Below are positions 1-36,403 of a DNA stretch of 36,403 nucleotides, piece after piece (the stretch's first letter is position 1; each line of letters opens with the position of its first letter). This DNA comes from a virus: the IMG/VR virus record IMGVR_UViG_3300021976_000004, positions 1 through 36,403 of that record, one strand, 5' to 3'. The notes under the pieces were generated by a model, which was not told the DNA's origin, did not search any database, and saw nothing but the letters and a program-made list of their open reading frames with translations. Made by a program: the position numbers and the translations under genes.

Positions 1-123
1 TTAGAAAGCGCAGGGATATTCCGTAATTGGTTGCCCCTCCTGGATCGCTCTTATCATTTGAAAAAGGCCCCTCTATTGCTAAGAGAGCCTTAACCGAATA
101 ATCGAACATTTCTTGAGGAAATA
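1..123. repeat. 123-bp direct terminal repeat (circular junction), left copy
   Basis: Bases 1-123 are identical to 36281-36403. The repeat falls inside the muramidase gene, whose reading frame continues uninterrupted when the ends are joined. This is what an assembler produces from a circular or circularly permuted molecule, and headful packaging by a P22-type phage would give permuted ends. A true physical terminal repeat is possible but less likely, because the ends cut a gene. Confidence 0.95.
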
Positions 124-133
124 GTTTATCCAT
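1..133 (-). CDS. 5' part of the junction-spanning muramidase gene
   Basis: This is the beginning of the muramidase whose remainder lies at 35856-36280. In the joined circle an ATG at 133-131 is in frame and adds MDKLFPQE before the methionine at 36389. It is preceded by AGGA with an 8-base spacer, and it overlaps the stop of the DUF1353 gene (ATGGATAA), so the two are probably translationally coupled. The full protein would be about 185 residues. The fragment ends at window base 1 only because the circle was cut here. Confidence 0.8.
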   Translation of the reverse strand, partial: MDKLFPQEMFDYSVKALLAIEGPFSNDKSDPGGATNYGISLRFL

Positions 134-701
134 TTACTACGTCCTGTAATTGTTGGTGGTGAATAACAAGTTTTATATGACTGGAATCGCACTCGGATCC
201 TTCTATATTATATTCATCGCTCTGGGGCTCATCATAAGCATCTTTATAAATACAAAAAGACAATCCATGGTAATGAGAAGACCCGAACAAGCGAACTGCC
301 ACATACATCTCATAAGCGGTGATGCCCCCCACTCCGTTTTCGATCAATGCATAATAAAAAATTTCATCAATTGTTTTGCGTGTAAAGCGATTCGGACATT
401 GATACAAATAATCATGGAGAATCGCCGGGGCAATAAATGCTGCATAACTAGGGGATGCTATTGACCAGTACCATCTAGGAATGGACGCTAGGTCCGTATC
501 AAAGTTAGCAGGAATGATTCTTTGATTTTTATCTATAAGTATTTTAATGGGATAACATGTTAAATAGCTGTATCCGTCATGGGGCTTGATACAGGTTTCT
601 TCGAAAAAAGAAATTTTATGAGCATGATTTGGCAGAATTGCGAAACCTGTTAAAACAAGTGCTAAAAATGCCATGAAAAACCAAGGAATAATCCTTTTCA
701 T
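126..701 (-). CDS. DUF1353 family phage protein with N-terminal membrane anchor
   Basis: The 191-residue protein opens with a short basic stretch and a hydrophobic segment (about residues 4-22), so it is an inner-membrane anchored or exported protein. The body matches DUF1353: TDLASIPR near residue 70, a HDYLY motif about 30 residues later, and a helical DEIFYYAL segment followed by a VRLFG motif. The family is common next to phage lysis and tail genes; its function is not known. The start at 701 is preferred over the upstream ATG at 725 because AAGGG lies five bases before it. The gene overlaps the muramidase start by eight bases, forming a lysis-type operon DUF1353-muramidase-VRR-NUC. With its N-terminal membrane segment a holin-like or spanin-like role can be imagined, but nothing shows it. 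Confidence 0.8.
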   Translation of the reverse strand: MKRIIPWFFMAFLALVLTGFAILPNHAHKISFFEETCIKPHDGYSYLTCYPIKILIDKNQRIIPANFDTDLASIPRWYWSIASPSYAAFIAPAILHDYLYQCPNRFTRKTIDEIFYYALIENGVGGITAYEMYVAVRLFGSSHYHGLSFCIYKDAYDEPQSDEYNIEGSECDSSHIKLVIHHQQLQDVVNG

Positions 702-736
702 ATTTGCCCTTTTATACGCGCTCATCGCTTGAACTT

Positions 737-778
737 ATTTTACCATATAGTGCGAAATTTAGGCGAAAAATGTGCGAA
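737..778 (-). promoter_or_regulatory. extended -10 promoter with three phased TTCGC repeats upstream of DUF1353
   Basis: On the minus strand TGGTAAAAT (745-737) is an extended -10 element about 35 bases before the DUF1353 start. Where a -35 box would sit there are three TTCGC repeats (GCGAA on the plus strand at 752, 763 and 774), exactly 11 bases apart, and a fourth at 810. Direct repeats one helical turn apart next to a weak -35 are typical of an activator or repressor site. The regulator is not identified. Confidence 0.5.
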
Positions 779-858
779 TTTGTTCGTGAGTCTATTAAAG
801 ATGAAAAAAGCGAATATTAATACTATTTTTGTTCAGCTTGATTAATTAATGGTTAAAA

Positions 859-906
859 AATATGTTTCACGAAATTTTTTTCTATGAAATTTCCGTGAAA
901 CATATT
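859..906. repeat. 19-bp inverted repeat carrying split parS-like half sites
   Basis: Arms 859-877 and 887-906 are complementary with one bulged base and a 9-base loop. Each arm holds TGTTTCACG or its complement CGTGAAACA, the two halves of the consensus bacterial ParB site TGTTTCACGTGAAACA, here separated by about two turns of DNA. Read on the minus strand the hairpin is followed by a T-run (TTTTTT), so it could instead act as an AT-rich terminator. Both readings are inferences. Confidence 0.6.
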
Positions 907-971
907 CGGAAAAAAATATTGTTTTACAACTTAAATTCATAATGATTTAATAGAGTAAATTATGCGCGAAT

Positions 972-980
972 ATTATACCA
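972..980 (-). promoter_or_regulatory. extended -10 promoter TGGTATAAT
   Basis: Minus-strand TGGTATAAT is a perfect extended -10 element. No good -35 box precedes it; instead the 988-1023 inverted repeat occupies the -23 to -58 region. It points toward the DUF1353-muramidase operon. If the 859-906 hairpin terminates, only a short leader would be made. Confidence 0.45.
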
Positions 981-987
981 TTTTTAC

Positions 988-1023
988 CCTTAAGTCTGAT
1001 TATAATGGTAACCAGACTTAAGG
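988..1023. repeat. perfect 11-bp inverted repeat (CCTTAAGTCTG), probable operator
   Basis: CCTTAAGTCTG at 988-998 and its exact complement CAGACTTAAGG at 1013-1023 flank a 14-base AT-rich spacer. No T-run follows on either strand, so it is not a standard terminator. Its position directly upstream of the extended -10 at 972-980 suggests a protein-binding dyad that controls the lysis-side operon. Confidence 0.6.
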
Positions 1024-1082
1024 AATCTTCCTGCTTCTGGGATTCAATTCTCAAGTTTTTTTAAACGGAAATAAAAATTAGA

Positions 1083-1104
1083 AAGGCGCTAAAAAAAGCG
1101 CCTT
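1083..1104 (-). terminator. terminator of the structural operon
   Basis: AAGGCGCT and AGCGCCTT form an 8-bp stem around an A6 loop (T6 on the transcript strand), 43 bases beyond the last structural gene. On the minus strand it is followed by TCTAATTTTTATTT. It is a plausible rho-independent end for the 16509-1147 transcript. Confidence 0.7.
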
Positions 1105-1146
1105 AAGTTTGCAAGGGTTGGATATTTTCGCGATCAATATAATCAA

Positions 1147-1839
1147 TTATGCAGCAGCACGCAATAATTGATAATTGATGACAGTATCGTTTCCTGGGTT
1201 TGCAGAGAAAGTTACAGTTAAGGTGTTCGTAGTCACGACTGCTTGCAATACCGTAACATTCGCCGTGCCATCATTTACAACTTGAATAAATGCCCTATCT
1301 GTTGCAGCAGCACCGGTAACTGTAAATGCTTCCGCCGCCGCCCCGCCTACCGTAGTTACCTGATCGGCAAATTTAACGATATGACTTGGTGTGATGCCGG
1401 CTGCTAATTTTGCTAAAGTAACGCTGGCATTTAAAATCTTTGCAGTAGTTATTGCATCGTTAGCGATGGTTAAAACACCAGCGTTAGTTAGGGTTGCATC
1501 CCCAGACAGAGCAACATCAGTTGCAACTCCACCTGTATTCCCTACAAAAATATGAGCGCTAGTTAGAGGTAATTGGGTGCTTGATGCAACCAAAGTCCAA
1601 TTTTGCCCAGCGCGTGAAACCTCAAACCATGAAACTTGAACTGAGGTGGCGTTGGGCGTAGTTCTTGTTGCAACTAAAGCCATATCAGTTTCATATAGGG
1701 GGATGTTTTGTCTTACCAAACCATTTAAATATCCTGTGACGGTTACTTCTGCAAGAGTGTCATTTGTATTGAGATATATAACACGTGGCAAAACACCTTC
1801 ATTACCCGTCTGGTCTACGTCATACGCTAATATCGCCAT
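1147..1839 (-). CDS. tail-fibre-like virion protein
   Basis: This 230-residue protein has the low-complexity, Thr/Ala/Val-rich composition of phage fibre proteins. Around residue 110 it carries the fibre-type run SGDATLTNAGVLTIANDAI, followed by an ITTAKILNASVTLAKL repeat and a beta-rich C-terminal domain ending YQLLRAAA. Such domains form trimeric distal fibre parts in many podophages. It is the last gene of the late operon, next to two small genes and a larger fibre. Host-receptor contact is inferred from family style only. Confidence 0.7.
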   Translation of the reverse strand: MAILAYDVDQTGNEGVLPRVIYLNTNDTLAEVTVTGYLNGLVRQNIPLYETDMALVATRTTPNATSVQVSWFEVSRAGQNWTLVASSTQLPLTSAHIFVGNTGGVATDVALSGDATLTNAGVLTIANDAITTAKILNASVTLAKLAAGITPSHIVKFADQVTTVGGAAAEAFTVTGAAATDRAFIQVVNDGTANVTVLQAVVTTNTLTVTFSANPGNDTVINYQLLRAAA

Positions 1840-1863
1840 TATTTTCCCTTACTTGTAGATTAA

Positions 1864-2052
1864 TTATCCTTCGCTCTCATTTGAATCTAGAGCTACCCCA
1901 TTTTGTAGTTCAATTTCTTGTTTTTGATTTTCCATCATTATCATTTGTACTTCTTGCATGTGACCTGTTACTTGGTGGTAATGAATCAACGAGCGCTCTG
2001 CTTCTTGTTTTAGATCTGCAAATCTTTTCTCTAAAAACTCTCTTGTTATCAT
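1864..2052 (-). CDS. small coiled-coil protein of the fibre cluster
   Basis: The 62-residue protein begins MITREFLEKRFADLKQEAER and is predicted as one long amphipathic helix with Glu/Gln-rich character, ending in an acidic tail. Similar small helical proteins often sit beside phage fibre genes. A fibre assembly or minor virion role is possible, but no family is firmly recognised. AAAGGA lies upstream of the ATG. Confidence 0.6.
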   Translation of the reverse strand: MITREFLEKRFADLKQEAERSLIHYHQVTGHMQEVQMIMMENQKQEIELQNGVALDSNESEG

Positions 2053-2081
2053 TTTATTTCCTTTTAGTTTGATAAGCCTGA

Positions 2082-2360
2082 TTAATTATTCATAGCCTGT
2101 GCTTTAAAATCCAAGAAATCTGCTATGACCTGGGGTGTCCATACTGATTGGATATAATCAATCAATGGTCCCGAGGAAACACCGGTGTATATTTTTAATT
2201 TTTCTAATTCATCTGGCATAAAGGCGCAGGTTGTCCTGTTCCTGGCAATCTCTCTTCCATCGCTGTCATTGATAACCACGGTATCTTTATGAATACTGAA
2301 TGAATGATTATTTTGTGATGAGTATTCCAATCCACCAATTGATATTTGTTCTATTAGCAT
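2082..2360 (-). CDS. hypothetical protein of the fibre cluster
   Basis: This 92-residue protein is not recognised. It looks soluble, with a beta-rich first half (ISIGGLEYSS, TVVINDSDG) and a helical second half. AAGGA precedes the ATG, and the gene lies tightly between two fibre genes, so it is translated with them and may be a minor virion component or fibre chaperone. Confidence 0.6.
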   Translation of the reverse strand: MLIEQISIGGLEYSSQNNHSFSIHKDTVVINDSDGREIARNRTTCAFMPDELEKLKIYTGVSSGPLIDYIQSVWTPQVIADFLDFKAQAMNN

Positions 2361-2369
2361 TTTATTTCC

Positions 2370-4418
2370 TTATACAAAGTAAGAACCATATATAATCATA
2401 TTTTGCACTCCGCCTGATGGGATATTTGCCACCCCAAGACTTCCAGAGTTTAAACCTGAACCTATCTGACGAATTTGAAGAATTGCAAGACCTGAGTTAA
2501 CTCTTGAATCTATTTGAGTATATCCAGCCGTAAAAGTTAGAGCGTTTGAGTTATTAACCACAATACCCCCAAAGCCAATACCGCCTGTGACCACCATTGC
2601 AGCGAATGGCATATTAGTAATTTGAAACTGTCCTGTGGCAGTCGTATAAGTTGGGGTGAAACGTAAATCTATGTAGTAATCGACCACGTTTCCTGTCCGA
2701 GTATAAATTCCTGTTTGCTGGGTATAAACAACTGATAAATCTCCCGGTGTGACAAATGTTATTGCAGGAACAAAAGTCAGGTTTTGTGCGTAATATGAAA
2801 GATTACCGCCACCAGACGTGAGATTAATACCGGCGGCTGTAGCTGTAATTAGTCCCCCGGCTGTAAATGCTGGTAATGTGGTTGATAAACTTGGAACGCC
2901 GCCTGCACTTGTTACCAAAATACTGCTATTCCCAGTTGCTAACCCTGTAATAGTATTCGCAGCAGAGGAGTATAATAATTGGTTAATGGTTGTGGTTGCC
3001 GGATAGGTTGCTGTTGACCAAGACGGAGCCGCACTACTTCCAGATAATGGCACTCTATTTGCTGTAGCTGTTCCTGCTAAAACAGACATTGCAGTAGCGG
3101 TACTGTATATTAAACCCCCATTGCTTGCTGTTAAGCTTGCATTGGTTCCACCACGAGTGAGGCCTAGTTGCCCTGTCCATCCCAAGGTCAAAGAAGTCGC
3201 GCGTAGCAATGCGGTTGTTGGGTTTCCTCCCAAAGTTAATGTTACGTTTGTATCATCTGTCTTTGTTAAAGCATTACCAGTAATATCGCTTCCTGGTATG
3301 GTTGACCAAGAAGAAATACCCCCAGTTGTAGCAGTAAGATACTGCGATGTGGTAGATGGTGCGGCATCAGGTAGTGTAAAAACCCAATTCACAGGAACCG
3401 CGTTAGGTGCGGACACAGTGACCCGACCGAGTCCGTTGGTTGTTAATTCCCTGAATTGTAATCTTGAGGAGAGTACCGATGTCGCCAGCAATACATAATT
3501 TCCGGTGCCTTTAGTTTGCAGTGATAAATCAAGGTTGGTTGGAGTTCCTGCAACCTGCAGCATGGGTGCAAATGAATTATCACCATTTTTAACGATAAAA
3601 TAATTGTTTGCTCCAGCACCAATACTTTGAAACTGCAAATACAAATTATCATTCGAATCTTGGATCCCATTTGCAGTAGCTACTTCAAGGTTATTGGTAA
3701 ATACGGTATCACCGTTGCCATTTGGGGTGATAAGGATATCCCCGTTTATAACACTCGTCGTTATAGCAAATCCGTTTGTGTCCATATCAGTCGCTAATTT
3801 AAGTCTATTGGCTGACACAACACCTAGCCCACCGGGAGATAAAACAATACTGGCATTAATTCCAATCCCTGAAATAGTGTCGCTTTCAACACGGATGGCA
3901 CCCACATCAAGTCTTGTCATCCCTGAGACCGCATTACTATCTGAAATGATCACGCCGGAATTCTGAAGCGCCCCACCTGTGCCATTAAAACGCGCAATCG
4001 CATTATCAGTCGTCGGAACTGTCACAATTGGAACGTTTCCAAAACTCAAAATACCTAACCCATTGGTTATAATGGCTTGATTTGCTGTTCCATCTGCACT
4101 TGGCCAGCTTAACCCATCAAAAACCAGTATGCCGGTGCCTTTAGGAGTCAGGGAGATATTAATATTTGAGTCTGATCCTTCAGCTGTAAGCTGCACTGGA
4201 AGTGTTGATGCTGAGTTAATGAGTTTTGGATAGTTAACGGCTGCAGCACCTGCGGTAGCATACTGAAACAGATAATTCCCCGAGGAATCTTTTATTCCAG
4301 CTCCCGGAAAATCAAATTTAAAGTTTTTGGTCAAATCACTCGAGCGAAGTCCGACAGGGATATCACCGACCTGCATTTCACCGCCATCGGTAAATTGGTC
4401 AAATTTTTTGTCAGCCAT
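2370..4418 (-). CDS. tail fibre protein with internal repeats
   Basis: The 682-residue protein is a fibre by composition and repeats. A module at about residues 41-98 (GIKDSSGNYLFQY ... LTPKGTG) recurs at 251-308 (GIQDSNDNLYLQF ... LQTKGTG), and shorter SPGGLG and TPNGNG motifs lie between. The middle is Ser/Thr/Ala-rich, with phrases such as LTLGWTGQLGLTRGGTNAS found in collagen-like or beta-helical fibre shafts. The C-terminal 120 residues look like a compact beta domain (GNVVDYYIDLRF). AAGGAG with an 8-base spacer sets the start. It probably contacts the host surface. Confidence 0.8.
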   Translation of the reverse strand: MADKKFDQFTDGGEMQVGDIPVGLRSSDLTKNFKFDFPGAGIKDSSGNYLFQYATAGAAAVNYPKLINSASTLPVQLTAEGSDSNINISLTPKGTGILVFDGLSWPSADGTANQAIITNGLGILSFGNVPIVTVPTTDNAIARFNGTGGALQNSGVIISDSNAVSGMTRLDVGAIRVESDTISGIGINASIVLSPGGLGVVSANRLKLATDMDTNGFAITTSVINGDILITPNGNGDTVFTNNLEVATANGIQDSNDNLYLQFQSIGAGANNYFIVKNGDNSFAPMLQVAGTPTNLDLSLQTKGTGNYVLLATSVLSSRLQFRELTTNGLGRVTVSAPNAVPVNWVFTLPDAAPSTTSQYLTATTGGISSWSTIPGSDITGNALTKTDDTNVTLTLGGNPTTALLRATSLTLGWTGQLGLTRGGTNASLTASNGGLIYSTATAMSVLAGTATANRVPLSGSSAAPSWSTATYPATTTINQLLYSSAANTITGLATGNSSILVTSAGGVPSLSTTLPAFTAGGLITATAAGINLTSGGGNLSYYAQNLTFVPAITFVTPGDLSVVYTQQTGIYTRTGNVVDYYIDLRFTPTYTTATGQFQITNMPFAAMVVTGGIGFGGIVVNNSNALTFTAGYTQIDSRVNSGLAILQIRQIGSGLNSGSLGVANIPSGGVQNMIIYGSYFV

Positions 4419-4435
4419 CTTGGTGACTCCTTGTA

Positions 4436-4792
4436 TTAATTGTTTGTTCCTATCGAATACAGAACAACGCTCACGTCAATCCCTGTTCCAGCTGTAATAA
4501 AATGAAGTACATCGCCGGCCTTAACTTCTCTACAAATACACTTATCATCAGTGATTAATTCAGATGTCGTTGCAGCAAAGGTAGCCCCTGCGGGAACTGC
4601 GGCTGTTTCATTAATGGCGACCCATACGAGCCCGCTTGTTTCTATCTTAATCAATGCTTTATAACGTTGAGCAGCACCGGGGATAGTCAATCCGGTATCG
4701 GTAGTCGCAGCTAATGACGCACTAAATTTTAAATCTGCAAAACGTGATCCGAAGTCGTCTACTGGTTGTTGTGCTATATAAGGTGTAACCAT
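4436..4792 (-). CDS. small virion structural protein
   Basis: The 118-residue beta-rich protein (SASLAATTDTGLTIPGAAQRYKAL...; GDVLHFITAGTGIDVSVVLY) sits between two fibre genes with AAGGAG before its ATG. It resembles the small beta-sandwich decoration or fibre-associated proteins of podophages. The exact role is not recognised. Confidence 0.6.
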   Translation of the reverse strand: MVTPYIAQQPVDDFGSRFADLKFSASLAATTDTGLTIPGAAQRYKALIKIETSGLVWVAINETAAVPAGATFAATTSELITDDKCICREVKAGDVLHFITAGTGIDVSVVLYSIGTNN

Positions 4793-4806
4793 TTCTAAAG
4801 CTCCTT

Positions 4807-7002
4807 TTAAACCACGCCAAGGCGTGCATCAATTTCAAAGTGATAACTCACGCCTGCGGCTGCGGCAGAAATTGTTCCTGATGTCGCCGGAGTTGCTAAA
4901 TCTGCAAGGGCTGCGGCTGGATGATATCCAAGGCATTTGCTCGCATTAGATACAAGTGTCCAATTGGAGCTAAATGCCACGTTGGCTGTTGCGTTTGTAT
5001 TGCCGCTTCCGCTTCTAGCAAAGGCGTTAACAACAACATTATTAGAAGTTCCAGTGGCAGGGTTATAAACAACAAGATTTGGAGTAGCGCTTCTTTTTTC
5101 TGTGTTGAATAAGATTTCCAGTACCGACGGGTTCGCAGAGGCATTTGTATAGTTACTTGACATGGGGGAATAGTTAGCATTAACGAATGTTGCAGTGCCA
5201 GCAGTAGTACCAACTGCATAACTCTTTTCCCAGTAGTACTGACATTCAATTAAAACCTCGCCAGATGTTTGTAATGCAGGCCGACAAGGTATGTCCCCTG
5301 GAACCACGGATACCGAGTTCACCGTTATAACCGTGCTAGCATCGGCATAACCGAAGGTAACGACAATAGCGAACTTATCAGTATTCCCAATTTGTGTGGA
5401 ATCAGTAATTTCCCATCCAGAAAACCCATAATCGTTATCTCGATCATTGATGGCTGGGTTGGTAGCGACGGTATTTAGTGTAGCCTTTGCAGTATCCAAA
5501 CCACTTCTTGATATTTCAGTCCAGTTCGACGCGGTTAAGGTAAACTCTCCACTTGTTGATAGAGTTCCTATTGTGGTTCCTAACGTTGGGATAGTTGCAG
5601 AAGATGAACCACGATATAGATATACCCGCATGGTTACAGCATTTCCGGCACTGCTTTTATAACCAAATACATTGGCCGATAGCCTTGTACCTATTATTTT
5701 TTTGGCTTGTGCTCCTGTTAAATACTGTAAAATATAAAAGGCATCATTTGTTCCTGCGGTAGTAAATTGCAGACCAGTGGTAATGCTGTTTCGTGCGAAA
5801 GCAACGTTTCCTGTGGCGCCCCGCGCCGCTATAGTTTGGTCGCAAATATAAGCGCCAGTTGCTCCAATATTTCCTGATGACCCAAATTGAAATGGATTTA
5901 AAGGAAAATCCCATCCCGTTATAAGGCTGGGAATTTGTTTATCTTTAAGCCGTGGTAGAAAGTAGTCGCCCATCAATGCCTCTTCACGATTGGAAGAGTT
6001 TGGGTCGTATTGAATTAAATCTGCCCCTGCATCGCTTATCGTTGGAACAACCTGAATACTACTAACACGCACATGTGTGCTCGGCAAAAATGATAGGTAA
6101 ATATCTATAAAACCATCCTCCCCTGTGTCGGTATTGGTTGACAGAGGAATAGCTGATGCTGTTGAACCTGACAAAGTCTGATACCCTGAGTTATCAAAAC
6201 TTTCATCAATAATCACGATTGGTGTTCCACCGCTTGATTCCGCGTACAACATTTGGAGACCAGTGGTACCGGAACCTTCATTTCTGGCAATTAATGTTCC
6301 TGACAAGAAAATGCTTTCATCGTCAGTACTTGCCCAAAGGCCAGAATTGTAAGTAAATCTTTGTCTTAAATAGCATGCTGTGATGCCTACCGATACAGTA
6401 ATATCCAGCACATATGGGGGGCTAGTAACTACATTCTCATTACCAGTTATAGCCACTCGCTGAATGGTTACAGTTCCAGTTCCGCTTATGACAAAATCCC
6501 AATTTGGTGCGAACTCAAAGACTTGATTGGTGGCGGCAGAGACCGTATAGGTTGTGCTCACACCTTCATTAATTAAAACCTCAGTAAATTGAGGGTTTGA
6601 TATTTGGTTCTGTATGGGGAATAAATCACGAGTGGGATCATTCGCCGATGTAATGTTCGGCCATGCTTCACGCGAGAATTGCTCAACACCATCACTATTC
6701 CGGCAAACCACATAATATAAATCGAGATTGCCTTCATTATCGAACGGGAAATAATAGATAACTTCATTGTCACCTCCTGCATTTTGAACTGTACCGACTG
6801 AACTTAAGGTTATCGGGTTGGGCATTGCTGTATACGTGTAGTTTGGTGGTGAGCCTGATAATTGATATACCGTTTTTGGAACGTTTCTCGCCGTGTCACG
6901 ATAAAATGTTAATGTTCCTGCAGCTAATGGCAACCCACTGTCTTTATCAACAAAATATTGCTCTAAGTCCGATGCGACTATGTAACGTTCATCTAATGCC
7001 AT
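4807..7002 (-). CDS. tail fibre or spike protein with conserved virion-binding N-terminus
   Basis: The 731-residue protein starts with a conserved attachment-type domain: SDLEQYFVDKDSGLPLAAGT at residues 12-31, then FYRDTARNVPKTVYQLSG and PNPITLSSVGTV. This type of N-terminus joins fibres and spikes to podophage tails. The middle contains beta-sandwich-like modules (TGAYICDQTIAARGATG; TPTLGTTIGTLSTSGEFTL), and the C-terminus (IECQYYWEKSY ... GVSYHFEIDARLGV) is a domain seen in many environmental phage fibres. It follows the ejection proteins, as the tailspike does in related phages. Confidence 0.8.
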   Translation of the reverse strand: MALDERYIVASDLEQYFVDKDSGLPLAAGTLTFYRDTARNVPKTVYQLSGSPPNYTYTAMPNPITLSSVGTVQNAGGDNEVIYYFPFDNEGNLDLYYVVCRNSDGVEQFSREAWPNITSANDPTRDLFPIQNQISNPQFTEVLINEGVSTTYTVSAATNQVFEFAPNWDFVISGTGTVTIQRVAITGNENVVTSPPYVLDITVSVGITACYLRQRFTYNSGLWASTDDESIFLSGTLIARNEGSGTTGLQMLYAESSGGTPIVIIDESFDNSGYQTLSGSTASAIPLSTNTDTGEDGFIDIYLSFLPSTHVRVSSIQVVPTISDAGADLIQYDPNSSNREEALMGDYFLPRLKDKQIPSLITGWDFPLNPFQFGSSGNIGATGAYICDQTIAARGATGNVAFARNSITTGLQFTTAGTNDAFYILQYLTGAQAKKIIGTRLSANVFGYKSSAGNAVTMRVYLYRGSSSATIPTLGTTIGTLSTSGEFTLTASNWTEISRSGLDTAKATLNTVATNPAINDRDNDYGFSGWEITDSTQIGNTDKFAIVVTFGYADASTVITVNSVSVVPGDIPCRPALQTSGEVLIECQYYWEKSYAVGTTAGTATFVNANYSPMSSNYTNASANPSVLEILFNTEKRSATPNLVVYNPATGTSNNVVVNAFARSGSGNTNATANVAFSSNWTLVSNASKCLGYHPAAALADLATPATSGTISAAAAGVSYHFEIDARLGVV

Positions 7003-7023
7003 TATGCTTCCCTTTTAAAATTC

Positions 7024-7052
7024 TTGATTTTATTTTGTCCATTCGTTAGGAT
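7024..7052 (+). promoter_or_regulatory. promoter of the reverse-oriented membrane gene
   Basis: TTGATT (7024-7029) and TAGGAT (7047-7052) are 17 bases apart, just before the plus-strand ORF at 7074. They match sigma70 4/6 and 4/6. A private promoter is expected for a gene set against the late operon. Confidence 0.45.
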
Positions 7053-7073
7053 GCGCACTTTTTGAGCCATTAT

Positions 7074-7313
7074 ATGTACCAATTAATATCTGCTGGTTGT
7101 CTAATTTTTCTGTATGGTTTCGATTTCATAAAGTTTGAAAATTTCATTATTTTTTTAATACTTATTGTTGGGTGGTTTATATGCCGAGATATAGAATCAC
7201 TTATCCGCTCTGTTAATGAGCACAGAAGAGAAATGAAAGATGAGCTAAACGATATTCGTGAACAGCTGGAGCTAATAGACGACTCCAATTCAGATAAAAA
7301 TAAATTCAAATAA
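7074..7313 (+). CDS. small membrane protein inserted against the late operon
   Basis: The 79-residue product has two hydrophobic segments (LISAGCLIFLYGFDFI and NFIIFLILIVGWFICR), then a highly charged helix (EHRREMKDELNDIREQLELI), giving a membrane anchor with a cytoplasmic coiled coil. The architecture suits a holin-like, antiholin or superinfection-exclusion protein, and no family is recognised. It is the only plus-strand gene inside the structural operon and stops two bases from the opposing stop, so it looks like an inserted moron. The ATG is preferred over the in-frame TTG at 7062, though its SD (GAG) is weak. The opposite-strand frame is a Ser-rich shadow. Confidence 0.6.
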   Translation: MYQLISAGCLIFLYGFDFIKFENFIIFLILIVGWFICRDIESLIRSVNEHRREMKDELNDIREQLELIDDSNSDKNKFK

Positions 7314-7314
7314 A

Positions 7315-9372
7315 TCATTCCCCACCTCGACCATCAAATGCAGTGTCTTGAAACTGCAAAGGGTTGTGTCCTGCTTGTGCTGACATTAATGCTTGGATTA
7401 ATGGCGCTATGTTTTTGGATTGTGTCGGGGGCTTATTTTTTTGTTCTATCATTTTTTTGACAAGTTTTTCCCGTATTTTCGGCGATGTAAGTAAATGCGT
7501 GGCAAGCCTTCCGCCAATACCACTTGCAGCCGTCGAAGCTATAACTCCGGGGATACCTCCTGCAGCCCAACCGGTTACCATCTGTCCTATTTTTGAAAGC
7601 AACTCCGTATTTCTGGCCCCGGTTTTAGGGTTAAGCATTAACTTAAAAGCCTCCGCATTCTTTCCCACCAAGTCTGAAAACTGCTTAACCGATTGATGGG
7701 TTTTACTATCTGTAAACAAAGCCTTTCTTTGATTTTTGCCTAGCTTCTTATAGAGGTCCCGCAATTTCAGTGGATTCACGGTTCCTGTTTCATCGATAGC
7801 TCTAGATAAATATGCCGAAGCTAGTAGGTGCTTGTCTTGACCTGGTTTTATGGCCAATCGTTCTGATAGTTTTTTTAACAAGGTGGCGCGGTCGTTTTTT
7901 CCACCTCTTATAAAATGGCTAAGCATCAAATCTGGGTCTCCGCCTTTCCGAGTAAACTTCACAATTTCGTCGGATTCAAACGGAGCATACTCAGATTTGT
8001 AATACTCCATTGCATTTTTTCTTGCTTCTTTCAGCTTGGGATTGCTTGAACTCTCAATAGCATTATCAATATCTTTCTCGACTGCTTCCTGAAGCTCCCT
8101 GTATAAATTTGCTTTAGGTGTGTCACCATTAATAAAAGCGTCATAACGTCTTTCGCCTATTTCCGCTCTCAAGTAATCACTGTCTTTCAAAGAAAATGTA
8201 TCTTTATCCTTTGGTGGTTTAGATATATTTTCTAATAAATTAATATCGGCTGGAGATCGAAAGCTTGCTAAATCTGGGTCACTTTCGATTCTATCGAGAA
8301 GGCTTGATGCACGTTCTCGTAGATTCCCTCTATTGGTGGTTACATTGTTACTTTCGGCAATTTTGTTAACCTTTTCAAATCGTTCTCGCTTGTTTTTTGC
8401 AGCAACATTCGCAGCTTCTTTTAACGCTTGCTGAAGCTCTACTCCATAATTGGTTGAAACGTTCCCGCCAGCCAAATCCTTTAAAAGCGTATCGCCTTTG
8501 TTAATGAGGCTATCAGCGGTGCGTTGCATAGTGGTTTCAGCGCCCGATCCTATAACGTTAGGTAAAATATTTTCGTAAACTCTGTTTAGGGAAGGATTAT
8601 CTATTACTCGACCTAAACCGGTTTCAGTGCCCCTTGTTGATATCAAAGCATCTTCAAGCTGTTGAGCTGACAGTGGACTTGACGGTCGTATTACTTTTTT
8701 AATCTTTCCTAGGTCCTGCATGCCCTTAGTTAATCCTTCTCCAGCTAGGCCAACTAATGCTGCTGTCAATGGGTCTTGGTTCTGACCAGCTCCATAAGCA
8801 CCAGCCAGTGCAGCTCTACGACCTACGGCTGAAGCTCCTTTCCCTATCCCACCAAGCTTTGCATAAGGGGAAAAAGAGCTAAGAGCCTGAAGCAATTTGT
8901 CACCTTTTTTCTCCTTTCCAATTACAGCCTCTTGTAAACCCGTATCTCCAATTTTTAAATTTTCTGCAATAGGGGCAATCTGTTTAAAATATGGAATTTC
9001 TTTTTTACCCAGATATGAAGCCAAATTAAGAGGCAAGTTGAATGCACCCTTTGCGGCTTCCCCTAGTCCGGCGCCAACATTTTCCAGAGCGCGTACAGGA
9101 TGCGTTAATATTTGTTTTCCTGATTCGTAGGCTTCCTCGGGGAGTTCTTTTAACGCATCAAATGCAGCGCCAGGGGCATTAGTCAGGCTTTCCCCGATGT
9201 CGGATAATATGCCCTTAAATCCAGTATTATCTGTGTTTTCTTTATTCTGTTGCTCATTATATTTGGGCGTATATTCAGGGAAATTTTTATAAATAGCATT
9301 TCGCATTTCATCTTGAGACATGCCATCAGGGAAGCTCAGCACTTTGTTGTTCGGCAACCTAACTTTTGGCAT
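7315..9372 (-). CDS. internal virion / DNA ejection protein (gp16-like position)
   Basis: The 685-residue protein begins MPKVRLPNNKVLSFPDGMSQ, an N-terminus recurrent in podophage ejection proteins. It is rich in Lys/Glu helices and has Gly/Ala-rich hydrophobic stretches (GAAKGAFNLPLNLASYLG; GWAAGGIPGVIASTAASGIGG), as expected of a protein that leaves the capsid and enters the cell envelope. It is third of three consecutive ejection-type genes, in the place of P22 gene 16, but larger. The start overlaps the preceding stop by one base (TAATG). Any enzymatic domain is not evident. Confidence 0.65.
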   Translation of the reverse strand: MPKVRLPNNKVLSFPDGMSQDEMRNAIYKNFPEYTPKYNEQQNKENTDNTGFKGILSDIGESLTNAPGAAFDALKELPEEAYESGKQILTHPVRALENVGAGLGEAAKGAFNLPLNLASYLGKKEIPYFKQIAPIAENLKIGDTGLQEAVIGKEKKGDKLLQALSSFSPYAKLGGIGKGASAVGRRAALAGAYGAGQNQDPLTAALVGLAGEGLTKGMQDLGKIKKVIRPSSPLSAQQLEDALISTRGTETGLGRVIDNPSLNRVYENILPNVIGSGAETTMQRTADSLINKGDTLLKDLAGGNVSTNYGVELQQALKEAANVAAKNKRERFEKVNKIAESNNVTTNRGNLRERASSLLDRIESDPDLASFRSPADINLLENISKPPKDKDTFSLKDSDYLRAEIGERRYDAFINGDTPKANLYRELQEAVEKDIDNAIESSSNPKLKEARKNAMEYYKSEYAPFESDEIVKFTRKGGDPDLMLSHFIRGGKNDRATLLKKLSERLAIKPGQDKHLLASAYLSRAIDETGTVNPLKLRDLYKKLGKNQRKALFTDSKTHQSVKQFSDLVGKNAEAFKLMLNPKTGARNTELLSKIGQMVTGWAAGGIPGVIASTAASGIGGRLATHLLTSPKIREKLVKKMIEQKNKPPTQSKNIAPLIQALMSAQAGHNPLQFQDTAFDGRGGE

Positions 9373-10436
9373 TATTCAAACCCTCCGGTAATGGGATTGA
9401 ATGTAAGCTCGCTTGACTCTTCTTGCTCCTGGAATTCACCTGTACCTTTGAGTGCTCCTCTATAAGTGCCGGTTTCCTTTTTAAGCAAATTTTTCACTAC
9501 GTTAAAATTTTGTTTGGCAATTTTGGGGTTATTTGACCACGTAGCCGGATTAGTAATAGATTGAAGTCCTTTCTGCATCTCTGGAGTAATAGAATCCCCA
9601 TAAAATTGTCTTACTTGTTTGGCAAGTAATTTTGCGCCAGTTAATGCTTTTTGATATTTTCCGTACTCTTTTGATTCCTTTCCAAGTGGGGCAAGACCTT
9701 CCTGAATAGCTTTACTCATGCCACCTTTAAAACCTGCGTATTGCGTTAGATGATCGACATCAATATTTTCAAGAGTTTTATCAATATTCGAGGCAAAAAG
9801 AGCGCGCTTTCTAGAGTCAACGTCAGATATAGATTTTTGTCGTTGAAGCTTTAGCCTCTCAAGCATTTCACTTTGCATCCTGGGATCTTCAATGGGCTGT
9901 GACCTATCTGTTCCAGGAACAAATCCTGCCTTAACATCTTCGATTTCCTGCTCAGTTTTGGCTAGAGGAGTAGAGGCACGTTTATCTGCGGTTCCTATCA
10001 ATGATTGTCTATATTCATTTAGAAACTCGGTTTTGGATAAGTCAGCGTCATAAGCTTTTTTTGAATCTTTAAATAGTTGGCTATCTTCACCTTTTTGACC
10101 GCGAATATAATCAAGCCACATAGCTTGACCTACACCACCTGGCGCCATTTTTCCTCCAAAAGGAAGATTGGCTTCTTTCTTCATCTGATCGATTCGGGCC
10201 TGTCTCAATGCATTTTGTAATGATTCAGATTGCACAACAGACTTAAATCGTTCCGGCTCTTCCTCAAGCTGTAGCTTTCTCAGTGCGTTCGCCATTTCTT
10301 GTTGTTGCTGTTCACGATTCATTCGCGCAGGTTCGCGCTGCATCTTAAAACCTTGCAATAAATTGGCAAAAATATCCCCTAAACCAGATTGTTGGGTCGG
10401 AATTCTTGAAAAGTCAGTGAAGTTTATTCCCATCAT
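9372..10436 (-). CDS. internal virion / DNA ejection protein (gp20-like position)
   Basis: The 354-residue, largely helical, charged protein has the sequence features of an injected virion protein: an N-terminal segment predicting no fold, Gln/Glu-rich coiled coil (REQQQQEMANALRKLQLEEE) and Lys-rich helices. It lies between two other ejection-type genes and shares TAATG junctions with both. The assignment rests on position and composition, not on a specific motif. Confidence 0.6.
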   Translation of the reverse strand: MMGINFTDFSRIPTQQSGLGDIFANLLQGFKMQREPARMNREQQQQEMANALRKLQLEEEPERFKSVVQSESLQNALRQARIDQMKKEANLPFGGKMAPGGVGQAMWLDYIRGQKGEDSQLFKDSKKAYDADLSKTEFLNEYRQSLIGTADKRASTPLAKTEQEIEDVKAGFVPGTDRSQPIEDPRMQSEMLERLKLQRQKSISDVDSRKRALFASNIDKTLENIDVDHLTQYAGFKGGMSKAIQEGLAPLGKESKEYGKYQKALTGAKLLAKQVRQFYGDSITPEMQKGLQSITNPATWSNNPKIAKQNFNVVKNLLKKETGTYRGALKGTGEFQEQEESSELTFNPITGGFE

Positions 10437-11059
10437 TAACCCCAGAGTTTATTGCCAAATAATGAAGCCGAGTCTTGGCTTGCAAATCCGCCCAAACCAC
10501 CAAATGCCTGCGCCAAAGCTTTAAACAAGGCGTTATTGTTTTGGTTTTTTTGGTTCTGTCCTTGAAACGCCAGGCCTGCTTGAGCATTCATATTTCCCCC
10601 CAATAAGTCTGCTAAGGAACCAGAAGCTTGAAACCCTTTGTTGTACATATCCTGTTGACCAGAAAGACCACGTCCTTGTATGCCCATTACGTTGTTCAGC
10701 CATTGCTGCATATCTTCTCCCATGAGAGAGTCTGCAAGGTGTGATTCTCCCTCTATGTCTTGCAAGCTACCGCGCATACCTCCTGCGGCTGCTGTATTTC
10801 CTGCGGCTCGTAATCCCTCGTCGCGTTTTAATTGGAAACCTTTTGATGGTTCGTAGCTTCCCATTATCCCCTCAAGAAACTTTGCGGGGTCTTGAGTCAT
10901 CTGCGAAAGCGGGCCTTGCATGTTCTGGTAGGCTGATTGGCCTTGTTGGATAAAAGGGTTGTAGTACTGTTGCCCCATGCCTGGAATCTGGTTCAAATAA
11001 GGCATCGCAGCATCTGCTGGATTTTTACCGCCTTTCACAAAATTACTCAACCAACTCAT
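10436..11059 (-). CDS. DNA transfer / ejection protein (gp7-like position)
   Basis: The 207-residue Gly/Gln/Met-rich protein (NQIPGMGQQYYNPFIQQGQSAYQNM; GNTAAAGGMRGS) belongs to the small Gly-rich podophage DNA-transfer type that corresponds in position to P22 gene 7. The ATG at 11059 is chosen because AAGGA precedes it by six bases; the longer frame would need TTG. The hydrophobic Gly/Ala C-terminus (ALFKALAQAFGGLGGFA) could insert into membranes during ejection. Confidence 0.65.
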   Translation of the reverse strand: MSWLSNFVKGGKNPADAAMPYLNQIPGMGQQYYNPFIQQGQSAYQNMQGPLSQMTQDPAKFLEGIMGSYEPSKGFQLKRDEGLRAAGNTAAAGGMRGSLQDIEGESHLADSLMGEDMQQWLNNVMGIQGRGLSGQQDMYNKGFQASGSLADLLGGNMNAQAGLAFQGQNQKNQNNNALFKALAQAFGGLGGFASQDSASLFGNKLWG

Positions 11060-11068
11060 AGCCAATCC

Positions 11069-11410
11069 TTATACGCTCGTTATGGTTTCAATTATTCCGG
11101 CTGCTGTTTTAACCTGTAACTTTGCCAAGTTAGTGTTAAACCAAACTGTGCCTATTCCAACATCTGGCTCTAATGTAGTAATTTCGACTGTAGTTTTATT
11201 AGGAATTCGCACGCCCTGGTTTATAACGGTGCCGTTGTTAACCGTGCCATCATTAAGAACAATGCTTTGGACGATGTCATTTAACAAAAATACCGCTATG
11301 TTTAGTGCCTGAAACATTTGGTCGTTATATAGGTATCCATCGGGCGCAAGCCGCCCATCTTGAGTAGTAAAATACATGTCGAAGAAAGCTGGCAGCGTGG
11401 GTATGCTCAT
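11069..11410 (-). CDS. virion structural protein following the tail hub gene
   Basis: This 113-residue protein (MSIPTLPAFFDMYFTTQDGR ... GTVWFNTNLAKLQVKTAAG) resembles small virion proteins found after the gp10-like gene in many podophages. The C-terminal phrase IGTVWFNTNLAKLQVKT is a fibre-type beta hairpin. Its ATG overlaps the gp10-like stop (ATGA), with GAGGTGG as ribosome site. A tail-needle or needle-accessory place is possible from gene order, but it is much shorter than P22 gp26. Confidence 0.6.
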   Translation of the reverse strand: MSIPTLPAFFDMYFTTQDGRLAPDGYLYNDQMFQALNIAVFLLNDIVQSIVLNDGTVNNGTVINQGVRIPNKTTVEITTLEPDVGIGTVWFNTNLAKLQVKTAAGIIETITSV

Positions 11411-12990
11411 TGCACCACCTCTATTACGCCATTTTGTGCAACGAATCTTTGGAATCCCCAGAATCTAAGCTGAACCGTAAACTCATTGGCTTGACCCATC
11501 CGCCACCATCTGACCTGATTACGGTATTTGCCTATTGGGTTTAATTCGCGGCCTACAATGTTGCTAAACGATTGGTTGCCATTCTTTGAAAAAGACATAT
11601 CTACGCGCGGACGATTAGCGTTTTCAGCGCATATCCCATCTTGAGCAAGCAACATGTCTCCATTCTGAGCCAATATAAAGCCGTCCCCTGGCTGTGTTAT
11701 TAATAAACCTTGACAAAAGATTTCATCGGGATCGCCTAGGAAATAGTCATTGACCCCCTGCTCTATCCAAAAAGTAAACATCCCCACACGAAACCTTGAT
11801 GAATCTTCGCGCCGCACAGTTTTGCATATGCGAACTCTCGGGATAACATCACCAAGGATATTAGGGTCAATGTTGTAGTTATAAGTAATAAATTCCGTAC
11901 CCATTTGATAAAGGCTCGGGTCGTTAAGCGACACAAAAAATGTTTTTTCATTGAAATAAATAACCTGTCTTGCGGGATGAAAGTTTAAATCTTCGTCAGA
12001 TACGTGACAGAACTGTGAAGTGTTAAAATCATAAATAAGCGATACATTATCTTTAGGATTAAAAAACGTGAGCTGATAAAACAAATGTCCATCTTGGCGA
12101 TAAAAAAAGGCTGTTGATTCGTCTGGGCGCTGTATAGTTTGCAATAAATAGTCTATTCCATCGCTAGATATTCGCTTCGTTGACCCGCCATCCGTAACCA
12201 TAATAGAAGGCGCGTTATTTTCGTTTTGCGAAAGCCAGCAAACGAGCTCTTCTGATGCTGCAATAGTGGATACAGATACACATCCACTGTCGATATTAAA
12301 CGATTGGACGCGCCTGTAGTTTTCAGTACCGCCCACTTGCGTCCATACTTCTGCGACTGTTGAACCAAATACAATGACATTGTTACCGCGACCAGGTAAC
12401 CGTTTAACAGCAATTGCGCTATCAGGTTTTGTTTGTAGGCTAAGCTGTGTATTTAAAGAAATCGTGGTGTCTGTCGCTCGTTGGAATGCATACCAGTTCT
12501 GGGAGTTCGTGCTTAATTTAGATGAGGCAATGAGAAAGAAAGTATTGTGATAGCTTACATAACTTGGAATGATTGGATTCCCCAGAAATGTTAGCGTTTG
12601 CTTGGTCAACGTCCCTGTCGAATAGTTATATATCCAAGCGCTTTGACCATCAACAATACATATTTGCTGGCTTAGGTTCTCATCAATAAATACTTCGTCG
12701 GTATTGGTATCAATATTCCCAATAAATTGGGGCGCCAAATTATTCCCAATTTTATAAACACTGCTGTTCACTACAGCTAGCATGAAGTTCCCACGGACTG
12801 AGTGGAATAATCCGCGGCCTTCCCCAGTGCTCAATATCTCTGAAACTCGTTGGAAACCAGCATAATTAACAAGCCACTCATCAGAAATAAACATGTTGTA
12901 TGTTTTTTCAAGCGATATCTTGGGATATCGGCCAAAGGTCGAGCTTCCTACGACATTAACTGGCATTTGAGTTGCTTTATTTACGCCCAT
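11407..12990 (-). CDS. P22 gp10-like tail hub / packaged-DNA stabilisation protein
   Basis: The 527-residue beta-rich protein begins MGVNKATQMPVNVVGSSTFG and continues RYPKISLEKTYNMFISDEWL, the start typical of P22 gp10-family hub proteins, and length and gene order agree (after the gp4-like gene). WIYNYSTG and YDFNTSQFCHVSD segments look like propeller blades. It should close the portal vertex and carry fibres or spike. The short phrases FILAQNGDMLLAQDG form a small internal repeat. SD AGGAAGG is strong. Confidence 0.8.
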   Translation of the reverse strand: MGVNKATQMPVNVVGSSTFGRYPKISLEKTYNMFISDEWLVNYAGFQRVSEILSTGEGRGLFHSVRGNFMLAVVNSSVYKIGNNLAPQFIGNIDTNTDEVFIDENLSQQICIVDGQSAWIYNYSTGTLTKQTLTFLGNPIIPSYVSYHNTFFLIASSKLSTNSQNWYAFQRATDTTISLNTQLSLQTKPDSAIAVKRLPGRGNNVIVFGSTVAEVWTQVGGTENYRRVQSFNIDSGCVSVSTIAASEELVCWLSQNENNAPSIMVTDGGSTKRISSDGIDYLLQTIQRPDESTAFFYRQDGHLFYQLTFFNPKDNVSLIYDFNTSQFCHVSDEDLNFHPARQVIYFNEKTFFVSLNDPSLYQMGTEFITYNYNIDPNILGDVIPRVRICKTVRREDSSRFRVGMFTFWIEQGVNDYFLGDPDEIFCQGLLITQPGDGFILAQNGDMLLAQDGICAENANRPRVDMSFSKNGNQSFSNIVGRELNPIGKYRNQVRWWRMGQANEFTVQLRFWGFQRFVAQNGVIEVVQ

Positions 12991-13007
12991 TAACCAACCT
13001 TCCTATA

Positions 13008-13715
13008 TCAGTTCGGGGTCCAGCCCTTCCCAAGATTTATGAACCCATAATTTAAACTACCGCGCTTTTGTAACGTTGAAACTTTTTGTAATCTCAAATC
13101 CAAGATTCGTGATTTTTTATTGATAAACGATTCATACTTTCCTAACTGTCTTAAGACGTTATCAGGAGTTGTAAAGTCATATTCCGCACAGATTCGGTCA
13201 GCTAATGCGTAACGTAAATAGGTTATGTAAAACTGGTCTATCGTTAGGCTTAAATCTTGTCTAAGTGCTACTTGCGCAAGTCTAAAAATTCCGTGTATCT
13301 CTAAGGGATATGCTCTGTCTGGCTTGAAATAGATGTATAAATTTCCACCACCAAACTGACGCTCAAAATACCATTCGAATGGCAAAGTTTGGACGTTCTC
13401 AACCCGGCTTGAGCCAAAGTAGGCGTTCCGCTTTTCATATTTCATTGCATATCGAACAGCATCTAAATAAAACACCAGCGTGTCTATCTGAATCAAATCC
13501 GGGATGGTGTACGTTTCCTGACCTGCAACCGCGGTTAGATTAAAGGTCGATTCATAAGGCACCATACCTTCATCAACGTCTTTTTCAGTTAAAATGTTGT
13601 TTAACCAAATGAGACCATCACCGACTTGCCCGCCACTTACGGTTTCAAACTCGCGAGATACAACCCCAGAGGCATAATATGCCCCTGAGATAAGTTCGTT
13701 CGTTGTATAGGGCAT
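13008..13715 (-). CDS. P22 gp4-like head-tail connector protein
   Basis: The 235-residue protein has the features of the podophage head-to-tail adaptor: an N-terminal helical segment (TTNELISGAYYASGVVSREF), a beta region, and a C-terminal helix rich in Arg/Tyr (YITYLRYALADRICAEYDF). It follows coat and precedes the gp10-like hub, as gene 4 does in P22. P22 gp4 is shorter and has a muramidase-like activity; no catalytic motif is visible here, so only the structural role is proposed. The ATG at 13715 has AGGAG six bases before it; the extra methionine in the longer frame is a TTG. Confidence 0.65.
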   Translation of the reverse strand: MPYTTNELISGAYYASGVVSREFETVSGGQVGDGLIWLNNILTEKDVDEGMVPYESTFNLTAVAGQETYTIPDLIQIDTLVFYLDAVRYAMKYEKRNAYFGSSRVENVQTLPFEWYFERQFGGGNLYIYFKPDRAYPLEIHGIFRLAQVALRQDLSLTIDQFYITYLRYALADRICAEYDFTTPDNVLRQLGKYESFINKKSRILDLRLQKVSTLQKRGSLNYGFINLGKGWTPN

Positions 13716-13727
13716 CAAACACTCCTG

Positions 13728-14456
13728 TTACAGAACGTCTTTGTAAGCCATAACGGAAACCGCTGTGGCAGAGCCGGTTACCTTGTAATCAATGCTTGGT
13801 GTAGCATTACATTCGCACCAAAGCATGTCGGTGGTCGCTACGCCTGCAACAGAACCAGATAGAATTGCCTGACCATTCGTAGAACCAGAAGTTGTGGCGC
13901 GTAAAGCAACCTTGTCCGCGGCAGCGGTTGGAGTAAAAGCCACAAGGAACAATACTTCTGTTTGTACGGGGGGAACCAATAAAGCCAGGTTAATTGCAGC
14001 AAAGGTAGCTGATGAACCGCTGGTGATAGATGTAGCGACACCATCTCGATACCACATCATGCGGTCTGCATCATCTCCCGTTTGTTTAAACGAGCGAATA
14101 TTGGCGCTTCCATCAGTTGAGACAGCACCTATTCTCCTAAACATGTCGTATCCACCGGGCAATGATGGAGATGTAAAATTTAAAGATAGTAAGCCCGCTG
14201 TGGCCTTATATCCTGTTGAATCGCCGATTACGTAAACAGCATATAAACTGGTTGCAACAATTGCTGCAATATCCACGCCATTAGCACCCAGATTATTGCC
14301 GTTCAAGGTGGCCGTAGCATTCAAGATAATATCGTTCTCGTTTGTAGAATTTCGAGCACGGCCAGCTATCATAGTAATGATTTTTGCCGAGGTATAACTC
14401 AAATCAAGTCCATCGATATCTAAATATGGCGCATTTACAATAGGTGTATTAGGCAT
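13728..14456 (-). CDS. capsid-associated structural protein (possible decoration protein)
   Basis: The 242-residue, Ala/Thr/Ser-rich beta protein lies directly after coat. It has repeated small-residue strands (LNATATLNGNNLGANGVDIA; SGSSATFAAINLALLVPP) and few charges. Placement next to coat suggests a head decoration or stabilisation protein; no family is firmly recognised. The start at 14456 is set by GGAG at 14466-14463, six bases before it. The ATG at 14468 would destroy that site and lacks its own. Confidence 0.6.
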   Translation of the reverse strand: MPNTPIVNAPYLDIDGLDLSYTSAKIITMIAGRARNSTNENDIILNATATLNGNNLGANGVDIAAIVATSLYAVYVIGDSTGYKATAGLLSLNFTSPSLPGGYDMFRRIGAVSTDGSANIRSFKQTGDDADRMMWYRDGVATSITSGSSATFAAINLALLVPPVQTEVLFLVAFTPTAAADKVALRATTSGSTNGQAILSGSVAGVATTDMLWCECNATPSIDYKVTGSATAVSVMAYKDVL

Positions 14457-14502
14457 GACTAACTCCATTTAAATTTAATAAAGGGCGCAATGCGCCCAGT
14501 AA

Positions 14503-15750
14503 TTAGACGGGCAAAGCAACCATCATGGCGTATTCGTCAACGAGCGTTCTTCCCCAAATGATGTCATGAATCATGCCGCGTTGGTTTTGACCGAAGAGTG
14601 AGCCATAGTACTGGCGAATAGATGCGCCACTATCAGGGTCTGTTTGCACTGAAGTAGGATATGGAACCTCTTCTGGAAGTTTTGGCATAGCAAGGAACAA
14701 AGGATTTCCAGCCATAATCAAACCGCAACGATGGTCAGGAAGAATTGTTACTTGCATACCGGCCACGATTTCAACGTTAATGTTTTGATTCTTGCCGGCT
14801 GATGCTTTCAATGGAGGATAAATATTCACGGTAACCTGAGAACCACCAGTACTTGCAGCATCTGCAGTTGACCGGAATTGTACTGGACACTGGGATACTG
14901 CATGACCAATGAAAGTACGGAAGCGCAAGTCTGTGCGGTTTGCTACCCCATCACTAAACTGGAACTTGTCATATACTTTTACGGAATTAGCATCACTTGC
15001 CGCAGCTGTTCCACTAAATGTGATTGAGATGACAGCATCATCCGCATTCTTAGTAACGCTCACAACAGTTAACACTGAACCCGCGTTGCCATCAGTTCCT
15101 GCTGTATGCGTTTTCAGCAAGTTTGATTGGTACCATTTACAGTTAGAGAAATCACCGATTTCCCAACTCATTGCCTCTCTGTCTCCACGCATAGGAGTGA
15201 ACTGGTTTAATCCTGAGTTCACGATTTGCGGGAAGGTTAGATCTGACAAATAACCCATTGTGTTGTTCTTAGCTGCACCGAAGTTTCTAAGAAATGCTAA
15301 TGAGTTAGCTAACTGCAGGTATGTGCTGATTGGAGTAACACCATCACCGTAGAATCGGAATGTATTGGTCTCTGCCAGCTCTGCTACGTTCTGCTCCACC
15401 TTGGTGCCAATCTCGGCAACCGCTGAAGTTCCGAACTTGTCCATGTAGTCGCGAACGTTGAAGATAAATTGTTGCGCTGTAAATTCGTAAGCAGTTGAAG
15501 CTTGTTGGTCTACAGTCAACTGTTGCACCCGCTGCTCTGCGGACTGGAAGCTTACTACTAAGCTATTTGTAGTTGTGAATCGGGGTGGCAAATCAAACGA
15601 TACGGTGTCGCCTAAGTTCTTAGGAATATCATCATTGAATCGTTGGAATTTCATGTTAGCCGTGCTAATGAACGCAAAGCTGTTTAATAGAAGTGCTAAG
15701 TTGGACTCGTTATATGTAATAACCTGTTGCAATATATTGACAGTTGCCAT
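14503..15750 (-). CDS. P22-type major coat protein
   Basis: The 415-residue protein matches the P22 coat family in length and order. It starts MATVNILQQVITYNESNLAL, has the ISTANMKFQRFNDDIPKNLGDTV region of the N-arm and E-loop, a variable beta insert around residues 220-310 where P22 has its I-domain, and the C-terminal YYGSLFGQNQRGMIHDIIWG segment. It should form the HK97-fold icosahedral shell. AAAGGGAG with an 8-base spacer supports the start. It lies just downstream of the scaffold gene, as in P22. Confidence 0.9.
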   Translation of the reverse strand: MATVNILQQVITYNESNLALLLNSFAFISTANMKFQRFNDDIPKNLGDTVSFDLPPRFTTTNSLVVSFQSAEQRVQQLTVDQQASTAYEFTAQQFIFNVRDYMDKFGTSAVAEIGTKVEQNVAELAETNTFRFYGDGVTPISTYLQLANSLAFLRNFGAAKNNTMGYLSDLTFPQIVNSGLNQFTPMRGDREAMSWEIGDFSNCKWYQSNLLKTHTAGTDGNAGSVLTVVSVTKNADDAVISITFSGTAAASDANSVKVYDKFQFSDGVANRTDLRFRTFIGHAVSQCPVQFRSTADAASTGGSQVTVNIYPPLKASAGKNQNINVEIVAGMQVTILPDHRCGLIMAGNPLFLAMPKLPEEVPYPTSVQTDPDSGASIRQYYGSLFGQNQRGMIHDIIWGRTLVDEYAMMVALPV

Positions 15751-15801
15751 TGCAAAAACTCCCTTTCAAGAAGAAACGTTTTGCAACGGCAATAGACTTA
15801 A

Positions 15802-16509
15802 CTATCCCTTAAGCCAGGGTTGCGCCCGAAGGTCGCTAATACTCTGCTTGCCGTTGCTACCAGAAACTCTTGAAGGTTGCAAACGGTCGAGCGGGGCTGG
15901 TGTGGTTTGTGATTCTGCGTCATTCTGAGCCTGCTTATTTTCGGCTATCGAACGTGATAGCTTTTGTAATTCAGCCTGAGCATAACGTGGATTCTTTGCC
16001 GCCAGTCCATCAAGCGCGTTGAGCTTAACGGGGTTACGAGCTAGTTCGTACATAACATCAGCCGCATTATCAATACCTGCTACCAAGTAAATCAATTGCG
16101 GGAATGCTGTCGGGTCAAGTTCCTTCGTAACTTCATCAAAGTCATCGTAAGATTCACGGCCTTGCTGCATCTTAGAAAGGTAACTATTTGCAACACGAGA
16201 CATTTCTTGTTCGATTTGTTTCTGTTGCATCTCTTGGTTAAATTTCTCTTGCACTTGCTGATAAATCGCATCGGCATCAACTTCGCGGTTTGTGGAATCA
16301 TTCCGCTGTCGTTGCTGCTGACTGGTGGCATTAATGCCCTCAAGTCTTTGCTGATACTCTTCCTCAACTTCGCGCCTTGCACGCAATGCCGCTTGCTCTT
16401 TTTCGCGCTGAACAATCTTGTTTACCTGAGACTGTGGGAGTAACTTTTCCTGTGTCATGTCAGGTTCAATCGGTGTTGCAGCGCTATCTAATGCTTGATT
16501 CTCGTCCAT
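15802..16509 (-). CDS. capsid scaffolding protein
   Basis: The 235-residue protein is acidic and predicted almost wholly helical, with a coiled coil at about residues 30-110 (VQREKEQAALRARREVEEEY; QQVQEKFNQEMQQKQIEQEM) and a C-terminal basic/aromatic tail (SISDLRAQPWLKG). These are the properties of P22-type scaffolds, whose C-terminus binds coat. It directly precedes coat. AGGAAGG gives a strong ribosome site, so scaffold is probably made from the promoter at 16663-16691. Confidence 0.8.
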   Translation of the reverse strand: MDENQALDSAATPIEPDMTQEKLLPQSQVNKIVQREKEQAALRARREVEEEYQQRLEGINATSQQQRQRNDSTNREVDADAIYQQVQEKFNQEMQQKQIEQEMSRVANSYLSKMQQGRESYDDFDEVTKELDPTAFPQLIYLVAGIDNAADVMYELARNPVKLNALDGLAAKNPRYAQAELQKLSRSIAENKQAQNDAESQTTPAPLDRLQPSRVSGSNGKQSISDLRAQPWLKG

Positions 16510-16662
16510 TTACAAACCTTCCTTTGTCTTGATTGACCCGCAGACGGCGGTAGTTTCCTCGGTATCGATGAGTTTCGCTCAGTTTGGCCGCATGAGTGCG
16601 TATTCTTCCCAAGGATTGGTGCTTGGTCACTGTTGGTGAAAAACAAATCGCCAATACTATAT
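16510..16662 (-). other. long untranslated leader of the scaffold-coat transcript
   Basis: About 150 bases between the putative start site (near 16656) and the scaffold ATG hold no convincing gene. The in-frame 67-residue frame here is Ser/Arg-rich, lacks a ribosome site and overlaps scaffold. Short GC stems (CCGC...GCGG near 16544) may fold the leader. Confidence 0.4.
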
Positions 16663-16691
16663 ATAGTATCTAAATTTGTATTAACACACAA
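16663..16691 (-). promoter_or_regulatory. promoter of the scaffold-coat-tail operon, on a 16-bp palindrome
   Basis: On the minus strand TTGTGT (16691-16686) and TACTAT (16668-16663) are 17 bases apart. The -10 lies inside a perfect palindrome ATACTATATATAGTAT (16654-16669). The inserted toxin-antitoxin cassette separates portal from scaffold, so this promoter is what would keep the downstream late genes expressed. The palindrome may be an operator. Confidence 0.55.
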
Positions 16692-16736
16692 TATATAGTG
16701 ATTGCTGTCTTTGCGGGAATGATTAACTAAATTGAT

Positions 16737-16765
16737 TTGTATAACTTTGTATAAATGTGTATACT
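16737..16765 (+). promoter_or_regulatory. promoter and phased operators of the RHH-RelE module
   Basis: TTGTAT (16737-16742) and TATACT (16760-16765) are 17 bases apart, in front of the antitoxin. GTATA occurs at 16739, 16749 and 16759, exactly 10 bases apart, covering the whole promoter. Ribbon-helix-helix repressors bind such one-turn-spaced repeats, so the antitoxin probably represses its own operon here. Confidence 0.7.
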
Positions 16766-16796
16766 TACATCAATGAATTAACTTATGAGGTGCAAT

Positions 16797-17012
16797 ATGG
16801 CTATTGCAATTAGGTTGCCAGAGGAGCTTGATAATGAGCTTTCTATGGTCGCCAAGAAGATGAGGCGATCCAAAAGCTTTATGGTTCGCGAGGCAATTGC
16901 TCATTATCTTGAGGATTTAAGTGATTTTCAATCAGGTATGGAAGCATTAAGAGATACAAAACGAATTTACTCCTCAGAAGAAGTGAGAAAAGAGCTTGGC
17001 CTGGACGATTGA
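16797..17012 (+). CDS. ribbon-helix-helix antitoxin
   Basis: The 71-residue protein begins MAIAIRLPEELDNELSMVAK, a beta strand and first helix of the RHH (RelB/CopG-like) fold. KKMRRSKSFMVREAIAHYLE gives the second helix, with the usual SxSxxVREAI pattern. The C-terminal acidic half (ALRDTKRIYSSEEVRKELGL) should wrap the toxin. GAGGT five bases upstream fixes the start at 16797 rather than the upstream ATG at 16785. It is first of three overlapping plus-strand genes and probably autoregulates the promoter at 16737-16765. Confidence 0.9.
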   Translation: MAIAIRLPEELDNELSMVAKKMRRSKSFMVREAIAHYLEDLSDFQSGMEALRDTKRIYSSEEVRKELGLDD

Positions 17013-17271
17013 TTACAGCGATATATCTTTAAAGCAACTAAAAAAGATGAATAAATCTGTAGCTAGAAATATTGTTGATTATATGGAAGAAAAAATAAAA
17101 CCATTAAAAGACCCTAGAGTAACCGGAAAGGGGTTGTCTTTTAACAAGTCTGGGCTCTGGCGATACCGCATAGGAGATTATAGGGCGATTTGTCAGATAA
17201 ATGATGAAAAGATAATCATTATGGTTTTGGAAGTTGGTCATAGGAAAGAGATTTATGATACCTCGAACTAA
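16996..17271 (+). CDS. RelE/ParE-superfamily toxin
   Basis: The 91-residue protein has the RelE layout: WTIDYSDISLKQLKKMNK at the N-terminus, then helices, and LWRYRIGDYRAICQINDEKI followed by IIMVLEVGHRKEIYD, the conserved RxGdYRaiyxi and vGHRkevY segments with Arg residues expected for mRNA cleavage. The start is TTG at 16996, inside the antitoxin gene (17-base overlap), so the toxin is made less efficiently and coupled to its antidote. RelE toxins cut mRNA on the ribosome; here it could serve plasmid or prophage maintenance or exclude other phages. Confidence 0.9.
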   Translation: MAWTIDYSDISLKQLKKMNKSVARNIVDYMEEKIKPLKDPRVTGKGLSFNKSGLWRYRIGDYRAICQINDEKIIIMVLEVGHRKEIYDTSN

Positions 17272-17443
17272 TGGCTGGATTGGGCTTGTTAAGCATGTTT
17301 TGCTGGGCGTTTCTTTATTGTTAATAATGGGCGCCGTATGTGAAATTATTCATCCACAAACTGATATATTTGATGCCTGCGTAACAATATTGCCTCCCAT
17401 CGCAACTCTAGTGATTGGCTACTACTTTGGTAAATCGAGCTGA
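17255..17443 (+). CDS. two-pass membrane protein overlapping the toxin gene
   Basis: The 62-residue protein has two transmembrane segments (WIGLVKHVLLGVSLLLIMGA and ACVTILPPIATLVIGYYFG), with a short loop between. The C-terminal LVIGYYFGKSS resembles the end of many small phage membrane or holin-like proteins. The ATG at 17255 has AGGAAAG upstream within the toxin gene, so its last 17 bases are read in two frames. It shares the toxin-antitoxin promoter and terminator. It may be a holin, or a membrane partner of the module; no family is proven. Confidence 0.7.
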   Translation: MIPRTNGWIGLVKHVLLGVSLLLIMGAVCEIIHPQTDIFDACVTILPPIATLVIGYYFGKSS

Positions 17444-17461
17444 CAGAAGATGTCAGCTTTT
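17439..17461 (+). terminator. terminator of the RHH-RelE-membrane operon
   Basis: GCTGACA and TGTCAGC form a perfect 7-bp stem around GAAGA, followed by TTTTC. It begins at the last codons of the membrane gene and ends the plus-strand operon before the convergent gene at 17453. No T-run exists in the other direction. Confidence 0.8.
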
Positions 17462-17647
17462 CTTCATCTTGCGAAGTGTCATAGTAAGATTTGCTTGTTT
17501 TCTTGTGGCAGGGCTTATGCTCTTGGTCGCTTTTTCTAATTTGCTTATTGGAATATCTTCGTCTTTCTTCGCGCTAAGTTTCTTGCGGAGTGCGCCCTTG
17601 TTCTTGGGTCTGATGGCTTTTTGAATCCAGACCTTGTCATCCGGCAT
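17453..17647 (-). CDS. small basic phage protein following portal
   Basis: The 64-residue Lys-rich protein (MPDDKVWIQKAIRPKNKGAL; then RKKLSAKKDEDIPISKLEKA; ending LTMTLRKMKKS) is of a kind often found in phages beside portal or capsid genes: WIQ.AI at the start, a GALRKKL motif, a KIP..KL-like segment and a terminal LTMTLRKM. Its role is unknown; the charge suggests DNA or RNA contact. It overlaps the portal stop by 11 bases. Confidence 0.75.
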   Translation of the reverse strand: MPDDKVWIQKAIRPKNKGALRKKLSAKKDEDIPISKLEKATKSISPATRKQANLTMTLRKMKKS

Positions 17648-19766
17648 GATCAGCTCCTGAAGTGTTTTCGTTCATATGACGGCTAATATTTATTGCAGCT
17701 TCCACCGCACTTCGCGTATTTTCTGCGTCAATTTCGGCAGACTTTAGCTCCATTTCTACATCCTCGTTCCGAATCTTGCTTATCAATTCCAGGAACTTGG
17801 TCTCGGCATCTCGTTCTTTTATAGCGACATTAGCCCCATCAACCTTGGCCTTTTCCTGAATAGCCATCACACCAACTTGCTCAGCCGTTGGGGATTCCAA
17901 CTGCTTCTTGGCTTGCATCATAGACATCATTTGTTCTTGCTGCTTAAACTGTGATTCTGCTTGCTGCTGCTGCATTGCCATTTGTTGCTGTTGTTGCATT
18001 TGTTCTTCGAATGTATTTGCTTTGTCTTTCAGCTCTTCAATGCCGCGAATATCAATATTATCCAGAAGAACTTGCAACCCATTTTGGTTCATGAATTGCG
18101 CGAACAATGGCGATGATTGCATTAAGCTAATGATGGTTTGCAGAGCAATTTCTTTTTGCATCGCGAAGTTAACCCCGGTCTCAACCTTAACTTGCAAGGC
18201 ATTGGGGTCATAATTCATATACAAGCTTCCCTTCTTGTTAATCTCAACATACTCACGCTTACCGCTTGGTAACAGCACGGGAAGACTTCTTGGGGTTCGG
18301 TAATACTTCGGTATAAGGTCAACAATGATTTGCGCTATGCGGTTCAATCCTTTGATGTAACCCACAATATAGGGAACGCTGGCATTGTTACTTTGAATGG
18401 CGCTTCTAGCAAATGCAATTCCTGATAATTGCGCACTGTTAACACCGGCGGCACTGTCATAAGACCCGAGAATAGTTTGCGTCATTTCATCAGACATTCT
18501 GAATGTTTCTGCGATTTGAGGAGGGATTGGCGTTCTAACCACTTCGCGTGGTGGCGGCAGTGTTACTGTTGGGTTATTGGTGTCTAGGAAGTGGTTGTAA
18601 ATTAGCGTATCGGCCTTCTGTACATTTTCATAAGCATCTTGATACTCGGTCGGGATGGATTCAATAGCTACGATAAACTTATGCTGGACAGTGTTTTCAA
18701 GCTCATTCGCTAGGGATTGTCCGGCAAAGTTTTTAAGGCGCTGTATTCCTTTCGCATGATAGACGTACGGGCGGGTCATTTGCATATAAGCGCCGCCTTC
18801 CTTTAAATTAACGCTGTTGCCGTCAACAAAAACTAACGGTAAAAATTTGTAGCTTGTGTCTACGTGATCAAGCATCCGGTTTTCACAAAATCGGTAGCGC
18901 GCTATTTTCTCTATTAAAGTGATTCTAGGTTTTCCAATGGGGATTGGTGGCTGTTCCATATTGCCTTTAGCATCCCATTTTTCCAAAAATTTATTGTATT
19001 CTTTCTCCGTAAGTGTATGGCCGTTGGATAGCTTGATAATCTTTTCGCGCTTTGCCTGCTTCTCGTAGTAGTCACATACCAGGACAATTTCTTCTTGATC
19101 GTTTTTGAATGACCAATCAAATCCAGATAATGATCGCGTAAATTTCATTTCCTTTGTAATTTCTTCTCCGAACTCATCTTCAAACTGCTCTTTGGTCATC
19201 GGATAAAGCTCGGCACAAAACCGCCCGTCACCTTTGTGACTATCGCGTGCCAATGGGTCGAAAACGCAGAGCGTAGGGTCGAAAGCCCTTTCCACGCATA
19301 TGTTCTGCTCGAAGCTCATTTCATTAACGTATTCGGTATAGACGCGCATAACGGAGAAACCGCCAGCCAAGAGGTCGGAATAAATGTTATATTCCAACAT
19401 ATCATTTGCGCCATCAAAAAATATTGCTCGCAAATGAGCCTCGATAACCATGATGGTATCGGTGAATTCTTTCGTTAGCATAGAGATTGGCACACCATCA
19501 GCCGCACGAACATTTAAGCTTGGCTGCTGCTTTGCGAACTCCCCGCGAAGTCTTGAGATAAATGCTTCAAGGATATTGAATTCTACTGTGGGCTTGCCTA
19601 TATCAGCTAGCGTTGCGGCTTCGTCATCAGTTAGTGAGCTTTTGAATACAAAGCGCATGTATTCGTCGTATCGATTAATGTTTTCATTAAAATATTGCTT
19701 CGCTTCTTCTACATTTTTTTTAAGCTCTTTGAGCCTTTCCGTATGCTTGCTAGCTAAACCTGCCAT
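17637..19766 (-). CDS. P22-type portal protein
   Basis: The 709-residue protein matches the P22 gp1 portal family in length (P22 has 725) and in its N-terminal region (NENINRYDEYMRFVFKSSL, then TVEFNILEAFISRLRGEFAK). The dodecameric portal is the DNA gate and the headful sensor. The C-terminal part is a Gln/Met-rich helix (EEQMQQQQQMAMQQQQAESQ) followed by charged coiled coil (KSAEIDAENTRSAVEAAI), like the P22 barrel. Its ATG has AGGAG upstream and overlaps the TerL stop by 17 bases. Confidence 0.9.
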   Translation of the reverse strand: MAGLASKHTERLKELKKNVEEAKQYFNENINRYDEYMRFVFKSSLTDDEAATLADIGKPTVEFNILEAFISRLRGEFAKQQPSLNVRAADGVPISMLTKEFTDTIMVIEAHLRAIFFDGANDMLEYNIYSDLLAGGFSVMRVYTEYVNEMSFEQNICVERAFDPTLCVFDPLARDSHKGDGRFCAELYPMTKEQFEDEFGEEITKEMKFTRSLSGFDWSFKNDQEEIVLVCDYYEKQAKREKIIKLSNGHTLTEKEYNKFLEKWDAKGNMEQPPIPIGKPRITLIEKIARYRFCENRMLDHVDTSYKFLPLVFVDGNSVNLKEGGAYMQMTRPYVYHAKGIQRLKNFAGQSLANELENTVQHKFIVAIESIPTEYQDAYENVQKADTLIYNHFLDTNNPTVTLPPPREVVRTPIPPQIAETFRMSDEMTQTILGSYDSAAGVNSAQLSGIAFARSAIQSNNASVPYIVGYIKGLNRIAQIIVDLIPKYYRTPRSLPVLLPSGKREYVEINKKGSLYMNYDPNALQVKVETGVNFAMQKEIALQTIISLMQSSPLFAQFMNQNGLQVLLDNIDIRGIEELKDKANTFEEQMQQQQQMAMQQQQAESQFKQQEQMMSMMQAKKQLESPTAEQVGVMAIQEKAKVDGANVAIKERDAETKFLELISKIRNEDVEMELKSAEIDAENTRSAVEAAINISRHMNENTSGADHAG

Positions 19767-21291
19767 TTCGCGCCGCTCCTGCGTTCAATTTGCGCTTGAA
19801 ACTTCGATTCATGTTCGAAAGAATCTGCTTTCGTTCCTGACCAATATTGTCAACATTGTATAATGTTTTTTCAATTAATGCGATACGAATAGCGTCTGCC
19901 AAGGTGTCGGCAATGTCGTCATGGCGGTGCGTATCGTTCGCAGTTATCTTGCTCATGTGCTTGATGCAGTTTTCGGCGTGTCGGGCGTTTTGCGTGAACG
20001 ATATTCGCTTGGAAGCAATGAGAGGCTGCATTTCTAGGAATCGCTGGGTCTTACTTCCAGAAGCTTTTGTTCTCTCAATTTCTCGAATCTGCATACCTCG
20101 CATTTCCTGTAAAACACTTAACAAGGTAACACCTGTTGACTTCTTCTCAATGGCAGCCATCATTGGCGGCTTTGAATGAAAGCTGCAATTGGCATAAAAA
20201 TCTATAAATGTGGTTTTTAAGTCTTTAGGTTCGATGCGTATCTCAATGCAATCCAGCCAATGTAGGCCTAGCTCTCCAGTTTTTTTGCCAAATACTTCAA
20301 TCTCATAAACCCCAAAGAAGCTGAATACGGTTGCATCATTCCATGACTTTTCAGTTTCTGCGGTATCGGCTGTTATGAACGTGGAAATAAATTCGGGGTC
20401 TTCATCAAGGAATATAAACCATGCTGGCTTGAACAGGCCACCGCCTGCTGGCAGTGGGTCTTGCTGGTACTGACTTGCAAATACATAGGGTGACTTTTCT
20501 TGAAGCGCAATTAGCTTTTCTTTGGACATCATTTCAGGGTAAAGCGCATTTCCAGCCTCATCTAATCCTTTAAGAATTGTGGTATGCCATTCATCAACAT
20601 CCTTACCACCCAAAAAGAAATCGGTTAAATCGGCTTCATGTACGCGCTGTCCGATATAAAGAATTGGAACGTTCATACCACGACAACGCTGCCTGATGGT
20701 TTCATCATAATTATCAATAACACCCTGCCGCACCGTGTCACTATGGGCCTCTGTGGGCTTGTGGGCGTCATCCACGATTACGCCACCACTGAACCTCTCT
20801 AGTCCGGGTAATCCGGCATCCTGCCCAGTTACTGCCCCTCCTGAGCCAAAGGCCATGATAGAACCACCAGCAGTAGTCTTAAATTTATCTTTGGCGCGAC
20901 TATCAGGACATAAATGCACGTCGAACAAGTATGCATACTGCCTAGACGACACAATTTGTTTTATAAATGCGGTATGTTTCGCCGCTAGTTCGTGCGAATA
21001 GGATATATATAGGAAATTTGAATCAGGATAAGTCGCCCAGCACCATGCGGCCCACATACTGGCAAATGTGGATTTCCCAGAACCAGGTGGTAGGTTGATG
21101 ATTTCGCGAAGCTCTTCTAAACGTGCTACTTGCGTTAATGCTCGTGAAACAGTGATGTGATGCGATTCTCGACCTATTGGTTGCGAGATAATGAACGGTC
21201 TTCCGGTGATATGCTCGAAGAAATAGCGCGTGAACTCCAAAAGAGAACCGCGCAATCTGGATGCCTCTTGTTCTTTTTCGTGGTCTATCAC
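19750..21291 (-). CDS. terL: terminase large subunit (ATPase-nuclease)
   Basis: The 513-residue protein is the DNA packaging motor. Walker A is PPGSGKST at residues 68-75, Walker B is VIVDDA at 171-176, and the C-terminal RNase H-like nuclease has acidic residues at D309 (TADTAETEK), E382 (IEKKSTG) and D458-D459 (HRHDDIADTLADA). The start is GTG at 21291, with AAAGGA five bases before it. Upstream on the same strand the small-gene block leads back to TerS, but a plus-strand phd-doc pair lies between, so TerL may need its own promoter. Confidence 0.95.
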   Translation of the reverse strand: MIDHEKEQEASRLRGSLLEFTRYFFEHITGRPFIISQPIGRESHHITVSRALTQVARLEELREIINLPPGSGKSTFASMWAAWCWATYPDSNFLYISYSHELAAKHTAFIKQIVSSRQYAYLFDVHLCPDSRAKDKFKTTAGGSIMAFGSGGAVTGQDAGLPGLERFSGGVIVDDAHKPTEAHSDTVRQGVIDNYDETIRQRCRGMNVPILYIGQRVHEADLTDFFLGGKDVDEWHTTILKGLDEAGNALYPEMMSKEKLIALQEKSPYVFASQYQQDPLPAGGGLFKPAWFIFLDEDPEFISTFITADTAETEKSWNDATVFSFFGVYEIEVFGKKTGELGLHWLDCIEIRIEPKDLKTTFIDFYANCSFHSKPPMMAAIEKKSTGVTLLSVLQEMRGMQIREIERTKASGSKTQRFLEMQPLIASKRISFTQNARHAENCIKHMSKITANDTHRHDDIADTLADAIRIALIEKTLYNVDNIGQERKQILSNMNRSFKRKLNAGAARNGRFS

Positions 21292-21300
21292 ATCATTCCT

Positions 21301-21340
21301 TTGCTAACTTTGTGCTATTATTGTAATATGTACATGTACA
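21301..21340 (+). promoter_or_regulatory. phd-doc promoter with tandem TGTACA operator
   Basis: TTGCTA (21301-21306) and TAATAT (21324-21329) are 17 bases apart. TGTACATGTACA (21329-21340) overlaps the -10 end and start site. TGTACA is the core known to be bound by YefM/Phd antitoxins, so this is probably the autoregulatory operator. The site is close to the GTG of TerL on the other strand. Confidence 0.75.
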
Positions 21341-21364
21341 GATACTATTACTAATGGACACTTT

Positions 21365-21601
21365 ATGGACACCTTAACATATACATCCTTAAGAGAGAAC
21401 CTTGCGGATGCGCTCGAAAAAGCAGAGAAAGGCGAGACTTTGGAGATTACACGCAGAGGACATAAATCCGTATATTTGGTTTCTTCACCCGATGCAAAAA
21501 TTCCAAATGACCTAAATGATCGCAAACAAAGATTTAATGCAGCACTAAATCGTGTACAAAAGGAGCATGCAGAAATAATCAGTGCTCTTGCTGATAGATG
21601 A
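21365..21601 (+). CDS. phd: Phd/YefM-family antitoxin
   Basis: The 78-residue protein starts MDTLTYTSLRENLADALEKA, the Phd/YefM DNA-binding fold with its typical LRENLA, then EKGETLEITRRGHKSVYLVS. The C-terminus is a helix (FNAALNRVQKEHAEIISALA) that would bind Doc. The stop overlaps the doc start (ATGA), giving coupled synthesis. GGA sits six bases before the ATG. It should be a labile repressor of its own promoter at 21301-21340. Confidence 0.9.
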   Translation: MDTLTYTSLRENLADALEKAEKGETLEITRRGHKSVYLVSSPDAKIPNDLNDRKQRFNAALNRVQKEHAEIISALADR

Positions 21602-22008
21602 TTCATTTCCTAACAACAGAGGAAGTGTGCGCAATCCAAGCAAGAACACTTCCTAGTGCCCCTTCATCAGATATTGGAAAAGTGGACGCAATTGTAAAAG
21701 GTGTTGAGCTTACTGTCTTCTATCTAAACTTAAATGCTGAAGGGGATATGATGTCAACTTTTCATATGGCCGCACTGTATTTAATTAATATTGCACGAGG
21801 ACATGCTTTCCCAGATGCCAACAAACGTACCGCATATCAATCCGCCATGGTATTTCTAGAGCTAAATGAAATATTATTTAAAAAAGATTTAGATCTTATT
21901 GATTTAACTGTGTTGGCAGCTACTAGCGGCATTGAAGCAAAAGAATTAGGCAGAAAGTTATTTGAAATTCATTTTGTTGGCGCAGTAATGGAAAGGCTAA
22001 GTGACTAG
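21598..22008 (+). CDS. doc: Doc toxin (Fic fold)
   Basis: The 136-residue protein carries the Doc/Fic motif HAFPDANKRTAY at residues 69-80. Doc of phage P1 uses the variant HxFxDANKRTA to phosphorylate EF-Tu and stop translation, and length and order (antitoxin first, ATGA overlap) match P1 phd-doc. The histidine and the Asn-Lys-Arg are intact, so an active toxin is expected. It kills or arrests cells that lose the element. A short inverted repeat (22000-22019) lies at the end but has no T-run. Confidence 0.95.
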   Translation: MIHFLTTEEVCAIQARTLPSAPSSDIGKVDAIVKGVELTVFYLNLNAEGDMMSTFHMAALYLINIARGHAFPDANKRTAYQSAMVFLELNEILFKKDLDLIDLTVLAATSGIEAKELGRKLFEIHFVGAVMERLSD

Positions 22009-22053
22009 AATAAGTCACTCATCGTAATCATCCGTATTCTTTTAATGTGTTTA

Positions 22054-22230
22054 TTATAAAGTTTTTTCTCTAGCCTCGATTAATTGCGCCAAAAATCCCA
22101 TAAAAAAATTCATTTTTGATTCATAGTCAGCATTCTTCTTAAGTAATGCATCTAGCTTTTGTAAGGATTCTTCGGCGATATCACAAATCATGCCAGTAAT
22201 AATCATTGCTTGAGTTTCATTGATTTTCAT
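22054..22230 (-). CDS. small helical protein upstream of terL
   Basis: The 58-residue protein (MKINETQAMIITGMICDIAE...; KMNFFMGFLAQLIEAREKTL) is helical with hydrophobic faces and is not recognised. GAGGT lies before the ATG at 22230, inside the preceding gene's 3' end. Such small genes usually line the space between TerS and TerL in P22-like phages. Confidence 0.55.
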   Translation of the reverse strand: MKINETQAMIITGMICDIAEESLQKLDALLKKNADYESKMNFFMGFLAQLIEAREKTL

Positions 22231-22417
22231 TAACCACCTCATTGCAATCTAAACAAACAGTGATTCCCAATTTTGTATATGGACTATTGTGAGCACAATA
22301 GTTATCAATCATGGATTGGATTTTTTTTGGAATAGTTAAGCTTCTAATGTTTGGTCCAAAACCATGAGTAAATAAATACATAATCTCTTCTAGCTCTTCT
22401 TTTGTGAAGTCATTCAC
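22217..22417 (-). CDS. small phage protein (MNDFTKEELEEI type)
   Basis: The 66-residue protein begins MNDFTKEELEEIMYLFTHGF and has a Cys pair in the C-terminal half (YCAHN...TVCLDC), like the short TKEEL phage proteins of unknown role seen in many gammaproteobacterial phages. The start is GTG at 22417. It overlaps the next gene by 14 bases. Confidence 0.7.
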   Translation of the reverse strand: MNDFTKEELEEIMYLFTHGFGPNIRSLTIPKKIQSMIDNYCAHNSPYTKLGITVCLDCNEVVNENQ

Positions 22418-22624
22418 TTATAAAATTCCCCGCATTTTTTGCGCATCTACCGCGCCTTTATAAAACATATTTAGGCTTTCGAGAACACTCGGTTCAATAT
22501 ATATTTTATCGTCACATAAATGGTCTTCGTGATTCCCAGTTCTAAGCCAAATACCGTAGCCATCAAACTCTGCGTATACTCCATCGCCAATATAGGAATG
22601 TATCTTTCGCTCTTCTTCGGTCAT
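22418..22624 (-). CDS. small conserved phage protein
   Basis: The 68-residue protein has an N-terminal beta unit (IGDGVYAEFDGYGIWLRTGN) and a C-terminal helix (VLESLNMFYKGAVDAQKMRG). This GDGVYAEFDGYGIWLRT pattern recurs in small phage proteins of unknown function. The ATG directly follows the TAA of the gene before (TAAATG), so translation is coupled. Confidence 0.7.
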   Translation of the reverse strand: MTEEERKIHSYIGDGVYAEFDGYGIWLRTGNHEDHLCDDKIYIEPSVLESLNMFYKGAVDAQKMRGIL

Positions 22625-22960
22625 TTAATTTCCACATATCATCGTTTTGAGCTTCTCTTTCATGTAGCCAAGATTATGCTGGCCCTCAAGCAATGGCTTC
22701 ATGCTCAAATACCACTCACCAATTTGATAACAAATATGGTCTACTTGCTTAGAGGTAAAAGGTTGATAGTCCGAAACTTGATATTGCGCCTCATCTAGGC
22801 ATGCAGTTAATACATCCACCAGTATGTAACCTGTACGAGGATAAAGGCTGTCAGGGTTATCTCGTCCACCGTACTTACCGGTAAAATCAAACATTAACTT
22901 CACTATCTTTTCCTTCAACTCCATATAGGCAACTTCGGGTGTTAGTTTTTCTTCACTCAT
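22625..22960 (-). CDS. hypothetical phage protein
   Basis: The 111-residue protein has the pattern DHICYQIGEWYLSMKPLLEG followed by GYMKEKLKTMICG, which looks conserved and helical; no function is known. The ATG at 22960 is chosen because GAGGAA lies before it. It is part of the unbroken minus-strand run leading to TerL. Confidence 0.65.
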   Translation of the reverse strand: MSEEKLTPEVAYMELKEKIVKLMFDFTGKYGGRDNPDSLYPRTGYILVDVLTACLDEAQYQVSDYQPFTSKQVDHICYQIGEWYLSMKPLLEGQHNLGYMKEKLKTMICGN

Positions 22961-23016
22961 TCTGTATTTCCTCAATTAACTCAAGTTTATCTGGCCGACT
23001 TTTACATTTTCGCGAA

Positions 23017-23238
23017 TCATTTCTCTTCCTTAGGGTAATCAGGCAATGGCATCCAGTGAGTTACCTGAATCAAATCATTTAATCTCATTGTCGAATAAAA
23101 ACAGCAACAATGTGTCCATATGCCCTTCTCACGATGACCAGTCATAATTTCTTTTGTGCCGATGTCATTTATCGCAAAATACAGAACCTCTTCATAATCA
23201 GGAGGTAGATTCGCTTCAACACTAATCCATTTCATCAT
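23017..23238 (-). CDS. DUF551 domain protein
   Basis: The 73-residue protein shows the DUF551 signature: WISVEANLPPDYEEVLYFAI at the start and VTHWMPLPDYP at the end. DUF551 proteins are common in phages and their role is unknown. Two ATGs (23238, 23235) are possible; AGAGGA lies 11 bases before the first. Confidence 0.85.
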   Translation of the reverse strand: MMKWISVEANLPPDYEEVLYFAINDIGTKEIMTGHREKGIWTHCCCFYSTMRLNDLIQVTHWMPLPDYPKEEK

Positions 23239-23378
23239 CTTGATTATAATCCTCTAGTTCTTTCTAAGGGCTTTACTTAGCGGCAAATTTTACCATTGCT
23301 TTTTAGTATCCCCTCACATGCTTAATAAAATAATGCATAAAATTGAATCTATACTATAAAAAACATAAGGAGAATGTG

Positions 23379-23642
23379 ATGCCTAAGGAAATAAATCTTG
23401 TACTTGATGTTTTTTTTAATGAAATGGTTTCTCAAGAAGCAACCAAAAATGAGGTCCATTTCACTCGCCAGCAAATTATTGACTCATTACAAAGCTCCAG
23501 TCCTGATTTAACTGATGATAAAGTTAATGAGTTGATCGGGCACTGTATAGCACGAGAGTTGATAGAGCATACAGATATGAGTGGTGACTCATTTAAAATA
23601 ACCTATTCCGGTTTGTCTAAAGTTGATGAAATGGGTGAATAG
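23379..23642 (+). CDS. reverse-oriented small protein, winged-helix-like
   Basis: The 87-residue acidic protein (MPKEINLVLDVFFNEMVSQE; FTRQQIIDSLQ; IARELIEHTDM; FKITYSGLSKV) has the helix-helix-beta pattern of a winged-helix fold and an early F-x-R-x-x-I segment. AAGGAG six bases before ATG 23379 fixes the start. It stands alone against the minus-strand genes. A TATACT box lies at 23350-23355 without a good -35. Regulatory or anti-host function is possible but unproven. Confidence 0.7.
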   Translation: MPKEINLVLDVFFNEMVSQEATKNEVHFTRQQIIDSLQSSSPDLTDDKVNELIGHCIARELIEHTDMSGDSFKITYSGLSKVDEMGE

Positions 23643-23738
23643 GTTATTCTCATAATTAAGGGCCTCTCACCCTCTCGGACTTCTATTAGTGCCAGTCTTC
23701 GTACCCCGCGCTTTCTATGGATTAGGCAGGAAATCCTC

Positions 23739-23915
23739 TCACTTATAGCCTAGGTGAGTGAGTTCTTTTTTTTCTTCTTTTAGCTCGCCGCAAAAATAAG
23801 CATAAGAAGCAAGCTCATACCGAGGCATTCTCTCAGCTTCTCCTTCGCTCATTTGCCGGCCGCACTTGTTTTCGCATCTGGGTGAGGCGCAGAACGTTTT
23901 GTCTAGGTATGGCAT
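23739..23915 (-). CDS. small Cys-rich phage protein
   Basis: The 58-residue protein begins MPYLDKTFCASPRCENKCGR. C-x5-C-x3-C spacing suggests a small metal-binding knuckle, as in short phage proteins of this type with unknown role. AAAGG precedes the ATG at 23915. The adjacent 23643-23738 stretch between convergent stops holds no gene. Confidence 0.65.
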   Translation of the reverse strand: MPYLDKTFCASPRCENKCGRQMSEGEAERMPRYELASYAYFCGELKEEKKELTHLGYK

Positions 23916-23937
23916 TAACAACCTTTATAAATAAAGC

Positions 23938-24065
23938 GACAATCGGCAGGAATTGCACCTGCATAATCGAGGTCTTCCACGACGCTAACTGCGGGATTGG
24001 CCTTAGCGTTCCCACCGGACGATTCGAACATCCTTAATGCATGCTAAAACCACGCCGCGATTGTC
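23938..24065 (-). ncRNA. tRNA-like structured RNA, 128 nt
   Basis: Minus-strand ends GACAATCG and CGATTGTC pair perfectly over 8 bp. Just inside the 3' end is a T-arm-like hairpin GCAGG-TGCAATT-CCTGC. Near the 5' side is a D-arm-like GCGT...ATGC with GG in the loop, then GGATG-TTCGAAT-CGTCC, which reads as an anticodon arm (anticodon CGA, serine) or as a classic T-loop. A further 7-bp hairpin (ACGCTAA/TTAGCGT) occupies an oversized variable region. It is about 40 nt longer than a normal long-arm tRNA, has G at T-loop position 55 and lacks an encoded CCA. It could be a divergent tRNA, a decoy or a decayed gene. Confidence 0.5.
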
Positions 24066-24097
24066 ATAACTACTAAAAACACACCAATTAAAATATA

Positions 24098-24289
24098 TTA
24101 GTATTTAGCACTACCGACTAGGCATTCTAAGTAATTTATATATTCGAATATCTTCTCTAGTTGACGGGAGCAGCGCCATAGATTTGAGTTTCGATTCTTT
24201 AGGTACTCTTCGTACAGAGGATGTGGCTCAGTAAAATTTCCTTCTTCCATCTGTTGACGCCATAAGTTGCGTTCTTCTATTAAGTCCAT
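24098..24289 (-). CDS. hypothetical small protein
   Basis: The 63-residue protein (MDLIEERNLWRQQMEEGNFT; YLKNRNSNLWRCSRQLEKIF) is helical, Trp- and Arg-rich and unrecognised. The ATG at 24289 is preferred over a TTG 45 bases upstream. Ribosome binding is weak at both, so the start is uncertain. Confidence 0.5.
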   Translation of the reverse strand: MDLIEERNLWRQQMEEGNFTEPHPLYEEYLKNRNSNLWRCSRQLEKIFEYINYLECLVGSAKY

Positions 24290-24365
24290 AAGTATGCCAT
24301 TAGTATGAAATTGGCTTAGATTGCACTTAAACAATTAGCTTTTTAATACATCTCATCAATAATCC

Positions 24366-24578
24366 TCATTCCGATGGGTGTTCAACACAAACAGCTTTAA
24401 CAGCCCACATAACGCTTTGCTCTAGGTTTGTAAATGCTACAGACATTTCACGGTTTTTTATTTTGGCATACAACAGCGCAAGCGATCTGGCTGTGTGTTT
24501 AATATGTTTGATTAAATCCAATTCCTCACTGGAGAGGTCATGGTAAATAACATTGAATAAATTATCTTGGTCGGTCAT
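24366..24578 (-). CDS. small helical-hairpin protein, possible Acb2/Tad1-hairpin relative
   Basis: The 70-residue protein folds as two helices: LSSEELDLIKHIKHTARSLA, then ALLYAKIKNREMSV, and AFTNLEQSVMWAVKAVC. The spaced pattern E..LI..IK..A..L..LY followed by A.TNLE...MWAVKA resembles the helical-hairpin phage proteins grouped with Acb2, which sequester cyclic nucleotide signals of CBASS. The likeness is from memory and short, so the anti-CBASS role is a hypothesis. AAGGA precedes the ATG. Confidence 0.55.
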   Translation of the reverse strand: MTDQDNLFNVIYHDLSSEELDLIKHIKHTARSLALLYAKIKNREMSVAFTNLEQSVMWAVKAVCVEHPSE

Positions 24579-24587
24579 TAAAAATCC

Positions 24588-24764
24588 TTAGGTTTCCATT
24601 GCATCAATAGTTTTTTTTGCCGCATCTATGGCCTGTTGCTCGGTCATGTAATCGTTCAATCCGCTTTCAAATGCAAATGGGCATATGTCGTCATCATGAG
24701 CACATATAAATTTATATTCTCCATGAGCCGGGGTAATAGTTATTTCATAGCCTTTATAGATCAT
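24588..24764 (-). CDS. small hypothetical protein (58 aa)
   Basis: The frame begins MIYKGYEITITPAHGEYKFI and continues CAHDDDICPFAFESGLNDYM before a C-terminal helix ending DAMET. It starts one base inside the TerS stop (TAATG) and ends just before the ATG region of the 24578 gene, so it belongs to the same transcript. Beta-strand N-terminus and helical C-terminus suggest a small alpha/beta fold. Function unknown. Confidence 0.7.
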   Translation of the reverse strand: MIYKGYEITITPAHGEYKFICAHDDDICPFAFESGLNDYMTEQQAIDAAKKTIDAMET

Positions 24765-25264
24765 TAAAAATCCTTCCTATTCTGAGCATCAAGCCTGTCT
24801 CGAAGCTCCATAAGCTCAGCTTTAAGCTTGTCATTCTCTTCTGTTTTCTGTTCAAGGAGCAATTTATCGCCGTATTGTTTTGGAAGGAGTTTTGAAGCAA
24901 GCCATTTTCTGGTGTCTATTCGCACGCGAGAGCGTGCCACGAACTCACCATTCAAAGATTCATATCCTTCGTCATTAAGTCTAATGTCTTGACTATCATC
25001 ATCTGCTATCTCAAGGCATTGCTCTGCCAGCAAGTCAGCTTGAATCATTTTTGCTTGCGCGTATTTCGTTCGAAATTCAGGAACTTGATAGCGCCATCGA
25101 TTTATAGTGGATTCTGCTGGCATATCATCATACATAGCACAAAGACGCGGCAGTCCTTTGTCATGGGTAGCAATACGCTGGCAAATCAACTCTCCAAGCT
25201 CTTGGGTATAGTCACTTGGACGCCCTACTTTCTTAGGCTCTTTCGATTTCTTCGTGCTTGTCAT
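24764..25264 (-). CDS. terS: terminase small subunit
   Basis: The 166-residue protein has the small terminase pattern GRPSDYTQELGELICQRIA, then a helix-turn-helix ending ESTINRWRYQVPEFRTKYAQ, AKMIQADLLAEQCLEIADDD, and RVRIDTRKWLASKLLPKQYG. The C-terminal coiled coil (TEENDKLKAELMELRDRLDA) would form the oligomer ring. It recognises the packaging site and hands DNA to TerL, which is unusually 3.5 kb downstream with about eight small genes and a TA pair between. The start overlaps the gene before by 32 bases. Confidence 0.9.
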   Translation of the reverse strand: MTSTKKSKEPKKVGRPSDYTQELGELICQRIATHDKGLPRLCAMYDDMPAESTINRWRYQVPEFRTKYAQAKMIQADLLAEQCLEIADDDSQDIRLNDEGYESLNGEFVARSRVRIDTRKWLASKLLPKQYGDKLLLEQKTEENDKLKAELMELRDRLDAQNRKDF

Positions 25265-25562
25265 CCGTTAAATCCTTTGATAGTGCTACGGAAGCAACCT
25301 TTTGTTTTGTTTTGGCTCGACTTATCTTTCCTACTTTGGGTGCTTTCTGTATTTCACGCATAGATTCTTTAGACTCAGGCGCACACGCATCAACAAATGA
25401 ATCAGGCAGCGAGACTTCTAGCTTCCTAATCATGCCCTCTCCCAGACACATTGGGCAATCAACCTCTACTCCGCCTGTATTAGTGTAACTGTATGCGCCG
25501 CGAACTTTATATATTTTTTTTCGTCCTCGACAACGAATACATCGCCTGTAATTTGCGTCCAT
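25233..25562 (-). CDS. zinc-finger protein with DnaJ-like CxxCxG pairs
   Basis: The 109-residue protein has CIRCRG at residues 8-13 and CPMCLGEG at about 36-43, the two-knuckle DnaJ-type zinc finger with intervening beta hairpin, then a long basic C-terminal tail (KAPKVGKISRAKTKQKVASV). Similar proteins sit in phage early/late boundary regions; some are antitermination-like regulators, but that is not shown. AAGGAG nine bases before ATG 25562 fixes the start. It precedes terS and overlaps it. Confidence 0.7.
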   Translation of the reverse strand: MDANYRRCIRCRGRKKIYKVRGAYSYTNTGGVEVDCPMCLGEGMIRKLEVSLPDSFVDACAPESKESMREIQKAPKVGKISRAKTKQKVASVALSKDLTDDKHEEIERA

Positions 25563-25704
25563 AAAACGAATCTCCTTCGGAATAATCCAACCAATAATTA
25601 TACACAATTTCTGTTGATAACTCTGTTATTAACCGCGAACAAGCCCGAATTAATGCGCGGGTATAGCGCTGTATAGTTACCTCTCAAAACATATATTGTT
25701 AAGT

Positions 25705-25755
25705 TTTGTTGACATGGTAACATGTACAGATTATTATACACCCATCAAGCAGATA
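25705..25755 (+). promoter_or_regulatory. early promoter P1 (twin of the recombination operon promoter)
   Basis: TTGACA (25709-25714) and TATTAT (25732-25737) are 17 bases apart. The block TTTGTTGACATGGTAAC (25705-25721) is identical to 31509-31525, and ATCAAGCAGATA (25744-25755) recurs at 31565-31576. TGTACA, the Phd-type operator core, sits in the spacer (25723-25728). It drives the 25783-26448 operon. Confidence 0.85.
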
Positions 25756-25782
25756 AAGACAATTAAGCAGATAGGAGAAGTA

Positions 25783-26037
25783 ATGAGATATCAGCAGATA
25801 CGTTTACCCAGCGAAGAACACCAATACACCCCACCAGGAATTTTTTATCAGAATAATGGCGTATATGCATACCTCAGTTTAGTTCCTTACGATTACAATC
25901 ATGTCACCGTTGTTTACTTTGTTTCCGGCACGAACGGAGACGAATTCGGTCAATTCAAAAACATAGAAGATGCAATAAAACGTGCTCGTGAGATTGCTGG
26001 ATTAAGCCAATCTGAGCGTCGACTGTTTGACCAGTAA
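25783..26037 (+). CDS. hypothetical protein, first gene of the P1 operon
   Basis: The 84-residue protein (MRYQQIRLPSEEHQYTPPGI; YNHVTVVYFVSGTNGDEFGQ; NIEDAIKRAREIAGLSQSER) has a beta-sheet N-terminal two-thirds and a C-terminal helix, not recognised. AGGAG five bases before the ATG fixes the start at 25783, not the longer frame. It is driven by the strong P1 promoter and so is probably made early. Confidence 0.7.
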   Translation: MRYQQIRLPSEEHQYTPPGIFYQNNGVYAYLSLVPYDYNHVTVVYFVSGTNGDEFGQFKNIEDAIKRAREIAGLSQSERRLFDQ

Positions 26038-26048
26038 GGTAATGGACT

Positions 26049-26198
26049 ATGGGTTACAGAGGAAGTATGGAAGGCTGGAAAGAGGATGAAAACTTCTGTG
26101 AAGGCCATTGCGGAACGTGCGAACAATGCGACGAAAGATACTATCAAAAATGTGATGAAGATTACGAATCATCGCGGGATGAGCAGTTTTTTGACTAA
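26049..26198 (+). CDS. small acidic Cys-rich protein (49 aa)
   Basis: The frame MGYRGSMEGWKEDENFCEGH continues with CGTCEQCDERYYQKCDEDYE and ends DEQFFD. Five cysteines and a very acidic composition suggest a tiny metal-binding or DNA-mimic protein. AAGGT lies eight bases before the ATG, 11 bases after the previous stop. It is out of frame with the longer 26086-26448 frame, whose 5' half is therefore a shadow. Confidence 0.65.
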   Translation: MGYRGSMEGWKEDENFCEGHCGTCEQCDERYYQKCDEDYESSRDEQFFD

Positions 26199-26209
26199 CC
26201 GGAGTTATT

Positions 26210-26269
26210 ATGCGAAAACACTATATAAATTTGCCAGGACGATTGGAGAATATAGCATGGAATATGTAA
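26210..26269 (+). CDS. 19-residue micro-ORF in the P1 operon
   Basis: GGAG lies five bases before the ATG at 26210, a better ribosome site than many real genes here. The peptide is MRKHYINLPGRLENIAWNM and its last 13 bases overlap the start of the next gene. It may be a leader that couples or controls translation of that gene, or the remains of a longer protein. Confidence 0.4.
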   Translation: MRKHYINLPGRLENIAWNM

Positions 26270-26448
26270 GCAGTCTTTTACCCACTCTTTGGAAAATAAT
26301 TGAAAAAAAAGGTGGTGCTATCAACGTCTCTACAATCGATAATGAATTGGTGGTCAGTATCATTGGGAAAAAACGCATTAAGCGTTTCAAGAGCGCCGAT
26401 AGCCACGACCTTATAACAAATATCAATCAATATTTACAAGCCTGTTAA
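26257..26448 (+). CDS. hypothetical small protein, last gene of the P1 operon
   Basis: The 63-residue protein (MEYVSSLLPTLWKIIEKKGG; INVSTIDNELVVSIIGKKRI; DLITNINQYLQAC) is alpha/beta with a basic middle and is not recognised. GGAG eight bases before ATG 26257 sets the start. Its end overlaps the opposing gene at 26434 by 15 bases. Confidence 0.6.
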   Translation: MEYVSSLLPTLWKIIEKKGGAINVSTIDNELVVSIIGKKRIKRFKSADSHDLITNINQYLQAC

Positions 26449-26634
26449 ATCCCCGGCGCAGTCATTCTGCGCCGATAAATCCTCATCTAGCTTTATTTTC
26501 AATAACATTTTTTTTCTTCTCCTATCAGGAGATATCAAGCAACGCGCCCCACAAGATGGACACTTCCTACCTGGAACCACCCTATCGCTGTCGCATTTAA
26601 AACACCATATGCTAATTCTTTTTTCGTATTTCAT
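26434..26634 (-). CDS. zinc-ribbon protein downstream of the replication genes
   Basis: The 66-residue protein has CFKCDSDRV and CPSCGARC, two CxxC knuckles of a zinc ribbon, then a basic patch (PDRRRKKMLLKIKL) and an acidic end. It follows the O-like initiator and a helical protein, so a replication or transcription role is possible. The start overlaps the preceding gene; there is no strong ribosome site, so coupling is likely. Confidence 0.7.
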   Translation of the reverse strand: MKYEKRISIWCFKCDSDRVVPGRKCPSCGARCLISPDRRRKKMLLKIKLDEDLSAQNDCAGDLTGL

Positions 26635-26884
26635 CGACATAACCCATAAGCCAAGAGTTTGCGTTTCTACGGCTTAAATTTTGTCCCTGTAACGAGTTCG
26701 AACCTTGGTAAGTACCTTCATGCCACTTTTCGAGATAACGCGTTAAAACCGTTTTAAAATCGATTCTATCGACACTGTTTAACATTGTATCAATGAACAA
26801 CAAGTCATCCCTCAGAAGCTCAATCTTTTGACGCTCACAATAAGCCTTAAAGCTTGATAGACGAGAGGATAATTTCTTTCCCAT
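26612..26884 (-). CDS. helical protein following the replication initiator
   Basis: The 90-residue protein is helical (MGKKLSSRLSSFKAYCERQK; DFKTVLTRYLEKWHEGTYQG; RRNANSWLMGYVDEIRKKN) with basic and aromatic residues. It lies four bases after the O-like gene, in the place of lambda P. It is too short to be a helicase loader like P; an accessory role in helicase loading is a guess. Confidence 0.6.
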   Translation of the reverse strand: MGKKLSSRLSSFKAYCERQKIELLRDDLLFIDTMLNSVDRIDFKTVLTRYLEKWHEGTYQGSNSLQGQNLSRRNANSWLMGYVDEIRKKN

Positions 26885-26888
26885 GATA

Positions 26889-28088
26889 TCAAGCTACACC
26901 CTGAGCCATTGCATGGGATAAAATTGCAGCCACTGAGCTTGTATTATTGTTCCTGATACTCCCCTGCTCTTTAACTTCTTTGAGGCTATCGCTCCAGATT
27001 CGCTCAGCCTTCAAATACAATGTCTTTGCTTGCTCCAAGGCTTCTTCAGTGGAGAAAAAGCTTTTCATGTGCCTTGGATTTGTTTTCTCATAAGGGATGG
27101 CGTGCTTGAAGGCTTCAATTTTCTTAATCTCTTCCGGGGTAAAGCTGTCTTTCACCGCTTTTGTTGCTATAGTTTCTGGTGAAGAGTCGTATTTTGAATC
27201 AATATGGACATAACTTGATCTAACTGTCCGGTTATTGTGATAATCAGACTTAGTGTTGATCCCAAAGGAATTTTGACCTACTGAGGTATTAAGCTTCCGA
27301 TAAGGTTCATCATTCCAACGATCACCATTCAAGTAACTTACGGGATTTGGAACAAATCCATCTTTCCAACGATCATCCTCAACAAGCATTTTTTCAACAT
27401 GCGTAATAATTTCAACTGCTAACTTGTCTAATTTTCTTTTTTTCCAAATATCCATTGCACGTTTCTTATTTTGTTTGTTTGGCCAAACTTCCCAGAACAA
27501 AGAAAAGATATCCTCACACACATTAGCCGCAGGCTGAGCCCCTTTAGGGGATATAGGGGTATTTTGAATAGATTGATGAAAAGAATAATGATCTATAGGT
27601 ATGTCGTTTTGTGCAGGGGTCCCTGCATGTGGTGCAGTAGTCCCTGCATGTGGTGCAGGGGTGTAACAAGATTGCACACCTATGTCGTTTGATGCAGGGG
27701 TGTCAGATGATTGTTCAATTAGTTTAAACCATGAGTAATCACGAGCAACGTTAAAATGGTTTTTCTTACCATATTTGAAGTGATTATAATTAACGCGCTG
27801 TACTATAAAATGCTCGAATTCTAATTCATTAAGCGCATGATATACTTTGCGCTCACTAATCTTGCACTCACGCGCAATACTAGGAATGCACATTTCTACT
27901 TCGTCACACTCTTTCGAGTAGTCACTTTCAAAGCGCAAAGTTTGATAAACTGCCATAGCGTATAGGCTTAGGTTTTTTCGACAAAGTTCGTCTATCATGA
28001 TGTAGCGAGGTCTAACGCGTTTTACAGTAATGTTTTGCAGATTAGATTGATTGGAAGGTGTATCAACTGAAGGTGATTGGTTTGGCAT
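26889..28088 (-). CDS. phage replication initiator, lambda O-like
   Basis: The 399-residue protein has an N-terminal winged helix-turn-helix (IPSIARECKISERKVYHALN at residues 68-87), a flexible linker encoded by iteron DNA (about 128-162), and a C-terminal replisome-organiser type motif (IFSLFWEVWPNKQNKKRAMD at 194-213, then FVPNPVSYLNGDRWNDE at 245-261). This two-domain layout, with the origin inside the gene between the domains, is that of lambda O. It should bind the iterons and recruit the replicative helicase. AAGGA six bases before the ATG supports the start. Confidence 0.85.
   Translation of the reverse strand: MPNQSPSVDTPSNQSNLQNITVKRVRPRYIMIDELCRKNLSLYAMAVYQTLRFESDYSKECDEVEMCIPSIARECKISERKVYHALNELEFEHFIVQRVNYNHFKYGKKNHFNVARDYSWFKLIEQSSDTPASNDIGVQSCYTPAPHAGTTAPHAGTPAQNDIPIDHYSFHQSIQNTPISPKGAQPAANVCEDIFSLFWEVWPNKQNKKRAMDIWKKRKLDKLAVEIITHVEKMLVEDDRWKDGFVPNPVSYLNGDRWNDEPYRKLNTSVGQNSFGINTKSDYHNNRTVRSSYVHIDSKYDSSPETIATKAVKDSFTPEEIKKIEAFKHAIPYEKTNPRHMKSFFSTEEALEQAKTLYLKAERIWSDSLKEVKEQGSIRNNNTSSVAAILSHAMAQGVA
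27540..27703. other. probable replication origin inside the O-like gene (iterons plus AT-rich region)
   Basis: Four related iterons lie at 27612-27627 (TGCAGGGGTCCCTGCA, perfect dyad), 27633-27648 (TGCAGTAGTCCCTGCA, near dyad), 27654-27664 and 27693-27703 (TGCAGGGGTGT). TATGTCGTTT precedes the first and fourth (27600, 27681). GGTGT at 27660 and ACACC at 27676 form another dyad. An AT-rich block (about 27540-27599) lies on the downstream side in gene orientation, as in lambda ori. Confidence 0.8.
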
Positions 28089-28117
28089 TTAAAATCCTTA
28101 TACCCTTATGCGCAGGG

Positions 28118-28146
28118 TTGCTGTCACTAGCAATATGCGCTAAAAT
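28118..28146 (+). promoter_or_regulatory. promoter of the antisense small RNA
   Basis: TTGCTG (28118-28123) and TAAAAT (28141-28146) are 17 bases apart on the plus strand. The -35 side is a dyad TTGCT...AGCAA (28118-28132). TGCGCTAA (28136-28143) pairs with TTAGCGCA (28175-28182), which spans the -10 and the transcript. Confidence 0.65.
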
Positions 28147-28152
28147 CCATGT

Positions 28153-28218
28153 TGATATTTTGTGCAATTGGATGTTAGCGCACCGATTGTTAAAGGGCAG
28201 TTGTCGCTGCCCTTTTTT
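28153..28218 (+). ncRNA. OOP-like antisense small RNA
   Basis: Between the promoter at 28118-28146 and the terminator at 28192-28218 there is no open frame, so a transcript of about 65 nt is predicted. It runs opposite to the leader of the O-like mRNA and lies between the Cro/CII-like gene and the initiator gene. Lambda OOP RNA (about 77 nt, same relative place and strand) downregulates cII. Control of replication or of the upstream regulator is inferred. Confidence 0.6.
28192..28218 (+). terminator. strong terminator of the small RNA
   Basis: AAAGGGCAG and CTGCCCTTT form a 9-bp stem around TTGTCG, with the T-run of the 3' arm continuing to 28218 (TTTTTT). It is a good rho-independent terminator in the plus direction. 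The reverse direction has only a short T-run. Confidence 0.85.
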
Positions 28219-28425
28219 GTTTCTTAAATATCATTTCTGTTTACTTCATTTTTGCCTCGTTCAAATTTATTCACGAACAAAATTAATCAAATTTCAATAT
28301 GTCACTATACGGCATTGATCATCTTTTCTTCAAGAGTTGTTCGGAATTGAATCGCGATGATTATTCGCAACAGAACCAATGCGATTAATGTGGCTTTCAT
28401 TCGCACTGGTTCGCGGAAATAATAT
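28219..28425. other. non-coding region with repeated TTCGN sites
   Basis: No gene is evident in about 200 bases between the small RNA terminator and the Cro/CII-like gene. TTCGC or close variants occur at 28340, 28364, 28400, 28410 and 28430, several in 10-base phase, like the GCGAA series at 752-814. It may hold the minus-strand replication promoter and operator sites; no convincing -35/-10 pair is seen. Confidence 0.4.
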
Positions 28426-28644
28426 TTAGTTCGAAGATAAAGAAGCATTGTGCTTTTTTTCTGGCCTTGCATGTGCTAAATCAGACTTAAATAATCCATC
28501 CGTTTTTTTTTCAATCAATAACTGAGTTTTATATGGGATATACCCAATTTTCCGCCAGTTTGCGTGGCATGTTAAACCTAATTCCAGCTTTCGAACCAAT
28601 TCAGACCAACTTCCGTAATAATCGTACAACTCTTGAGCTAACAT
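28426..28644 (-). CDS. Cro/CII-like DNA-binding protein
   Basis: The 72-residue protein (MLAQELYDYYGSWSELVRKL; ANWRKIGYIPYKTQLLIEKK; TDGLFKSD) has the small phage regulator pattern: LYDYYGS, helix, W-x-x-x-GYIP-x-x-x-Q-x-x-IE-x-x-T-G-x-x-x-x-D, shared with the N-terminus of the 30146-30691 protein. It sits upstream of the O-like gene like lambda cro/cII and diverges from the HTH gene at 28911, so it is a candidate switch regulator. GGGGGGA lies before the ATG. Confidence 0.75.
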   Translation of the reverse strand: MLAQELYDYYGSWSELVRKLELGLTCHANWRKIGYIPYKTQLLIEKKTDGLFKSDLAHARPEKKHNASLSSN

Positions 28645-28790
28645 ATTCCCCCCATCGATTGCTATTTTTTTTCTGGTTATTTATTCTTGCTACATGAAGA
28701 TAACTTATGTATTCCGCCCATTATAATCATATTAGAATCTGTTCGCCATCGTATTAGGGCAGATATAAAAATACAAACGAGGAAAATTGA

Positions 28791-28892
28791 ATGAAAAAAA
28801 ATATACTCCGAAAACAAGGCAATTGTTATTGCTCTAGTTGGATAGATATTCGGATGAAATTCAATCCCCTTTGTTTTTTTATACATTATTAA
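28791..28892 (+). CDS. 33-residue micro-ORF upstream of the HTH gene
   Basis: GAGG eight bases before ATG 28791 and a basic, aromatic peptide (MKKNILRKQGNCYCSSWIDI...) make this a possible leader peptide. It ends 18 bases before the next start. Nothing else supports it. Confidence 0.35.
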   Translation: MKKNILRKQGNCYCSSWIDIRMKFNPLCFFIHY

Positions 28893-28910
28893 AGCGAAGG
28901 AGAGCGAACT

Positions 28911-29336
28911 ATGAAAGAAAGCAATTCGTCCATTACTACGCGAGACGCCGCCGAAATATTAGGATTTAGTACGCGACATATCCAGAACATGATCAAAGTC
29001 GGAAAACTATCAGCAACCCGCACAGAGAACGGATCATTCATTATTGATAAAGCAGAGTTTTACCGCGTATTCCCAGAGAAATTTACCGTTGAACTTGAGC
29101 GAACATCGGCGAACAAAGAAGCAAGTGGAGCGCGAACAGTTCTTGAGTCAGAAATAAAGCATTTAAAAGACATGATGACTGAAAAAGAAAAGCATAATGA
29201 ATTTTTGAGGCAGCAAATTGAAAGTATGAACAGTGAAAGGAAGATCATTCTTGAAACATTGGGAAGCAATCAGAGACTGCTTGAAGATAAAAGAGAGTCG
29301 CATAAATCAAGAAAAAAGATATTGGGCATATTTTAG
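28911..29336 (+). CDS. HTH (excisionase/MerR-type) plus coiled-coil protein, plasmid-like
   Basis: The 141-residue protein has an N-terminal DNA-binding domain (SITTRDAAEILGFSTRHIQN; GKLSATRTENGSFIIDKAEF) of the excisionase/MerR helix-turn-helix type, a long coiled coil at about residues 75-120, and a C-terminal LLEDKRESHKSRKKILGIF. Proteins of this design (HTH, coiled coil, terminal LLE..K... basic tail) occur on many small plasmids of proteobacteria. It could be a partition-like, copy-control or regulatory protein. AAGGAG supports the start. It is transcribed away from the Cro/CII-like gene. Confidence 0.7.
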   Translation: MKESNSSITTRDAAEILGFSTRHIQNMIKVGKLSATRTENGSFIIDKAEFYRVFPEKFTVELERTSANKEASGARTVLESEIKHLKDMMTEKEKHNEFLRQQIESMNSERKIILETLGSNQRLLEDKRESHKSRKKILGIF

Positions 29337-29344
29337 ACGGATGG

Positions 29345-29533
29345 TTACGTAATAAGATAACCGGCAATAATGCCAATGACGAAACATAAGACACCATTGG
29401 TCATGAGGATTTTATAATTCCTGTGATGACTAATATTAACCCAACATTCACATGAACCAAGGGTTGATAGGTCATTACAGGAGCTACAATGAATTATCTT
29501 AACGAGTTTACTGTACCTCACACCCTTCCTCAA
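29345..29533 (-). CDS. putative small membrane protein
   Basis: The 62-residue product has four cysteines in its N-terminal half and a C-terminal transmembrane segment (MTNGVLCFVIGIIAGYLIT). The start (TTG at 29533, or GTG at 29521) is uncertain and the ribosome site poor. It overlaps the preceding gene by 26 bases, and its end lies nine bases from the stop of the convergent HTH gene. Function unknown. Confidence 0.45.
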   Translation of the reverse strand: MRKGVRYSKLVKIIHCSSCNDLSTLGSCECWVNISHHRNYKILMTNGVLCFVIGIIAGYLIT

Positions 29534-29684
29534 ACTTCATTACATAGTCATTTACGGTCGTTGATATCTGTTTGGTAAGGGTGTCAATCAAGTCTGGGGT
29601 TAAATTCTTACCGAAAAATTCAACCAAGTTGCTTTTAACGACGTTTGATAATTTTTCTGGATTTAATCTTATCTGTGTTCGCAT
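29508..29684 (-). CDS. small hypothetical protein (58 aa)
   Basis: The frame begins MRTQIRLNPEKLSNVVKSNL and continues VEFFGKNLTPDLIDTLTKQI, ending FEEGCEVQ. It is helical and acidic at the end, fills the space between the 29700 and 29345 genes in the same direction, and AGAAGG lies 11 bases upstream. Function unknown. Confidence 0.6.
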   Translation of the reverse strand: MRTQIRLNPEKLSNVVKSNLVEFFGKNLTPDLIDTLTKQISTTVNDYVMKFEEGCEVQ

Positions 29685-29699
29685 CAATTAGTCAGCCTT

Positions 29700-29921
29700 C
29701 TATTCTGCCCTTGCTTTCCCGGAATCAGCATCAAATATCAATCTACTGCCGTCAGCAAAACGATAGTACATCAAGTTAAATAGTGGGGAACATTCGGCAA
29801 TTATAGTCCGTTGCACAACACTACTATTCAACGCCATAATCATTTGATTAGCGGATAGCTCGATTCTATTATCTATATAATTTTGAGCGTCAGGATTCAT
29901 ATCTTTTATTTGGGGGTACAT
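29700..29921 (-). CDS. hypothetical early protein
   Basis: The 73-residue protein (MYPQIKDMNPDAQNYIDNRI; LFNLMYYRFADGSRLIFDAD) starts inside the preceding gene without an obvious ribosome site of its own, so it is probably translationally coupled. N-terminal helices and a C-terminal beta hairpin are likely. Not recognised. Confidence 0.6.
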   Translation of the reverse strand: MYPQIKDMNPDAQNYIDNRIELSANQMIMALNSSVVQRTIIAECSPLFNLMYYRFADGSRLIFDADSGKARAE

Positions 29922-30183
29922 AAATATTTGATTTAGGCATTGCTATTGGGGTTCTAAGTTCGGACAACCTTTTAATTTCATTTGTGAACTTGGCTACCAT
30001 CTTGATAAGCTCAACGCTAATGAATACGGAGCTTAATTGAACCTCTTTTTCTTTACTCTCAATATCTCGTTTCAGTAAGGTTATTAATGATTCTATGTCT
30101 TCAAATCCTTCACGGATTCTTTGCATGCCCTCTAGCTTCTGTTCTTCAGTTAGTTCCATTTGTGGTATAGTCCTTTCCGTCAT
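29890..30183 (-). CDS. hypothetical coiled-coil protein
   Basis: The 97-residue protein is helical (EGMQRIREGFEDIESLITLL; KRDIESKEKEVQLSSVFISV) with a Pro-rich basic tail (TPIAMPKSNIYVPPNKRYES). Start at 30183 is the best in-frame ATG, overlapping the HTH-YopX gene by 38 bases. Not recognised. Confidence 0.6.
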   Translation of the reverse strand: MTERTIPQMELTEEQKLEGMQRIREGFEDIESLITLLKRDIESKEKEVQLSSVFISVELIKMVAKFTNEIKRLSELRTPIAMPKSNIYVPPNKRYES

Positions 30184-30691
30184 AAATATGACCAATGATG
30201 ATAAAGTTTGTCAGTTTAAGCAAATCCTGCATTTGTTTTATATCATGAAAATAAAAATAATTATTGTCCTCACATAACAATACATCGCCTTCATAGACAA
30301 ATTTATGGTTTGTGTCTTTTTTGTCTATTGCCTGCATCAAAAACTTTGCATTGAATGTGGAAATTTTACGTAATTTAGCGCCTTTGACGCGATAAGTTAT
30401 TTTTGCCTTCATGCCTTCTTGAAAAACGATTGAGTCAACCTGACACATACCATGAGTCTTGCTGTAATATCTGTAATTTGGCCAGTATTCTTTTTTGTCT
30501 TCAGTATTTTTGTACGAGTGTGATTCGTCGGCTTTTAGTTCGCCATGGGTGAGCTTTTCTAGCCTAAGTTGCTGGAGCATAGGGATATAACCACGCTTAG
30601 TCCAAATTGAAAAGCTTTGGCGAGTCAATCCAAGTGCTTTGCACGCTTGATTACCTGAGCCAAAGTATTGATACACTTCTTCAAGCGTCAT
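30146..30691 (-). CDS. HTH-YopX fusion protein
   Basis: The 181-residue protein joins an N-terminal Cro/YdaS-like helix-turn-helix (MTLEEVYQYFGSGNQACKAL, then TRQSFSIWTKRGYIPMLQQL) to a C-terminal YopX-type domain (FVYEGDVLLCEDNNYFYFHD ... FIIIGHIYD). YopX domains are common in phage hypothetical genes with a EGD ... IGNIYE pattern; here joined to a DNA-binding head, which suggests a regulator sensing something through YopX. The HTH half is related to the 28426-28644 protein. Ribosome site weak. Confidence 0.75.
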   Translation of the reverse strand: MTLEEVYQYFGSGNQACKALGLTRQSFSIWTKRGYIPMLQQLRLEKLTHGELKADESHSYKNTEDKKEYWPNYRYYSKTHGMCQVDSIVFQEGMKAKITYRVKGAKLRKISTFNAKFLMQAIDKKDTNHKFVYEGDVLLCEDNNYFYFHDIKQMQDLLKLTNFIIIGHIYDGKDYTTNGTN

Positions 30692-30725
30692 TTAATTCGT
30701 CATCGTCTATTGATTTGATCATCAA

Positions 30726-30956
30726 TTATCCCGCGGTATGTTCATTTGTTTTTCTTACCCATGCATATAAACACCATATCCCACAAAAATGCTTATCTCC
30801 GGTCAATAAGTTTGGATTTTTCTTCACAGATTCAGCAGCATCTGGAGCATGAGCAATAAGCTCATCCATCAACTTTAGACGATAATCAACAGCATTTGTT
30901 GTTACAGTTATGTCCGCATTACAATTATCGCATGTAAATCTAAGATGCTGTGTCAT
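30726..30956 (-). CDS. small zinc-finger-like protein
   Basis: The 76-residue protein has CDNCNADITV near residue 9 and FCGIWCLYAWV near residue 57, four cysteines in two CxxC-type pairs about 45 residues apart, enough for a zinc site. AAAGGA eight bases before the ATG supports the start. Function unknown; early gene by position. Confidence 0.65.
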   Translation of the reverse strand: MTQHLRFTCDNCNADITVTTNAVDYRLKLMDELIAHAPDAAESVKKNPNLLTGDKHFCGIWCLYAWVRKTNEHTAG

Positions 30957-30976
30957 CCTTGGATTCCTTTAAGATC

Positions 30977-31159
30977 TTAACTATGCTGAACATGCATTAA
31001 CACATCTTCTAATGCCATAACATAACCACTAATCATATGGAAAATTTTGGTGCCTTCCATTAGATTTGGTAAAACTTTAGATTTAGACTCCGAATGAAGA
31101 GTGTCAATCCAATTAATCAACTCTAGTGTTTCGTTACTCATGGACGATGCTTTAACCAT
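30977..31159 (-). CDS. hypothetical small early protein
   Basis: The 60-residue protein (MVKASSMSNETLELINWIDT; KIFHMISGYVMALEDVLMHV) is helical and not recognised. AAGGA six bases before ATG 31159 favours this start over the internal one at 31141. It is second in the minus-strand early run. Confidence 0.6.
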   Translation of the reverse strand: MVKASSMSNETLELINWIDTLHSESKSKVLPNLMEGTKIFHMISGYVMALEDVLMHVQHS

Positions 31160-31196
31160 TTTATTTCCTTATCATTAATGAACTTTAATCAAAAAA

Positions 31197-31418
31197 TCAT
31201 ATCGTATGTTTTAAACCAGACAATATTAACTGCCGCCTTCCCCCTTCCCCTTCGATTATTATTTTGTCTCCTTGTTCCACAGCCCTATAAATTGTGTCAC
31301 TAAGCTCAATAGAGCGTCTAACCACATCAGAACGGCTTAGAGTCTTGAAGCAATCTTTTAATCGATCGGCTTGGTGCAATGTTTCTTCTTTTATTCTTAC
31401 ATTCAATCTGTGAGACAT
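31197..31418 (-). CDS. ribbon-helix-helix regulator divergent from the recombination operon
   Basis: The 73-residue protein begins MSHRLNVRIKEETLHQADRL, a ribbon-helix-helix strand and helix, then SRSDVVRRSIELSDTI as the second helix, and a C-terminal beta-hairpin (IIIEGEGGRRQLIL). It has no toxin partner here. The longer frame upstream is not coding; the ATG at 31418 begins the fold. It lies back to back with the recE-recT promoter, so it is the likely repressor of that operon and of the twin promoter at 25705. Confidence 0.8.
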   Translation of the reverse strand: MSHRLNVRIKEETLHQADRLKDCFKTLSRSDVVRRSIELSDTIYRAVEQGDKIIIEGEGGRRQLILSGLKHTI

Positions 31419-31441
31419 TTTAAACCTCTGATTCTTGTTTT

Positions 31442-31470
31442 GTACATACAAGCGTAACGCATATGTACGC
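31442..31470. promoter_or_regulatory. probable operator of the RHH regulator
   Basis: Between the RHH gene and the recE promoter lie two nested inverted repeats: GTACATA (31442-31448) with TATGTAC (31462-31468), and GCGTA (31452-31456) with TACGC (31466-31470). TGTACA also occurs at 31441-31446. Nested dyads beside a divergent regulator gene are good operator candidates. Confidence 0.5.
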
Positions 31471-31508
31471 AAACATGAATATAACAACAAAAAAACCAAT
31501 AAAACATA

Positions 31509-31576
31509 TTTGTTGACATGGTAACGTTTGTTTACTAAAATAGCAAGTGCTCTAAAAAGCACCTATCAAGCAGATA
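31509..31576 (+). promoter_or_regulatory. promoter P2 of the recombination operon with 5' hairpin
   Basis: TTGACA (31513-31518) and TAAAAT (31536-31541) are 17 bases apart. TTTGTTGACATGGTAAC and ATCAAGCAGATA are shared with promoter P1 at 25705-25755. The transcript would start with the hairpin GTGCT-CTAAAA-AGCAC (31547-31562), which resembles a boxA/boxB-type nut element or a 5' stabiliser. The recE-like ATG follows at 31603 with GAGGAG. Confidence 0.85.
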
Positions 31577-31602
31577 TAAGACTAATTTTTTGAGGAGATA
31601 TA

Positions 31603-32427
31603 ATGATTGAATTCATAGATGGTGTTCACGATATAAGTAATGAGGATTACCACAGTTCCAAGGGAATTTCACGAAGCCAGTTAATGCTTCTGAATCAAAG
31701 TCCATATCATTTTTGGTATAAAATATTTTCTGGAAAATATGTTAAAGAAAACGCCACGCCTGCGATGAACATTGGCCAAATCTTCCATGTATTACTGTTA
31801 GAGCCGGATAAATTTGACAGTGAATTTGTCGTCATGCCACAACTAGACAGACGAACCAAAAATGGGAAAGAAGAATATAAACAATTTATCTTGGGAAGCT
31901 CTGGAAGAACTGTAATTACGCACGACCAATATCAAAGCGTTATCGAAATGGTCGACAAAGTTAACCAACACGAAATCGTCTACACGCTTATTGAAGACGC
32001 AAAGTTTGAGCAATCTATTTATTGGACAGACTCTGAGACTGGATTGCAGTTCAAATCACGACCAGATATTTGGTCATCGAAAATGATAGTGGATTTAAAG
32101 ACCACAGCAAATTCAAGCCCTCATTCATTCCAGAGATCGGCCTTAGACTATGGATATTTTCTACAAGCAGGCATGAGCTTTGAGGCATGCAAATCAATTG
32201 GTAAGCCTTTTGATATGTTTGTGATACTGGCTTGCGAGAAAGAAGACCCATACGTTCCTATGGCTTACATGATGGACGATGAAGCACTTCAATTCGGAAT
32301 TGACCAATTTAGCAAACTTAAAAATAAACTTAAAAAATGTATTGATAATGACGATTGGCCAGCTTATGACATCCGGGAATTAACTGTTCCTAAATATGCT
32401 ATCCATGCAATCGAAGAAGTCGCTTAA
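31603..32427 (+). CDS. RecE-like exonuclease (PD-(D/E)XK, DUF3799 type)
   Basis: The 274-residue protein begins IEFIDGVHDISNEDYHSSKG, the usual ISN..YH...GIS start of RecE C-terminal nucleases. It carries the catalytic series D155 (RPDIW), D164-x-K166 (VDLKTT) and a following Q/Y-rich helix (YGYFLQAGMSFEAC). It should chew 5' ends and give 3' tails to RecT. GAGGAG precedes the ATG. First gene of the recombination operon driven by P2. Confidence 0.9.
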   Translation: MIEFIDGVHDISNEDYHSSKGISRSQLMLLNQSPYHFWYKIFSGKYVKENATPAMNIGQIFHVLLLEPDKFDSEFVVMPQLDRRTKNGKEEYKQFILGSSGRTVITHDQYQSVIEMVDKVNQHEIVYTLIEDAKFEQSIYWTDSETGLQFKSRPDIWSSKMIVDLKTTANSSPHSFQRSALDYGYFLQAGMSFEACKSIGKPFDMFVILACEKEDPYVPMAYMMDDEALQFGIDQFSKLKNKLKKCIDNDDWPAYDIRELTVPKYAIHAIEEVA

Positions 32428-32436
32428 GGAGACCTA

Positions 32437-33306
32437 ATGAGTAACGCACTAGCTACAGTACATCATAGCTTAACCATGTGGGAAGATGACACCAAGGTAC
32501 AAGAAGTACGAAAACTGTTTGCCCCAAGCTTAACTGACTTGGAATTTGGTTTTTTTGTTGGCATGGGAAAGGCTACTAATTTAAATCCATTCTTACGCGA
32601 AATCTGGGCTGTTAAGTATGATAAAAGCCAAGCAGCCCAAATTTTTATCGGCCGGGATGGGTATAGGAAAGCGGCCCAGGGACATCCTGAATACGATTTT
32701 CATCAATCAGATGCAGTGTATGAGAACGATAAATTCGAAGTCATTAATGGTGATGTGAAACACTCCTATAAGCTTACGAATCGTGGCAAGTTGATTGGCG
32801 CTTACTGCATAGCTAAACGCCATAAATCCTCACGTCCTATTTATGTTTTTGCTGAGCTTGGCGAGTATTCTACAGGTAGAAGCTTATGGGATGCTGCAAA
32901 AGGGAAACCAGCAACCATGATCAAGAAAGTTGCGGAATCTCAATGCTTGCGTGCTTGCTTCCAAGATTTACTAGGTGGTACTTACGGTGAAGAAGAAATG
33001 ATTGAACGCTCGAGCAGACAATCATTGAAAGAAGGTAATCCCTCGAAATCGAATCAGTTAATGGACAAATTAAAGCAAGCCAAGGGCCAAACAATAGATG
33101 TAGAGCCTGAAGCAGAGCAAGAGACTGGGGAAATAGCCACCACTGATCAATTAAAAGAAGTGCACGCCTTGTTAGCCGTTAAAGACTTCAATAAGGACCG
33201 ATTAACCGGTGCACTTGGGCATTATAATGTAGAAACATTAGCGCAGTTAACCGCGCAACAGGCCGATGATTTTATTAATCAATTAAACAAAATCGCAGAT
33301 AAGTAA
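32437..33306 (+). CDS. recT: RecT/Bet-family annealing protein
   Basis: The 289-residue protein has the lambda Bet/RecT family core: LFAPSLTDLEFGFFVGMGKA, LNPFLREIWAVKYDK, IFIGRDGYRKAA, and TMIKKVAESQCLRACF followed by GTYGEEEM. It coats single strands and anneals them, working with the exonuclease nine bases upstream. AAGGAG supports the start. The C-terminal part (LKEVHALLAVKDFNKDRLTG) is a separate helical segment. A stable hairpin follows at 33339-33363. Confidence 0.9.
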   Translation: MSNALATVHHSLTMWEDDTKVQEVRKLFAPSLTDLEFGFFVGMGKATNLNPFLREIWAVKYDKSQAAQIFIGRDGYRKAAQGHPEYDFHQSDAVYENDKFEVINGDVKHSYKLTNRGKLIGAYCIAKRHKSSRPIYVFAELGEYSTGRSLWDAAKGKPATMIKKVAESQCLRACFQDLLGGTYGEEEMIERSSRQSLKEGNPSKSNQLMDKLKQAKGQTIDVEPEAEQETGEIATTDQLKEVHALLAVKDFNKDRLTGALGHYNVETLAQLTAQQADDFINQLNKIADK

Positions 33307-33338
33307 TAATCAAATTTCTTTTTTTTGTCTTGCTTTCA

Positions 33339-33363
33339 CGGACCTTTTTCTATAAAAGGTCCG
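33339..33363 (+). other. 10-bp hairpin between recT and ssb
   Basis: CGGACCTTTT and AAAAGGTCCG pair perfectly around TCTAT. No T-run follows on the plus strand, so it is not a standard terminator. It may be an RNase processing or mRNA-stabilising element that sets SSB and RecT levels apart. Confidence 0.6.
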
Positions 33364-33397
33364 CTTCAATTAAATTCAGTTTCCAGGATTAATATAG

Positions 33398-33808
33398 ATG
33401 ATAAATAAGGCCACACTAGTGGGAAGAATTGGAAAGAAAGATACAAAATCTCTTAATAGTGGAGTTAAATTAACCACCCTTTCCATCGCTACTAATCGAA
33501 AATACATTGATTCGCAAGGTATGCATCAAGAAATAACGACCTGGCATAATGTTAACTTCTTTAATAAGGTTGCCGAAGTTGCCGAAAAGTACGCGCACGT
33601 TGGAGACCTTATATATATTGAAGGCGAAATAAGTAATAAGAAGGTCGAGGACAGCAATGGTGTGTCTAAATGGATATACTCCATAACCGGTAAAGAATTA
33701 AAACTTTTACCTAATGGTAAAAAAGAAAACATCGAATCAAAACCCAATCAAGAACCAGAATCCCCTATCTCTGAAGATTATTTTGATAATTCTGAAGTGC
33801 CATTTTAG
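33398..33808 (+). CDS. ssb: single-stranded DNA-binding protein
   Basis: The 136-residue protein is a bacterial-type SSB: MINKATLVGRIGKKDTKSLN, TTWHNVNFFNKVAEVAEKY, DLIYIEGEISNKKVED in the OB fold, and an acidic C-terminal tip SEDYFDNSEVPF, like the DDIPF tail that binds partner enzymes. It should protect the single strands used by RecT and replication. Confidence 0.95.
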   Translation: MINKATLVGRIGKKDTKSLNSGVKLTTLSIATNRKYIDSQGMHQEITTWHNVNFFNKVAEVAEKYAHVGDLIYIEGEISNKKVEDSNGVSKWIYSITGKELKLLPNGKKENIESKPNQEPESPISEDYFDNSEVPF

Positions 33809-33831
33809 ACGTCATAAAGGAAATAAAAATA

Positions 33832-34239
33832 ATGGAAAATGAAAAGTTAATAACATTTGGGCAGCTGTTGAAAATAAAAAGAGAGTAAATGGGATTGAAT
33901 CTGGATTCTGCAAAAAGACAGTCTGGATTAACCAGTTTATCTCAATATGAAAAAGGATTATCAAAACCTAGAGGTAATTCTTTATTAAGAATTATGGCTT
34001 TTTATAAACTCACAGATTCTGAAATTAATGCATGCAAAGATAATACCCCTGTAGATAGTAATAGAGAGAAAACAAGAATTTCAAGAATATTAGATTTAAT
34101 GGAAAGCGTTATAAAAGATGTGGAGAAAATACAAGAAAAAGGAGTACTAGCAAAAACGATTAAAAATGGTGCGCTTGAATCTTTAAATGATGCTTTTCGC
34201 CTAGTCAATGATGTATTGATTATTGAAAGGGTCATTTAG
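33832..34239 (+). pseudogene. Cro/CI-type HTH gene interrupted by an in-frame TAA
   Basis: From ATG 33832 (AAGGA before it) the frame gives MENEKLITFGQLLKIKRE, then TAA at 33886, then ATG at 33889 in the same frame continuing NLDSAKRQSGLTSLSQYEKG and a 75-residue helical tail. Helix 1 lies before the stop, helices 2-3 after it, so one HTH domain is split. The TAAATG junction permits reinitiation. Two residues also seem missing in the turn before SLSQYE. Either it is decaying, or two peptides are made, or the stop is read through. The restarted product is 116 residues. Confidence 0.7.
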
Positions 34240-34287
34240 TAAAGGACTTTATATTTAAAAGTTTGTTAATAAAAAAGGAAGTTGTAC

Positions 34288-34674
34288 ATGAAAAAAACGA
34301 TATTGGCATTGTCCATATTAGCAATGCCTATGATTTCTCAGGCTGGAGTAATAACGCCAACTGCACATAGTCGAGCTAACTGCGTTGGATTTAATGAATC
34401 TATCACCTGGCACTTAGGTCATTCGTATATGTGGCGCGTTGAAAGCCATCACTACCCTAAAGGATGGACGCATCCAGTTCATATCATGAATACCGGAACT
34501 CATGTAACTTGGAGGGCAGCAGCTTGCCATCCAAACGAAGCCTACTCATCTCGGGGTGATCAATGGTATGTCAATGGATTTCATTTCTATTACCCAGACG
34601 GGTCAAAAGAACGGCTCGATACTATGACCGGGGTTGGCGACTGCAGCATATATGATGGCTGGTGGGATCATTAA
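34288..34674 (+). CDS. secreted protein with signal peptide, His/Trp/Tyr-rich
   Basis: The 128-residue protein begins with a clear Sec signal (MKKTILALSILAMPMISQAG; cleavage after SQA). The mature part is rich in His, Trp and Tyr (ESITWHLGHSYMWRVESHHY; WRAAACHPNEAYSSRGDQWY) with three cysteines, unlike its neighbours. No family is recognised. AAGGAAG before ATG 34288 sets the start. It is transcribed with ssb and the HTH gene; a lysogenic conversion or cell-envelope role is likely. Confidence 0.75.
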   Translation: MKKTILALSILAMPMISQAGVITPTAHSRANCVGFNESITWHLGHSYMWRVESHHYPKGWTHPVHIMNTGTHVTWRAAACHPNEAYSSRGDQWYVNGFHFYYPDGSKERLDTMTGVGDCSIYDGWWDH

Positions 34675-34700
34675 TAAATACTTTAGGAAAGGGAAAAACG

Positions 34701-35486
34701 ATGAAAAAAATAGCAACAACGATGATAGCGATGGCAATGTTTTCAACTGCATATGCAGATGATGCCGCTATTGAAAAAGCTAGAATGGAATGGGCAAAAC
34801 AATATATGGCAAAACAAGGATCTCCAATTCCTGATTCAGGCATAACGGTAATTCCAGAAGCTCAAATGTCCCAATATAAACATTTCAAAAAACAAAGATT
34901 GAAAGATAAAGAAGATATTGCAAATTTGGGATATATCAATAAGAACAATGAAGAAATAGAGCATTTGATGAATATCAAAAATATTACTTCTCATCATTAC
35001 AAAAGATATGGTCAAGACTTTAAACCTACTGGAACACATCTGAGACGAAATATAAATGAATTACCTATGGCCTATACATTCCTAGGAGTTCCGCAAAATG
35101 ATATGTCGGAATTTTTAGGTGTGGCACCTTATTTGTCGTATATAAATAAACAAGGCTGGGTTGGAGCAATGCAATTTTTTAACAATAATGAAATTGGCAA
35201 CTGCACATTTAGCGAGAACAACGTTCGACTAAGTCACGGCGCAGTAATTGTTGCAAAAGAAGACGCGAGAAATGATGTTAATGACAAAACAACAACGGTT
35301 CAAGTTGTGGGAACAAAAGAAAATGGTTTTTTGTATGATGTAGAATGGTTCGATAATACATTTTTTAGAGAATTAAAATGTGTAAACAAAGAATTCTCTC
35401 CGACAACAACCAATTTAGTTATTGAGTTAGCCAAGAGAATTGATATTTATAATTCTAGCAATGGGAATACCTCCGCAACTAATTAA
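34701..35486 (+). CDS. secreted protein of unknown function
   Basis: The 261-residue protein has a Sec signal (MKKIATTMIAMAMFSTAYAD) and a charged mature part (IEKARMEWAKQYMAKQGSPI) with a central globular region (YTFLGVPQNDMSEFLGVAPY; QGWVGAMQFFNNNEIGNCTF). Two cysteines could pair (NCTF, KCVNK). AAAGGG precedes ATG 34701, 26 bases after the previous gene. Together with the 34288 gene it forms a two-gene exported cassette at the end of the recombination operon. Its last bases overlap the opposing VRR-NUC gene by eight. Confidence 0.75.
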   Translation: MKKIATTMIAMAMFSTAYADDAAIEKARMEWAKQYMAKQGSPIPDSGITVIPEAQMSQYKHFKKQRLKDKEDIANLGYINKNNEEIEHLMNIKNITSHHYKRYGQDFKPTGTHLRRNINELPMAYTFLGVPQNDMSEFLGVAPYLSYINKQGWVGAMQFFNNNEIGNCTFSENNVRLSHGAVIVAKEDARNDVNDKTTTVQVVGTKENGFLYDVEWFDNTFFRELKCVNKEFSPTTTNLVIELAKRIDIYNSSNGNTSATN

Positions 35487-35856
35487 GACAATACCAATCA
35501 ATAGTCTTAATTCCCTCGTCGATAGACCAACAAACGGCAGTGAAATAATTTTGCTGCCGCATATCCGATAGGAAGTTGTTCTGCTCCTTACTTACTATAC
35601 CGCCCCTACTCTTAATCTCTATCCAAGCGCCACCATATCCATGGCGGGGCATCGCGATCAACAAATCAGATACGCCCTTTCTCATTCCTAAATCTTTCAT
35701 GAGCTTACCATAGCGAAGACTGCGCTTGCCTTCGTTTGGAAAGTGCATAACTAAATTCCCCATTTTTTTAAGTTTGGGATGATTTCTAACCCATTGAATA
35801 ATGGTCTTATGAATTGATTCTTCGGATAGTTCACCAGACTTTAATAATCGAACCAT
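35479..35856 (-). CDS. VRR-NUC domain nuclease
   Basis: The 125-residue protein has the phage VRR-NUC pattern: GVSDLLIAMPRHGYGGAWIE, catalytic D in GVSDLL, then IEIKS and a conserved SKEQ helix (VSKEQNNFLSDMRQQNYFTA). Such standalone nucleases act on branched DNA, and could resolve junctions before packaging. The ATG overlaps the muramidase stop by one base (TAATG), so it is last in the DUF1353-muramidase-nuclease operon. Confidence 0.9.
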   Translation of the reverse strand: MVRLLKSGELSEESIHKTIIQWVRNHPKLKKMGNLVMHFPNEGKRSLRYGKLMKDLGMRKGVSDLLIAMPRHGYGGAWIEIKSRGGIVSKEQNNFLSDMRQQNYFTAVCWSIDEGIKTIDWYCLN

Positions 35857-36389
35857 TATTTCGCGGCCCTTCTAAGCCATCCTTTCAGGAATACTTTTAG
35901 CTCTGGTTTATCTGCTACTAGATTTACATAAAAATGCGCCGCATTCTTTTTTAGTTCGTCATAAAGTTCGTCATATTTCCCATCAAGAATTAATGAATTG
36001 ATAGCTCCGAACGACTGTGGACCTAGGACTCCATCAACTTGAATAGGTGTCTTTCTTACTCGATTCACGGAAATTTGCGCTATTTTGTGCGACCTGCTCG
36101 CGCCCATATTCACTGTCATATCAAATATTTTTTTCGCAATATCTTCATTATTTATTCTTGAATAGTGATATTTATTCCAGAAATACTGACGATAAATTTC
36201 TCTTGATTTAGGCTCATCAAGCGCGAGTATATCGTCCAAATCCGTATCGCCATCACCATCTATGTCAATCCCTGCGCTTTTTAGAAAGCGCAGGGATATT
36301 CCGTAATTGGTTGCCCCTCCTGGATCGCTCTTATCATTTGAAAAAGGCCCCTCTATTGCTAAGAGAGCCTTAACCGAATAATCGAACAT
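35856..36389 (-). CDS. GH108-type muramidase (endolysin)
   Basis: The protein has the glycoside hydrolase 108 signature at its N-terminus (LLAIEGPFSNDKSDPGGATN, catalytic E13 in IEG, then YGIS), and a C-terminal peptidoglycan-binding type region (VNMGASRSHKIAQISVNRVR; GVLGPQSFGAINSL). It cleaves the glycan chain at lysis. The family usually has EGG; here it is EGP. The likely true start is ATG 133 across the circular junction, eight residues earlier. No signal peptide is visible, so export by a holin is expected; candidates are the membrane proteins at 7074 and 17255. Confidence 0.85.
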   Translation of the reverse strand: MFDYSVKALLAIEGPFSNDKSDPGGATNYGISLRFLKSAGIDIDGDGDTDLDDILALDEPKSREIYRQYFWNKYHYSRINNEDIAKKIFDMTVNMGASRSHKIAQISVNRVRKTPIQVDGVLGPQSFGAINSLILDGKYDELYDELKKNAAHFYVNLVADKPELKVFLKGWLRRAAK

Positions 36390-36403
36390 TTCTTGAGGAA
36401 ATA
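36281..36403. repeat. 123-bp direct terminal repeat (circular junction), right copy
   Basis: This copy is identical to bases 1-123; see the left copy. Removing one copy gives the unique circle. Confidence 0.95.

Follow-up and report, generated by a model that had tools for sequence, protein, structure and literature searches.

The initiator locus

The window, which is the whole 36.4-kb virus record analysed here, encodes an O-like replication initiator of 399 aa on the minus strand at 26889-28088, matched by PHROGs to replication initiation protein phrog_270 (E 2.3e-22). Homologues of this protein are found in contigs L023, L238, L241 and L244, the L244 initiator at E 3e-20, and no relative of the whole protein was encoded in the viral or genome contigs of the first scans. 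Inside the gene lie iteron-like repeats (27600-27713), composed of TGCAGGGGT / CCCTGCA units about 21 bp apart, which probably constitute the replication origin. The O homologues of L241 and L238 have repeats at the same place in the gene, with spacings of 51, 21 and 21 bp, and that of L023 carries a similar set; in lambda, likewise, the origin iterons are located inside O.

Upstream of O, and on the same strand, is the gene for a small Cro-like regulator (28426-28644; phrog_409, E 7e-5), with a P22-Cro-like gene farther upstream at 30146-30691. The initial annotation had named the nearer gene Cro/CII-like, of which the first half agrees with phrog_409 and the second is not supported. Its product is 53% identical to that of the Cro-like gene adjoining a structured RNA in L143, described below. 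The O mRNA leader (28089-28425, minus strand) is highly structured, with a fold z of -5.45 for 28089-28225, and is the putative target of the predicted antisense RNA. The gene order is thus Cro-like gene, antisense unit, and then the O-like gene with its internal iterons, and the unit, on the plus strand, does run opposite to the O-like mRNA leader, as was originally proposed.

Terminator, dyad and predicted RNA

The strong hairpin-T6 terminator that had been noted from the sequence is present on the plus strand at 28192-28218, where a hairpin of 10 pairs, 5 of them G-C (28192-28215), runs into a T6 tract (28213-28218). This is the top terminator-like site across the scanned 14-kb region, and a plus-strand terminator as stable (dG -14) arose in only 1 of 200 shuffled leaders. 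A T tract is absent from the minus strand at 28192-28218, and the T6 tract points to the plus strand as that of the RNA. The 8-bp dyad of the initial annotation is real but is only the end of a longer one, a 14-nt dyad spanning 28136-28182 in which 13 of 14 positions match, the arms TGCGCTAAAATCCA (28136-28149) and TGGATGTTAGCGCA (28169-28182) being 19 nt apart; no dyad of 14 nt with one mismatch was seen in 300 shuffles. Terminator and 14-nt dyad together are beyond chance.

The length of the predicted antisense RNA depends on the promoter assumed. The estimate of about 65 nt holds for an RNA of approximately 28153-28221 from candidate promoter P1, and from the alternative, P2, a plus-strand RNA of about 120 nt (28102-28221) would result, its start likewise predicted. 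An RNA starting at 28102 would include the complete dyad hairpin (fold z -4.06), and one of about 70 nt from near 28149 is also better folded than shuffled sequences (z -3.70). Since the fold of the minus-strand leader is at least as good as that of the plus-strand RNA, folding alone does not choose the strand. Contrary to the description of the stretch as having no open reading frame, an 86-aa GTG ORF (28058-28318, plus strand) overlaps the predicted RNA, starting upstream of both candidate RNA starts; nothing supports its coding status.

The predicted RNA does not cover the O ribosome-binding site directly. When the RNA-bound part of the leader was masked, the start region refolded in one of the two leader lengths tested. 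Antisense-driven refolding of the O leader, which appears with the short leader, was set aside as not robust with the longer one. Rfam gave no match at gathering score in the window; the best sub-threshold hit, DapZ (26.8 bits against a gathering score of 56), was taken as a generic hairpin-plus-terminator match.

Candidate promoters

Two weak plus-strand promoter candidates precede the terminator. P1 is the TTGCTG-N17-TAAAAT of the initial annotation, and it is found where it was placed, at 28118-28146, such a match being expected 0.06 times per window. P2, CTGAAG-N17-TAAAAT without a TG extension, lies at 28067-28095, its -10 element (28090-28095) overlying the O ribosome-binding region, at -7 relative to the start of O. 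On a scale that assumes a sigma-70-like consensus, P1 scores 7.7 and P2 7.0-7.1; for the best antisense promoters of control leaders the median is 7.2 and the 90th percentile 9.6. Thus the annotated promoter exists as a sequence, but its strength is near the control median and it has a rival in P2. P2 lies where lambda has pO and where L003, L005, L008, L023 and L241 have their antisense promoters.

Initiator leaders of related phages

Relatives were gathered by terminase and RecT, and their initiator genes were recognized by phmmer and PHROGs, those of L023, L094 and L025 by phmmer similarity alone, with no PHROGs match. Leaders were taken as a fixed window from -300 to +40, with start codons chosen by rule. 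The controls were leaders of other genes of the same loci, not matched for gene age or position; the fixed window was preferred to automatic gene gaps, in which false ORFs removed real leaders. Passed through the same pipeline as a positive control, lambda yielded the terminator of OOP at -83 and pO at -3, both relative to O.

Antisense terminators with dG of -12 or lower were present in 9 of 19 distinct kin initiator leaders as against 12 of 260 controls (P=7e-7), and with a looser cut in 10 of 19 against 35 of 260 (P=1.4e-4); a sense-strand terminator was found in 1 of the 19, and a strong antisense terminator is missing from 10. The effect was weaker in a held-out set from three further scans, where 10 of 69 leaders had antisense terminators (P=0.007). 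Antisense promoter scores exceeded those of controls in the first 19 leaders (P=1.2e-5), and across whole leaders of the held-out set there was no significant enrichment (P=0.12). At the start codon itself, promoters scoring at least 9 occurred in 4 of 19 (P=7e-4) and 6 of 69 (P=0.004) initiators versus 14 of 746 other genes. The sequence ATTATA directly preceding the initiator ATG, read as TATAAT on the opposite strand, was found in 6 of 69 clusters and in none of 322 further ORFs from these loci (P=2.5e-5), and an antisense-strand hairpin of the form [AG]GGC..GA[TA]GCC[CT] in 15 of 88 leader clusters versus 2 of 260 controls (P=3.6e-8).

In the relatives, then, the same slot is occupied by antisense promoters and terminators whose sequence is unrelated. 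Among O homologues, L023 and L241/L242 have TTTACA-N16-TATAAT with a TG extension at -8, and L023, L241/L242 and L238 a GGGC(NNGAU)GCCC hairpin in the leader; all of these lineages, which are those with enough leader to judge, combine an extended -10 on the start codon with a leader hairpin. The window lacks TGnTATAAT at the O start codon and has TAAAAT instead, one base off and with the TG missing. Comparison with relatives raises the likelihood that the window RNA would be made, with its promoter at the O start (P2). No close DNA relative of the window leader was found in the phages searched.

On the antisense strand of several leaders, those of L147, L238 and L023 among them, GGAUGU occurs near the middle of the RNA and AGGA in a hairpin loop, elements that we take to resemble the binding sites of CsrA-type proteins; leaders are weakly enriched in GGAYGT (P=0.03).

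A covarying antisense RNA family in the same slot

Covariation, whose analysis in related phages the initial annotation had proposed as a check, was found in an antisense RNA family that occupies this slot elsewhere, described by models R1 and R2, to which the window RNA does not match. R1 was built from an alignment of 11 leaders. The family RNA folds into two hairpins, first a large one and then a GC-rich GGC hairpin, with loops CUUGGC and AGGAA/U and with TGnTATAAT on the initiator start codon, TATAAT lying over the start codon in most members. These include L139:1242-1316 (-), L186:1331-1408 (-), L190:647-725 (-), L207:1218-1296 (-), L209:1326-1405 (-), L244:11238-11317 (+), L257:4819-4898 (-) and L040:1366-1443 (-). 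A search with R1 returned the unseen members L040 and L143 (E below 1e-6) and, more weakly, L166 and L005. There was no Rfam match in the loci tested; the family may have an earlier description, the literature covered being open-licence papers.

In alignments that were fitted to the model and are therefore tilted in its favour, 93% of cells pair in alignment A8 versus 29-52% when it is slid, with compensatory changes in 11 of 16 pairs; a 26-row alignment gives 93.5% pairing and 11 pairs with compensatory changes; and G-U pairs on the antisense strand outnumber A-C pairs by 27 to 7, or by 12 to 6 when one U-G dominated pair is excluded. This excess favours the antisense strand as the RNA in the R1/R2 family. 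MAFFT alignments yielded the same helices, and in them the sense strand had more broken pairs.

A blind test was provided by a DNA pattern for the RNA alone, scanned over IMG/VR without protein information. It returned 22 contigs, 12 of them new, and in all 12 new ones a predicted initiator gene adjoins the RNA, lying on the opposite strand with its start at a distance of 107-326 nt; L249 and L251 look like one phage. By phmmer, 11 of these 12 initiators match the initiator sets, and that of L259 matches PHROGs replication initiation families (E 8.4e-43); PHROGs was applied to L244, L255, L257, L259 and L264, and the other seven contigs were assessed by phmmer. Most of the start codons carry ATTATA. 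The initiators adjoining the RNA fall into several families that look unrelated (phrog_270, 678, 6643 and the A4 set). In L244, L255 and L257 the RNA lies upstream of initiators related to the window O. In L143 (577-656, minus strand) it is about 550 nt upstream of the initiator, beside a Cro-like gene; short AT-rich repeats occur between RNA and initiator, at about 740-860. The family RNA was found in 0 of 143 genomes in the order of a MAG titled Legionella and 0 of 369 in its class, and among 395 genomes in the class of a MAG titled Bacteroidetes only in the contig already known.

The window and the R1/R2 family share slot, polarity and the order of large hairpin then GC-rich hairpin, whereas the family's CUUGGC and AGGAA/U loops and its start-codon TGnTATAAT are absent from the window. 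Membership of the window RNA was rejected, the best unfiltered scores being 10.5 bits (R1) and 12.2 bits (R2). Since layout is shared without a match to the models, the window RNA is either an analogue or a relative too diverged to recognize, and by its predicted features it is to be classed as an analogue of the family and not as a recognizable member.

Relation to known antisense systems

OOP is usually seen as a lambdoid speciality that targets cII. The likeness of the window to lambda that was initially claimed stands for position and polarity: the known unit of lambda and the predicted one of the window are both antisense, in the slot between the cro/cII-type region and O, with a promoter (in the window, two weak candidates) near the O start and an intrinsic terminator upstream of O. 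The sequences are unrelated, as was also said. The likeness fails at the distal end, where OOP overlaps the 3' end of cII but the predicted window RNA ends near 28221 and the Cro-like gene ends at 28426, and the candidate window promoters are weak. OOP is also found in Salmonella prophage BTP1 (PMC7067206). Active pO reduces transcription from pR in lambda, and replication suffers when pO is lost, with the stability of the O-P mRNA unchanged by OOP (PMC3985674); OOP promotes RNase III cleavage of cII mRNA (PMC12197685).

Two further systems bear comparison. In Bacillus subtilis, ArrA is an RNA antisense to the leader of dnaA that reduces both the mRNA and the protein of the initiator (PMC12112137); like the window unit it lies opposite the 5' leader of a gene for a replication initiator, but unlike the window RNA it is chromosomal and longer, and has a DnaA-repressed promoter. 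Plasmid copy-control antisense RNAs, such as RNAII of pMV158, limit synthesis of the replication initiator (PMC4485353); the likeness is in an antisense RNA limiting an initiator, as proposed for the window, and the differences are in replicon and target structures.

Interpretation of the window locus

The window locus is best read as an OOP-like convergent antisense unit that limits initiator expression, its transcription being predicted; we put the probability of this reading at about 0.6. A short, structured plus-strand RNA would start from a promoter that coincides with the initiator start or lies a little upstream of it, cross the initiator's mRNA leader in the direction leading away from the gene, and stop at 28218. 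The transcript from the Cro-like gene to O might be limited by polymerase collision, by analogy with lambda pO acting against pR; pairing of the RNA with the leader, itself presumed, could expose the mRNA to RNase III, and may also change access to the O start codon. The outcome would be to restrain both the supply of initiator and transcription into the origin that lies within O. We infer production of the RNA in this phage, the promoter used and the role of the RNA alike.

It is unlikely, though the strongest of the alternatives, that there is no small RNA and that the plus-strand terminator only stops stray antisense transcription arriving from the O-gene side, insulating the cro-like region. 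Such a function would suit weak promoters and a strong terminator that acts on one strand only, and a plus-strand gene (26086-26448) lies 1.7 kb upstream; however, no plus-strand gene intervenes between 26448 and 28118, the strong promoters of relatives are right at the initiator start and aimed at their terminators, and lambda has a known RNA in this slot. Somewhat less probable again is that the sense strand is the functional one, the O leader hairpins controlling translation or mRNA stability and the antisense look being a by-product of symmetry. The minus-strand leader does fold very well, and its segments can pair alternatively around the start region, but that refolding varies with leader length, the T6 tract is on the plus strand only, the G-U to A-C count in the R1/R2 family favours the antisense strand, and at the start codon there is a conserved antisense -10. 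That hairpin and promoter-like sites are accidental and functionless is very improbable: about 5% of control leaders (the 12 of 260) have an equally strong antisense terminator and the promoters are ordinary matches, yet dyad and terminator are jointly very unlikely by chance and the same slot is enriched in kin leaders.

The antisense layout at the initiators of unrelated phages, together with a family found beside several initiator families, suggests that the conserved target is the initiator or the origin and not cII. One could go further, tentatively and against what we take to be the odds, and propose that environmental tailed phages hold a widespread, unnamed class of structured antisense RNAs issuing from the initiator start codon, swapped between unrelated initiator families and serving as a plasmid-like replication brake, with lambda OOP as one early-known case and the window version diverged beyond sequence recognition. 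The old question of the role of pO and OOP in replication becomes testable in other systems, and R1/R2 provide a sequence model with which to find such RNAs.

Other features of the window and of related contigs

The plus-strand gene at 26086-26448 opposes the operon, and L017 and L018 encode a similar protein on the corresponding strand. A gene at 28911-29336 (plus strand), divergent from the Cro-like gene, encodes a helix-turn-helix protein that has a long helical tail and is excisionase-like according to PHROGs; it could be a regulator of the Cro-like/O region; no integrase was noticed among the window ORFs read. A Fic/Doc-family gene at 21598-22008 (plus strand; Pfam E 7e-9) is possibly the toxin of a toxin-antitoxin pair. 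The related phage contig L065 contains a group I intron at 15602-15816 on the plus strand (Rfam RF00028, 72 bits).
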